64,000 bases of DNA from Sphaerolaimus hirsutus (Eukaryota > Nematoda > Chromadorea > Monhysterida > Sphaerolaimidae), in contig OZ038455.1 in assembly GCA_964036195.1 (NCBI GenBank), positions 5,349,855 to 5,413,854 of the forward strand. The letters are read 5' to 3'. This document shows positions 1-64,000 of this stretch, piece by piece. How positions within the stretch are numbered: the stretch's first letter is position 1; the number at the start of each line of letters is the position of its first letter. Made by a program: the position numbers and the translations under genes. The notes under the pieces were generated by a model. The model made no database searches, was not told the DNA's origin, and saw only the letters and a list, made by a program, of their open reading frames with translations.

Positions 1-480
1 ATTTGCCATTTTACTGGGCATTTTCCTTGACTTTAGACACTTTGCATGACATTTTACATTTTACAGGGCATTTTACAGGGTCTGGGAGTGGCACCAGATC
101 AGAAATTTTTACACACTCCCACAAATGGTTGGCATTCTGTACAACATTCTGATATTGACAACTGCACTAGGGTGCATACAGGACCGGTATTAGGGACCAT
201 GGCCAACACTTGTACCATAGATTTTTGCTTTATGTCAGTACCCACACCAGGAGTGGGAAGGGTGCTTGAGACTTATCGAGACTGTGACTAGGACTGGGGA
301 GTTGGGACCAAAACTGGGACCATGACTGGGTCCAGGATCAGGACCAGAATTTTTTTTTGGACTGGGACCAGGATCGGGACAGGGACCACCCCAGTCACGA
401 AAATTTGCTGAACAGCGTTACGGGAGCACAGTCCCTTTTGAATTGAACTCTAAACTGCATAAACTGGTGGAAAATATAAA
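1..480. repeat. Left-edge dispersed repeats, no gene
   Basis: Bases 1-97 carry the family motif TTTACAGGGCATTTTACA with GACACTTTGCATGACA, ending in CTGGGAGTGGCACC. The same motifs recur near 14480, 18000, 22780, 57100 and 60080. Bases about 160-400 are rich in iterated GGGACC and GGGACTGG, resembling the iterated hexamers inside the hAT-like elements further on, but I could not find both ends or a target duplication. The 81-codon open frame at 46-291 has no splice or composition support and lies inside the repeat. Confidence 0.5.
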
Positions 481-492
481 TGAGAAAATCAC

Positions 493-916
493 TTACCGCA
501 AATCCTCGAATAAGACCCCCCCCTCGAATAACTCCCCCCCCTTGAATAAGTCCCCCCTGCTGGCGGGGTGAGGAAAAAATAACTCCCCCCCTTGAATAAC
601 TCCCCCCTCTCGAAAACTCCTCCCTATGAGGAAAAAGATACAATGCAAAACTATAAAAGAATAGTAGCCTTTGACAGCGACAGCAGATACATAATGTGTA
701 TGCAGTGTATACACATTGTTATGTTGTTATTGGACAGTGAAATACCTTAATTAAACAAGTTTACATACTGCATCCATACAATGAATTAAGTCCACGTTTC
801 CTGAGGAAGTAATAACTCCCCCCCTCGAATAATACCCCCCCTTGAATAACTCCCCCCTCCAAAACGTCTGACGAAAAAATAACTCCCCTGGGGTCTTATT
901 CGAGGATTTAGGGTAA
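493..916. mobile_element. TACCGTATTT-type inverted-repeat element
   Basis: The ends are imperfect inverted repeats: TTACCGCAAATCCTCGAATA on the left and the complement of ATTCGAGGATTTAGGGTAA on the right. Just inside lie blocks of CCCCCC alternating with TCGAATAA or TTGAATAA. This is one of at least ten members of a family in this window that share ends close to TACCGTATTTCCTCGAA. No coding sequence is seen, so it is non-autonomous. Superfamily is not determined; the flanks do not give a clear target duplication beyond a possible TTA. Confidence 0.7.
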
Positions 917-1484
917 TTGTATTTTACAAATCCCACGTGCAAGCTGTTAGGCTTTCATCTTGTGTGAGGGTGCCCCCAAGTATTTACTATATATATCCTA
1001 GGGGGCACCTCCCTCAGGCCACCTATGGTGAAGAAAAAAAAATTTCACATTTTTTTCTGGAAAATATAAATGAGAATTCCATTCAAATTTTTGTTCCTGA
1101 TGAAATTTAAATTTTCAATAATTTTTTTTCTGGACATTTGAGACCAAAAAGTTTATTTAACATTGGTAGATTCAAAGTATGTACAACTTTTTTACCCCCT
1201 CAGAGTCCCCAGAACCCCCACACAATGATGGCGTTGTTGATCAAACTGAAAAATTTTTTTGAGAAAAAACATAGGTTTTAGAAAGTGGACAATCCACTAT
1301 CCCAAGCTATTCATGGAGCACATGGGGACCAGAATTGGCTTGTTCAGTGTCAGGGGCAACATATGGCTGCTCCTGGGCCCCGTTTTTGCACTCAAATATG
1401 TTTTATAGCAAATGAAAAAAATGGCCCTGTGTTACGAGGGCACTTGCGTGACAGCGTGTCCGACGCCTGCAATGTCACAGCCAA

Positions 1485-1690
1485 TGATGGAAAAAACACA
1501 GAAATTGAACACAGAAACTCAATGAGTTTCTGTGTTTTTGTTTTACACAGAAACACAGAAACTCATAAATTTTGAAAAACTCAAAACTCAAATGAGTTTT
1601 TTTTGGAGAACACAGAAACACAGAAACACGGAAACACAGAAAAGTTTTTTGAGTTTTTGTGTTTTTTTTCAGCATAGCGGTTGAATGCAC
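1485..1690. repeat. ACACAGAAACTC palindromic repeat
   Basis: Iterated ACACAGAAAC and GAAACTCAATGAGTTTC form small palindromes. A diverged second copy with ACACGGAAAC lies at 4985-5165. The short open frames across it on both strands are by-products of the simple motif. Confidence 0.6.
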
Positions 1691-2370
1691 ATTAATTCAG
1701 TTAAACTAAACAAGATAAGATAAGCATCTACAGTATGTAAATATGTACATAATGTATTCATATTTTATGATAGTACAAAAACGAAATTCAAGATGGCATG
1801 CACATCTCATGGTGGATTTGACAATTTAAGTTTTGACATTAAGTTTACCTTGAATTAAACCCCCCTTGAATAAACTCCCCTCAAAATGGACTGGTGAAAT
1901 AATAAGCCCCGCCCCCCTTGAAATACCCCCCTCTGGGATGATGTACATCATGTATTTTATCCAATGTACATAATATGTATTTATTACTGCTAATTTGCAT
2001 TGCAGCTACACATAGACTGTACTAGGTTGTGTAGCTATCTACATGTTTATTTCAAATATATCCTGTTTGTACGCATTTATAACCTGTTTTGGGTACGTAA
2101 ATGCCTACTTTTTTCTATGATCCTATAAACACTTTCTGATGAAATAATAATGCCCATGTGGGTATTTCGAGGTAATATGGTAGTTGTAGTTCAAAAAAAT
2201 TCTGTAGTCTTCCATACAGTGCACATCCATTGAAGAATTTTGGAGTACTGCGTAAATTGTCGTTTCTGGGCATTTTGTTGTTGGTGTTGTGATGTTGATG
2301 TCCTAATTTTGGACATTTTTGACACTTGAATGAATACACAAATGTTATGTGGGGTCAAAACATGTGCAAA
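1691..2370. other. No gene recognised
   Basis: AT-rich sequence. Bases about 1850-1935 are a fragment of the C-rich TACCGTATTT-type family (CCCCCTTGAATAA motifs) without recognisable ends. Nothing else could be supported. Confidence 0.5.
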
Positions 2371-2633
2371 ACCAATATTTTAAAGGACAACCACTGTTTC
2401 CAGATCGAAATGCTGTAAATCAAATTTTTTGTGGGGGAAAACTCGATTTTTTTTTGGGAGAACTTGAGTTCTTTTAGAAAAAACTCAAAAAACTCAAGTT
2501 TTTACAAAAAACACAGAAATAAAAACAGAGTTACTCAAGTTTTTTTCAAGAAAAAACCTCAAAACACAGGTATTCATTTTTGAAAAACTCAAAACACAGA
2601 AAGTGTTTTTTTGGAGAACTTACCCATCGTTGG
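2371..2633 (+). repeat. AACTCAAGTTTTT dispersed repeat, copy 1
   Basis: About 260 bp beginning near AATATTTTAAAGGA and ending GAGAACTTACCCATCGTTG, filled with iterated AACTCAAG, GAGTTTTT and AACACAGAA motifs. Four other copies lie at 6172-6457 (same strand) and at 15184-15441, 26847-27100 and 50592-50830 (opposite strand, inside units A, B and C). No coding sequence is seen. Confidence 0.65.
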
Positions 2634-3456
2634 TCACAGCACAAATCACAAAATAATTGTGCCCATTCAAGGTGGGCACTAATTATCTGACTAAAATCTA
2701 TTGGAGCCAATGGGCAATGTGCTATGTATCTAGTTTTAATGGGCCAGACAAAAAACTATGTCATGTCCAGAAAGTTGAAAATCATGGTTTTTCAATTACA
2801 ATCACAATTTGGATTAGGACTACGAAGTACAAAATAGTTGTTGAGATGGCTTCATAGCACATGTCTGCATATTGGGGCCATTTTTAATTGGGGGTAGTGG
2901 TGGAATGGGGGTCAAAATATACCCACAAATGACCAGCGGGTCAAAATATGGCTTTTGGCAAGCCACAAGGAATTTTTATTTTTTGAAAAAGCACCAACAC
3001 AAGTGTAATCATCCCTTGTGTTGTCAGCACACCAAAAAATTGCTGCTCACCTTACCACAGCTATATTTTGTTTGGTTTTTTGAAAATTCTCATTTATATT
3101 TTCTGGGAAAAAAACTTCATCAATTTGTAGCAGGAGAACAGGGGGGTGCCATGGGGTGCCACTTGGCATATATGTAGACAAATGTTGATGGAACCCCCAG
3201 AAAAAATGGCAGCCATATTGGGGTGCACGTTTCCCTGCGAGGTTGTTGTGAAAAACAAGGTACCTGGTTTCTCATTTATATGTGCCACCAGTTCACAATG
3301 GAAAATCAATATGGAAATATCAGAATGCCAATACTGATGATAAAAAGAGTGCACCAACCCGTCCACTTTCACAGTATTCTGTTTCACAAAGGAACTCCTT
3401 CCTAGAATGTTCCTGAAAGGTAATACATCGCTTTGAGCATATTTCTGATCAGGTCT
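2634..3456. other. No gene recognised
   Basis: Ordinary AT-rich sequence. Several open frames of 60-132 codons overlap on both strands (the longest is minus-strand 3094-3492), but they conflict with one another and I see no domain, splice signal or conserved second copy. Confidence 0.4.
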
Positions 3457-3628
3457 GGTGGCAGTCCCGAGCCCTGTAAAGCGTAAAGTCAACTGTCAAA
3501 TGTCAATCGAAACGAAAAAGGAAAAGATTGAGTTACTACAATTTTGACACTTTGCTTGACAATTGACAAATTTGCGTGACACTTGACACTTGATTTAACA
3601 CTTTACAGGGCTCGGCACTGCCCCCTGG
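3457..3628. mobile_element. Short palindromic element, GGTGGCAGTCCCGAGCCC ends
   Basis: The left end, GGTGGCAGTCCCGAGCCCTG, is mirrored by CAGGGCTCGGCACTGCCCCC on the right. Inside are iterated TGACACTTTGC and GACAATTGACA motifs. It belongs to the same broad family as the elements at 14460, 57052, 59996 and 61428, which keep the TTTACAGGG core but differ at the outer end. Confidence 0.6.
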
Positions 3629-3923
3629 AAGTGCCCGCCTGGGATGCGGATGTTTGGCGCAGCGCGGATAGGGAAGCTGCAAGTTGAGGGGATGACGACC
3701 CGCCGCGCCTGCAGTGACAACATTTCGACAACTGCGCTCGTGTGCCGCACACCAAAAACAGCAAAAAATGGATGTGTGAAGCGCTTGGAAACGAACTGGG
3801 TGTGGTGAAGTGGCGCGCTTCCACCATAGTTGTTCAAATGTATTTACGTTTACTCGATAAATATGTATACTCAAGTACTGCGGTATAATACTCACTTAAT
3901 CGCATACTTTTGTAAATTACGAG

Positions 3924-4852
3924 TAGGGTTTAATCGCATAACCCGACCCGCCCCGACCCGAAACCGATACCTGCACACTATTTGGAACCGAAACCCAATA
4001 CCGGAACCCGACTCTACTACCCGAACTCAAACCCAATACCCGACTTCAATACCCAAACCCGCACTCAATACCTGAAAATACCCGCAAAAATTTCTCACAG
4101 TTCAATCTTTCAAGCAGTTTGGAGCATTGTGAATACAACTTCCAGTTGTTTGGTGCAGTTGTAATTTAGACACTTCTAATTGGTTTGTTTCAATTAGTTC
4201 ACATCTGCTTTTATCATGTAGTGCATGTTTCCATTCACATTTGAAAAAATTTGATTCAATTGAAGACAATTCAGATAGCTGCCTTTCCCTCGGCCAAAAT
4301 GGCTGCCAGATATCTGGGTGCATTTTATTCCAGTTTTTTTTTTCTCCTGAAAATGTGTTCAGTTGCACTGGTTCAGTGAGGTAGACAATCTGCCTGGATG
4401 CACTGCCAGGCACAGTGCGAGAGCAACTTATAAAAATTTGTTAGCTCAACTGCAGAATGTCCACACAGTTGAGTTTGCAACTGTTTTGTAATCAAGCAAT
4501 GAGAGTTCTTATCCTGAGTGTGCCAACAGTTGCCTTTTTTGGCATCCTGTGAAGGCCAATTGAATACCGCCACCATTAACTAAGATGTTCCAAGCACTGT
4601 TGAAATTTTGTGTTGTGTTTACTATTTATGCATAGATATTTTTGTTTGCCACTGGTTTTTACCCAAACATACTAAGGTAAAAAACTGTGGGCAATTCTAT
4701 TACTGTGGGCAAAAACAATTCTATTACCCGATACCCGACCTCAATACCCGAACCGGATACCCACAAATTTTTTTGAAGCGATACCTGATACCAGACCCGA
4801 AATTTTTAGGATCCGATACCCAAACCTGAAAATTTTTAAATTCCCAACCCTA
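3924..4852. mobile_element. hAT-like non-autonomous element (ACCCGA iterons)
   Basis: The element starts TAGGGTTTAATCGCAT and ends CCCAACCCTA, fitting the usual hAT terminus (T/C)AGGGTTG. It is flanked by ATTACGAG and ATTATGAG, an 8-bp target duplication with one mismatch. Just inside both ends are long runs of ACCCGA or AATACCCGA. The centre (about 4100-4700) has no recognisable transposase. Element boundaries are seen directly; the superfamily call is by established hAT hallmarks. Confidence 0.78.
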
Positions 4853-4984
4853 ATTATGAGTACAGAAAATATAATTGAGAACAAAATTTTGAATGCATAA
4901 AATACAAAAAAAACACTGAAACGAATTGCAGTGTCTGCAATAATTGCAGTGTAAATGATAGAAGTTGCCATATAGGCAACGTTG

Positions 4985-5165
4985 GCAAAAACACACATAT
5001 TAAATACGGAAACTCATTGAGTTTCCGTGTTTTTGTTTAACACAGAAACATGGAAACTCAACAATTTTGAAAAACACGGAAACTCAAATGAGTTCTTTTT
5101 TGGAGAACACGGAAACACGGAAACACAGAAAATACGGAAATGTTTTTTGAGTTTTTTATCCAAGC
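4985..5165. repeat. ACACGGAAACTC palindromic repeat
   Basis: A diverged copy of the repeat at 1485-1690, with GGAAACTCATTGAGTTTCC palindromes and iterated ACACGGAAAC. Confidence 0.6.
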
Positions 5166-6171
5166 AATTGAAGGCACAAGATTTGAACTGAACAATGTGT
5201 GTATAGTCAGCAGACATGATATTATACAGGTTTGGTCCACTTATGTTTCCCTTCGCTGAGCGTCAATGAAATTCAACATCTTGCTGAACAGCGAAGTGCG
5301 ATACATCTTAAATACGGTAGAAAAACGGTGCACAGTGGGTCGTAAATATGTCAATATGTATAGTCGACGGACATATCATTCTACAAAATTGGAAAGTTAT
5401 ATTTTGTTCTTGTAGAGCGAACGAGAAAGGAATTTAGTAAAAAAGAAAATATAAAGATAGTAAGAAGGAAAATAAAAATGTGCTGTTCTTTACGCACTCG
5501 TTTACTCCAATTTTTGTGCCGATAGGTGCTGCAAATTTTTGATTATACGTTTACCTACGTTTAATCTAATTCATATTTAGAAAAGTTACATGCTATCGAT
5601 TCATTTTGACGAAAACTTGTTACGTTCAAAATTTTGAATTCAGAAAACGTTCCCGCTTTGTATTTATTCAGATCCAGACGACGCTTGGATGGCATCATGC
5701 CAAAAAACTCAACTACACTTTGACGGGGGTTTGAATTGTGCGGGCACAATTGAATAGTTTCATTCCGTATATGCGTAAGCACGAGTCACCAAAACAGAGT
5801 TCTACGGGTTGGATACAGCGTGCATGATATGACATCATGCAACTCATTGTAATTATAGTATCATGTCTGCCGAGTATATGTGCATACATACGGTATGCAT
5901 GTATGTAAATATAGTGTGTAAATATGTACATGAAGTTTAACGATAAAATAAGTATCAAAACAAAATAATGGTGTCTGCATCTCCTGGTGGTGTCGACAAT
6001 ATTAGGGACTGTGATCAAAGTGTTGAGGAGCGTCCACCAGGGTCTGCTAGCTCACACAATTGAGCTGAACACTGCTCACCTCCCAAGCTGTCAAAGGTAT
6101 TGGTCACCCATTTGGAACTACCCCCAGTGAACTAATGAAAATTTTCCAATACACAACAAAACGTATGCAAA
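5166..6171. other. No gene recognised
   Basis: Low-complexity AT-rich DNA. Small motifs of the form TAGTC(G/A)(G/A)C(G/A)GACAT at about 5205, 5360 and 5867 also occur at 6690, 15160 and 32190 and look like ends of another short element family. Confidence 0.4.
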
Positions 6172-6457
6172 ACCTATATTTGATAAGAAAACCACTGTTT
6201 CAACAGTAAAATGCCGTAAAATGCCACTTTTTGCAACAACTAGAGTTTTTACCAAAAAACTTGAGTTTTTACTAAAAAACTTGAGTTTTTATCAAAAAAC
6301 TTGAGTTTTTACCAAAAAACTCAAATTTTTTCAAAAAGCACAGAAATAAAACACGGAAACTCAAGTTTTTTTCTCGAAAAAAACTCAAAACACAGATATT
6401 CATTTTTGAAAAACTCAAAATACAGAAAGTGTTTTTATTTTGAGAACTCACCCATCG
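6172..6457 (+). repeat. AACTCAAGTTTTT dispersed repeat, copy 2
   Basis: Begins with the block ATTTGATAAGAAAACCACTG that matches copy 1, and ends GAGAACTCACCCATCGTTG. It contains iterated AACTTGAGTTTTTA. Confidence 0.65.
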
Positions 6458-7629
6458 TTGCATATAGGTAGGGAAAGCTACAACGCTGTTATTTACTGTT
6501 ACCCATTTTTGCATCTTTCTAGGTACAAAATCAAAAACAATTCTTGCTTTTACATCTTCAGAGTAAAAATACTGGTATTTATGTTTACTCACCATTTACG
6601 CAGCGTAAAAGTAAAAATTTTACTTGACGTCTTCTGTACTCAGGTGTGAGTAAAAGTAAAACACCTTATGTTTATATATACTTATACTCGACAGACATGA
6701 TACTCTACCAATAGATAATATTTATGTACGGTTTTTTCAAAAGCAAATATCTATGTCAAACTGAAAAGTTTAAGGACTCATCTTTCACAAAAAAATTAAG
6801 AAAAGAATAGATTCGTTTGTATGCCGTCCGACCATACTATTTTGAAGTAAATATGTCGCGTTTCTGGAGCCAGAAATATTCTATTTATCTTCAGCGGAAC
6901 TTATCGCAATCTTTTACACTGTTCTGCAAAACGTTTCTTATATGACCTTGACATTCAGGAAAAATTTCGTATTTTCCATCAGAACGAGTTCGAGCGCGGC
7001 CGAACATTTCATTGGGTACGCAGTTTTTCGCTTGTTTTTCACACCAGAACGAGTTGGACAGCGGCTAAAAAAATGACGATTCACACCGATGGAGTGTTTC
7101 CTCGCGAAAAATGTACGGCATAAAGTCCCCCGAGTATACTTAGAAAAAAGTTCAGTACTTTTAAAAACTCTGACTTCCATAAGCTTCCACCAGCATCAAA
7201 AAGTTGATGTCATGGATTAAGTGTCTTCCACATGCTTCACACATGTCGCATTTGACACTTTTTACATCACTATAAATATATACATTATACCATTTCATAA
7301 AAATATTAAGCGCCATTTGAACACCATTTTGGCTCAAAATCTAGGGATCAATTCAGTATTGACTTTTTAGATTTTTATTTTGTTATTTTCAGGATCAGGA
7401 TTATTGCCATGATTACGATTAGTGTATTGGAATCAGGATTAGAATGCCATTTGAACTATATCAAAATCCAAGTAAAAGTGTACCCAGTGGCACTGTATTG
7501 ATAAGAACATATTCATTCGAAGAAGTAAAAAAAAGTGAAAGTCAAAGATCACACACCTGGTACCGCCACCCCGCCTCGAACTTGTAATAATGAATTGAGA
7601 TGTTAGCACAACGAGAAAAATTAGCGAAG
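6458..7629. other. No gene recognised
   Basis: AT-rich DNA with iterated GTAAAAGTAAAA and TTTACTC motifs near 6580-6665 (an element edge of the GTAAA type also seen near 15800). No supported gene. Confidence 0.4.
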
Positions 7630-7870
7630 TGTGGTTCCGCATGGCGGTGAAATTCCAAAAATTCCAAGTCCAAAATATGAAAATTTCGAGTTAGGCCTGG
7701 AAACGTCATCTGGGGCTACTTCCGCACATTTTTCATCATATTCCATAAATTTCTCATTAAGCTGCGTTCAGACTGCATTATGTGCCGACAAAAAAAGTAG
7801 AAAAGTTCCATTAATCTTTAATAAAGTTCCATATCTGCAAGAAAAAACAGTGAAGTATACTCACTAGTTC
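7630..7870. repeat. Old dispersed duplicate of the 14110-14235 sequence
   Basis: The stretch from TGTGCCGACAAAAAAAGTAG to the GTATACTCACTAGTT block aligns, with many substitutions, to 14125-14235 in unit A and its copies in B and C. Reading frames seen in the three tandem copies are not kept here, which argues against strong coding constraint on that piece. Confidence 0.5.
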
Positions 7871-7927
7871 AGTGTACACACATGCCAAATTTAAGATAAA
7901 TCGGGCTTTTCATTCCATAGTTATAAG

Positions 7928-8612
7928 CAGAGTTGCAAAAGCGTATTTACCCGGGTAAATGGGTGTTTATACTTACGCTTACGCTTACGCTTTCATAAAA
8001 TACCCGTACGCTTTTTTACGCTTTCCCGGCCAAAATACCCAGGTACTAAAAGCGTAAAAAAGCTTTTCACTCAGTTCAGTTTGCGCTTTTGAAAAAGCAT
8101 AAAAACACAAAAAAGAGAGTGAACGAGGCTGCGTACCACAAATTACTGCGGGTATGCAGTAATGCATTGGAAATAGTGGCACATGTACAAATTGTGTCAC
8201 AATATGAATGTCTTGTGAATATGTACTGTGTCATCGAGCAAAATTGTGGCTTCAGGTGAGAAAATTTTGTTGCTGAAAATGAATCCCGACGACGATTTTA
8301 TCGCCCTTGACAGCACTAACTCCACGTTCGAAGATGAGGATGACTTAAGTGTTGCTGCCGATCAATAACCAAACAAAATATGAGGGCAGACTATGGTAAA
8401 TGGACATCTGAAAAATGTCACCGAGACCTTGATTTGGAAAGAATTCACTGAGCAAAAAGCCTCTAAAATATTTTTACGCTTACGCTTTTATTTACGCTTT
8501 CCTAGGTATTTTAAAAATACCTTACGCTTTCAGTATCCATACTCAAAATTTGGAAAGTCTATTTATGCTTACGCTTACGCTTTCCAAAAATACCGGTATT
8601 TTAACAACTCTG
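7928..8612. mobile_element. hAT-like element (GCGTAA iterons), 685 bp
   Basis: Ends are CAGAGTTG and CAACTCTG, with a perfect 8-bp duplication GTTATAAG at 7920-7927 and 8613-8620. Both subterminal regions carry tandem TTACGC/GCGTAA hexamers plus the palindromes ACCCGGGT (left) and TACCGGTA (right). Related elements in the window are at 11937, 23419, 31974 and 38249. The centre retains a short coding remnant (8279-8368). Confidence 0.88.
8279..8368 (+). pseudogene. Short acidic coding remnant inside hAT-like element
   Basis: ATG opens 29 codons, MNPDDDFIALDSTNS followed by an acidic FEDEDD stretch, then TAA. A related reading, with one base missing, lies on the minus strand of the element at 11937-12951 (near 12337-12250), where STNSELQDEGELSVAVD matches STNSTFEDEDDLSVAAD. 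Past the stop, related sequence here reads LIWKEFTEQK, which loosely resembles the start of a BED zinc finger in hAT transposases. I infer the N-terminal relic of a transposase, weakly supported. Confidence 0.35.
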
Positions 8613-8675
8613 GTTATAAGCATTTGCAAAATTTGATGTTGTCGGTTTACTCTTTTATTTGTCGGCAGTCTGAAC

Positions 8676-9131
8676 TAGGGTTCAAACGGGATTGACTTTT
8701 CGGGATCGGGATCGGGATCGGGATTGGTTTTTTGAGATATATTTCGGGATCGGGATCGGGATTGGCCGGGATTGGGGTCACGGGATCGGGATCGGGATTG
8801 GCATTTTTTCGGGATCGGGATTGGGGTCTTGGGATAGAGATTTTGGCCAATGTTTTGGCATCCACAGTTGTTCATAAAGGTCTAAAAACACTGTTGGATG
8901 CCAGAAACGTGGCATACAATGAACGCTGGGGGTTTGCGTTCACATTTTTGCATGCAAAAACATCGTTTTTTCACTTTTGATAATTTCCACTAATTTTTCC
9001 GGGATCGGGATCCTGGACTTTGGAGTTTCTCGGGATCGGGATTTGAAAAGTTTCGGGATCGGGATCGCGACTGCTAAATCCCGGAATTTCACGGGATCCG
9101 GGATCGGGATCGGGATCCCGTTTGAACCCTA
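8676..9131. mobile_element. hAT-like element (GGGATC iterons), 456 bp
   Basis: Ends TAGGGTTCAAACGGGAT and ATCCCGTTTGAACCCTA are perfect inverted repeats of 17 bp. The flanking duplication GTCTGAAC is perfect at 8668-8675 and 9132-9139. Both inner ends are tandem GGGATC, giving spurious open frames of repeated Arg-Asp or Gly-Ser. A minimal relative lies at 61237-61342. Confidence 0.9.
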
Positions 9132-9139
9132 GTCTGAAC

Positions 9140-9973
9140 CCAGCTTAAGACAACATCCTCGTCGCCGGGAACAAAAATGTTCTCGCGTGCAAGAAGTCGA
9201 CAAGTCCATTTCCCTCCCCGAAACAGTTTTGCTCAGACCGAACGGAATTTTTTGGGCACCCCATTTTTCACACAAAGGTTGAGAGCAGGGTCTGAAAATT
9301 TGACACTTTATTGTCAACATATGGAACTTAATGAAAGCATGAGAGAGCCAAATTGGACACGCACCACGGGCCTGGAATTGGGTCTGAAGATTTAAGTGCG
9401 ATTTAATCAAAATCGCATTTTGTGGACTTGTCGACTTTTAGAATTAGACGGTTCAATTGCATCGTGATACTAGTGCACCGGGTCTAAGTGCTCAGTTGCG
9501 GGATGGTGGAAGCGTCAATCAGCATTTGCGTCGCCACTCAGTTTTTGAAGGAGTTTTCAAATTTGAACCACGATAACCAATTTGTGTGGCTACACTGTTG
9601 TCATTTGTCAACCGACTGTGATCAAGCGGTCAGCATTTGTCAGCATCGCTGGAACAAATTTCAAAGCACCAGTGTAGCTGTCAGTGAGCTGTCAGCTTAT
9701 TGTCAACAACTCAAAATTTTGGAAAATTTCAACTGTGCCCAGGAAACCAGAAATCATCTGGGGCTGCTCCCATCAATTTTCCATTATTTTCCATAAATTT
9801 TTGACTTCACTTGGCTATTTTTTGCTATTTTTTTGGACAACTAGTTGACAAGTCCACTTAAGTTTGCGCTCAAAGTTGACAAGTCCACATTGTGCAGACT
9901 TGTTTGTTGGGTAAAGAAAGCAAGAAATGTATTAACTCTGCTATGGGCACCAATTTCTACAAAAATACTGTTG
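9140..9973. other. No gene; part is an old duplicate of 57640-57860
   Basis: Bases about 9482-9690 align with 57645-57845 (shared GTGCTCAGTT, GGGATGGTGGAAGCGTCAAT and GTCAACCGACTGTGATCAAG). The frames differ between the copies and neither gives a recognised protein. The GTCAGC and TTGTCAAC motifs suggest repeat origin. Confidence 0.45.
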
Positions 9974-10259
9974 TACCGTATTTCCTGTAATTACCCCCGG
10001 GGGGTTTATTTTTCAGATTAAAAATTTTGAGCGAAAAACGTGAAAAATGCAACAATAACCACCATTTATAAGTTTTTACAGCCTTATATAAGGATGTAGA
10101 TGGTATAAACGATGTACTAACGTCACACAGTAAGTGTTTTAAACGTCTGTCATGCATTTCCCCGACCACAAATTCATAGTGCCCATTTTGAGGGGGGAGG
10201 GGGTATTTCGAGGGGGGGGGTATTTCGAGGGGGGGGGGGTATTTCGAGGAAATACGGTA
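9974..10259. mobile_element. TACCGTATTT-type element, 286 bp
   Basis: Starts TACCGTATTTCCTGTAATTA with a CCCCC block and ends TATTTCGAGGAAATACGGTA. G-runs alternate with TATTTCGAGG near the right end. The outer 13-bp repeats are near-perfect. No coding sequence. Confidence 0.75.
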
Positions 10260-10613
10260 TGTAAGTTCCAATTGCATTCTTAACATAAGGATCAAAAATG
10301 GCTAAAATAGGTAGTCTGACCGAAAAAAAAAGAAAACTGAGAGATGACAAATTTTACCTAATATACCTAACATGTAAAAAGGAATGATGAAAAACAGATT
10401 GAGAAAGTATTGCCAGAAATTGAACATTGGCACTGAAACCTGTATGCAGGTTTGTTCATAGTGTTTTAGTTGTGGTAGCTCTAGAATCCGAAACTATTCA
10501 AACTTTCAGTGGACATTTACTTACTTCACTTTAAATTGATGCCAGCACTGAACCGACAATGAAAATAATGAAATACCTAATGTCGTTGTCTAACGAATCA
10601 CTGCTGTAATGCT
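10260..10613. other. No gene recognised
   Basis: AT-rich sequence without recognisable repeats, RNA genes or supported open frames. Confidence 0.4.
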
Positions 10614-11096
10614 GCGATTACACCTCGAGCGTAAAATTCCAGCGTAAAATCCCATCGCAAAATTGATTACATGAAAGTGGATGATGATACAGGTCTGCAA
10701 TTTTTCATGGACAATATGTTGATCAATACCTTCATTGTGACCAAGGGTCATCGTCCTCGGTCACTTCTATTTGATTCTGAAAATTTAAAAATTTTGATTT
10801 TACGCTGCAATTTTATGCCAGCTGAATAAAAATCAATCGATAAATCGGCTACGCCAGGTGATTGCATGCAATGACATAGCGTAGAATTGATTTTTCTTCA
10901 GCTGGCGTAAAATTGCAGCGTAAAGTCGATATTTTTGAATATTCAGAATCAAATAGAAGTCACCGTGGACGATGACCCTTGGTCACAATGAAGGTATTGA
11001 TAAACACATTCTCCATGAAAAATTGAAGACCTGCATCATCATCCACTTTCATGTAATCAATTTTGCGATGGAATTTTACGCCCGAGCTGTAATCGC
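10614..11096. mobile_element. Snap-back (long-hairpin) element, 483 bp
   Basis: Almost the whole length is an inverted repeat of about 240 bp per arm. GCGATTACA opens the left arm and TGTAATCGC closes the right. The arms share long blocks such as CATGAAAGTGGATGATGAT and AATACCTTCATTGTGACCAA. Only the outer right tip (about 70-85 bp) is present at 23246 and 38089, so the junction here differs among the tandem units. It would fold into one long hairpin; no protein is encoded. Confidence 0.82.
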
Positions 11097-11752
11097 TGTA
11101 AAATTTTTTTAGAAAGAGCTCTCACTGTTGAGCATTAAAAACACCACTGTTTTCACCTTTAGATCACTTTATTTGTCATTTTCATGCATTATTTCACATT
11201 TTATTGCATTTTATAAAACATTTCAGACTGTAACAAATACTGTAGTGGTATGAAGTTCCCTAATATTGGCGCTTTTTCAGTGTTGATATTTTACTGATTA
11301 AGCAATGCGAAACACACTGGCTAAATGCGAGAATGGACATGCAGCAAATGTCAATGCAAAAGCCAGTTGACTTTGTGTCCAGCTGGTGAATTTCCATTGA
11401 TCTTGTCCTTTTTCACAAAAGTATGATGAACTGTAGAATACCATAAGTACTGATCAAAGGTTGGAGATCAAAGCCTAGTTTGTACATTTGTCATATTTTC
11501 AACATTCAATGCATAACTGCATGTGTGCACTGTGCAGTTATTTTTTGTACATTACCATATTTTATGCTTTCTCAAAAGCATAAAACATGGCCATCTGAAA
11601 GAAAAAAATACACTTTCTGTACCCAGGTATTTTGCTCAGGAAAGTGTAAAAAAGTGTATGGGTATTTTATGAAAGTGTAAGTGTAAGTGTAAATATAAAT
11701 ACCCATTTACCCGGGTATTTCGGGTAAGTGTAAATACACTTTCGCAACTCTG
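11097..11752. mobile_element. hAT-like element (GTGTAA iterons), left end lost, unit A
   Basis: Right end CAACTCTG followed by CCCCCAGG matches the intact copies at 23419-24172 and 38249-47249. The left CAGAGTTG end has been replaced by the junction with the snap-back element ending at 11096. The point corresponding to the foldback target is uninterrupted here (CCATAAGTACTGATC at about 11441-11455), giving one empty site. Confidence 0.8.
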
Positions 11753-11936
11753 CCCCCAGGTGTTTTCGAGCTGAGGAAAAAATACCCCCCCCCCCTCGAA
11801 ATACCCCCGTCTGAAATGCTGTACCTCATGTATGCAACGTATGATGTATTTATAACAGTCAGTTTCCATCGCAGCTACACATACACTTAGTTTGTGCAGC
11901 GATGTACGTTGATATGGACAAATATATCCTTTTTGG

Positions 11937-12951
11937 CAGAGTTGATAAAATACCGGTATTTTTGGAAAGGTTAAGTGGAAGCGTAAATACACTTTCCAAA
12001 TTTTGAGTATGGATACTGTAAGCGTAAGGTATTTTTAAAATACCTAGGAAAGCGTAAAAAAAGCGTAAGCGTAAATTTTTTTGAGAGAGCGCTTTTGCTA
12101 TTGAGCATCGGAAAATACCCTTCCTTTCACATTTAGATTGCTTTCAATGCATCACAGATTCTGTCCATTTTTGTTACGTGAATACTTTCCCAAGCAAGCT
12201 CACAGCGACATTTTTCCCACTTGGTAGTCTGCCCTTTGATGTAGATGGCAATTTATCGACAGCGACACTCAATTCGCCCTCATCTTGTAACTCGGAGTTG
12301 GTGCTGTGACGGCGACAACATCGTTGTCGGAATCCATTTGCACCCCCAAAATTCCTAATCTGAAGCCACGATATTGAAAGGCCATACAATTTTAACCAAA
12401 CATTTCTATTTCGACACAAATTGTAGATGTGCTGCTATTTTCTGTATGTTAAGCGGGAATTACTTTTGCTTGCAATAGTCTGACGTGAAATGTCAAGTTG
12501 TTCCCTGACACTGTGACGTGAAATGATGATGACGTGAAATGATAAAAATCGAATTTTTCAATTCGCTCCAATTGTGGCTGATCACACTCAGTATTGGACA
12601 CGATTAAGGTATTGATTCATATATTATCCTTAGAAAATTGTAGACTCGTAGCATGATCCACACTCGTGTAATTTAATTCACGACGTCATTTCACGTCGTC
12701 ATTTCACGTCGAATCGAATCGACAATTTTTTGTGGGACGCGTTGACTTTCATTTTCGTTTTTGTAGTTTTACGCTTTTTCAAAAGCGTAAGACTGGACCG
12801 TGGGAAATTTTTTTACGCTTTTGGTATCCGGGTAATTTGGCCGGGAAAGGGTGATAAAGCGTACGGGTATTTTGTGAAAGCGTAAGCATAAGTATAAATA
12901 CCCATTTACCCGGGTATTTCGGGTAAGCGTAAATACGCTATCGCAACTCAG
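11937..12951. mobile_element. hAT-like element (GCGTAA iterons), 1015 bp, unit A only
   Basis: Starts CAGAGTTGATAAAATACC and ends CAACTCAG (one terminal mismatch), with a perfect 8-bp duplication CTTTTTGG at 11929-11936 and 12952-12959. Iterons are mostly GCGTAA, with GCATAA and GTATAA variants near the right end. A minus-strand coding remnant (about 12174-12337) and a GACGTGAAATGA/TCATTTCACGTC inverted pair (about 12480-12715) lie inside. It interrupts a TACCGTATTT-type element. Confidence 0.88.
12174..12337 (-). pseudogene. Frameshifted coding remnant inside hAT-like element
   Basis: The minus strand reads MDSDNDVVAV, then after one missing base continues as STNSELQDEGELSVAVD and KGRLPSGKNVAVSLLGKVFT. 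The first part parallels the acidic remnant at 8279-8368. A different frame over the last part reads LAWESIHVTKMDRICDALK. It is broken and too short to classify; a degraded N-terminal transposase exon is the likeliest source. Confidence 0.35.
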
Positions 12952-12959
12952 CTTTTTGG

Positions 12960-13142
12960 TCACATTTATTACCGGTTTTGGGTACAACATTGCGTATACT
13001 TTACCATGAAATCCCCAAAAATTTCTGACGAAATAATAACCCCCCCCCCCCTCGAATAACCCCCCCCCCCCTAGAAATACCCCCCTAAAAATTTCCACTC
13101 TGACTAATAAACCCCCTGGGGGTATTTCGAGGAAATACGGTA
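12960..13142. mobile_element. Right part of a TACCGTATTT-type element
   Basis: C-rich blocks with CTCGAATAA lead to the end TTTCGAGGAAATACGGTA. Its left half is about 11753-11928, on the other side of the hAT-like insertion at 11937. Confidence 0.65.
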
Positions 13143-13525
13143 TTTATTTTCACATATTTTCACTCAATGATTTTACATACACTCCAGGAAAAATGTCTTT
13201 AGCCCTATGATTTTTTTGGTTCAATGGCGAACCAAACATTAAATATGGGTCACTGGGGGTTGCAACTCATACATAGGAGGGATCATTATGTCTACCCCCA
13301 CAGTAGAAATATGACCCCTGTGCGGCGTATGTAGTCAGTATTTAGTTAACTGTGGACACAGCACCTTACGCGATTTTGTTTTGCTTTTTTTACATTTCGC
13401 TAAATGCGCCCAGCCATGAGCTGGCATGGTGCCAACATTTCATTTTGTTCATCAATTCAAAAATACATGCCACGCCGATTTTACATTTGTTTCCTGAGCG
13501 GTGGCAGACGAGTGTCAAAATCACA
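13143..13525. other. No gene recognised
   Basis: Unit A sequence not shared with B or C, which carry the 116-bp satellite at the corresponding place. Overlapping open frames of 62 and 93 codons on opposite strands have no support. Confidence 0.4.
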
Positions 13526-13973
13526 GTGAGTGTGAGGTTGCAGCGGCCATTGGCTGTTTTGAACCACTTTGAATACAAATTTGTGAATAATCGATCAATA
13601 TTTGTTCAGTGCAAGTCTCATTCATCGCTTTAACATGTTATTTTCTTTGTTTGAACGTTTTCACAAAAAGGCTAACGACTTTTTTCCACCGGAGAGAGGG
13701 GGGGCAGTTGCATGGATAATTATGGTAATGGTAGTGAGAAAGTGATTGTATTATATTTTTGGGTTGTTTGCTAGGTATTGTCAATTTTATTTCCAATGTT
13801 CAGCGAAAATACATTTCTGCACACTCCTCAAAAGTCATGCTGTGTCAAGCATCAGAATGGCGTATCTTGAGAATGACCAACCCTCAGCGGAAGCAGTATA
13901 AAAATGTCAAATCGAGCTCAACGGTATTGTCATGAAATAAAATAAAATATCAATTATTTATCACATCTTTTAT

Positions 13974-14403
13974 TTACTGCCATTCATTATTTGCATTCGG
14001 GTTGTGTCGCCGACGAACCTTATTCCTTTTCGGCTTCAGTCTGGCAGTTGGTCTGCAATGTTCCAAATGTTTGAAATCAACTGCGCGATTACATTCACCA
14101 ACTAATCCCCCAGTGCACTGATTTTGTGCCGACAAAAAGTGGAGTGGAAAAGTTCCATAATTCTGGAAAATACTCCATGTCTGCAACAAAAAGCAGTGAT
14201 GTATACTCACTAGTTGAGTGTACGCACATGCCAATTTGCTGGAAATAAAACTTGAAAAATTTCGATACTTCTTTGCAGAGGGTTTGCCATTGAGGCTGTC
14301 TACCCTCGGCTGTGCACTCTTCCCCACTATCAAACGCACAAAACGCACTATTGCGGCCACCGATGCAAATGGGGTGAACGTAACAGCCTTGACATCTGCA
14401 CAC
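13974..14403 (-). CDS. Conserved minus-strand open frames, unrecognised (unit A)
   Basis: Two overlapping minus-strand frames (128 codons, 13974-14360; 102 codons, 14095-14403) are kept almost unchanged in units B (25632-26061) and C (49315-49744). The 102-codon frame is Cys-rich at its start (MCRCQGCYVHPICIGG). The 128-codon frame ends in a basic tail (KPKRNKVRRRH). The minus strand also has an acceptor-like CTGCTTTTTGTTGCAG before ACATGGAG. Conservation among recent tandem copies says little, and the older duplicate at 7630-7870 does not keep the frames. I do not recognise either and cannot say they are translated. Confidence 0.2.
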
Positions 14404-14459
14404 TTCGTGTTAAAGCACGCAGTTCTGACGAACGTCCTGGTCTGGCCGACGCACCTTGG

Positions 14460-14652
14460 GGCACTCCCAGATCGTGCAAAATGCCCTGTAAAACGTCAAA
14501 TGTCACAAGCACTGTCAAAAATCGTGTAAAATGCCCTGGAAAATGACAAACCTATGTTTGCCGTTTTTATAGGGAACTTTACATTACTTTTGACACTTTG
14601 CACGCCATTTGAAACTTTACACGCTCGTTTTACACGATTTGGGAGTGGCACG
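14460..14652. mobile_element. Palindromic element, GTGCCACTCCCA ends (unit A)
   Basis: Left GCACTCCCAGATCGTG and right CACGATTTGGGAGTGGCAC are inverted repeats. Inside are AAATGCCCTGTAAAACGTC and TTTTGACACTTTGCACG motifs shared with the TTTACAGGG family. Identical-looking copies lie at about 26118-26311 and 49801-49993. Confidence 0.65.
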
Positions 14653-14768
14653 CGGCAAAATGGCCAACCGCGGCATGATTTTTGAATGCGCTCGTTCCCC
14701 CATGCTCTTCTATGCATTTCTTGCACTCCTGTGTTTTTGATTTTGGGGCAGAATTTTAAAAAGTGAAT

Positions 14769-15050
14769 GCCGTATTTCCTTGAAATACCCACCGGTGGTT
14801 TATTTTTTCATAGTAGAAATTTTGAGGCTGGGGGTATTTTTCGCCAGAATTTTTTTGAAATCCCAATACTTTCTAGGTATCTACTAATGTACACAGTCAT
14901 CGAAAAATACAACAAAAACTGCCATGTTTAAGACTCTATAGACTTACTGTATTTCCTCGAAATACCCCGAGGGGGTTGATTTTTCAGAGTGGAAATTTTG
15001 ATGGGGGGCTTATTCGAGGGGGTCTATTATTTCGTCAGAAATTTTCACGA
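14769..15050. mobile_element. TACCGTATTT-type fragments (unit A)
   Basis: Two left-end-like starts, GCCGTATTTCCTTGAAATAC at 14771 and CTGTATTTCCTCGAAATAC at 14948, are followed by G-rich and CATTTTTCAGAGTGGAAATT-like sequence. Copies are in B (about 26428-26700) and C (about 50110-50450). Right ends were not identified. Confidence 0.5.
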
Positions 15051-15183
15051 AATTCATAATAAAGATTCCGCTATTGTATACCCAAAACCGGTAATCAACG
15101 TGTCCAAGTAAGGTATATTTGCACATATCAACGTCCATCGCTACACAAGTCGCTACATAGTCGGCGGACATTTCATACTCAAC

Positions 15184-15441
15184 AATGGGTAAGTTCTCAA
15201 AAAAAAACACTTTCTGTGTTTTGAGTTTTTCAAAAATGAATACCTGTGTTTTGAGTTTTTTTATCAAAAAAAACTTGAGTAACTCTGTTTTTATTTCTGT
15301 GTTTTTTGTTAAAACTCGAGTTTTTCTGAGTTTTTTCTAAAAAAACTTGAGTTTTTGTCCAAAAAACTCGCGTTTTCCCCCAAAAAATTCTGATTTACAG
15401 CATTTTGATGTGGAAACAGCGGTTTTCTTAAAAAATATTGA
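15184..15441 (-). repeat. AACTCAAGTTTTT dispersed repeat, copies in units A, B, C
   Basis: Inverted relative to 2371-2633. It opens CAATGGGTAAGTTCTC and ends near ACAGCGGTTTTCTT. The other two tandem copies are at 26847-27100 and 50592-50830, with small length differences in the iterated motif. Confidence 0.65.
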
Positions 15442-15855
15442 CAAAACAGAGTTGTACAGTGTTTCATACTGTTTTGTGAAACAGTTTACCAAAATGATTG
15501 ACATGTCATAATGTCTCTCGAGAAAATCTCTCTATATTTGCCCATTTTCACCTTCAAATTCACTAGTTCATGTGCTTTTTGCCAATTTTAATCTATTTTT
15601 TACTATTTATATATTTGCTCATATTCCAATTTTTGGCTATTTTCCCTCCATTTGTAGTTTTTCCTTCTTTTTTTCTGTTCTATGGCATGAAAGAGCCAAT
15701 AAAAAAGTTATCTGAAATACATTTTCTGTACTCAAGTACTTTCAGGAAGTATACATAAAAGAGAGTACTGGACTGGTACGTTTTCAGAGGAAATTTAGAT
15801 GTATTTACTTAGTACTCAAGTATTTGTATTTTTGAGTAAACGTAAATATGTTTAA

Positions 15856-16005
15856 CCCCTGGACCATACTGACCCCCTGCAATCCCATGAAAACCCAGTG
15901 CTCAAGTATTTAAGCGCTGAGTCTGAATTGGCGTTGGGTGTTGCTCTTGCTACTGGTGCAACGGGTGAACTTATGCACTGGGTTCTAGCCGCTTTAACAA
16001 CTTAA
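15856..16005 (+). pseudogene. Exon-like open stretch, unrecognised (unit A)
   Basis: Forty-nine codons open after a stop: PLDHTDPLQSHENPVLKY, then SAESELALGVALATGATGE and LMHWVLAALTT, ending at TAA. The diverged older copy (about 29620-29730) reads TTKELTACFGNVVTKFW where the three tandem copies have TAA, so the TAA may be a lesion. Parallel copies are at 27511-27660 and 51242-51391. No start codon or family is recognised. It lies 125 bp upstream of another exon-like piece and could be part of the same dead gene. Confidence 0.3.
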
Positions 16006-16130
16006 GAGTTGACAGCATGTTTTGGAAATATAGTTATCAAATTTTGGTGAAAAAGTCATCTGATAAATTCTGTGGGGATCATCACATGTGAAAGTAATTT
16101 ATTCTACTGATGTTTTTGTTCATTTTTCAG

Positions 16131-16270
16131 ATACTAAATACACGATAGTACAAAGTTAGCCATCAGAAGACGATATGCTATTATCATATGAAATTGTGAA
16201 TCAAAAAGTCAAACAACACATAATGTGCTTAATTTCTACTATCAATGGTTCAAACACCTTGAAATATTGA
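16131..16270 (+). pseudogene. Exon-like fragment with acceptor, TAG lesion (unit A)
   Basis: It follows TTTTTGTTCATTTTTCAG, a good 3' splice site. The frame reads DTKYTIVQS, a TAG, then PSEDNMLLSYEIVNQKVKQH and IMCLISTINGSNTLKY, ending TGA. Copies: 27807-27940 (TAC instead of TAG, but early TAA near the end), 51538-51677 (same TAG) and the older diverged copy 29819-29961, which is fully open. Product unknown. Confidence 0.45.
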
Positions 16271-16333
16271 TTAAATCATACTTTAAGTTGAGAGATTTTA
16301 TGAGATTTTTTTGAACTGCAAGAGATTTTCAGG

Positions 16334-16470
16334 GGACATAACACACAATTACTAGAACTATCTAATTCTGAAAATTCAACGCTATACCTTTGTCTATTCT
16401 GATGTAATCAGTTTTACAACATAATTTCATCAAAAGCACTATTTTCAAATGAAAAATGTGTGTAGAAGAT
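16334..16470. mobile_element. One arm of a snap-back element (unit A)
   Basis: Starting at GGGACATAACACACAATT, this is the right arm of the hairpin element that is complete at about 30370-30775 and 52160-52565. In unit A a deletion joins it directly to the sequence after ACTGCAAGAGATTTTCAG. Confidence 0.7.
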
Positions 16471-16627
16471 TGTTGAAATAATAGAACGGCGGCCTCCAAT
16501 AGAACGGCACCTCTAATAGAACGGCAGGCAAAAAGTTGACGAAAAAATAGAGCGGCGCTCTTCTATTAGAATAAATAGGGTAATCCTATTTTTCGAGTGA
16601 TTCCCTGAGATTATAGATACTTTGATA

Positions 16628-17053
16628 TACCGTATATCCTTGAATCAGACCCCTCCCTTGAATAATATGCCCCCTTGAATAAATCCCCCCTGTTGGCCAG
16701 CTGAGGAAAAAATAACTCCTCCCCTTGAATAACTCCTCCCCTTGAAAAACTCCCCCCTCTTGAATAACTCCCCCCTCTGTGTATGAGATGTGTATCCACA
16801 AGGTGTATTTGAATAATTTGGATGCTGATGAACATGAATTTTAGCATGAATACTTTGTTTGTGTTGTTGTGGATCTGTTAAATACCTCTACTGCATGAGT
16901 TGATGGAAATGTATTCATGCAATGTATAAAGTGATAGTTCTGAGGGAAAAAATAACTCCTCCCCTTGAATAACATCCCCCCTCAATAACTCCCCCTCCAA
17001 AACGTCTGACGAAATAATAACTCCCCTGGGGTCTCTTTCAAGGATATACGGTA
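16628..17053. mobile_element. TACCGTATTT-type element, 426 bp (unit A)
   Basis: Ends TACCGTATATCCTTGAATCA and CTTTCAAGGATATACGGTA are inverted repeats, with CCCCTCCCTTGAATAA blocks inside. Unit B has 30948-31356 and unit C a shorter version 52741-52943, both lacking internal blocks, which shows internal deletion among paralogs. TA lies at both tips. Confidence 0.78.
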
Positions 17054-17104
17054 GCTTCTCTAAATCGCCAGTTTTTCTGTGCTAATCACACTCACATCAG
17101 ACAG

Positions 17105-17380
17105 CTTGTGACCCCTCAAAGTCCCCTGGGCGAGTGCGAGCGCGGCCGCGAACACGACCCACAGCAGTGCCATATTGCCTGTCATGCTTCCACTTGCTTC
17201 CACTTGCTTCCACTTGCTTCCCGCTGTGTTTGTCCACTGGCGACGCGGAGACTAATTGCGCTCGTTGCTTCGATGCGAATGTTTCCGTGGCCGTTTCGGC
17301 CGCATTTTATACCATCCATTTGTCCGCATCGGCCACGAAAAAATGCCAAAAAAATCGTCTAGACAAGCTTGTTTTGGATT
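17105..17380 (+). promoter_or_regulatory. CpG-rich stretch leading to a possible first exon (unit A)
   Basis: A locally GC- and CpG-rich stretch (GCGAGCGCGGCCGCGAAC; GGCCGTTTCGGCCGC) contrasts with AT-rich surroundings and is kept in all three units. It includes three direct copies of TTCCACTTGC at about 17189-17219. It ends in ATG CCA AAA AAA TCG at 17343 and a consensus donor GTAAGT at 17381. The two overlapping 84- and 104-codon frames across it are not convincing proteins. It may be a promoter plus a tiny first exon, or a GC-rich repeat. Confidence 0.35.
17343..17380 (+). pseudogene. Possible short first exon with GTAAGT donor (unit A)
   Basis: The 38-nt stretch reads MPKKSSRQACFG and leaves two bases before GTAAGTCTG. 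Joining in phase 2 to the acceptor at 20328 gives an open frame through the Cys-rich exon in units A and B (see 20328). Equivalent positions are 31646-31683 and 53233-53270. The join is inference only; no transcript evidence is available here. Confidence 0.25.
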
Positions 17381-17699
17381 GTAAGTCTGTCGGGTTAGAT
17401 TACTTTACAACATGCCCGCTGGATTTTTGTGGCTATGCAGAGGCTTAGTGAAGTGCAGAACCATGTTTCTCTGAATACATTACATGCTCCAGTCACCAGT
17501 GACTTTACACGTCGTTCATCACGTTTTAGGTCAATGAACATTTTTTGTCTTTACACAAAGATGGTACCAAATTTGTTATATTTTATAATTATTGGCACGT
17601 TTCCAACGTGAGACAGAACTGCGCGACATAACATAAATAACCGCACGCGCAGAGTGTCACGTCACTGGAGTACACCTAGTTTTCCGGCAACATTGCAGG

Positions 17700-18075
17700 G
17701 GGATTATTCTGCTACTGGGGAGAGGAGGGCAGCGTTCTGCTACTAACGATGGCAAACCCCCCATAAAAAAGTATTTAAATTTTTAAGTGTAGTTTCTGAA
17801 ATGAATTTGAGAATTTTTCGTCAAAATAATTTTAGAATTTCGAATTTAATTTTCAAATTTTCGAATGTTTTTGGGCAATTTTCGAATTTTTTTATAGAAA
17901 ACTATTGAATTTGAACCTTTAAATGCTGTATTTGGATAGTTTAAAGGTTTGGATCACCTTTTAACCTTAGTTTAGCTAAATTTAGCACAGTTTCTCATTT
18001 TCCAGAGCATTTTCCATGACTTTGACACTCTGCATGACACTTGACATATTACAGGGCAGTTTATATGGTCTGGAA
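17700..18075. repeat. AATTTTCGAAT-rich stretch and TTTACAGGG-family half
   Basis: Bases about 17790-17905 are low-complexity with repeated AATTTTCGAATTT. Bases 17995-18075 are the TTTACAGGG family half (CATTTTCCATGACTTTGACA, then ACAGGGCAGTTTATATGGTC), whose other end GGAAGTGGCACC follows the hAT-like insertion at 18883. The insertion at 18076 therefore split an older element. Confidence 0.6.
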
Positions 18076-18874
18076 TAGTGATGTAAAAGCGCCATGGCGC
18101 TGGCGCCTGGCGCTAGCGCAGAAGTAAAAAGCGCCATGGCGCTTCGCGCTGTGCTACGGAAAAGCGCCATGGCGCTGGCGTTGTAAAAATTGCCAAAAAA
18201 GCGCCAGGGAGTTCCAAAAATTGATCATTATTTTATGTAAAAAGACCTTGTGTACAAAATTTTCACAATTAAATGTGTTACTGTATTTTCAGGAAGAACA
18301 AACCCACCACTTCTTATTTTGTAAACCATGGGCATGCAATTGCAAGGATATTAAAAAACAACAACAAATAATGGGCCTAATGGTTCCTGTCCCAATTCAA
18401 AGCTTGCTCACAAGCCGACGAGCGACGTTCAAATGCATAGTGATGCATTGTGTTGAAAATGACGTTGTGTTGTTGTTGAACAAAGAGGTTTCGACCATTT
18501 CGAACAGACAGGGGTTGATTTAGGGGCGGGTGCCAGGGTCTCATCAGTGCTCAGCACCCTTAGGTAGCATACATAACCTACTTGACCTACTACAAAACCT
18601 AACCGACAGGACCTAACCAATACCTGCATTAGCATGGCTATTGGCTGCACTTTATGAGCAGCAAAAATTTCTGGCGCTGGCGCTATTGGCGCTTGGCGAC
18701 AACATCCTCTGGCGCCATTGGCGCTTGGCGTTGGTGTTCTAGAAAAGCGCAATGGCGCATTGGCGCTTGGCGCTATTTTGCTGTGGCGCCATTGGCGCTT
18801 GGCACTCGCATGCGAAAAGCGCCATGGTGCTCTTGGCGCTTGGCGCCAAAAGTCTGGCGCTTTTTACATCACTA
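18076..18874. mobile_element. hAT-like element (GGCGCC/TGGCGCTTGGCGC iterons), 799 bp, unit A
   Basis: Ends TAGTGATGTAAAAGCGCCA and TGGCGCTTTTTACATCACTA are inverted repeats. The flanking 8-bp duplication GTCTGGAA is perfect. Dense GGCGC and AGCGCC motifs fill both ends, while the centre (about 18220-18620) is ordinary AT-rich sequence with no recognised transposase. Unit B carries the same insertion (33222-34020), so it preceded that duplication. Unit C keeps only the first ten bases before a breakpoint at 53977. Confidence 0.9.
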
Positions 18875-18973
18875 GTCTGGAAGTGGCACCTGTTGGATTG
18901 TCAGACAGTGCCCTGTTTAACAACTTGCAACAATAACCCATGATAGATTTTTTTTGATGAAGCAGATAAACGG

Positions 18974-19170
18974 GCTACTATTGAACTATTGAACCCCTGC
19001 ACACTAGTTTACCATTATGACATGTCAATCATTTTGGTAAACTGTTTCACAAAACAGTATGAAACACTGTACAACTCTGTTCAGTGTTTCATACTGTTTT
19101 GTCAAAACAGTTTACCAAAATGGTTGACATGTCATAATGGTAAACTAGTGGGTGGGGGTTCAATAGTAGC
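18974..19170. mobile_element. Near-perfect 197-bp hairpin element (unit A)
   Basis: The arms run from GCTACTATTGAA to TTCAATAGTAGC and pair through CACTAGTTTACCATTATGAC, ATGTCAATCATTTTGGTAAA and the CAGTATGAAACACTG block, with a loop of about ten bases (TACAACTCTG). Unit B has the same at 34120-34316. Single-arm relatives lie at about 15452-15512, 27107-27170 and 50838-50900. No protein coding. Confidence 0.8.
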
Positions 19171-19238
19171 GGTAGTATAGCATCGTACTTGCAATAGATC
19201 GAGTTGCTTGGTGCATTCCCAAATGGATGTGTTGTTGT

Positions 19239-19538
19239 CACAGCAAAAAATGGGTGTGTGATGCGCGGTGAAGTGTCCTGAAGTGACTTCACGCAGACGC
19301 GCAATGTCGGCGTGAAAAACACTTCACTGCATTCCAGATGCTTCACGGCACTTCACGAACCATGCAAAGTATGCTGCAAAGGTTCGTGAAGTGCACTTCA
19401 TGAATTTCGGTCTTCGTGAAGCTAGGTGAAGTGAGTGGAAGACACTTCACCAAAAACTTCGTGAAGTGTGTGGAAGTGAGTGGAAGTGTCTTCACAGAGC
19501 GCACTTCCACACACTTCACGAACCCATTTTTTGCTGTG
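19239..19538. mobile_element. 300-bp element with CACAGCAAAAAATGGG ends, unit A only
   Basis: It starts CACAGCAAAAAATGGGTGTG and ends AACCCATTTTTTGCTGTG, flanked by TGT on both sides. Unit B at about 34372-34386 has the uninterrupted site (TCGTTGTCCGCCCC), so the insertion and 3-bp duplication are direct. Inside are many TGAAGTG/CACTTCA iterons. The CAC start with a 3-bp duplication fits a CACTA-like or Harbinger-like origin, which I cannot settle. A related fragment occurs at about 3745-3815. Confidence 0.85.
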
Positions 19539-20064
19539 TGTCCGCCCCGAATGCCATTCTAACGTTTTTGACCTTTTTTACCATTTTACTTCACGTTTAT
19601 TCAGACGCACCGAATATCAATTGCTGATTGATTTATCACCTTTAGCTGAAGAACACGTTTTGTGGTCTTGAATTCCCTGAAAAATTTATTGAAAGAATTT
19701 ATGAATTTTCGAATTTTTTGAGAGCAAAAATCGATTTTTAAGTGTTTTTTTCAAGGGTGAAATAAAAATACGAAAATTACGAAAAAATTCGAAAATTTGA
19801 AAATATTTTTGAATCTTTTTTTGCCATCGTTATCTGCTACTAAAAATTGTATCTTTAAGGGGATTTTAACCTGCTTTAAGTGCTGCAACCTAAAACCAGT
19901 TGACGTCCAGGGGGGCGCGTCCAAGCCTTGTAAAGTGTAAAGTAAAGTGTCAAATGTATAGTCAAATGCGAAGTCAAATGTCAAATGAAAAGTAAAGTGT
20001 CAAATGTACAGTTTATGTAAAGTGAACTGTAAAAGTTAAGAGTTGAGCAAAATCATTTGTAGTT
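19539..20064. other. No gene; AAATTTTCGAA and TCAAATGT motifs
   Basis: Bases about 19925-20040 are TTTACAGGG-family motifs (AAGTGTCAAATGTATAGTC). The rest is AT-rich without a supported gene. Unit B equivalent: about 34400-34880. Confidence 0.45.
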
Positions 20065-20215
20065 TTACTCAACTCTTAACTTTACTCATAACTTGTCATT
20101 TGTCATGTTACTCAACTCTTAACTTTACTCATAACTTGTCATTTGTCATGTTACTCAACTCTTAACTTTACTCATAACTTGTCATTTGTCATGTTACTCA
20201 ACTCTTACGTATTAA
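20065..20215. repeat. 43-bp tandem repeat, about 3.3 copies (unit A)
   Basis: TTACTCAACTCTTAAC followed by TTTACTCATAACTTGTC recurs at 20065, 20108, 20151 and 20194, period 43. It sits at the inner side of an element end finishing CCACTTGCGGAACTGGCCCC (20229-20250), the same tip as the elements at 60206 and 62966. Unit B has it at about 34893-35035. Confidence 0.8.
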
Positions 20216-20327
20216 CTCTTATCTTTTCCACTTGCGGAACTGGCCCCAGGTGTGTGTCGCCGTAAAGTCACCTAATAAATCATGCACCAATATCACCAAT
20301 GTTATGAGAAAACTGTTCATTATTCAG

Positions 20328-20475
20328 ATGGGATATGGTAGTTATAGCTGTTAAGTGTGCGACCGTCAAAGTATGCTTTTTTCGTCTAGATATGTGTAAA
20401 CAACTTTTTCACTTCAAATGCTACTTGATTAATGCGAATAAGCGGCAATGTTCAAAGTGCACCATTGAAAAAATT
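20328..20475 (+). pseudogene. Cys-rich exon-like fragment, truncated by an element (unit A)
   Basis: It follows TGTTCATTATTCAG, a good acceptor. In phase 2 the frame is open: WDMVVIAVKCATVKVC, then FFRLDMCKQLFHFKCYLINA and NKRQCSKCTIEK, with repeated Cys and a final CSKC. A TACCGTATTT-type sequence replaces the rest at 20475. The relative at 54497 reads a different frame upstream of LD(V/M)CK because of one base of length difference in the T-run. Unit B copy: 35157-35304. Metal binding is a guess from the Cys pattern. Confidence 0.45.
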
Positions 20476-21054
20476 ACCGTATTTCCTAAAACTACCCCCA
20501 GGGGATTCATATTTTCAGAGTGAACGTTTTCAGGGGGTATTTCAGAGGATAGATTTCAAGGGGATAGAATTTCAATTTTCGAGATAGATAAATGGAAAAA
20601 ATGTGATTAAGTAAAATATACTGTATTACCTTGAAATACCCCCATTGTTTTTTTTTATTTCGCCAGCAAAATTTAAGGGGGGTTTATTTGAGGGGGGATT
20701 TATTATTTCGTCAGAAATTTCCTTAAAGGATCGTAGTAAAGAGTAGGCATTTTTGTACCCAAAACAGGTAATAAATGCGTCCAAATAGGATACTGTAAAT
20801 GCTCCAATAAGGCGACTGTTGGTTTATTGATTGTGACTGTCGGTTTATAAAAACATAAATAGATTGCTACACAAACAAGTCTGTGTAGCTGCGATACAAA
20901 TAAGCAGTAATGAAAACATCATGTACATTGCATACATGATGTACAAGATTCTGGAGGGGGGGTATTTCGAGTGGGGGTGATTATTTCCCCTGCCCATTTT
21001 GAGATTATTTTCCCCGCCCATTTAAAGGGGGGATTAATTCGAGGTAATACGGTA
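20475..21054. mobile_element. TACCGTATTT-type elements, one partial and one 426 bp (unit A)
   Basis: A partial copy starts TACCGTATTTCCTAAAACTA at 20475 inside the exon-like fragment. A fuller copy runs 20629-21054, from TACTGTATTACCTTGAAATA to AATTCGAGGTAATACGGTA. The latter's inside contains ACAAACAAGTCTGTGTAGCTG and CATCATGTACATTGCATAC, also seen in elements at 28140, 30140, 35700, 51900 and 58740. Unit B copy: 35303-35882. Confidence 0.75.
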
Positions 21055-22690
21055 TATATATATATATATATATGTATATATAAATAGGTAGAATTTTATT
21101 ATTATAATTTCTTCTATCAGGCACCTCTAAAGCCTACAGCCTCTGCTCCAATAAGGCGACTGTCGGTTTATTGTTTTCAGCACATTTTTGGGGATCGCAT
21201 TATTGGAGGGGTCGTTTTATTGGAGAGGGTCGCATTGTATTTTTCAAAACCGCAACAACTCAACTGTTCATGTAACTCTAGTATGAGCATGGCATTGTAA
21301 AGAAATATTGCCCTTGCAATATAGCAATATGTATACCTTGTGAATTGCCTGCAGGCTATGGTAAATTGGCTGCCACTGTGTTGACCGTGGCAAAATGGAT
21401 GGATAAAGAAATACAGAGAATTGATAATTAGGTTCATTTTTACCCATTTATCTATTTGCACAATTATGTTTCATGCACTATATATTTCAACCACGCAATT
21501 ATTTCCAATTCCTACACTATATTATTTATGCATGGAGAATATTCAATTAAGAAAGTGTTTGTAAGTTATTGATAGGTTTGTGTGGAATGTTTAAGTTAAA
21601 TGATTATATATACACAAGTTTAGTTTACTTGTGATTTAGGAAACTCAAGTCCTGTAATATTTACGTTCAATGTATTGATTTAGGTCAGCGTCCAAATAGA
21701 GAAATGGTGTCCTGTGTGCGACTAGCACGTATTTACCAAGCCCCTCGCGTAGGCATATTTATTATAGTCTTGCAATGCTTTATGTGTTTACGTTGCTTTG
21801 ATACCTTTTAGTAGATGTAGCCTGCTCATATTATATCAAATATATTATTAACCTTGCTCAATTAATATACCTACTTGCCTCGAATAAGTCCCAAATTGTC
21901 AATTATCAAATATACGTTTTCAGGAAGTGATTATTATTATGTTGAATATACCTTGCTCTACTTATGTCATTAGGAACATTCACATTGCTATTTACAACTT
22001 CCAACCCTATTATATTAGTTTCCAAAGTGTGTCAATGTTTTCTGACAAATTGAAACAGATTAGTAAATCGGCTGAGTTTGCAGACTCCGCGCATCACAAG
22101 ATTAATAGTTTTTCTATTCACTCAATTTGTACCTGGTATTTCTTTACCATATTCATTTGAATGCTTACACATGCAGTATAAGCCAACTGTTTCGGCTAAA
22201 TGTGTCTTAATGGTGCATTTGTGTCTTATTTGTGCATTTGTATTTAGGAGATTATTGTAGTCATGTTTTATACATAATTTCCATGTCTCAGCAACTTTAG
22301 AGTTTTTACTTCAGTCTTCTGACCCAAGTCCCAACCCAAAAATCAATCCAAATAAGTTAACAATAGAAACTTCGACGAGGAAGCTTGTTAACTTGCGCTT
22401 TTGTAATCATTGCTGCATCTGATCAAATTAAAGTACCTGAGACAATCTCGAAACCCCTTTCCAACACGCAACAACAAAATAAACTCAACTTGGCTGTTGA
22501 CAAGTGGACGTTCAGCTACAACGAAAAATTCTAACCACTCTAGAGACCGTCACTCGCTACGGTCTTGGAGTTGCCGGAATCGGTGGTAGAAGACACTGAC
22601 TTTGGTGGCTTCATCACAGCCACCTTGTCCGCCAAATTAGTGTTGTCCGAAGATTGCGACATCATTTTCTTACATGTAATCATGTGATAT
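21055..22690. other. AT-rich, no gene recognised (unit A)
   Basis: Opens with a short TA microsatellite (21052-21081; longer in unit B, about 35880-35925). Bases 21145-21240 hold CAATAAGGCGACTGTCGGTT and a G-rich mirror (GGGGTCGTTTTATTGGAG), another short inverted-repeat family. Open frames of 60-94 codons are conserved between A and B only as recent duplicates (unit B 35930-37530). I see no domain. Confidence 0.45.
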
Positions 22691-22694
22691 GTCT

Positions 22695-22875
22695 GCATCT
22701 GATACTTTCATCATGTGATATGTCATGCAAAGTGTCAAGAGTTATGAAAATGCCTGGGAAAATGGCTAAAATATTTGCCATTTTCCACAGCATTTCCATG
22801 ACTTTAGACACTTTGCAAAACATTTGACATTTCACAGAGCATTTTACAGGTGTCTGGGAGGGCCCAAAGGAACTG
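22695..22875. repeat. TTTACAGGG-family element half (unit A)
   Basis: ATGCAAAGTGTCAAGAG, CCTGGGAAAATGGC and CATTTCACAGAGCATTTTAC are followed by GTGTCTGGGAGGGCCC. Unit B has it at about 37538-37718. Confidence 0.55.
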
Positions 22876-23418
22876 CACATATTTATAAGTAAAAGAGATG
22901 TGATCAAAGATATACTCCATCGACATTACACCTTACAACGAAATCTACCATATTCCATCTAAAAAAGAACAAACATAAAAATTTTCATAATATTCATCAA
23001 AGCGATTTGATAAATATGATGAAAGTTTTTTTATGTTTGACCCCCCCCCCCTCTCGAGACCACTATGAAACAATCACCCCCCCCCCCTCGAAATACCCCC
23101 CTCCCAAATTGAGTGTAAAGGGAACGTACATGACAATAACTGTAGTTTGTGTTCTGTGTACTGCAGAACACACGTTAAAACAATGTCGGTGTCACGTTAG
23201 AACAGTGTAGAACATCTACATACTAATATTAGTCTACAGAACCTTGAAGACCTGCATCATTATCCACTTTCATGTAATCAATCTTGCGATGGAATTTTAC
23301 GCTTGAATTTTACGCCCGAGCTGTAATCGCTCCATTATGAAAAACGGAAAAATTTTGTTAAATTGAAAAACAAGCAAAAAAGTGAATGAATTAACCCCCT
23401 CCTCGAAATACCCCCAGG

Positions 23419-24172
23419 CAGAGTTGTTAAAATACCGGTATTTTTGGAAAGTGTAAGTGTAAGTGTAAATACACTTTCCAAATTTTGAGTATGGATACCA
23501 AAAGTGTAAGGTATTTTAAAAATACCTAGGAAAGTGTAAAAAAAAAGTGTGAGTGTAAAAAAAATTTTTAGAAAGAGCTCTCACTGTTGAGCATTGAAAA
23601 ACACCACTGTTTTCTCCTTTAGATCGCTTTATTTGTCATCTTCATGCATTATTTCACATTTAACTGCATTTTATAAAACCTTTCAGACTGTAACAAATAC
23701 TGTAGTGGTATGAAGTTCCCTAATATTGGCGCTTTTTCAGTGTTGATATTTTACTGATTAAGCAATGCGAAACACACTGGCTAAATGCGAGAATGGACAT
23801 GCAGCAAATGTCAATGCAAAAGCCAGTTGACTTTGTGTCCAGCTGGTGAATTTCCATTGATCTTGTCCTTTTTCACAAGAGTATGATGAACTGTAGAATA
23901 CCATAAGTACTAATCAAAGGTTGGAGATCAAAGCCTAGTTTGTACATTTGTCATATTTTCAACATTCAATGCATAACTGCATGTGTGCACTGTGCAGTTA
24001 TTTTTTGTACATTACCCTATTTTATACTTTCCAAAAGCATAAAACATGGCCATCTGAAAGAAAAAAATACACTTTCTGTACCCAGGTATTTTGCTCAGGA
24101 AAGTGTAAAAAAAGTGTATGGGTATTTTACCCGGGTATTTCGGGTAAGTGTAAATACACTTTTGCAACTCTG
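23419..24172. mobile_element. hAT-like element (GTGTAA iterons), 754 bp, unit B
   Basis: CAGAGTTGTTAAAATACC to CAACTCTG, flanked by a perfect 8-bp duplication CCCCCAGG (23411-23418, 24173-24180). Iterons are uniformly GTGTAA/TTACAC instead of the GCGTAA of its relatives. It interrupts a TACCGTATTT-type element and is uninterrupted at the foldback target (CCATAAGTACTAATC, about 23902-23916), so it is the second empty site. Confidence 0.9.
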
Positions 24173-24489
24173 CCCCCAGGTGTTTTTGAGCTGAGGAAAA
24201 AATAACACCCCCCCCCCTCGAAATACCCCCGTCTGAAATGCTGTACCTCATGTATGCGACGTATGATTAAAACATATATATTTGTGGGTGAATTGCGTGC
24301 TAAGTATGCCTAATGTAAAAGATAGGACGCACAATCACAGGCCTCATTGTGCCCGATTTGTGTGTGTTTTTGCACACAATGCAGTCACTATTTATTAGTA
24401 CAAATGCCCTTTACAAACACGATCCACAATCTTGACAAACAGGGTTAGTAGATGGCAAAGTTGCTTCCCAAGAATGCAATTGCACATGT

Positions 24490-24690
24490 ATAGGGGGTTG
24501 ACTTGAGTTTTTAGGGGCTGAGTTTACAATTCAGGGTTGAGTTGATGGGTGTTTATAAATTAGGGTTGAGTTGACAGAAGTTTAAAAATAAGGGGCTGTT
24601 GACACAAGTTTACAAATTAGAGGCTGAGTTTATGGGAGTTGAGTTGATGGGTGTTTGCCAAATTAGGGGCTGAGTTTATGGGAGTTAACA
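24490..24690. repeat. TAGGGGCTGAGTTTATGGGAG minisatellite (units B and C)
   Basis: Irregular units of about 30-35 bp mix TTAGGGGCTGAGTTTA, GGGTTGAGTTGATGGG and AGTTTACAAATTAG. Unit C has the same at about 47565-47765. Two inverted 30-bp units also appear out of place at 50320-50385 in unit C. Confidence 0.7.
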
Positions 24691-24744
24691 ATAACATTAC
24701 TATAATCCTTAAGTGAGGCCCCCGGGGCTAAAAAATATAAATTG

Positions 24745-25190
24745 TGATATAATGCATTTGTGGGTTACTGATTACAATGATTTGAAATATGCACTCCATT
24801 CTGACAGTACATTACGATAACCCTGAAATTGAACCCAAAATGGGGCCAAAACTTTCAAATTGTGAAATGATGCATTGTGGGTTTCTAATTGCACTGATTT
24901 GATATATAATGCACTCCATTTTGACACTTCATTACCATAACCCTGAAAATGAACCACTGGGACCAAAAACTTTCAATTTGTGAAATGATGCATTTTTTTG
25001 GTTTCTGATTGCACTGATTTCAAATTTGGGTTTCTGATTGCACTGATTTGATATATGCACTCCATTTTGACACTACATTACCATAACCCTCAAAATGGAC
25101 CCATGGGGTTAAATACTTTCAATTTGAGAAATGATGCATTTTCGGGTTTCTGATTGCACTCATTTGAAATATGCACTTCATTTTGACACT
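24745..25190. repeat. 116-bp satellite, short array (unit B)
   Basis: Units carry GAAATGATGCATTTT, GGGTTTCTGATTGCACTGAT, ATATGCACTCCATTTTGACA and CATTACCATAACCCT. About three to four units are present. The array ends abruptly at ACACTACGGTTGCAGCGGCC, the same junction as in C, while A lacks the array. Confidence 0.85.
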
Positions 25191-25631
25191 ACGGTTGCAG
25201 CGGCCATTGGCTGTTTTGAACCACTTTGAATACAAATTTGTGAATAATCAATCAATATTTGTTCAGTGCAAGTCTCATTCATCGCTTTAACATGTTATTT
25301 TCTTTGTTTGAACGTTTTCACAAAAAGGCTAAAGACTTTTTTCCACCGGAGAAAGGGGGGGCAGTTGCATGGATAATTATGGTAATGGTAGTGAGAGAGT
25401 GATTGTATTATATTTTTGGGTTGTTTGCTAGGTATTTTCAATGTTTATTTCCAATGTTCAGCGAAAATACATTTCTGCACACTCCTCAAAAGTTATGCTG
25501 TGTCAAGCATCAGAATGGCGTATCTTGAGAATGACCAACCCTCAGCGGAAGCAGTATAAAAATGTCAAATCGAGCTCAACGGTATTGTCATGAAATAAAA
25601 TCAAATATCAATTATTTATCACATCTTTTAT

Positions 25632-26061
25632 TTACTGCCATTCATTGTTTGCATTCGGGTTGTGTCGCCGACGAACCTTATTCCTTTTCGGCTTCAGTCT
25701 GGCAGTTGGTCTGCAATGTTCCAAATGTTTGAAATCAACTGCGCGGTTACATTCACCAACTAATCCCCCAGTGCACTGATTTTGTGCCGACGAAAAGTGG
25801 AGTGGAAAAGTTCCATAATTCTGGAAAATACTCCATGTCTGCAACAAAAAGCAGTGATGTATACTCACTAGTTGAGTGTACGCACATGCCAATTTGCTGG
25901 AAATAAAACTTGAAAAATTTCGATACTTCTTTGCAGAGGGTTTGCCATTGAGGCTGTCTACCCTCGGCTGTGCACTCTTCCCCACTATCAAACGCACAAA
26001 ACGCACTATTGCGGCCACCGATGCAAATGGGGTGAACGTAACAGCCTTGACATCTGCACAC
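25632..26061 (-). CDS. Conserved minus-strand open frames, unrecognised (unit B)
   Basis: Unit B copy of the frames at 13974-14403, with a single Leu to Ser change in the 128-codon frame. Function and translation are unsupported. Confidence 0.18.
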
Positions 26062-27510
26062 TTCGTGTTAAAGCACGCAGTTCTGACGAACGTCCTGGTC
26101 TGGCCGACGCACCTTGGGGCACTCCCAGATCGTGCAAAATGCCCTGTAAAACGTCAAATGTCACGAGCACTGTCAAAAATCGTGTAAAATGCCCTGGAAA
26201 ATGACAAACCTATGTTTGCCGTTTTTATAGGGAACTTTACATTACTTTTGACACTTTGCACGCCATTTGAAACTTTACACGCTCGTTTTACACGATTTGG
26301 GAGTGGCACGCGGCAAAATGGCCAACCGCGGCATGATTTTTGAATGCGCTCGTTCCCCCATGCTCTTCTATGCATTTCTTGCACTCCTGTGTTTTTGATT
26401 TTGGGGCAGAATTTTAAAAAGTGAATGCCGTATTTCCTTGAAATACCCACCGGTGGTTTATTTTTCATAGTAGAAATTTTGAGGCTGGGGGTATTTTTTC
26501 GCCAGAATTTTTTTGAAATCCCAATACTTTCTAGGTATCTACTAATGTACACAGTCATCGAAAAATACAACAAAAACTGCCATGTTTAAGACTCTATAGA
26601 CTTACTGTATTTCCTCGAAATACCCCGAGGGGGTTGATTTTTCAGAGTGGAAATTTTGATGGGGGGCTTATTCGAGGGGGTCTATTATTTCGTCAGAAAT
26701 TTTCACGAAATTCATAATAAAGATTCCGCTTTTGTATACCCAAAACAGGTAATCTACGTGTCCAAGTAAGGTATATTTGCACATATCAACGTCCATCGCT
26801 ACACAAGTCGCTACATAGTCGGCGGACATTTCATACTCAACAATGGGTAAGTTCTCAAAAAAAAACACTTTCTGTGTTTTGAGTTTTTCAAAAATGAATA
26901 CCTGTGTTTTGAGTTTTTTTATCAAAAAAAACTTGAGTAACTCTGTTTTTATTTCTGTGTTTTTTGTTAAAACTCGAGTTTTTTGAGTTTTTTCTAAAAA
27001 AACTCGAGTTTTTGTCCAAAAAACTCGCGTTTTCCCCCAAAAAATTCTGATTTACAGCATTTTGATGTGGAAACAGCGGTTTTCTTAAAAAATATTGACA
27101 AAACAGAGTTGTACAGTGTTTCATACTGTTTTGTGAAACAGTTTACCAAAATAATTGACATGTCATAATGTCTCTCGAGAAAATCTCTCTATATTTGCCC
27201 ATTTTCACCTTCAAATTCACTAGTTCATGTGCTTTTTGCCAATTTTAATCTAGTTTTTACTATTTATATATTTGCTCATATTCCAATTTTTGGCTATTTT
27301 CCCTCCATTTGTAGTTTTTCCTTTCTTTTTCTGTTCTATGGCATGAAAGAGCCAATAAAAAGTTATCTGAAATACATTTTCTGAACTCAAGTACGTTCAG
27401 GAAGTATACATAAGAGAGAGTACTGGACTGGTACGTTTTCAGAGGAAATTCTGATGTATTTACTTAGTACTCAAGTATTAATATTTTTGAGTAAACGTAA
27501 ATATGTTTAA

Positions 27511-27940
27511 CCCCTGGACCATACTGACCCCCTGCAATCCCATGAAAACCCAGTGCTCAAGTATTTAAGCGCTGAGTCTGAATTGGCGTTGGGTGTTGCT
27601 CTTGCTACTGGTGCAACGGGTGAACTTATGCACTGGGTTCTAGCCGCTTTAACAACTTAAGAGTTGACAGCATGTTTTGGAAATATAGTTATCAAATTTT
27701 GGTGAAAAAGTCATCTGATAAATTCTGTGGGGATCATCACATGTGAAAGTAATTTATTCTACTATGAGAAAAATGTGCCTAAACCATATTTTTGTTCATT
27801 TTTCAGATACTAAATACACGATAGTACAAAGTTACCCATCAGAAGACAATATGCTATTATCATATGAAATTGTGAATCAAAAAGTCAAACAACACATAAT
27901 GTGCTTAATTTCTACTATCAATGGTTCAAACACCTTATAA
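27511..27940 (+). pseudogene. Two exon-like fragments (unit B, recent copy)
   Basis: Bases 27511-27660 correspond to 15856-16005 with the same TAA. Bases 27807-27940 follow the acceptor TTCATTTTTCAG and read DTKYTIVQSYPSEDN and MLLSYEIVNQKVKQH, open because TAC replaces the TAG of A and C, but stop early at TAA after GSNTL. Both pieces are unrecognised. Confidence 0.4.
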
Positions 27941-27989
27941 TATTGATTAAATCATACTTTAAGTTGAGAGATTTTATGAGATTTTTTTG

Positions 27990-28340
27990 AACTGCAAGAG
28001 ATTTTCAGATTTAATTATATTTTCAAAAATGACCCAAAAGATATAATTATATTTTTTGCTTGAGAGATTTTCTGAGATAATATTTAATTATATTTTCTCA
28101 AAATCGGTCGTTTTTGCAATGCTAAACAGGTAATAAATGTGCCCCAATAAATAAATATTTGGACATAAAAACATAGATTGCTACACAAACAAGTCTGTGT
28201 AGCTGCGATTAGCATTGAAAAAATCTCTGGGAGATTTATATTTAAAAAATCTCAGAAAATCTCAGAAAATATAAGATTTTCTGAGATTTGTATTTTTTCC
28301 ATGATTTTCCAGAGAGATTTAATTATATTTTCTCCTGATT
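27990..28340. repeat. GAGATTTAATTATATTTTC-rich stretch (unit B)
   Basis: Iterated AGAGATTTTCTGAGAT and TTTAATTATATTTTC form both direct and inverted repeats. A copy lies in C (about 51720-51860) and a partner near 29975-30125. Unit A lacks it by deletion. Confidence 0.6.
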
Positions 28341-28596
28341 GAGAAAATCTCTCGAGAAAATCTCTCTATATTTGCCTATTTTCACCTTCAAATTCACTAG
28401 TTCATGTGCTTTTTTACAAATTTTCATCTTATTTAAACGATATATTTGCTTATATACCCATTTTTGGCTATTTTCCCGCTATTTGTAGTTTTTCTTCCCC
28501 TTTTTCTGTTCTATGGCATGAAAGAGCCAACAAAAAAGTTATCTGAAAAACATTTTCTGTACACAAGTACTTTCAAGAAGTATACATAAAATAGAG

Positions 28597-29008
28597 TACT
28601 GTATTTCTCCGTGTAAACCGCCCGGGCGTTATACAAAACCGAGGCACTTCTCGGTAACCTTTTTTAAAAACTTGTATAACGCCCGGGCGTTAAATCATTG
28701 CGAGGGGGCCTTATGCAAGAAAAATTTTGCTTAAATATTTACATAATTTGTGTTCCCTCCCCATGTGCACCGAATTCAATGGAAAAACGTACATTCCGCA
28801 GAATAACAATGCGTGCCGCAAGGCACAACGTTCAAATAGTTCAAACCAAGTGGACCTTTCATTACCATTCAGCTTGATTTGTCCTGAAAATATTCCCACT
28901 TCGCTTATGTTTTTGGAACCAAGCATAGCGCCCCGGGGGCGCTATACAGCTGTATAACGCCCCGGGCGTTGTGCACGGGGGGGGCGGTTTACACGGAGAA
29001 ATACGGTA
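28597..29008. mobile_element. CCGTGTAAACCGCCCGGGCG-type inverted-repeat element
   Basis: Ends TACTGTATTTCTCCGTGTAA and TTTACACGGAGAAATACGGTA are inverted repeats, followed inward by GCCCGGGCGTTATACA and its mirror TATAACGCCCCGGGCG. The outer CGTATTTCT resembles the TACCGTATTT family but the inner motif is CCCGGGCGTTATAC. The paralogous sites (about 15760 and 27423) lack it, so the insertion is direct. Codons open in the centre are without support. Confidence 0.8.
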
Positions 29009-29199
29009 CTGGTACTTTTTCAGGGGAAATTTATATGTATTTACTTAATACTCAAGTACATGTATTTTTGAGTAAATGTAAATATGTTTTAACCCCTGAA
29101 CCATACTGAACCCCTGTAGTCCCATGAAGACCCAGTGCTCAAGTACAGGGTTGTACCTAACCACTGGGTCTACATTGGCACTGGATGTTGCTATTGGTG

Positions 29200-29610
29200 T
29201 GTCGGGAAAGTTCGTTCCGTTTCAGGATCGTCTCGCAGTGGATTGTCCTGGACGATCAGTGAAGATTCAGCTGGGGTAAATAAGCTGGAATTTATTCAAG
29301 CGTAAAATTGTACCGCAAAATTGATTATGAAAAGTCGATGTCGTGCTAATTTTTCTCTCAAGAATTTTCAAAACTTGACATTTCTATCCGCCGTTTCCGG
29401 AGTTTTCGATTTTTCGATGAAATTTCAATGTAAAATTAGTTGGAAACATAAAGTTGGAGATATCTATTATCATCCAGTTTTATGTAATCAGTTTCGTGGT
29501 AAACTTTTATTTTTGAATTTACGTTGAGCTGTAATTGCAGCTTATATACACCGACTCAAACCCCACAATCCACGACAATCCAAGGGGAGGCGGACCGAAC
29601 TTTCCCGACA
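29200..29610. mobile_element. TGTCGGGAAAGTTCG-ended element, 411 bp
   Basis: TGTCGGGAAAGTTCGTTCCG opens and CGGACCGAACTTTCCCGACA closes, with 19 of 20 positions pairing. The paralogs at about 15948, 27592 and 51338 lack it. Its interior (GCGTAAAATTGTACCGCAAA and GTAATCAGTTTCG) resembles arms of the snap-back elements, so a snap-back core may have gained new ends. No clear target duplication. Confidence 0.78.
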
Positions 29611-29818
29611 GCCCAGTACTTGTGCAACGGGTAAACTTATGCACTGGGTTCTAGCCGTTTTAACAACCAAAGAGTTGACAGCATGCTTTGGAAATGTTGT
29701 AACCAAATTTTGGTGAAAAAGTTATCTGATAAATTCTGTGGGGATCATCACACGTGAAAGTAATGTATTCTAATATGAAGAAAAATGTGCCTAAACCATA
29801 TGTTTGTTCATTATTCAG

Positions 29819-29961
29819 ATAGTAAATACAGGGTAGTACAAAGTGTGCCATCAGTGGATAATATGCTGTTATCATATGAAATTGTGAATGAAAAAGTTAA
29901 ACAACGCATAGTGTGCTTACTATCTACTCTCAATGGTTCAAACATCTTGAAATATCGATGA
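29819..29961 (+). pseudogene. Fully open DSKY exon-like fragment (older copy)
   Basis: After TGTTCATTATTCAG the frame reads (G)DSKYRVVQSVPSVDN, MLLSYEIVNEKVKQR and IVCLLSTLNGSNILKYR, then TGA. Compared with recent copies several changes are conservative (Ile/Val, Gln/Glu, His/Arg, Met/Val), hinting that both lineages once coded. The acceptor string is the same as before the Cys-rich exon at 54497. The upstream piece (about 29620-29735) has lost frame and holds an insertion. Whether it is still expressed is unknown. Confidence 0.45.
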
Positions 29962-30129
29962 AATCATACTTAAAGTTGAGAGATTTTATGAGATTTTTTT
30001 GAACTGCAAGAGATTTTCTCAGAGATTTAATTATATTTTCAAAAATAACCCAAGAGATTTAATTATATTTTTTTCTTGGGAGATTTTCTGAGATAATATT
30101 TAATTATATTTTCTCAAAATCGGTCATTT

Positions 30130-30301
30130 TTTTCAATGCTAGCTGCGATACAAATAAGCAGTAATGAATACATCACGTACATTGCATACATGATGTACAT
30201 CATTCTGGGGGGGGGGGGGTTCGAGTGGGGGTGATTATTTCCCCCACCCATTTTGAGGGGGGGGGTTGATTCAAGGGGGATTAATTCGAGGTAATACGGT
30301 A
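30130..30301. mobile_element. Right part of a TACCGTATTT-type element (unit B)
   Basis: AGCTGCGATACAAATAAGCA and CATTGCATACATGATGTACA lead through G-rich blocks to TTAATTCGAGGTAATACGGT and a short TA run. Unit C copy: about 51935-52093, with GATGTAATACGG instead of GAGGTAATACGG. Confidence 0.65.
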
Positions 30302-30369
30302 TATATATAGTTATATAAATAGGTAGAAGTTTATTATTATAATTTCTTATATCAGGCACCTCTAAAGCC

Positions 30370-30775
30370 AGGATTACAGATCAGCGGCATTTGACATGAA
30401 ATGATGACATAATATTATGTCATAAAACTGATTACATCAAAATAGACAGAGGTACAGAATTGAAGTTTCAAAATTAGATAGTTCTAGTAATTGTGCGTTA
30501 TGTCCCAAAAAAAATAAGAAAATGATTTTTAATCAATAAGTTATTAATTTTACATCAAAATTTACATATTTTACACCAAACACTTTGTCAACAACAAAAT
30601 TTTGACGTTAAACTAGTAACTACTAAAATAATGATTATCTTATAATATTTTTGGGACATAACACACAATTACTAGAACTATCTAATTCTGAAAATTCAAC
30701 GCTATACCTTCGTCTATTCTGATGTAATCAGTTTTACAACATAATTTCATCAAAAGCACTATTTTCAAATGAAAA
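30370..30775. mobile_element. Snap-back element (AAACTGATTACATCAAAATA arms), unit B
   Basis: The left arm AAACTGATTACATCAAAATA, with TAGTTCTAGTAATTGTG, pairs with TTCTGATGTAATCAGTTTTA and CACAATTACTAGAACTA on the right. The centre is AT-rich (about 30495-30650). Unit C has a full copy at 52160-52565 and unit A only the right arm. The TGATTACAT core is shared with the snap-back element at 10614, so the two are likely relatives. Confidence 0.78.
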
Positions 30776-30947
30776 ATGTGTGTAGAAGATTGTTGAAATA
30801 ATAGAACGGCGGCCTCCAATAGAACGGCACCTCTAATAGAACGGCAGGCAAAAAGTTGACGAAAAAATAGAGCGGCGCTCTTCTATTAGAATAAATAGGG
30901 TAATCCTATTTTTCGAGTGATTCCCTGAGATTATAGATATTTTGATA

Positions 30948-31356
30948 TACCGTATATCCTTGAATCAGACCCCTCCCTTGAATAATATGCCCCCTTGAAT
31001 AAATCCCCCCTGTTGGCCAGCTGAGGAAAAAATAACTCCTCCCCTTGAAAAACTCCCCCCTCTTGAATAACTCCCCCCTCTGTGTATGAGATGTGTATCC
31101 ACAAGGTGTATTTGAATAATTTGGATGCTGATGAACATGAATTTTAGCATGAATACTTTGTTTGTGTTGTTGTGGATCTGTTAAATACCTCTACTGCATG
31201 AGTTGATGGAAATGTATTCATGCAATGTATAAAGTGATAGTTCTGAGGGAAAAAATAACTCCTCCCCTTGAATAACATCCCCCCTCAATAACTTCCCCTC
31301 CAAAACGTCTGACGAAATAATAACTCCCCTGGGGTCTCTTTCAAGGATATACGGTA
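30948..31356. mobile_element. TACCGTATTT-type element (unit B copy of 16628)
   Basis: Same ends as 16628-17053 but one internal CTTGAATAACTCC block is missing. Confidence 0.75.
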
Positions 31357-31645
31357 GCTTCTCTAAATCGCCAGTTTTTCTGTGCTAATCACACTCACAT
31401 CAGACAGCTTGTGACCCCTCAAAGTCCCCTGGGCGAGTGCGAGCGCGGCCGCGAACACGACCCACAGCAGTGCCATATTGCCTGTCATGCTTCCACTTGC
31501 TTCCACTTGCTTCCACTTGCTTCCCGCTGTGTTTGTCCACTGGCGACGCGGAGACTAATTGCGCTCGTTGCTTCGATGCGAATGTTTCCGTGGCCGTTTC
31601 GGCCGCATTTTATACCATCCATTTGTCCGCATCGGCCACGAAAAA

Positions 31646-31683
31646 ATGCCAAAAAAATCGTCTAGACAAGCTTGTTTTGGATT
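31646..31683 (+). pseudogene. Possible short first exon with GTAAGT donor (unit B)
   Basis: Unit B equivalent of 17343-17380. The CpG-rich lead-in is 31405-31645. The downstream interval now contains the hAT-like insertions at 31974 and 33222. Confidence 0.25.
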
Positions 31684-31973
31684 GTAAGTCTGTCGGGTTA
31701 GATTACTTTACAACATGCCCGATGGATTTTTGTGGCTATGCAGTGGCTTAGTGAAGTGCAGAACCATGTTTCTCTGAATACATTACATGCTCCAGTCACC
31801 AGTGACTTTACACGTCGTTCATCACGTTTTAGGTCAATGAACATTTTTTGTCTTTACACAAAGATGGTACCAAATTTGTTATATTTTATTATTATTGGCA
31901 CGTTTCCAACGTGAGACAGAACTGCGCGACATAACATAAATAACCGCACGCGCAGAGTGTCACGTCACTGGAG

Positions 31974-32808
31974 CAGAGTTGTTAAAATACCGGTATTTTT
32001 GGAAAGCGTAAGCGTAAGCGTAAATACACTTACCAAATTTTGAGTATGGATACTGTAAGCGTAAGGTATTTTTAAAATACCTAGGAAAGCGTAAAATAAA
32101 GCGTAAGCGTAAATTTTTTTTAGAATGTGCTCTCGCTGTTGAGCAACAGAAAACATCATTGTTTTCACTTTTAGATGAGGTATATTTACTCTGCGGACAT
32201 CACACTTAGTATGAAAACCTACCATAACCCATCTGAATAATGAACCAAAAATTATACAGATTTTTCATCATAATATATCGTTTTTACTATGAAAAATAAA
32301 TTACGAACTTAATCACTTTTATTTATTAAATATGAAGATTTTATTCATTAAATTATGGTAGGTTTCCATACTAAGTGTGCTGTCCGCCGAGTATATTATA
32401 TTTACAGAAAGAATGCAAAGTTGCACTCACTACAGGAAAACCGTCCGCCGAGTTTATTAGGGAAACAATTAGTTGCTGTGCACAACTCCTCCTTTTTATT
32501 CCTTAAATATTTCTCTTTCTTGCGTAACTGTGTGCAATATCCCACTCGTGCATTATCGACATAATAATCCTGGATGAACAAGTACTTTGCACCCTGCCAA
32601 CTATATACGACCCTGTTTGATGCTTCTCAAAAGCTATATAAACACGGTCCTGCGCAAATAATTTTTACGCTTTCTGTACCCGGGTATTTTGGCTGGGAAA
32701 GCGTAACAAAGCGTAAGGGTATTTTGTAAAAGCGTAAGCGTAGCGTAAGTATAAATACCCAAATACCCGGGTATTTCGGGTAAGCGTAAATACGCTTTCG
32801 CAACTCTG
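31974..32808. mobile_element. hAT-like element (GCGTAA iterons), 835 bp, unit B only
   Basis: CAGAGTTGTTAAAATACC to CAACTCTG with a perfect 8-bp duplication CACTGGAG (31966-31973, 32809-32816). Units A (about 17675) and C (about 53555) have the intact site TCACTGGAGTACACC, so this insertion postdates the split of these copies or was lost precisely. A separate hairpin (32180-32398, about 48-bp arms around CGGACA and CTTAGTATG) is nested inside. No transposase seen. Confidence 0.93.
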
Positions 32809-33221
32809 CACTGGAGTACACCTAGTTTTCCGGCAACATTGCACGGGGATTATTCTGCTACTGGGGAGAGGAGGGCAGCGTTCTGCTACTAACGATGGCA
32901 AACCCCCCATGAAAAAGTATTTAAATTTTTAAGTGTAGTTTCTGAAATGAATTTTAGAATTTTTCGTCAAAATAATTTTAGAATTTCGAATTTAATTTTC
33001 AAATTTTCGAATGTTTTTGGGCAATTTTCGAATTTTTTTTTAGAAAACTATTGAATTTGAACCTTTAAATGCTGTATTTGGATAGTTTAAAGGTTTGGAT
33101 CACCTTTTAACCTTAGTTTAGCTAAATTTAGCACAGTTTCTCATTTTCCAGAGCATTTTCCATGACTTTGACACTCTGCATGACACTTGACATATTACAG
33201 GGCAGTTTATATGGTCTGGAA

Positions 33222-34020
33222 TAGTGATGTAAAAGCGCCATGGCGCTGGCGCCTGGCGCTAGCGCAGAAGGAAAAAGCGCCATGGCGCTTGGCGCTGTGC
33301 TACGGAAAAGCGCCATGGCGCTGGCGTTGTAAAAATTGCCAAAAAAGCGCCAGGGAGTTCCAAAAATTGATCATTATTTTATGTAAAAAGACCTTGTGTA
33401 CAAAATTTTCACAATTAAATGTGTTACTGTATTTTCAGGAAGAACAAACCCACCACTTCTTATTTTGTAAACCATGGGCATGCAATTGCAAGGATATTAA
33501 AAAACAACAACAAATAATGGGCCTAATGGTTCCTATCCCAATTCAAAGCTTGCTCACAAGCCGACGAGCGACGTTCAAATGCATAGTGATGCATTGTGTT
33601 GAAAATGACGTTGTGTTGTTGTTGAACAAAGATGTTTCGACCATTTCGAACAGACAGGGGTTGATTTAGGGGCGGGTGCCAGGGTCTCATCAGTGCTCAG
33701 CACCCTTAGGTAGCATACATAACCTACTTGACCTACTACAAAACCTAAACGACAGGACCTAACCAATACCTGCATTAGCATGGCTATTGGCTGCACTTTA
33801 TGAGCAGCAAAAATTTCTGGCGCTGGCGCTATTGGCGCTTGGCGACAACATCCTCTGGCGCCAATGGCGCTTGGCGTTGGTGTTCTAGAAAAGCGCAATG
33901 GCGCATTGGCGCTTGGCGCTATTTTGCTGTGGCGCCATTGGCGCTTGGCACTCGCATGCGAAAAGCGCCATGGTGCTCTTGGCGCTTGGCGCCAAAAGTC
34001 TGGCGCTTTTTACATCACTA
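33222..34020. mobile_element. hAT-like element (GGCGCC iterons), 799 bp, unit B
   Basis: Same insertion as 18076-18874, equal length, with GTCTGGAA duplicated at 33214-33221 and 34021-34028. A 160-codon frame starting at 33187 runs through it but depends on iterated GCGCCATGGCGC codons and is not supported. Confidence 0.9.
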
Positions 34021-34119
34021 GTCTGGAAGTGGCACCTGTTGGATTGTCAGACAGTGCCCTGTTTAACAACTTGCAACAATAACCCATGATAGATTTTTTT
34101 TGATGAAGCAGATAAATGG

Positions 34120-34316
34120 GCTACTATTGAACTATTGAACCCCTGCACACTAGTTTACCATTATGACATGTCAATCATTTTGGTAAACTGTTTCACAAAA
34201 CAGTATGAAACACTGTACAACTCTGTTCAGTGTTTCATACTGTTTTGTCAAAACAGTTTACCAAAATGGTTGACATGTCATAATGGTAAACTAGTGGGTG
34301 GGGGTTCAATAGTAGC
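34120..34316. mobile_element. Near-perfect 197-bp hairpin element (unit B)
   Basis: Unit B copy of 18974-19170, with the same arm and loop structure. Confidence 0.8.
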
Positions 34317-35156
34317 GGTAGTATAGCATCGTACTTGCAATAGATCGAGTCGCTTGGTGCATTCCCAAATGGATGTGTCGTTGTCCGCCCCGAATGCCAT
34401 TCTAACGTTTTTGACCTTTTTTACCATTTTACTTCACGTTTATTCAGACGCACCGAATATCAATTGCTGATTGATTTATCACCTTTAGCTGAAGAACACG
34501 TTTTGTGGTCTTGAATTCCCTGAAAAATTTATTGAAAGAATTTATGAATTTTCGAATTTTTTGAGAGAAAAAATCGATTTTTAAGTGTTTTTTTCAAGGG
34601 TGAAATAAAAATACGAAAATTACGAAAAAATTCGAAAATTTGAAAATATTTTTGAATCTTTTTTTGCCATCGTTATCTGCTACTAAAAATTGTATCTTTA
34701 AGGGGATTTTAACCTGCTTTAAGTGCTGCAACCTAAAACCAGTCGACGTCCAAGCCTTGTAAAGTGTAAAGTAAAGTGTCAAATGTATAGTCAAATGCAA
34801 AGTCAAATGTCAAATGAAAAGTAAAGTGTCAAATGTACAGTTTATGTAAAGTGAACTGTAAAAGTTAAGAGTTGAGCAAAATCATTTGTAGTTTTACTCA
34901 ACTCTTAACTTTACTCATAACTTGTCATTTGTCATGTTACTCACCTCTTAACTTGACTCATAACTTGTCATTTGTCATGTTACTCAACTCTTAACTTTAC
35001 TCATAACTTGTCATTTGTCATGTTACTCAACTCTTACGTATTAACTCTTATCTTTTCCACTTGCGGAACTGGCCCCAGGTGTGTGTCGCCGTAAAGTCAC
35101 CTAATAAATCATGCACCAATATCACCAATGTTATGAGAAAACTGTTCATTATTCAG

Positions 35157-35304
35157 ATGGGATATGGTAGTTATAGCTGTTAAGTGTGCGACCGTCAAAG
35201 TATGCTTTTTTCGTCTAGATATGTGTAAACAACTTTTTCACTTCAAATGCTACTTGATTAATGCGAATAAGCGGCAATGTTCAAAGTGCACCATTGAAAA
35301 AATT
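35157..35304 (+). pseudogene. Cys-rich exon-like fragment, truncated (unit B)
   Basis: Copy of 20328-20475 with the same acceptor, the same open phase-2 frame ending NKRQCSKCTIEK, and the same interruption by a TACCGTATTT-type sequence. The interruption therefore predates the A/B duplication. Confidence 0.45.
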
Positions 35305-35448
35305 ACCGTATTTCCTAAAACTACCCCCAGGGGATTCATATTTTCAGAGTGAACGTTTTGAGGGGGTATTTCAAGGGGATAGATTTCAAGGGGATAGAAT
35401 TTCAATTTTCGAGATAGATAAATGGAAAAAATGTGATTAAGTAAAATA

Positions 35449-35879
35449 TACTGTATTACCTTGAAATACCCCCATGGTTTTTTTTATTTCGCCAGCAAAA
35501 TTTAAGGGGGGTTTATTTGAGGGGGGATTTATTATTTCGTCAGAAATTTTCTTAAAGGATCGTAGTAAAGAGTAGGCATTTTTGTACCCAAAACAGGTAA
35601 TAAATGCGTCCAAAAAGGATACTGTAAATGCTCCAATAAGGCAACTGTTGGTTTATTGATTGCGACTGTCGGTTTATAAAAACATAAATAGATTGCTACA
35701 CAAACAAGTCTGTGTAGCTGCGATACAAATAAGCAGTAATGAATACATCATGTACATTGTATACATGGTGTACAAGATTCTGGAGGGGGGTATTTCGAGT
35801 GGGGGTGATTATTTCCCCTGCCCATTTTGAGATTATTTTCCCCGCCCATTTAAAGGGGGGATTAATTCGAGGTAATACG

Positions 35880-35882
<3 letters not shown>
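35449..35882. mobile_element. TACCGTATTT-type element, 434 bp (unit B)
   Basis: Copy of 20629-21054. Ends TACTGTATTACCTTGAAATA and AATTCGAGGTAATACGGTA. The TA microsatellite after it is longer than in A. Confidence 0.75.
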
Positions 35883-35924
<42 letters not shown>

Positions 35925-38738
35925 AATAGGTAGAATTTTATTATTATAATTTCTTCTATCAGGCACCTCTAAAGCCTACAGCCTCTGCTCCAATAAGGCG
36001 ACTGTCGGTTTATTGTTTTCAGCACATTTTTGGGGATCGCATTATTGGAGGGGTCGTTTTATTGGAGAGGGTCGCATTGTATTTTTCAAAACCGCAACAA
36101 CTCAACTGTTCATGTAACTCTAGTATGAGCATGGCATTGTAAAGAAATATTGCCCTTGCAATATAGCAATATGTATACCTTGTGAATTGCCTGCAGGCTA
36201 TGGTAAATTGGCTGCCACTGTGTTGACCGTGGCAAAATGGATGGATAAAGAAATACAGAGAATTGATAATTAGGTTAATTTTTACCCATTTATCTATTTG
36301 CACAATTATGTTTCATGCACTATATATTTCAACCACGCAATTATTTCCAATTCCTACACTATATTATTTATGCATGGAGAATATTCGATTAAGAAAGTGT
36401 TTGTAAGTTATTGATAGGTTTGTGTGGAATGTTTAAGTTAAATGATTATATATACACATGTTTAGTTTACTTGCGATTTAGGAAACTCAAGTCCTGTAAT
36501 ATTTACGTTCAATGTATTGATTTAGGTCAGCGTCCAAATAGAGAAATGGTGTCCTGTGTGCGACTAGCACGTATTTACCAAGCCCTTCGCGTAGGCATAT
36601 TTATTATAGTCTTGCAATGCTTTATGTGTTTACGTTGCTTTGATACCTTTTAGTAGATGTACCCTGCTCATATTATATCAAATATATTATTAACCTTGCT
36701 CAATTAATATACCTACTTGCCTCGAATAAGTCCCAAATTGTCAATTATCAAATATACGTTTTCAGGAAGTGATTATTATTATGTTGAATATACCTTGCTC
36801 TACTTACGTCATTAGGAACATTCACATTGCTATTTACAAATTCCAACCCTATTATATTAGTTTCCAAAGTGTGTCAATGTTTTCTGACAAATTGAAACAG
36901 ATTAGTAAATTGGCTGAGTTTGCAGACTCCGCGCCTCACAAGATTAATAGTTTTTCTATTCACTCAATTTGTACCTGGTATTTCTTTACCATATTCATTT
37001 GAATGCTTACACATGCAGTATAAGCCAACTGTTTCGGCTAAATGTGTCTTAATGGTGCATTTGTGTCTTATTTGTGCATTTGTATTTAGGAGATTATTGT
37101 AGTCATGTTTTATACATAATTTCCATGTCTCAGCAACTTAAGAGTTTTTACTTCAGTCTTCTGACCCAAGTCCCAACCCAAAAATCAATCCAAATAAGTT
37201 AACAATAGAAACTTTGACGAGGAAGCTTGTTAACTTGCGCTTTTGTAATCATTGCTGCATCTGATCGAATTAAAGTACCTGAGACAATCTCGAAACCCCT
37301 TTCCAACACGCAACAACAAAATAAACTCAACTTGGCTGTTGACAAGTGGACGTTCGGCTACAACGAAAAATTCTAACCACTCTAGAGACCGTCACTCGCT
37401 ACGGTCTTGGAGTTGCCGGAATCGGTGGTAGAAGACACTGACTTTGGTGGCTTCATCACAGCCACCTTGTCCGCCAAATTAGTGTCGTCCGAAGATTGCG
37501 ACATCATTTTCTTACATGTAATCATGTGATATGTCTGCATCTGATACTTTCATCATGTGATATGTCATGCAAAGTGTCAAGAGTTATGAAAATGCCTGGG
37601 AAAATGGCTAAAATATTTGCCATTTTCCACAGCATTTCCATGACTTTAGACACTTTGCAAAACATTTGACATTTCACAGAGCATTTTATAGGTGTCTGGG
37701 AGGGCCCAAAGGAACTGCACATATTTATAAGCAAAAGAGATGTGATCAAAGATATACTCCATCGACATTACACCTTACAATGAAATCTACCATATTCCAT
37801 CTAAAAAAAAGAACAAACATAAAAATTTTCATAATATTCATCAAAGCGATTTGATAAATATGATGAAAGTTTTTTATGTTTGACCCCCCCCTCTCGAGAC
37901 CACTATGAAACAATCACCCCCCCCCCCCCCTCGAAATACCCCCCCCCCAAATTGAGTGTAAAGGGAACGTACATGACAATAACTGTAGTTTGTGTTCTGT
38001 GTACTGCAGAACACACGTTAAAACAATGTCGGTGTCACGTTAGAACAGTGTAGAACATCTACATACTAATATTAGTCTACAGAACCTTGAAGACCTGCAT
38101 CATCATCCACTTTCATGTAATCAATCTTGCGATGGAATTTTACGCCCGAGCTGTAATCGCTCCATTATGAAAAACGGAAAATTTTTGTCAAATTGAAAAA
38201 CAAGCAAAAAAGTGAATGAATTAACCCCCTCCTCGAAATACCCCCAGGCAGAGTTGTTAAAATACTGGTATTTTTGGAAAGTGTAAGTGTAAGTGTAAAT
38301 ACACTTTCCAAATTTTGAGTATGGATACCAAAAGTGTAAGGTATTTTAAAAATACCTAGGAAAGTGTAAAAAAAAGTGTGAAAAAATTTTTTTAGAAAGA
38401 GCTCTCACTGTTGAGCATTAAAAAACACCACTGTTTTCACCTTTAGATCGCTTTATTTGTCATCTTCATGCATTATTTCACATTTAACTGCATTTTATAA
38501 AACCTTTCAGACTGTAACAAATACTGTAGTGGTATGAAGTTCCCTAATATTGGCGCTTTTTCAGTGTTGATATTTTACTGATTAAGCAATGCGAAACACA
38601 CTGGCTAAATGCGAGAATGGACATGCAGCAAATGTCAATGCAAAAGCCAGTTGACTTTGTGTCCAGCTGGTGAATTTCCATTGATCTTGTCCTTTTTCAC
38701 AAAAGTATGATGAACTGTAGAATACCATAAGTGAGGAG

Positions 38739-39236
38739 TTTGGTTCCGTAACCCGTTAAGTGCAAAAGTGAAAAAAATTGAGTTAAGTGCGGATCTGACG
38801 TATATATATATATTTCTTCGTGATAGAAAAAAAAGTTTCTCAATATCTCATACCGTTCCCGAGATACAGAGATAGCGTTTTTTGAAAAAAATGCAAGTTT
38901 GCATCCGAAACCCGTTATCTGCAGCCCAAAATAGGCAAGTTTGCACTCGAAACCCGTTATCTACAAAAAAAACTATCATTTTTTGCACCCGAAACTCGTT
39001 ATCTGCAGAGAAAAAAGTTTGCATCCGAAACTCGTTAAGGATTTAGTATGGAGGTGTCAAAATCACCATACAAAAATGGAGTTTGCATCCGAAACTCGTT
39101 AAGGAAATCTGTACTGGTTTTTATGAATTTGCATCCGAAACTCGTTATCTGCAGGTGACTTTGCACCCGAAACTCGTTATCTGCAGGTGACTTTGCACCC
39201 GAAACTCGTTATCTGCAGGTGACTTTTTATTTGAAT
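38739..39236. promoter_or_regulatory. Left subterminal iterons of the foldback element
   Basis: About nine copies of TTTGCA(C/T)CCGAAAC(C/T)CGTTA, usually followed by TCTGCAG, lie at about 38739 (within the TIR), 38898, 38940, 38982, 39018, 39082, 39128, 39160 and 39192. The last three are a 32-bp direct tandem. The right side has three: 46634, 46685 and, inverted, within the TIR at 46909-46940. Their presence inside the TIR suggests a transposase-binding site, which is inference. Confidence 0.75.
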
Positions 39237-39258
39237 AACTCCACTTGTGAACATTTTT

Positions 39259-42200
39259 ATGGAGTGGTGTTAGGGGCACCAAAATAGTGCTATTTCTATG
39301 GAGTGGATTTAGGGGCACCAAAATCATGCCATTTTCATGGAGTGGTGCTAGGGGCACCAAAATAGTGCCATTTTTATGGAGTGGTGCTAGGGGCACCAAA
39401 ATTTTGCCATTTCTATGGAGTGACTTTAGGGACAACAAAATCACGCCATTTTCATGGAGTGGTGCTAGGGGCACCAGAATAGTGCCATTTTCATGGAGTG
39501 GTGCTAGGGGTGCCAAAATAGTGCCATTTTTGTTGAAGTGGTGCTAGGGTCACCAAAATCATGCCATTTTCATGGAATGGTGCTAGGGGTGCCAAAATAG
39601 TGCCATTTTCATGGAATGGTGCTAGGGGCACCAAAATAGTGCCATTTTCATGGAATGGTGCTAGGGGCGCCAAAATAGTGCCATTTTTGTTGAAGTGGTG
39701 CTAGGGTCACCAAAATCATGCCATTTTCATGGAATGGTGCTAGGGGTGCCAAAATAGTGCCATTTTCATGGAGTGGTGCTAGGGGCACCAAAATAGTGTC
39801 ATTTTCATGGAATGGTGCTAGGGGTGCCAAAATAGTGCCATTATTGTTGGAGTGGTGCTAGGGTCACCAAAATCATGCCATTTTCATGGAATGGTGCTAG
39901 AGGCACCAAAATAGTGCCATTTTCATGGAGTGGTGCTAGGGGTGCCAAAATAGTGCCATTTTTGTTGAAGTGGTGCTAGGGTCACCAAAATCATGCCATT
40001 TTCATGGAGTGGTGCTAGGGGCACCAAAATAGTGCCATTTTTATGGAGTGGTGCTAGGGGCACCAAAATTTTGCCATTTCTATGGAGTGACTTTAGGGAC
40101 AACAAAATCACGCCATTTTCATGGAGTGGTGCTAGGGGTGCCAAAATAGTGCCATTTTTGTTGAAGTGGTGCTAGGGTCACCAAAATCATGCCATTTTCA
40201 TGGAATGGTGCTAGGGGTGCCAAAATAGTGCCATTTTCATGGAATGGTGCTAGGGGCACCAAAATAGTGCCATTTTCATGGAATGGTGCTAGGGGCACCA
40301 AAATAGTGCCATTTTTGTTGAAGTGGTGCTAGGGTCACCAAAATCATGCCATTTTCATGGAATGGTGCTAGGGGTGCCAAAATAGTGCCATTTTCATGGA
40401 GTGGTGCTAGGGGCACCAAAATAGTGTCATTTTCATGGAATGGTGCTAGGGGCGCCAAAATAGTGCCATTATTGTTGGAGTGGTGCTAGGGTCACCAAAA
40501 TCATGCCATTTTCATGGAATGGTGCTAGAGGCACCAAAATAGTGCCATTTTCATGGAGTGGTGCTAGGGGTGCCAAAATAGTGCCATTTTTGTTGAAGTG
40601 GTGCTAGGGTCACCAAAATCATGCCATTTTCATGGAATGGTGCTAGGGGCGCCAAAATAGTGCCATTTTCATGGAGTGGTGCTAGGGGCACCAAAATGGT
40701 GCCATTTGTATTGAGTGGTGCTAGGGGCACCAAAATCATGCCATTTTCATGGAATGGTGCTAGGGGCGCCAAAATAGTGCCATTTTCATGGAGTGGTGCT
40801 AGGGGCACCAAAATGGTGCCATTTGTATTGAGTGGTGCTAGGGGCACCAAAATAGTGCCATTTTTATGGAGTGGCATTAGGGGCACCAAAATCATGCCAT
40901 TTTCATGGAATGGTGCTAGGGGCGCCAAAATAGTGCCATTTTCATGGAGTGGTGCTAGGGGCACCAAAATGGTGCCATTTGTATTGAGTGGTGCTAGGGG
41001 CACCAAAATCATGCCATTTTCATGGAATGGTGCTAGAGGCACCAAAATAGTGCCATTTTCATGGAGTGGTGCTAGGGGCGCCAAAATAGTGCCATTTTCA
41101 TGGAGTGGTGCTAGGGGCACCAAAATGGTGCCATTTGTATTGAGTGGTGCTAGGGGCACCAAAATCATGCCATTTTCATGGAATGGTGCTAGGGGCGCCA
41201 AAATAGTGCCATTTTCATGGAGTGGTGCTAGGGGCACCAAAATGGTGCCATTTGTATTGAGTGGTGCTAGGGGCACCAAAATAGTGCCATTTTTATGGAG
41301 TGGCATTAGGGGCACCAAAATAGCGCCTTTATCATGGAAATGGTGCTAGGGGTGACAAAATAGTGCCATTTCAATGGTGTGATTAGGGGCACCAAAATAG
41401 CGCCATTTCTATGGAGTGGTGCTAGAGGCACCAAAATGGTGCCAATCTTTATGGAATGGTGCTAGTGGCACCAAAAAAGTGCCATTTTCATGGAGTGGTG
41501 CTTGGGGCACCAAAATAGTGCCATTTTTATGGAGTAGTGCAAGGGGCACCAAAATAGTGCCATTTTTATGTAGTGACATTAGGGGCACCAAAATCACACC
41601 ATTTTCATGGAATGGTGCTAGGGGCGCCAAAATAGTGCCATTTTCATGGAGTGGTGCTAGGGGCACCAAAATGGTGCCATTTGTATTGAGTGGTGCTAGG
41701 GGCTCCAAAATAGTGCCATGTTTTTAGAATGGTGCTAGGGGCACCAAAATAGTGCCATTTTTGTAGAGTGGTGCTAGGGGCACCAAAATAGTGCCATTTT
41801 TATGGAGTGGCATTAGGGGCACCAAAATAGTGCCTTTATCATGGAAATGGTGCTAGGGGTGACAAAATAGTGCCATTTCAATGGTGTGATTAGGGGCACC
41901 AAAATAGCGCCATTTCTATGGAGTGGTGCTAGAGGCACCAAAATGGTGCCAATCTTTATGGAATGGTGCTAGTGGCACCAAAAAAGTGCCATTTTCATGG
42001 AGTGGTGCTTGGGGCACCAAAATAGTGCCATTTTTATGGAGTAGTGCAAGGGGCACCAAAATAGTGCCATTTTTATGTAGTGACATTAGGGGCACCAAAA
42101 TCACACCATTTTCATGGAATGGTGCTAGGGGCCCCAAAATAGTGCCATTTTTATGGAATGGCACTAGGGGCACCAAAATCCCACCATTTTTATGGAATGG

Positions 42201-42795
42201 CACAAGGGCACCAAACGCATGCCATTGTTATGAAGTGATACTAGGGGCACCAAACTCACACCATTTTTATTGTGGTGCTAGGGGAGCCAAACTCACGCCA
42301 TTTCCAAGGAGTGGCAGTATGGATGCCAAACATGTGCAAATGTCTATGCAATGGTGCAAGGGGCACCAAAGTCACACCATCTTTATGAAATGGCTCTTGG
42401 GCCACCAAGCTCATTCCATTTTTATGGAGTGGCACTAGCAGTGCCAAACTCATGCCATTTTTATGGAATAGCTGTATGGGCGCCAAACTTAAGCCATTTT
42501 TATGTAGTCATGGTAGGGGCACCAAACTCATGCCATTCTTATGGAGTGGCACTAGCAGTGTCAAACTCATGCCATTTTTATGGAATAGCTGTATGGGCGC
42601 CAAACTTAAGCCATTTTTATGTAGTCATGGACTCATGGTAGGGGCACCAAACTCATGCCATTTTTATGGAGTGGCATTAGGGGAACCAAAGTAGTGCCAT
42701 TTTTATGGAATGGCTCTAGAGGCACCAAACTTAACCAATTTTATGGAGTGGCGCTAGGGGCACCATACTTGCACCATTTTTATGGAATGGTGTTA
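39259..42795 (+). repeat. 39-bp satellite, left arm of the foldback element
   Basis: About 90 units of GGAGTGGTGCTAGGGGCACC plus AAAATAGTGCCATTTTCAT. Each contains the mini-hairpin GGTGC-TAGGG-GCACC. Some units are 40 bp (TTTTTGTTGAAG variant). Higher-order periods visible: about 628 bp (39491 and 40119), 117 bp (40621-41300, three-unit type) and 507 bp (41416 and 41923). Units degenerate from about 42180 toward the spacer. Because 39 is a multiple of three, several frames on both strands stay open, up to 255 codons; these are not taken as genes. Confidence 0.95.
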
Positions 42796-43739
42796 GACTT
42801 GGGTTATAATAGGTACATCAAAAGTTATGTTTTACACTGTAGAAGTATGTGGGCACACACTGGCTGGATTTATAAAACTATAGTAACATATTGCAGTTTT
42901 TTTAGACAATAGAATGAACAAATGGAAGCTTTTGCACTAAAAATTCCTCAAAACCAATGAAAGCAATATTAAAGTAATGTGTAAGTGAAGTTGTGTCCCT
43001 TAGTGCAAAAAATGCAAAAAAAAACAGTGCATGAGTACTAAAAATGTTAGCTGAGGGTTAAAAATGGTTTCGATGTGTGTTTCTTAAAGAAATGTTGTTT
43101 TAAAAAACCCTTAAAAAACCCTTAACTGGTCATCCTTAGCCATTGTTATACCTCTTCTGCATGCGGAATGTTGATGCATTCAATTTCTAAAATTGTGCTT
43201 TATGTCAGGTAAGGCTTGCATCACAGTGGGTGAAAAAAGCATAAATGAAACAGAAATCAAAAATGACTGAAAATCACCTAAAACAGAATGTCTAAACATG
43301 AAGAACAAACAACAAACTGTGAGTAATGCAAATGTAATGGAATATACTACTTCTATGACTACACATTGCAACACACATGGATTATTATGATCTGGCAAAA
43401 TGTCTATAATCCATTTTCTACATGCCTTCTTGGATTTGGTCATTTTACTTTTTTATTTTATTTTATTTTACTGTTGTTTTAAAATCATTTTTAATGTTCT
43501 TTGTGTGATTTTTGTCATTTTACAGAATCTTTTATATTTCTTTTTGACATTTCACAGGGAATTAGTCATTTTACAGTGATTTTTCTGAGTCTGGAAATGG
43601 GATTTTTAATGGGTGACCCCAATGCAAAAATGCAAATTTTGGATCTGGTAAACTTTTAACATTTTAATCACATGTGAACATGCAAATGAACAAAAAAACA
43701 TTGTGGTGCAAATGAGAATTGGCAATTACAGAGTCAATA
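42796..43739. other. Central spacer of the foldback element
   Basis: Non-satellite AT-rich DNA. It contains a TTTTA tract (43440-43475) and TTTACAGGG-like motifs (about 43520-43600: TTTGACATTTCACAGGG, then GAGTCTGGAAATGGG). The one frame worth noting is minus-strand 43180-43443: MTKSKKACRKWIIDILPDHN followed by NPCVLQCVVIE, then hydrophobic and less convincing. It has no recognised domain and is far too short for a transposase. Confidence 0.6.
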
Positions 43740-46622
43740 GCACCATTTCATAAGTATGGCACCATTCCACATGGATGCCACAACTTTGGTATCTGTAGCA
43801 ACATTCTATGACAATAGCACAATTTTCATGCCCCTAATGGCACTCCATAGAAATGGCACTATTTTGGCACCCCTAGCACCATTCCATGAAAATGGCGTGA
43901 TTTTGGTGCCCCTAGCACCACTCTATAAAATCGGCACTATTTTGGTGCCCCTAGCACCATTCCATGAAAATGGCACTATTTTGGTGCCCCTAGCACCACT
44001 CTGTGAAAATGGCACTATTTTGGCGCCCCTAGCACCATTCCATGAACATGGCATGATTTTGGTGCCCCTAGCACCACTCCATAAAAATGGCACTATTTTG
44101 GTGCCCCTAGCACCACTCCATGCAAATGGCACTATTTTGGTGCCCCTAGCACCACTCCATGAAAATGGCACTATTTTGGTGCCCCTAGCACCACTCCATG
44201 CAAATGGCACTATTTTGGTGCCCCTAGCACCACTCCATGAAAATGGCACTATTTTGGCGCCCCTAGCACCATTCCATGAAAATGGCATGATTTTGGTAAC
44301 CCTAGCACCACTTCAACAAAAATGGCACTATTTTAGCACCTGTAGCACCACTCCATAAAAATGGCACTAATTTGGTGCCTCTAGCACCACTCCATAAAGA
44401 TGGCACTATTTTAGTGCCCCTAGCACCACTCCATAAAAATGGCACTATTTTGGTGCCCCAAGCACCACTCCATGAAAATGGCACTTTTTTGGTGCCGCTA
44501 GCACCACTCCATGAAAATGGCACTATTTTAGCGCCCCTAGCACCATTCCATGAAAATGGCGTGATTTTGGTACCCCTAATGCCACTCCATAAAAATGGCA
44601 CTATTTTGGTGCCCCTAATGCCACTCCATAAAAATGTCACTATTTTGGTGCCCCTAGCACCATTCCATAAAAATGGCACTATTTTGGTGCCTCTAGCACT
44701 ACTCCATAGAAATGGCGCTATTTTGGTGCCCCTAATCACACTATTGAAATGGCACTATTTTGTCACCCCTAGCACCATTTCCATGATAAAGGCGCTATTT
44801 TGGTGCCCCTAATGCCACTCCATAAAAATGGCACTATTTTGGTGCCCCTAGCACCACTCTATAAAAATGGCACTATTTTGGTGCCCCTAGCACCACTCAA
44901 TACAAATGGCACTATTTTGGTGCCCCTAGCACCACTCCATGAAAATGGCACTATTTTGGTGCCCCTAGCACCACTCCATGCAAATGGCACTATTTTGGTG
45001 CCCCTAGCACCACTCCATGAAAATGGCACTATTTTGGCGCCCCTAGCACCATTCCATGAAAATGGCATGATTTTGGTAACCCTAGCACCACTTCAACAAA
45101 AATGGCACTATTTTAGCACCTGTAGCACCACTCCATAAAAATGGCACTAATTTGGTGCCTCTAGCACCACTCCATAAAGATGGCACTATTTTAGTGCCCC
45201 TAGCACCACTCCATAAAAATGGCACTTTTTTGGTGCCCCAAGCACCACTCCATGAAAATGGCACTTTTTTGGTGCCGCTAGCACCACTCCATGAAAATGG
45301 CACTATTTTAGCGCCCCTAGCACCATTCCATGAAAATGGCGTGATTTTGGTACCCCTAATGCCACTCCATAAAAATGGCACTATTTTGGTGCCCCTAATG
45401 CCACTCCATAAAAATGTCACTATTTTGGTGCCCCTAGCACCATTCCATAAAAATGGCACTATTTTGGTGCCTCTAGCACTACTCCATAGAAATGGCGCTA
45501 TTTTGGTGCCCCTAATCACACTATTGAAATGGCACTATTTTGTCACCCCTAGCACCATTTCCATGATAAAGGCGCTATTTTGGTGCCCCTAATGCCACTC
45601 CATAAAAATGGCACTATTTTGGTGCCCCTAGCACCACTGTATAAAAATGGCACTATTTTGGTGCCCCTAGCACCACTCAATACAAATGGCACTATTTTGG
45701 TGCCCCTAGCACCACTCCATGAAAATGGCACTATTTTGGTGCCCCTAGCACCACTCCATGCAAATGGCACTATTTTGGTGCCCCTAGCACCACTCCATGA
45801 AAATGGCACTATTTTGGCGCCCCTAGCACCATTCCATGAAAATGGCATGATTTTGGTAACCCTAGCACCACTTCAACAAAAATGGCACTATTTTAGCACC
45901 TGTAGCACCACTCCATAAAAATGGCACTAATTTGGTGCCTCTAGCACCACTCCATAAAGATGGCACTATTTTAGTGCCCCTAGCACCACTCCATAAAAAT
46001 GGCACTATTTTGGTGCCCCAAGCACCACTCCATGAAAATGGCACTTTTTTGGTGCCGCTAGCACCACTCCATGAAAATGGCACTATTTTAGCGCCCCTAG
46101 CACCATTCCATGAAAATGGCGTGATTTTGGTACCCCTAATGCCACTCCATAAAAATGGCACTATTTTGGTGCCCCTAATGCCACTCCATAAAAATGTCAC
46201 TATTTTGGTGCCCCTAGCACCATTCCATAAAAATGGCACTATTTTGGTGCCTCTAGCACTACTCCATAGAAATGGCGCTATTTTGGTGCCCCTAATCACA
46301 CTATTGAAATGGCACTATTTTGTCACCCCTAGCACCATTTCCATGATAAAGGCGCTATTTTGGTGCCCCTAATGCCACTCCATAAAAATGGCACTATTTT
46401 GGTGCCCCTAGCACCACTCTATAAAAATGGCACTATTTTGGTGCCCCTAGCACCACTCAATACAAATGGCACTATTTTGGTGCCCCTAGCACCACTCCCT
46501 AAAAATGGCACTATTTTGGTGCCCCTAGCACCACTCTATAAAAATGGCACTATTTTGGTGCCCCTAGCACCACTCTATACAAATTGCGCAAGTTTGGTGC
46601 CCCTAGTGCCACTCCATAAAAT
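43740..46622 (-). repeat. 39-bp satellite, inverted right arm of the foldback element
   Basis: About 74 units in opposite orientation to the left arm (TTTTGGTGCCCCTAGCACCA, then CTCCATAAAAATGGCACTA). A 780-bp higher-order repeat of exactly 20 units occurs about three times (starts near 44122, 44902 and 45682, to about 46498) with very few differences. Marker variants shared with the left arm, such as GCGCCTTTATCATGG and GCCAATCTTTATGG, show the arms share sub-families and did not arise independently. Confidence 0.95.
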
Positions 46623-47564
46623 TCAGTTGATAGTTTGCACCTGAAACTCGTTATCTACATGTGGCTATTGGCACTCAGGTGAAAGTTTGCACCCGAAACC
46701 CATTATCTGCATGCATTTATGCTGATGTGAGGTCAAACAAATCATCATAACTCTAGGTATATACCCCGGCCAGAGGGTTGTAAATATGGAAAATGTAGAG
46801 AAATTCATGAACTTTTCAAAAAGTTTCGGGCAAGCGTTGTCACTTGAAGCATGCCCGCGCGGGCCAATGTCAAAGTTTCAAATGCGATTTTCAAAAAACC
46901 CAAAAACGTGCAGATAACGGGTTTCGGAATCAAACTCCTCAAGTACTAATCAAAGGTTGGAGATCAAAGCCTAGTTTGTACATTTGTCATATTTTCAACA
47001 TTCAATGCATAACTGCATGTGTGCACTGTGCAGTTATTTTTTGTACATTACCCTATTTTATGCTTTCTCAAAAGCATAAAACATGGCCATCTGAAAGAAA
47101 AAAATACACTTTCTGTACCCAGGTATTTTGCTCAGGAAAGTGTAAAAAAAGTGTATGGGTATTTTATGAAAGTGTAAGTGTAAGTGTAAATATAAATACC
47201 CATTTACCCGGGTATTTTGGGTGAGTGTAAATACACTTTTGCAACTCTGCCCCCAGGTGTTTTCGAGCTGAGGAAAAAATAACACCCCCCCCCCTCGAAA
47301 TACCCCCGTCTGAAATGCTGTACCTCATGTATGCGACGTATGATTAAAACATATATATTTGTGGGTGAATTGCGTGCTAAGTATGGCTAATGTAAAAGAT
47401 AGGATGCACAATCACAGGCCTCATTGTGCCCGATTTGTGTGTGTTTTTGCACACAATGCAGTCACTATTTATTAGTACAAATGCCCTTTACAAACACGAT
47501 CCACAATTTTGACAAACAGGGTTAGTAGATGGCAAAGTTGCTTCCCAAGAATGCAATTGCACAT

Positions 47565-47765
47565 GTATAGGGGGTTGACTTGAGTTTTTAGGGGCTGAGT
47601 TTACAATTCAGGGTTGAGTTGATGGGTGTTTATAAATTAGGGTTGAGTTGACAGAAGTTTAAAAATAAGGGGCTGTTGACACAAGTTTACAAATTAGAGG
47701 CTGAGTTTATGGGAGTTGAGTTGATGGGTGTTTGCCAAATTAGGGGCTGAGTTTATGGGAGTTAA
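47565..47765. repeat. TAGGGGCTGAGTTTATGGGAG minisatellite (unit C)
   Basis: Unit C copy of 24490-24690, nearly unchanged. Confidence 0.7.
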
Positions 47766-47814
47766 CAATAACATTACTATAATCCTTAAGTGAGGCCCCC
47801 GGGGCTAAAAAATA

Positions 47815-48878
47815 TAAATTGTGATATAATGCATTTGTGGGTTACTGATTACAATGATTTGAAATATGCACTCCATTCTGACAGTACATTACGATAACCC
47901 TGAAATTGAACCCAAAATGGGGCCAAAACTTTCAAATTGTGAAATGATGCATTGTGGGTTTCTAATTGCACTGATTTGATATATAATGCACTCCATTTTG
48001 ACACTTCATTACCATAACCCTGAAAATGAACCACTGGGACCAAAAACTTTCAATTTGTGAAATGATGCATTTTTGGGTTTCTGATTGCACTGATTTGATA
48101 TATGCACTCCATTGACACTACATTACCATAACCCAAAAAATGAACCCATGGGGCCAAATACTTTCAATTTGAGAAATGATGCATTTTCGGGTTTCTGATT
48201 GCACTCATTTGAAATATGCACTTCATTTTGACACTACATTACCATAACCCTGAAAATGAACCACTGGGGCCAAAAACTTTCAATTTGTGAAATGATGCAT
48301 TTTTGGGTTTCTGATTGCACTGATTTCAAATTTGGGTTTCTGATTGCACTGATTTGATATATGCACTCCATTTTGACACTACATTACCATAACCCAAAAA
48401 ATGAACCCATGGGGCCAAATACTTTCAATTTGAGAAATGATGCATTTTCGGGTTTCTGATTGCACTCATTTGAAATATGCACTTCATTTTGACACTACAT
48501 TACCATAACCCTGAAAATGAACCACTGGGGCCAAAAACTTTCAATTTGTGAAATGATGCATTTTTGGGTTTCTGATTGCACTGATTTCAAATTTGGGTTT
48601 CTGATTGCACTGATTTGATATATGCACTCCATTTTGACACTACATTACCATAACCCTCAAAATGGACCCATGGGGTTAAATACTTTCAATTTGAGAAATG
48701 ATGCATTTTCGGGTTTCTGATTGCACTCATTTGAAATATGCACTTCATATTGACACTACATTACCATAACCCTCAAAATGGACCCATGGGGTTAAATACT
48801 TTCAATTTGAGAAATGATGCATTTTCGGGTTTCTGATTGCACTCATTTGAAATATGCACTTCATTTTGACACTACGGT
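47815..48878. repeat. 116-bp satellite, expanded array (unit C)
   Basis: The same satellite as 24745-25190, but more than twice as long. GATGCATTTT anchors at 48181, 48297, 48442, 48558, 48703 and 48819 give alternating spacings of 116 and 145 bp, a 261-bp higher-order unit. The 145-bp form holds an extra copy of TTTGGGTTTCTGATTGCACT. The outer junctions match unit B, so the change is internal expansion or contraction. Confidence 0.9.
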
Positions 48879-49314
48879 TGCAGCGGCCATTGGCTGTTTT
48901 GAACCACTTTGAATACAAATTTGTGAATAATCGATCAATATTTGTTCAGTGCAAGTCTCATTCATCGCTTTAACATGTTATTTTCTTTGTTTGAACGTTT
49001 TCACAAAAAGGCTAAAGACTTTTTTCCACCGGAGAGAGGGGGGGCAGTTGCATGGATAATTATGGTAATGGTAGTGAGAAAGTGATTGTATTATATTTTT
49101 GGGTTGTTTGCTAGGTATTGTCAATGTTTATTTCCAATGTTCAGCGAAAATACATTTCTGCACACTCCTCAAAAGTTATGCTGTGTCAAGCATCAGAATG
49201 GCGTATCTTGAGAATGACCAACCCTCAGCGGAAGCAGTATAAAAATGTCAAATCGAGCTCAACGGTATTGTCATGAAATAAAATCAAATATCAATTATTT
49301 ATCACATCTTTTAT

Positions 49315-49744
49315 TTACTGCCATTCATTGTTTGCATTCGGGTTGTGTCGCCGACGAACCTTATTCCTTTTCGGCTTCAGTCTGGCAGTTGGTCTGCAAT
49401 GTTCCAAATGTTTGAAATCAACTGCGCGATTACATTCACCAACTAATCCCCCAGTGCACTGATTTTGTGCCGACGAAAAGTGGAGTGGAAAAGTTCCATA
49501 ATTCTGGAAAATACTCCATGTCTGCAACAAAAAGCAGTGATGTATACTCACTAGTTGAGTGTACGCACATGCCAATTTGCTGGAAATAAAACTTGAAAAA
49601 TTTCGATACTTCTTTGCAGAGGGTTTGCCATTGAGGCTGTCTACCCTCGGCTGTGCACTCTTCCCCACTATCAAACGCACAAAACGCACTATTGCGGCCA
49701 CCGATGCAAATGGGGTGAACGTAACAGCCTTGACATCTGCACAC
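49315..49744 (-). CDS. Conserved minus-strand open frames, unrecognised (unit C)
   Basis: Unit C copy of 13974-14403. Like unit B it has Ser where unit A has Leu. No functional assignment. Confidence 0.18.
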
Positions 49745-50319
49745 TTCGTGTTAAAGCACGCAGTTCTGACGAACGTCCTGGTCTGGCCGACGCACCTTGG
49801 GGCACTCCCAGATCGTGCAAAATGCCCTGTAAAACGTCAAATGTCACGAGCACTGTCAAAAATCGTGTAAAATGCCCTGGAAAATGACAAACCTATGTTT
49901 GCCGTTTTTATAGGGAACTTTACATTACTTTTGACACTTTGCACGCCATTTGAAACTTTACACGCTCGTTTTACACGATTTGGGAGTGGCACGCGGCAAA
50001 ATGGCCAACCGCGGCATGATTTTTGAATGCGCTCGTTCCCCCATGCTCTTCTATGCATTTCTTGCACTCCTGTGTTTTTGATTTTGGGGCAGAATTTTAA
50101 AAAGTGAATGCCGTATTTCCTTAAAATACCCACCGGTGGTTTATTTTTTCATAGTAGAAATTTTGAGGCTGGGGGTATTTTTTCGCCAGAATTTTTTTGA
50201 AATCCCAATACTTTCTAGGTATCTACTAATGTACACAGTCATCGAAAAATACAACAAAAACTGCCATGTTTAAGACTCTATAGACTTACTGTATTTCCTC
50301 GAAATACCCCGAGGGGGTT

Positions 50320-50385
50320 CATAAACTCAGTCCCTAATTTGTAAACTCCCATAAACTTAGCCCCTAATTTGTAAACTCCCATAAA
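50320..50385 (-). repeat. Misplaced minisatellite patch, unit C only
   Basis: Two 30-bp units, ATAAACTCAGTCCCTAATTT plus GTAAACTCCC and a variant, interrupt sequence that in A (about 14970) and B (about 26631) reads straight through GAGGGGGTTGATTTTTCAG. They are inverted copies of the minisatellite at 24490 and 47565. Confidence 0.8.
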
Positions 50386-51241
50386 TTTTTCAGAGTGGAA
50401 ATTTTGATGGGGGGCTTATTCGAGGGGGTCTATTATTACGTCAGAAATTTTCACGAAATTCATAATAAAGATTCCGCTTTTGTATACCCAAAACAGGTAA
50501 TCTACGTGTCCAAGTAAGGTATATTTGCACATATCAACGTCCATCGCTACACAAGTCGCTACATAGTCGGCGGACATTTCATACTCAACAATGGGTAAGT
50601 TCTCAAAAAAAAACACTTTCTGTGTTTTGAGTTTTTCAAAAATGAATACCTGTGTTTTGAGTTTTTTTATCAAAAAAAAACTTGAGTAACTCTGTTTTTA
50701 TTTCTGTGTTTTTTGTTAAAACTCAAGTTTTTTGAAGTTTTTGTCCAAAAAACTCGCGTTCCCCCCCAAAAAATTCTGATTTACAGCAGTTTGATGTGGA
50801 AACAGCGGTTTTCTTAAAAAATATTGACAAAACAGAGTTGTACAGTGTTTCATACTGTTTTGTGAAACAGTTTACCAAAATGATTGACATGTCATAATGT
50901 CTCTCGAGAAAATCTCTCTATATTTGCCCATTTTCACCTTCAAATTCACTAGTTCATGTGCTTTTTGCCAATTTTAATCTATTTTTTTACTATTTATATA
51001 TTTGCTCATATTCCAATTTTTGGCTATTTTCCCTCCATTTGTAGTTTTTCCTTTCTTTTTCTGTTCTATGGCATGAAAGAGCCAATAAAAAAGTTATCTG
51101 AAATACATTTTCTGTACTCAAGTACTTTCAGGAAGTACACATAAAAGAGAGTACTGGACTGGTACGTTTTCAGAGGAACTTTAGATGTATTTACTTAGTA
51201 CTCAAGTATTTGTATTTTTGAGTAAACGTAAATATGTTTAA

Positions 51242-51677
51242 CCCCTGGACCATACTGAACCCCTGCAATCCCATGAAAACCCAGTGCTCAAGTATTTAAG
51301 CGCTGAGTCTGAATTGGCGTTGGGTGTTGCTCTTGCTACTGGTGCAACGGGTGAACTTATGCACTGGGTTCTAGCCGCTTTAACAACTTAAGAGTTGACA
51401 GCATGTTTTGGAAATATAGTTATCAAATTTTGGTGAAAAAGTCATCTGATAAATTCTGTGGGGATCATCACATGTGAAAGTAATTTATTCTACTATGAGA
51501 AAAATGTGCCTAAACCATATTTTTGTTCATTTTTCAGATACTAAATACACGATAGTACAAAGTTAGCCATCAGAAGACGATATGCTATTATCATATGAAA
51601 TTGTGAATCAAAAAGTCAAACAACACATAATGTGCTTAATTTCTACTATCAATGGTTCAAACACCTTGAAATATTGA
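51242..51677 (+). pseudogene. Two exon-like fragments (unit C)
   Basis: Bases 51242-51391 match 15856-16005 (HTE instead of HTD, same TAA). Bases 51538-51677, after TTCATTTTTCAG, match 16131-16270 with the same TAG. Both are dead copies of the pieces in unit A. Confidence 0.42.
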
Positions 51678-52159
51678 TTAAATCATACTTTAAGTTGAGA
51701 GATTTTATGAGATTTTTTGAACTGCAAGAGATTTTCTCAGAGATTTAATTATATTTTCAAAAATGACCCAAAAGATATAATTATATTTTTTGCATGAGAG
51801 ATTTTCTGAGATAATATTTAATTATATTTTCTCAAAATCGGTCGTTTTTGCAATGCTAAACAGGTAATAAATGTGCCCCAATAAATAAATATTTGGACAT
51901 AAAAACATAGATTGCTACACAAACAAGTCTGTGTAGCTGCGATACAAATAAGCAGTAATGAATTGCAGTACATTGCATACATGATGTACATCATTCTGGG
52001 GGGGGGGGGGGTTCGAGTGGGGGTGATTATTTCCCCCACCCATTTTGAGGGGGGGGGGTTGATTCAAGGGGGATTAATTCGATGTAATACGGTATATATA
52101 TAGTTATATAAATAGGTAGAAGTTTATTATTATAATTTCTTATATCAGGCACCTCTAAA

Positions 52160-52565
52160 GCCAGGATTACAGATCAGCGGCATTTGACATGAAATGATGA
52201 CATAATATTATGTCATAAAACTGATTACATCAAAATAGACAGAGGTACAGAATTGAAGTTTCAAAATTAGATAGTTCTAGTAATTGTGCGTTATGTCCCA
52301 AAAAAATTAAGAAAATGATTTTTAATCAATAAGTTATTAATTTTACATCAAAATTTACATATTTTACACCAAACACTTTGTCAACAACAAAATTTTGACA
52401 TTAAACTAGTAACTACTAAAATAATGATTATCTTATAATATTTTTGGGACATAACACACAATTACTAGAACTATCTAATTCTGAAAATTCAACGCTAAAC
52501 CTTTGTCTATTCTGATGTAATCAGTTTTACAACATAATTTCATCAAAAGCACTATTTTCAAATGA
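52160..52565. mobile_element. Snap-back element (unit C)
   Basis: Full copy of 30370-30775 with long paired arms and an AT-rich loop. Confidence 0.78.
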
Positions 52566-52740
52566 AAAATGTGTGTAGAAGATTGTTGAAATAATAGAAC
52601 GGCGGCCTCCAATAGAACGGCACCTCTAATAGAACGGCAGGCAAAAAATTGACGAAAAAATAGAGCGGCGCTCTTCTATTAGAATAAATAGGGTAATCCT
52701 ATTTTTCGAGTGATTCCCTGAGATTATAGATATTTTGATA

Positions 52741-52943
52741 TACCGTATATCCTTGAATCAGACCCCTCCCTTGAATAATATGCCCCCTTGAATAAATCCC
52801 CCCTGTTGGCCAGCTGAGGAAAAAATAACTCCTCCCCTTGAATAACTCCTCCCCTTGAATAACATCCCCCCTCAATAACTCCCCCTCCAAAACGTCTGAC
52901 GAAATAATAACTCCCATGGGGTCTCTTTCAAGGATATACGGTA
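52741..52943. mobile_element. TACCGTATTT-type element, 203-bp deleted form (unit C)
   Basis: The same insertion as 16628-17053 and 30948-31356, but the interior has been lost between short CCTTGAATAACTCC-like repeats, leaving both ends. Confidence 0.75.
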
Positions 52944-53232
52944 GCTTCTCTAAATCGCCAGTTTTTCTGTGCTAATCACACTCACATCAGACAGCTTGTG
53001 ACCCCTCAAAGTCCCCTGGGCGAGTGCGAGCGCGGCCGCGAACACGACCCACAGCAGTGCCATATTGCCTGTCATGCTTCCACTTGCTTCCACTTGCTTC
53101 CACTTGCTTCCCGCTGTGTTTGTCCACTGGCGACGCGGAGACTAATTGCGCTCGTTGCTTCGATGCGAATGTTTCCGTGGCCGTTTCGGCCGCATTTTAT
53201 ACCATCCATTTGTCCGCATCGGCCACGAAAAA

Positions 53233-53270
53233 ATGCCAAAAAAATCGTCTAGACAAGCTTGTTTTGGATT
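53233..53270 (+). pseudogene. Possible short first exon with GTAAGT donor (unit C)
   Basis: Unit C equivalent of 17343-17380, with the CpG-rich lead-in at 52992-53232. Confidence 0.25.
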
Positions 53271-53977
53271 GTAAGTCTGTCGGGTTAGATTACTTTACAA
53301 CATGCCCGATGGATTTTTGTGGCTATGCAGTGGCTTAGTGAAGTGCAGAACCATGTTTCTCTGAATACATTACATGCTCCAGTCACCAGTGACTTTACAC
53401 GTCGTTCATCACGTTTTAGGTCAATGAAAATTTTTTGTCTTTACACAAAGATGGTACCAAATTTGTTATATTTTATAATTATTGGCACGTTTCCAACGTG
53501 AGACAGAACTGCGCGACATAACATAAATAACCGCACGCGCAGAGTGTCACGTCACTGGAGTACACCTAGTTTTCCGGCAACATTGCACGGGGATTATTCT
53601 GCTACTGGGGAGAGGAGGGCAGCGTTCTGCTACTAACGATGGCAAACCCCCCATAAAAAAGTATTTAAATTTTTCAGTGTAGTTTCTGAAATGAATTTTA
53701 GAATTTTTCGTCAAAATAATTTTAGAATTTCGAATTTAATTTTCGAATTTTCGAATGTTTTTGGGCAATTTTCGAATTTTTTTTTGGAAAACTATTGAAT
53801 TTGAACCTTTAAATGCTGTATTTGGATAGTTTTAAGGTTTGGATCACCTTTAAACCTTAGTTTAGCTAAATTTAGCACAGTTTCTCATTTTCCAGAGCAT
53901 TTTCCATGACTTTGACACTCTGCATGACACTTGACATATTACAGGGCAGTTTATATGGTCTGGAATAGTGATGTAGT

Positions 53978-54496
53978 GGCTTAGTGAAGTACAGAACCAT
54001 GTTTCTCTGAATATATTACATACTCAAGTGACTTTACACCTTGCACGCGTCGTTTACTTTGGAAGGGCGCCAACGATATTGAACACATGCGATTTTTATA
54101 AAGAGGAAACTAGATCATCACGTTTTAGGTCAACAAAATTTTTTTGTCTTTTCACAAAGATTTTCTTATTTTTATTATCATTGGCACGATTCCAAAGTGA
54201 GACAAAAAAAATTGCGTGCGCAGAGTGTCACGTCACTGGAGCACAGTACACCTAGTTTTCCGGCAAAATTGCAGGGGGATTATTCTAGAGGGCAGCGTTC
54301 TTCTACTGAAAATTGTAACTTGAAGGGCACTTTAAAGTTGTCCTGCAACCTACATTGAACTAAAATCGAATTGACGACACTGATGCCAGTTGACATCCAG
54401 GTGTGAGGCGCGCAGTAGCCTGTTCAACTTTGCACCAATACCACCACAGTACCTAATGTATAAATATGTGATGAGAAAACTATGTTCATTATTCAG
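53978..54496. repeat. Older diverged duplicate joined to the end of unit C
   Basis: GTGGCTTAGTGAAGTACAGA restarts sequence already seen at 53331, but with many differences (for example GGAAGGGCGCCAACGATATT is absent from the recent copies). It then leads, without the GGCGCC hAT-like element, to the acceptor before 54497. It appears to be the remnant of an earlier copy of the segment. Confidence 0.65.
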
Positions 54497-54697
54497 ATGG
54501 GTTATGGTAGTTATAGCTGTAAACTGTGCAACCATCAAACTATACTTTTTCCTCTAGATGTGTGTAAACATGTTTTTCAGTTTGAATATTACTTGCTGAA
54601 TGCGACTAAGCGGCAATGTTCAAAGTGCGTCATTGAAAAATGTTATGCGTGCAAATCGTGTCTATGCCAGTCGGCATGTAAACCGCTTGGCATCTAG
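54497..54697 (+). pseudogene. Full-length Cys-rich terminal exon-like piece
   Basis: After TGTTCATTATTCAG the ATG frame reads MGYGSYSCKLCNHQTILFP, LDVCKHVFQFEYYLLNAT, KRQCSKCVIEKCYACKSC and LCQSACKPLGI, then TAG. It has eleven Cys in 66 residues, with CxxC pairs (CKLC, CSKC, CYAC). From LDVCK on, it shares a frame with the copies at 20328 and 35157, which are cut off at IEK. Upstream, one base of length difference puts them in another frame, so one lineage has shifted. A small zinc-binding domain is plausible; the family is not recognised. Confidence 0.45.
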
Positions 54698-54836
54698 ACA
54701 ACGGATCATGGGTTTTCAAGGTTTTGACCCTCTCGAGGGCTCCATAGATAAAAAATCCCTTCTACAGAAAGATAGATAGCTCAAAACTATAATATTTTGG
54801 GGGGCTCGCTGGGCTAAAATATATACATGATAAATA

Positions 54837-56288
54837 CAGGGTGGCCCACGTCAGCCGCACGGTTTCAATTGGCTCCCAACACGTCAATTTTGGATGGGAA
54901 TGGCTGAAATTTGGTATGAGGGTAGATAAATGTACCCCATTTGTTATGTTAAGTGCACGGTTTCATATCACAAGATTTCGTGTTGAACGTGAAGCACAGT
55001 TTCATATTCACATGTTGAAAACAGTCCCAATTTAGGTGGTCCTGTGGAGTCACGTTTTTTGCATATGATGTGATAAATGTGACAAATCTGGTGATATGAA
55101 TGTGTGCGCTTGACATACTAAATGGGGAACATTTATCTACTGCCATGCCAAATTTGGGCTATTTTCATGAAGAATTGGTGATTTGGTAGACAATCGAATC
55201 TTGTTTGACAGTTCAAACACGTACAAAACTGTTTCACATTCCGACATGAATTCTTGTTATGTGGAACCGTGCACTTAACACAACAAATGGGGTACATTTT
55301 TCTACCGACATACAAAATTTGAGCAGTTTTCATTCAAAATTGACGTGTTGGGAGTAGTGATGGAAAAGCGCCAGAAAAAATGGCGCCAGGCGCCAAGGGC
55401 GCCATGGCGCCATTCGGAAAGTGGGCGCCAAGCGCCAAGGGCGCCACAGAAAAAGGGCGCCAGGCGCCAAGGGCGCCATGGCGCCATTCAGAAAGTGGGC
55501 GCCAGGCGCCAGGGGCGCCACGGAAAGAGGGCGCCAAGCGCCAAGGGCGCCATGGCGCCATTTGGAAAATAGGGCGCCAGGATAAAAAAGTGCCTACAAC
55601 ACCATGCGTGTGCTAAAAATGTTTCTACAGCACCATTGTACGCGCATTCACTTCTTAATTCGCGTTCTCCAGGATGTAATGAACAAAAACAAGGCTAGCA
55701 ACAAATTTTTTTTTGAATAAAATCCACATGATGAATTCAAACGCAATGGAAATTGTCATCTGACAACAATCCATTCATTACAAATAGACCTTTCCAAACA
55801 ATGTTTCCTAATTGCAACGATTTAAATCCGTTTATTTATGATTTTGCAAGTCAGACGGTCCATCATTCTTGTCTTCTGATCCGTCAGACAGATCTGATGA
55901 ACCGTTGGATGAAAGATTTCCACCCACTCACACTACTCCGTCCATTTTTATGGCGAATTTAGATCATCCACGGATGCGTTTTTCATTTTTTTTCGTTTAC
56001 ACGGCCCTCACCGTGAAACCCTGCTGGCGCCTTTTTGGCACCCTTCTAAAGCAGGGCGCCAGGCGCCAAGGGCGCCACGGAAAAAGGGCGCCAAGCGCCA
56101 AGGGCGCCATGGCGCGTTTCAGAATGTGGGCGCCAGGCGCCAAGGGCGCCACAGAAAAAGGGCGCCAAGCGCCAATGGCGCCATGGCGCGGCGCCCTTTG
56201 GCGCCCTCAAATGGCGCCAGCGCCATGGCGCCATTCCATCACTAGTTGGGAGCCAGTTGAAACCGTGCGCCTGACGTGGGCCACCCGA
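54837..56288. mobile_element. Mariner-like inverted-repeat element, split by a hAT-like element
   Basis: TA-CAGGGTGGCCCACGTCAG at the left is mirrored by CTGACGTGGGCCACCC-GA-TA at the right. TA duplication and a CAGGGTGGC start fit Tc1/mariner ends. Arms of about 200 bp pair (GCACGGTTTCAACTGGCTCC; TGTACCCCATTTGTT; TTAAGTGCACGGTT). Without the nested 890-bp element and its duplication it is about 554 bp, non-autonomous. Confidence 0.75.
55355..56244. mobile_element. hAT-like element (GGCGCC iterons), 890 bp
   Basis: TAGTGATGGAAAAGCGCCA to GGCGCCATTCCATCACTA, with a perfect 8-bp duplication GTTGGGAG (55347-55354, 56245-56252). By my count GGCGCC occurs about 30 times, in two blocks (55380-55580 and 56025-56240). 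The middle (55600-56000) is ordinary sequence. Open frames in the blocks (APWRPWRLAP repeats) are iteron artefacts. Related to 18076 and 33222, with a truncated relative at 60967-61107. Confidence 0.92.
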
Positions 56289-56374
56289 TACAATTGGCAA
56301 AATTGAAAAATGGGAGAAAATGTTGGAGATTTTGGGTAAAAATTGGGGAAAAATTGCTCAAAGTTTGTTCCACA

Positions 56375-56674
56375 TACCGTATTTGCTTGACTAATCCCCC
56401 CTGTGAGACGAGTGAGGAATAAATAATTCCCCCCTTGAATAATCCCCCCTCAAGGGAGTTGATCAATTAGTTTTGCCCAATTTGAACAAAAATGGCACAT
56501 TATTGTGTTGATAAAGTATAATTCTTGAGACTATTTGATACAAACATGCTTGAAAATTTTGACAAAATAATAATGCCCTCTTGAATAATTCCCCCCCCCC
56601 CTCTTATAGTTCTCCCTCAAAAAAGTCTGATGAAATAATAATCCCCCAGGGGGATTATTCAAGCAAATATGGTA
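56375..56674. mobile_element. TACCGTATTT-type element, 300 bp
   Basis: Ends TACCGTATTTGCTTGACTAA and TTATTCAAGCAAATATGGTA, with inner CCCCCCTTGAATAATCCC blocks. TA flanks both tips. Confidence 0.78.
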
Positions 56675-57051
56675 TATACCTAGATAGATGAGCAATTTGT
56701 GGGGGTATCAGAGAATAGTAGCCTCAGGATAGATAGCTAGCTGAGCAGCCCCCCCCCACGGGATCCCCGCAACGGGTCTACATGCCAAGCGGGTTAGATG
56801 CCAAGCAAGCCTACGCCATGCAAATCTGCAGTGAAGCATCCATCCATGATTAAGGACTTGAATTTTTTAATGTTCACATTCGGGCAACAGGTATCGGCTG
56901 CGGCATTTTTCATGTTATATTTCTAATATTTTTTATCATAATATTTTTCAAAAAAAATTTCCACATAATAGGCGGCGCGTGGTCTCAACCCGCGCTTGTG
57001 ACAATGACAAATGATTAGCCCAAATTTGACCCTGTGACACTTTTTTATCAG
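56675..57051. other. No gene; GGATAGATAGCTGAGC motif
   Basis: CCTCAGGATAGATAGCTAGC at 56713 recurs at 57913 and, inverted and doubled, near 63470-63515. The rest is unassigned. Confidence 0.4.
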
Positions 57052-57609
57052 GTGCCAATCCGAGACCCTGTAAAGTGCCCTGTAAAATGTAAATTGCCAT
57101 GCAAAGTGTCAACAGTCATGTAAAATGCCCTGGAAAATGGCAAACGTAACTGAATGGCATCATTTTTGGCGCCACGCTTTGATTACCTGACTGAGAATAA
57201 ATTTTGTTATCTGTGCATCAAAAAGCGATTTTATCAGCTGATCATATCACGTAGGCGCTTCAGCCCAGCGCCATCCCTCAATGCCGAGGGAAGCCACAAG
57301 CGACCCATCCATAATATGGGGGTAGTCCCAAGCCCTGTAAAGTGTCAAATGTAAAGTCAAATGCAAAGTCAAATGTCAATTGTCATACAAAGTGTCAAAT
57401 GTAAAGTAAAGTGTCAATTGTGTATCCAAATATGATTTTTTGTAACCAAATATTTTTTTCTTATTGGATTTTCTATACAAAAACATAAGATTTGGATACG
57501 AAAATAAGATTTGGATACACAATTGACACTTTACTTCACATTTGACACTTTGCATGACAATTGACTTCGCATTTGACACTTTACTTTACACTTTACAGGG
57601 CTCGGGACG
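57052..57609. mobile_element. TTTACAGGG-family element, about 560 bp
   Basis: GTGCCAATCCGAGACCCTGT opens and ACAGGGCTCGGGACGGGACT, then GCCAC, closes. Both inner ends have iterated TGTCAAATGTAAAGT and TTGACACTTTGC. A second inner mirror (TTGGATACACAATTGACACT, 57509-57530) shows nested palindromes. No target duplication found. Confidence 0.55.
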
Positions 57610-57644
57610 GGACTGCCACATGAAAGCAAAATGCGGAAATTTGG

Positions 57645-57870
57645 GTCTAAGTGCTCAGTTACGGGATGGTGGAAGCGTCAATCAGCATTTGGGTGGCCAC
57701 TCAGTTTTTGAAGGAGTTTTCAAATTAGAACCACGATTCATTTGCGTGGCCACACTGTTGTCATTTGTCAACCGACTGTGATCAAGCGGTCAGCATTTGT
57801 CAGCATAGCTGAAACCACTTTCAAAAGCACCAGTGTAGCTGTCAGCTTATTGTCAACACGCATGTTTGTC
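57645..57870. repeat. Dispersed duplicate of 9482-9690
   Basis: Shares TGCTCAGTTACGGGATGG and CGACTGTGATCAAGCGGTCA. A 79-codon frame (57542-57781) crosses it but is not kept in the other copy. Confidence 0.5.
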
Positions 57871-58195
57871 ATAAACACACAAACTTACTTTACACTGGGG
57901 CCAAAGTTTTCGCCTCAGGATAGATAGATATCAGCGGCTGTTCTGCAATAAACAATGTAAAATGACAAATGTTAAAATTAAAATCATTTTAAAAATGGCA
58001 AGTTAAGAGTGAACAATCATTTCATTTCTCTCAATACTAATAATATCGAAAACCAAGACAAGAATTTCAAAATCAATATTTTTCATACCGACTTGACTTC
58101 ACAAAATCTTGATGATTAGAAAAATCACAGCAACAAGGAAAGAGCTAACACGGCAGCACAAAATTTGGGGTATAAAATTAGTGTCAATGTGAATT
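57871..58195. other. No gene recognised
   Basis: AT-rich, with one TCAGGATAGATAGATATC motif at 57915. Nothing else supported. Confidence 0.4.
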
Positions 58196-58198
58196 AGT

Positions 58199-58881
58199 GT
58201 TTGCTCGAATAATCCCCCCCCCCCGGATAATTCTCCCCTGTTAGACGAGTGAGGAAAAAATAAACCCCTTGAATAACCCCCCTTACGACGCATGATCATG
58301 TTGTTTTGCCCATTTTGACCAAAAATGGCATGTTATTTTTTGAATAAAGCGTTTTCGTGAAATTACTTGATAGAAATATTCCAGAAATTTTGACGAAAAG
58401 ATAATCCCCCCCCCCTCGAGTAGTTCTCCCTCAAAAAAGTCGGACGAAAAAAAATTCCTCAGGGGAACTATTCAAACAAATACGTTATATATGATATCAG
58501 CTGAAGATATTTACCGTATTATCTCGAAATACCCCCATGGGTGTTTATTATTACGCCAGCAAAATTAGAGTGGGGGTTAATTCGAGGGGGGGAGGGTTAT
58601 TATTTCGCCAGAAATTTTCGTTAGGATCGTAGTAAATAGTGGGCATTTGTGTACCCAAAATAGGTAATAAATATGTCGAAACAGGGTATATTTGGACATA
58701 AGAACGACGATTGTGTATCTGCAATGTCAATTACCGGTAACAAAATACATCATGTACATTGCATACATAATGAACATCATTTCGGGGGCGGGGTATTTCG
58801 AGGGGGGGGGGTTATTATTTCCCCAGCCCATTTTGAGGGGGGTTTAATTAGGGGGGGGGGGTAAATCGAGGTAATACGGTA
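58199..58881. mobile_element. Two TACCGTATTT-type elements side by side
   Basis: Bases 58199-58487 run from TTTGCTCGAATAATCCC to GGGGAACTATTCAAACAAAT with ACGTTA (worn ends). Bases 58512-58881 run from TACCGTATTATCTCGAAATA to AAATCGAGGTAATACGGTA. The second contains the CATCATGTACATTGCATAC segment of the 20629 sub-family. Confidence 0.7.
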
Positions 58882-59995
58882 TAATAGTATGTGTAATGCT
58901 GATTTTCAGAAGCATACGTTTCCACTACATTTAATAAATCAAAATCACTCAGGTTTAATAAAAGACAATTGGCTGGGGAAATAATTCAAAAACGATTTAA
59001 AAAAACTTGGGTTTCATTTTTTATATTCATCTAAGCATTTCAAACACACTTTTCTGCAAACCATACCAGCTGAAATTCAAAAATTTGATCAACTATTCAC
59101 CCACCTGGTAGTGATATTACTGCCATGCGGCCCTATTCCCTTTCCGATCAAATACATTTTTTCATGGTGCCCACTTTCGCTGACAAAATGGACATTTTAT
59201 AGAACAGTGTCGTAAAAATTCATTAAATATTTCTATTTCACGTTGTGTGTGACCGTAACCCCCCCCCCAAACCTTTGAATTTTTGGAAAAATGGCTCCCG
59301 CCAGTGATCATCACGGGAATCCCGGGCAAAATAAAAATCACCGGTTTTGTTATGACAACAATTTGAAACTTACCTATAGATCGACTTATTTACACACCGA
59401 AAACCGGACCACTGAAAAGTATGCTTTTGAGTTTGAATAAAAAGGAAAAAAAGAAGAAAATATAGTACATCAAAGGTACAATAGTAAACCAGTGATATCA
59501 CAAGCGGGGTAATTTTTAGATTCAATCATATGATTGCAATATTTACCAATAGAAAAATAATGTCTCGAGGGAATCGCAATGGAAAAAGTTTATGGCCAAT
59601 TCCTCAATTGGACAACTGAACCCTTAAATGTACAAAAAAACAACTCGTTTCGAAACACGTATTTCGACTTGAAAATTCACTCGTCATTTGTACAATATCG
59701 GAATTGGGACCAGCTGTGAGAAAACACGAATTGCATTGCACGCCAGAAATTCCTTACGATATTCTCAGCAAAGTGAAGATCAAATTTGTACAAATATAGA
59801 AAACTATGTGCCTGCAAACGGTAGTTAACCGCCGGTCAATTGATTTTCAGATTTATCAAATCCGTCAGTTTAATTTTTTCATATTTATCAGATTGTTGAG
59901 TTCGCCGTTAAACTGAAAAATCTGTGTTAAACGCGCTATAGTTCACGGGATTGTCAACATCACCTTTAGTCTTCGTGAACTACTGACATGGGCTC
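58882..59995. other. No gene recognised
   Basis: More than 1 kb of AT-rich sequence without supported frames, RNA genes or repeats. A short inverted motif GTTAACCGCCGGTCAATTGA at 59824 has a partner GTTGACCGGCGGTCAACTGG at 60185. Confidence 0.4.
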
Positions 59996-60118
59996 GTTCC
60001 ACACCATGTAAAATTCATGTAGAAGCTGAAATATCATGTAAAATGTAAAATCACCAACATTAAAAGTTGACGGGAATGACAGTTTACATGACATTTTACA
60101 GGGTGTGGGAGTGGAACC
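59996..60118. mobile_element. Palindromic mini-element, GTTCCACACC ends
   Basis: GTTCCACACCATGTAAAATT pairs with ATTTTACAGGGTGTGGGAGT then GGAAC. A compact member (about 125 bp) of the TTTACAGGG family. Confidence 0.6.
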
Positions 60119-60205
60119 GACAGCGACCCTTTTTTAGTTGGGACAATTTTTATATTTTTCTAACACACTGCAGTTGACTGCTCAGTTGACCGGCGGTCAA
60201 CTGGG

Positions 60206-60397
60206 GCCAGTTCCACAAGTGGAGAAGTATAATGGCAAATGCGAAGTGAATTGAGAAGGTTAATGGTAAAAGCGGAGAGAAATAATATTTTATTTTTTTT
60301 CTTCGCTTTTGCCAATTTACTTGCCATTTCATATCAGTTTTGCCATTTCACTTCGCTTTTGCCATTTTAACTCTCACTTCTCATTTGCGGAACTGGC
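60206..60397. mobile_element. GCCAGTTCCACAAGTGGAG-ended element
   Basis: Left GCCAGTTCCACAAGTGGAGA pairs with TCTCATTTGCGGAACTGGC on the right. Iterated AATGGCAAA(A)GCGAAGTG and its mirror fill the ends. A sister lies at 62966-63124 and a single end at 20229-20250 and 35057-35078. Confidence 0.7.
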
Positions 60398-60960
60398 ATC
60401 TGATCTGCGCAATGTCGACATGTGCCACTCTGCGTCTCCGCACACTGGTTTACAAAGGACATTTGTGCAACACTTTTGTCAACTGCTTTGATAGAATACA
60501 GTTCGCAGATGTTTGACGAATTAACTAGTGCGCGCAGCCACATTGATATCGACCAAATATTTAGGTAACAATGCGGACCCACAAATGAGCAATAATTAGC
60601 AGAAAATGACAAAATAAGGAAGAAATAATACAAATAGTAAATGAACATCTGAATATTTACCAAAATATATGGTTAAACAGGTTTGATAAAGGTTTGGTAA
60701 ACCGTAAACGTTACGTTTGAGGGCATTTTGGCGCTATTGGGCCCACACACACTAGTTGACATCGCAAATTCGCGTCAACTCAGTGTCAATTGAATAAAAC
60801 AAGAAGTTTGTAAAAAGCATCACACTTAACAGGAACAATGAAAATGAAGTGTCATGATGTAAAATTAACTATGCTCTATCAGATAGATAAGTTGAAATCA
60901 CAGTATCACTTAAATTCAGTTGACATTTAGTTGACACGAATTCAGTTGACATCCAGTGTG
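60398..60960. other. No gene recognised
   Basis: AT-rich. The 98-codon minus-strand frame (60367-60663) overlaps the preceding element's end and has no support. AATTCAGTTGACAT motifs recur at 60915-60955. Confidence 0.4.
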
Positions 60961-60966
60961 TGGGGG

Positions 60967-61107
60967 CCCATTTTTGGCGCTATCAAAAACAAGGGCGCCG
61001 GGCGCCAAATCCGCCAAGGGCGCCATTCGAAATAATGGCACCATATAAAAGGGCGCCAATGGTGCTGGCGCCCTTTTGCGCCATTATAGGGCGCCAGCGC
61101 CATCACT
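60967..61107. mobile_element. Truncated GGCGCC-type hAT-like element
   Basis: GGCGCC-rich, ending GGCGCCAGCGCCATCACTA as in 55355-56244. The left TAGTGATG end is absent, so it is a fragment. Confidence 0.65.
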
Positions 61108-61236
61108 AGGTAAACACACTCAACCGCTAGTTTACATAAATGTGTTTTTCTCACATAATTTCATAATACCATTTTCACATTATTTCATAGTCGATATATA
61201 AATATATTTAGGTATGCCATTTTGGTGACACGTGAT

Positions 61237-61342
61237 TAGGGTTCAAACGAGACTTTTAGCGACCGAAAACACATTTCAAATTTGAGAGGCTGACAATTTT
61301 TTTATTTACAGACCACAAAGTCTCGAAATCGTTTGAACCCTA
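61237..61342. mobile_element. 106-bp hAT-like mini-element, TAGGGTTCAAACGAG ends
   Basis: TAGGGTTCAAACGAGACTT opens and CGTTTGAACCCTA closes. Flanks CACGTGAT and CACTCGAT are an 8-bp duplication with two mismatches, so it is older than the related 456-bp element at 8676. The inner GGGATC iterons are missing. Confidence 0.6.
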
Positions 61343-61427
61343 CACTCGATATACATTTATACATTTTACGAATGAAACTTTACACCTGACATGACAGTTT
61401 TGTACATGCTGCGTTCTGTATTAGCAC

Positions 61428-61563
61428 CCGGTGGCAGTCGCAGACGCGTAAAATGTCAAAAAGGAAAAGCAATTATTACCGAACACTTGACATTTTACAT
61501 GACGTTTTACAAACACGTATGAGATTTTACATACATTTTACAGGGCCAGAGACTGCTAACAGG
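61428..61563. mobile_element. Palindromic mini-element, GGTGGCAGTCGCAGACGCG end
   Basis: CGGTGGCAGTCGCAGACG pairs loosely with AGGGCCAGAGACTGCTAAC. AAATGTCAAAA and TTGACATTTTACATGACG lie inside. A worn member of the TTTACAGGG family. Confidence 0.5.
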
Positions 61564-62097
61564 GGCGGTATGCACACTATCGACTTATTCAGCTAATGGT
61601 TTTCAGCTGCTGAAGTTTTCAGCCATGCTGAAGTTAATCTCAACCAACTGGCCAAATATTAAGGTGCGGATTTTTTCCAGTAATTTTGTCTCGAAAACCA
61701 ACAAATATGCCAGAAATTAATGAATACCACTAATAGTATCAAAAAGTACTCACCTAATACCCCTAAAAATCACACAAATCAATAAAAGTTCCTTTTATGT
61801 AGGCAAAAGGTTCTACCCAGAGAAAAGACAAAATCTACAACGTGACAAAAAAAGCAAAAAGCAAAAGAAATGCCTAAAAGCAGAATGTTTTCACATCTTT
61901 TTCACGTTTCCGCGATTCATATTAGCCATGGCCATATTCAGTGAACTGAAACTCGATCGGCACGATTCCAGGCTCGCCATCGAACCTCTGAAAATTGACA
62001 AAATAATTTTGACATTTTTTACAGGTTTTGACAAATGTCTATTATGGGTAGTATTCAGATATTTTTAAATAATATGAGTGTCTGCATTTTGCGATTT
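61564..62097. other. No gene recognised
   Basis: AT-rich sequence; TCAGCTAATGG and TTTTCAGCTGCTGAAG small palindromes near 61590-61620. No supported gene. Confidence 0.4.
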
Positions 62098-62460
62098 TAC
62101 CGTATTTCCTCGAAATACCCCCCTCAAAATGGGCACAATCACAATGAATTAATAACCCCCCCCCCCCAATTGAGTGTAAAGGGAACGTCAATGACAAAAG
62201 CTGCGGTTTATTACCTGCGCAATGTCTAACACACTTTAAAAACAATCATTGTGTTACGCTAGAACATGGTGTATACCTGTACATACATACTTATTTAAGG
62301 CTGTAGACTCTTATACATGGTGGTTTTTGTCGCATTTTTCCACGTCTGCGCACGTTATTAGTACTCGGAGTACAAAATAATTCTGGCGAAATAATAAACC
62401 CCCTCAAAATTCTCACTCTGAAAAATAAACTCCCTGGGGGTATTTTGAGGAAAAACGGTA
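62098..62460. mobile_element. TACCGTATTT-type element, 363 bp
   Basis: TACCGTATTTCCTCGAAATA to TATTTTGAGGAAAAACGGTA. The inner AATTGAGTGTAAAGGGAACG matches the partial elements at 23110 and 37950 that host the GTGTAA hAT-like elements, so it gives the intact form of that host sub-family. Confidence 0.8.
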
Positions 62461-62965
62461 TTTGTGTGTCGTTTGTTCCGGGTGTTTTGTCCTCAAAAAA
62501 GTTCCTGAAGTGCATAAAAATCACCAAATGCTTATACTTGTGTTGGGTATGAGTAGTCAAAAATTAGAAGTAGGTACGTATCCTGTAAAATATACAATTA
62601 TCAGTAAGTATCAGTGAACACTTTAAGTATTTATGCGTAACAAAAACATGGGTGTCGAAAGCATAAAATAAAATCTCGAAGGGTTATGGTGAGGTTTTTC
62701 GCCAGCAAAAAAAAGAAGTTAAACAATTTTTTTCAAAATAAACTAAACATATCACAGAACACGTTTTACGAATTATTCAGGTAAATCCCTCGACAAAAAC
62801 ACAGAAAACGGTGACATTTCGAACCTACATTTATAGCACAAATTTCGTCCCAATACCTACACACGGCACTCTTACGGCCCCGCACAGAGGAGAATTGACC
62901 AAAATTGACAAACAATAATTATACATAAATATGCAGAGGAACAAATATACAAAAAGTTGACCCTG
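62461..62965. other. No gene recognised
   Basis: AT-rich sequence with no supported feature. Confidence 0.4.
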
Positions 62966-63124
62966 TGCCAGTTCTGCAAATGGAGAAGTGAGAAGTAAAA
63001 TGGCAAAAGTGAAGTAAAATGGCAAAAGTGAAGTGAAATGGCAAGAGACCTGGCAAGGGGTAGTAAGAAAAAAAAGGTAATTTCATTTCGCTTTTGCCAT
63101 TTTACTTATCACTTCTCCACTGGC
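62966..63124. mobile_element. GCCAGTTCTGCAAATGGAG-ended element
   Basis: TGCCAGTTCTGCAAATGGAG pairs with CACTTCTCCACTGGCGCC. Inner iterons are AAAATGGCAAAAGTGAAGT. Sister of 60206-60397. Confidence 0.65.
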
Positions 63125-63926
63125 GCCATGTGTAAAAATTAGTTGCCTAGGCCCAGGAACGTACCCCGGATTTTCGAGCGGATACCCTACAACTAGGGAG
63201 CTAACACAACTATTTGCATGTTTTACATCACCAGTTATGATGGCTAGGATTATATTACGAGGTGGACATTGCATCGAATTGGGTTCGAACATAAATTTAT
63301 ATTTATTTTTGTGCAGATTGATGTTTATTCAAAAACATTAAAAATAAAATAAAAACCAAATGCAGGCAGGTCGAGTCAATGTTTAGTTGAGCACTCATTT
63401 TTTACTGGCACATATTTATTTTGGGGGGTGATGATTAGGTTTAAAATGAGACTGAGTTATCATGATCAGGCTCAGCTATCTATCCCCAGTTATCAGGCTC
63501 AGCTATCTATCCCTCAGGAGAAGCGATTTACTATCTACATGAACCCCCCACATGCGTCCTGATCTACACCACCCTCGGATGGGGTAAACCTTTGGGACAT
63601 CCCTTGATCCCTGCTGGCACTCATATTTTCAATTTTTTTAAGTTCCTGAGCTTTACATTATGCATATACACATGTAAACCTGCCATGCATAAAGACCAAG
63701 CATGCATGTAAATATACCCGGCACGCATGTAGACCACCTGGTAGGTGAATTTATAACCATATAAATTTCAGCCAGTCAACACTTATGCCTTCTGTGGTAA
63801 TATAATTATTGTAGATTTTTGGAAAAGCTTGAAAGTCAGTAATGAGAGGCAAGTTTAAAAGTAGCTAATTTGTTTTATTTGGTGTGTGAATTGCATTTCA
63901 TCAATCATTTTTAATTTTGTTTGCAG
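63125..63926. other. No gene recognised; possible intron at the right
   Basis: GCTCAGCTATCTATCC is doubled at 63470-63515. Bases about 63860-63926 end in a T-rich tract and TTTTGTTTGCAG, a good 3' splice site. Confidence 0.4.
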
Positions 63927-64000
63927 GAATTGCATGTTGTTGCAGAGAACACAATATAAATAATTTTGAAAGTGAACTTGGATGCATTTGCATTAATTGT
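63927..64000 (+). CDS. Possible Cys-rich exon running off the window
   Basis: After the acceptor TTTTGTTTGCAG one frame is open for all 24 codons to the edge: IACCCREHNINNF, then ESELGCICINC. Six Cys in 24 residues are grouped CCC and CxCxxC. The other two frames stop within 12 codons. It could begin a zinc-binding domain of a gene that continues to the right; the family cannot be named from this much. Confidence 0.3.

Follow-up and report, generated by a model that had tools for sequence, protein, structure and literature searches.

A short-ended DNA transposon family with an inverted 39-bp satellite as probable cargo in the nematode Sphaerolaimus hirsutus

The window analyzed here is a stretch of 64,000 nucleotides from the nematode Sphaerolaimus hirsutus (assembly GCA_964036195.1, contig OZ038455.1, positions 5,349,855 to 5,413,854 of the forward strand). 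Between window positions 11100 and 55500 a segment of 12–15 kb is present in three tandem paralogues of about 97–99% identity. One of them is interrupted by an insertion of 8,208 bp with base-exact coordinates (38733–46940), which is absent from the other two. At the left boundary of this window copy the sequence passes from CCATAAGT to GAGGAGTTTGGTTCCGTAACCCGTTA, at the right boundary from TAACGGGTTTCGGAATCAAACTCCTC to AAGTACT. Both termini start with GAGGAGTTTG and form a 26-bp terminal inverted repeat (TIR) with two differences between the ends. The uninterrupted paralogous sites both read CCATAAGTACT and represent the target before insertion. Aligned to the first of these sites, the two flanks of the insertion are identical to it in 98.3% of 350 columns and 97.5% of 404 columns. 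The TIRs, the AAGT duplication and the two empty sites described in the initial annotation are confirmed (Table 1). Empty sites were examined for the window copy only. The tandem paralogues also differ by private insertions and deletions; for example, the second one has an additional segment at ~31974–32809. Rfam and tRNA scans of the whole window gave no matches.

Table 1: Positions of the window copy, its parts and its empty target sites within the window.
Feature	Position	Strand	Properties
Empty target site, tandem paralogue 1	11445–11448	.	AAGT
Empty target site, tandem paralogue 2	23905–23908	.	AAGT
Left target-site duplication	38729–38732	.	AAGT
Left domain	38733–39251	+	519 bp; repeated subterminal motif TTTGCA[CT]CCGAAAC[CT]CGTTA
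Left TIR, G/T type	38733–38758	+	GAGGAGTTTGGTTCCGTAACCCGTTA
32-bp direct repeat	39124–39226	+	TGACTTTGCACCCGAAACTCGTTATCTGCAGG, 3.2 copies
Left satellite junction	39233–39267	+	34 genome matches with at most 3 mismatches
Left satellite arm	39252–42796	+	39-bp unit, 90.6 copies
Spacer	42797–43812	+	about 1.0 kb; 27 genome loci at at least 91%
Right satellite arm	43813–46621	-	39-bp unit, inverted, about 72 copies
Right satellite junction	46622–46661	+	23 genome matches with at most 3 mismatches
Right domain	46622–46940	+	319 bp
Right TIR, A/A type	46915–46940	-	GAGGAGTTTGATTCCGAAACCCGTTA
Right target-site duplication	46941–46944	.	AAGT

Inside the insertion, two inverted arrays of a 39-bp satellite surround a spacer, and the arrays in turn are enclosed by a left and a right outer domain. 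The left domain is 96.6–99.2% identical in the other copies compared. The TIR is itself a variant of the subterminal motif that is repeated in this domain. The right arm contains 780-bp higher-order repeats. A part of the spacer at 42811–43140 (spacer bases 15–340) resembles 13 dispersed loci at 74–79%; part of the spacer therefore belongs to a different repeat family.

The distribution of the element was determined in the assembly of the source genome (348.5 Mb, 762 contigs). There are 180 exact matches to the 26-bp end (89 and 91 on the two strands), while the reversed control sequence gave no match; the TIRs are thus common to dispersed copies. A search with the left 1.5 kb yielded 163 matches, and the 150 matches listed fall into 27 loci which all possess the left satellite junction. 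This junction was found 34 times at 32 loci genome-wide (37 of 1,130 first-look candidates scored). The reversed controls for the left and the right junction were both negative. The exact 39-bp monomer is present 618 times and strand-balanced (305 versus 313). Among the 100 monomers listed, 98 lie inside six known element loci. The other two, at C2:3219022-3219130, stand apart from known element copies and may come from an array outside any element or from an eroded copy of the element. This distribution gives no clear support to the seeding of satellite arrays outside the element that the initial annotation envisaged. A 23-base subterminal motif had no match in viral contigs or prokaryote genomes, the 39-bp monomer had none in viral contigs, and a protein search with the reading frame of the array gave no hit among 7,998 scored candidates at an E value of 0.001.

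Insertion of these copies left a uniform trace. Every one of the 20 satellite-bearing copies that could be read at both ends is flanked by an identical 4-bp duplication, each at a different site (six of these duplications were entered by hand). Of 19 copies without 39-bp arrays 17 have two recognizable ends, and 14 of the 17 show an identical 4-bp duplication; in the other three (L040, L045 and L052) the flanking 4 bp are not identical. The length of the duplication is therefore constant at 4 bp. All 34 matched duplications follow the pattern ANNT, AATT being the commonest (14 cases). Three satellite loci are incomplete: in L033 the left end is replaced, in L030 the right part is gone after the spacer, and L020 lies at a contig end. 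L017 contains a run of N. The initial annotation had treated the locus as a mobile unit whose ends should recur in the genome next to 4-bp duplications, and both were found.

The same family includes copies which have no satellite at all. In short siblings of 558–812 bp (six of nine compared, plus others; the copy at C4:22812154 has 735 bp) the left and right domains are joined without the satellite block. The satellite-bearing elements range from 2,309 to 21,544 bp. All 21 satellite copies viewed share the same left junction (for L035 taken from the genome-wide junction search), and the same right junction is present in the 18 copies viewed that cover this site, where it splits into two sub-lineages reading GATAG or GAAAG. 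These common junctions indicate that the block arose a single time and was afterwards transported as cargo, in agreement with the earlier proposal that the whole satellite block travels as one unit. As judged from these sequence comparisons, satellite blocks of this family were carried to new chromosomal sites. The same element thus exists with and without an internal array of variable copy number. In 15 copies the arm lengths vary independently, from 698 to 5,231 bp on the left and from 824 to 3,737 bp on the right. Left arms are closer to the left arms of other copies than to right arms, clearly so in 12 of the 15. In a tree of the ends the satellite copies do not all form one clade, and L025 stands beside short copies. 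The longest array stretches common to copies are too near the array background (about 88–91%) to show how long the arrays were when a copy jumped, and with N runs in L010 and L017 the array length given for any one locus is provisional.

Two satellite-derived loci have a reduced structure. In L025 (G000:C15:22167473-22169781), which bears the satellite, the arms meet without a spacer. L068 (G000:C1:25564080-25564320) is a remnant with one monomer-like unit between both satellite junctions, and it is probably a collapsed array.

The orientation of the spacer revealed a further rearrangement. Among 22 loci scored, the spacer relative to the left end has the plus orientation in the window copy and in L010 and the minus orientation in the 20 others. 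In the profiles of five elements the innermost left arm of the window copy resembles the right arms of other copies, and its innermost right arm resembles their left arms. A flipped spacer with swapped inner arm ends is, at the level of sequence, the pattern expected from exchange between the inverted arms. The spacers of L010 and the window copy are 99% identical, so that the flipped state was probably inherited and is not an assembly slip. The 780-bp higher-order repeats mask the breakpoints of the flip. Homogenization of the arms within an element was considered and rejected, as the opposite arms of one element are no closer to each other than to the same-side arms of other copies. The window copy is the exception, and its closer opposite arms are explained by the spacer flip.

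The short siblings may also hold a trace of the origin of the satellite. In several of them CATTTTCATGAGGCTAGTGGCAC, which can be aligned with the monomer stretch CATTTTCATGGAGTGGTGCTAGGGGCAC, is found at the position of the block in other copies. The score of this alignment was reached by 0–2 of 200 shuffles in four of six short copies tested. In the remaining two the best monomer match lies elsewhere and lacks significance, its score being reached by 21 and 28 of 200 shuffles. The monomer-like piece is suggestive of an internal origin of the satellite, or else of a remnant of it. A second type of array was found in a sibling of 2,056 bp at G000:C3:23687595-23689650 (L054, L057), which is flanked by an ATAT duplication and contains the 32-bp motif TGACTTTGCACCCGAAACTCGTTATCTGCAGG as a direct array of ~1.4 kb. 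A homogeneous array of the same motif lies on a small contig (G000:C138:5133-5928). With arrays of both the 39-bp and the 32-bp unit, arrays formed more than once in the family. One could go further and regard the family as a satellite generator, in which the inner segment would repeatedly be converted into arrays (an inverted 39-bp pair in one lineage, a direct 32-bp array in one or more other insertions) in connection with transposition or repair, already-long kilobase arrays would be planted at ANNT sites and the arms would flip the spacer. We regard this wider reading as possible but doubtful.

Taken together, we consider it highly probable that the element is a non-autonomous cut-and-paste DNA transposon which is mobilized in trans, with a satellite that formed once inside it and is carried as cargo, and with a spacer that is flipped by exchange between the arms. 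A transposase encoded elsewhere would bind the repeated subterminal and terminal motif and would mobilize the cargo-free and the satellite-bearing forms alike. Insertion duplicates 4 bp at ANNT. The satellite would have formed in one copy, possibly from the monomer-like piece at the junction point of the short siblings, would then have become an inverted repeat around the spacer and would have travelled as cargo from there on. Its arms may lengthen and shorten by unequal exchange or slippage, and the flipped spacer of the window copy would result from exchange between the two inverted arms. Among the loci read (eight right ends and a single left end followed inward, plus a small number of other stretches, with 100 of the 180 ends listed), neither a transposase nor an autonomous copy was found. 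The eight right ends, which are 98–100% identical, lead into short elements, of which five or six have recognizable left ends and one carries a 32-bp array. By its length, the 4-bp duplication is compatible with the Sola superfamily, among others.

The inverted tandem arrays on both sides of a spacer call to mind classical foldback elements of the FB, Galileo or Tetris type, in which long inverted repeats of tandem units are the transposon ends, and the inverted arms of four copies indeed align at 83–88% and could pair. However, the arrays end 519 bp (left) and 319 bp (right) inside the termini, and the outer domains are mutually inverted only over about 32 terminal bases (87.5%) and are otherwise not inverted copies of each other. 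Thus, the structure is that of a short-TIR transposon with an internal inverted satellite and not that of a foldback element. Moreover, array-free copies transpose with the same duplication, and this duplication has 4 bp instead of the 8–10 bp of Mutator-type foldback elements. A classical foldback is accordingly very unlikely. From the foldback with satellite arms proposed in the initial annotation the inverted arrays remain, but these arms are not the terminal inverted repeats.

Since the block sits between otherwise contiguous end domains, it might instead be a second transposable element nested in the short one. By eye, however, its junctions show neither a duplication nor an inverted repeat beyond the monomers, and all 27 loci (from 150 of 163 array matches listed) have the junction with the host element; we judge such nesting unlikely. 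Inverted repeats also favor misassembly, and L010 and L017 contain runs of N, so that the inverted arrangement or the spacer flip could be a misjoin of similar arrays. Against this, inverted arms with the same junctions occur at about 30 loci, which makes an artefact of the whole arrangement unlikely, and the flipped form is present at two loci with spacers that are 99% identical to each other. An assembly artefact is therefore extremely improbable.

Both foldback elements with tandem repeats, such as Tetris (PMC4079207), and satellites inside miniature elements (MITEs), such as Xenopus Xstir and miDNA4 (PMC12628747), are known. Like Tetris/DAIBAM of the Drosophila virilis group, the present element is non-autonomous and has inverted arms of tandem repeats. 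Tetris also has a MITE-like relative with the same ends, its repeats give longer arrays and its transposase was not found. In contrast, the TIRs of Tetris reach up to 1,735 bp and contain the repeats, which have units of about 220 bp, its duplications have 8–10 bp and three structurally complete copies are described (PMC4079207), whereas here the TIRs have 26 bp with the 39-bp units inside, the duplication is 4-bp ANNT and 20 complete copies were read. Xstir and miDNA4 resemble the present family in that a MITE family exists with and without an internal tandem array of variable copy number. However, miDNA4 belongs to Tc1/mariner, and the account of it consulted here describes no inverted pair of kilobase arms and no flipping spacer (PMC12628747). 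The Tm1 Mutator/foldback element of root-knot nematodes shares composite end repeats and MITE-like relatives with the present element, but is described with 9-bp duplications, 14-bp repeats within the TIR and known transposase-bearing copies (PMC3169594). The family is set apart from Tetris and from Xstir/miDNA4 by inverted kilobase arms inside short-TIR ends, by its size, by the flipped isomer and by two array types in one family. No description of these ends was found in the open-licence literature, compared by words rather than by sequence.

As a rule, the spread of satellites to remote places on the chromosomes has to be deduced from arrays found scattered over them. In the present case, a single genome contains cargo-free siblings, cargo copies flanked by duplications, empty sites, partial collapses (L025, L068) and a flipped isomer. 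Consequently, the way in which a satellite is born, transported, enlarged and lost becomes readable and datable within one family. In addition, the inverted arms represent a testable, putative source of long hairpin RNA.
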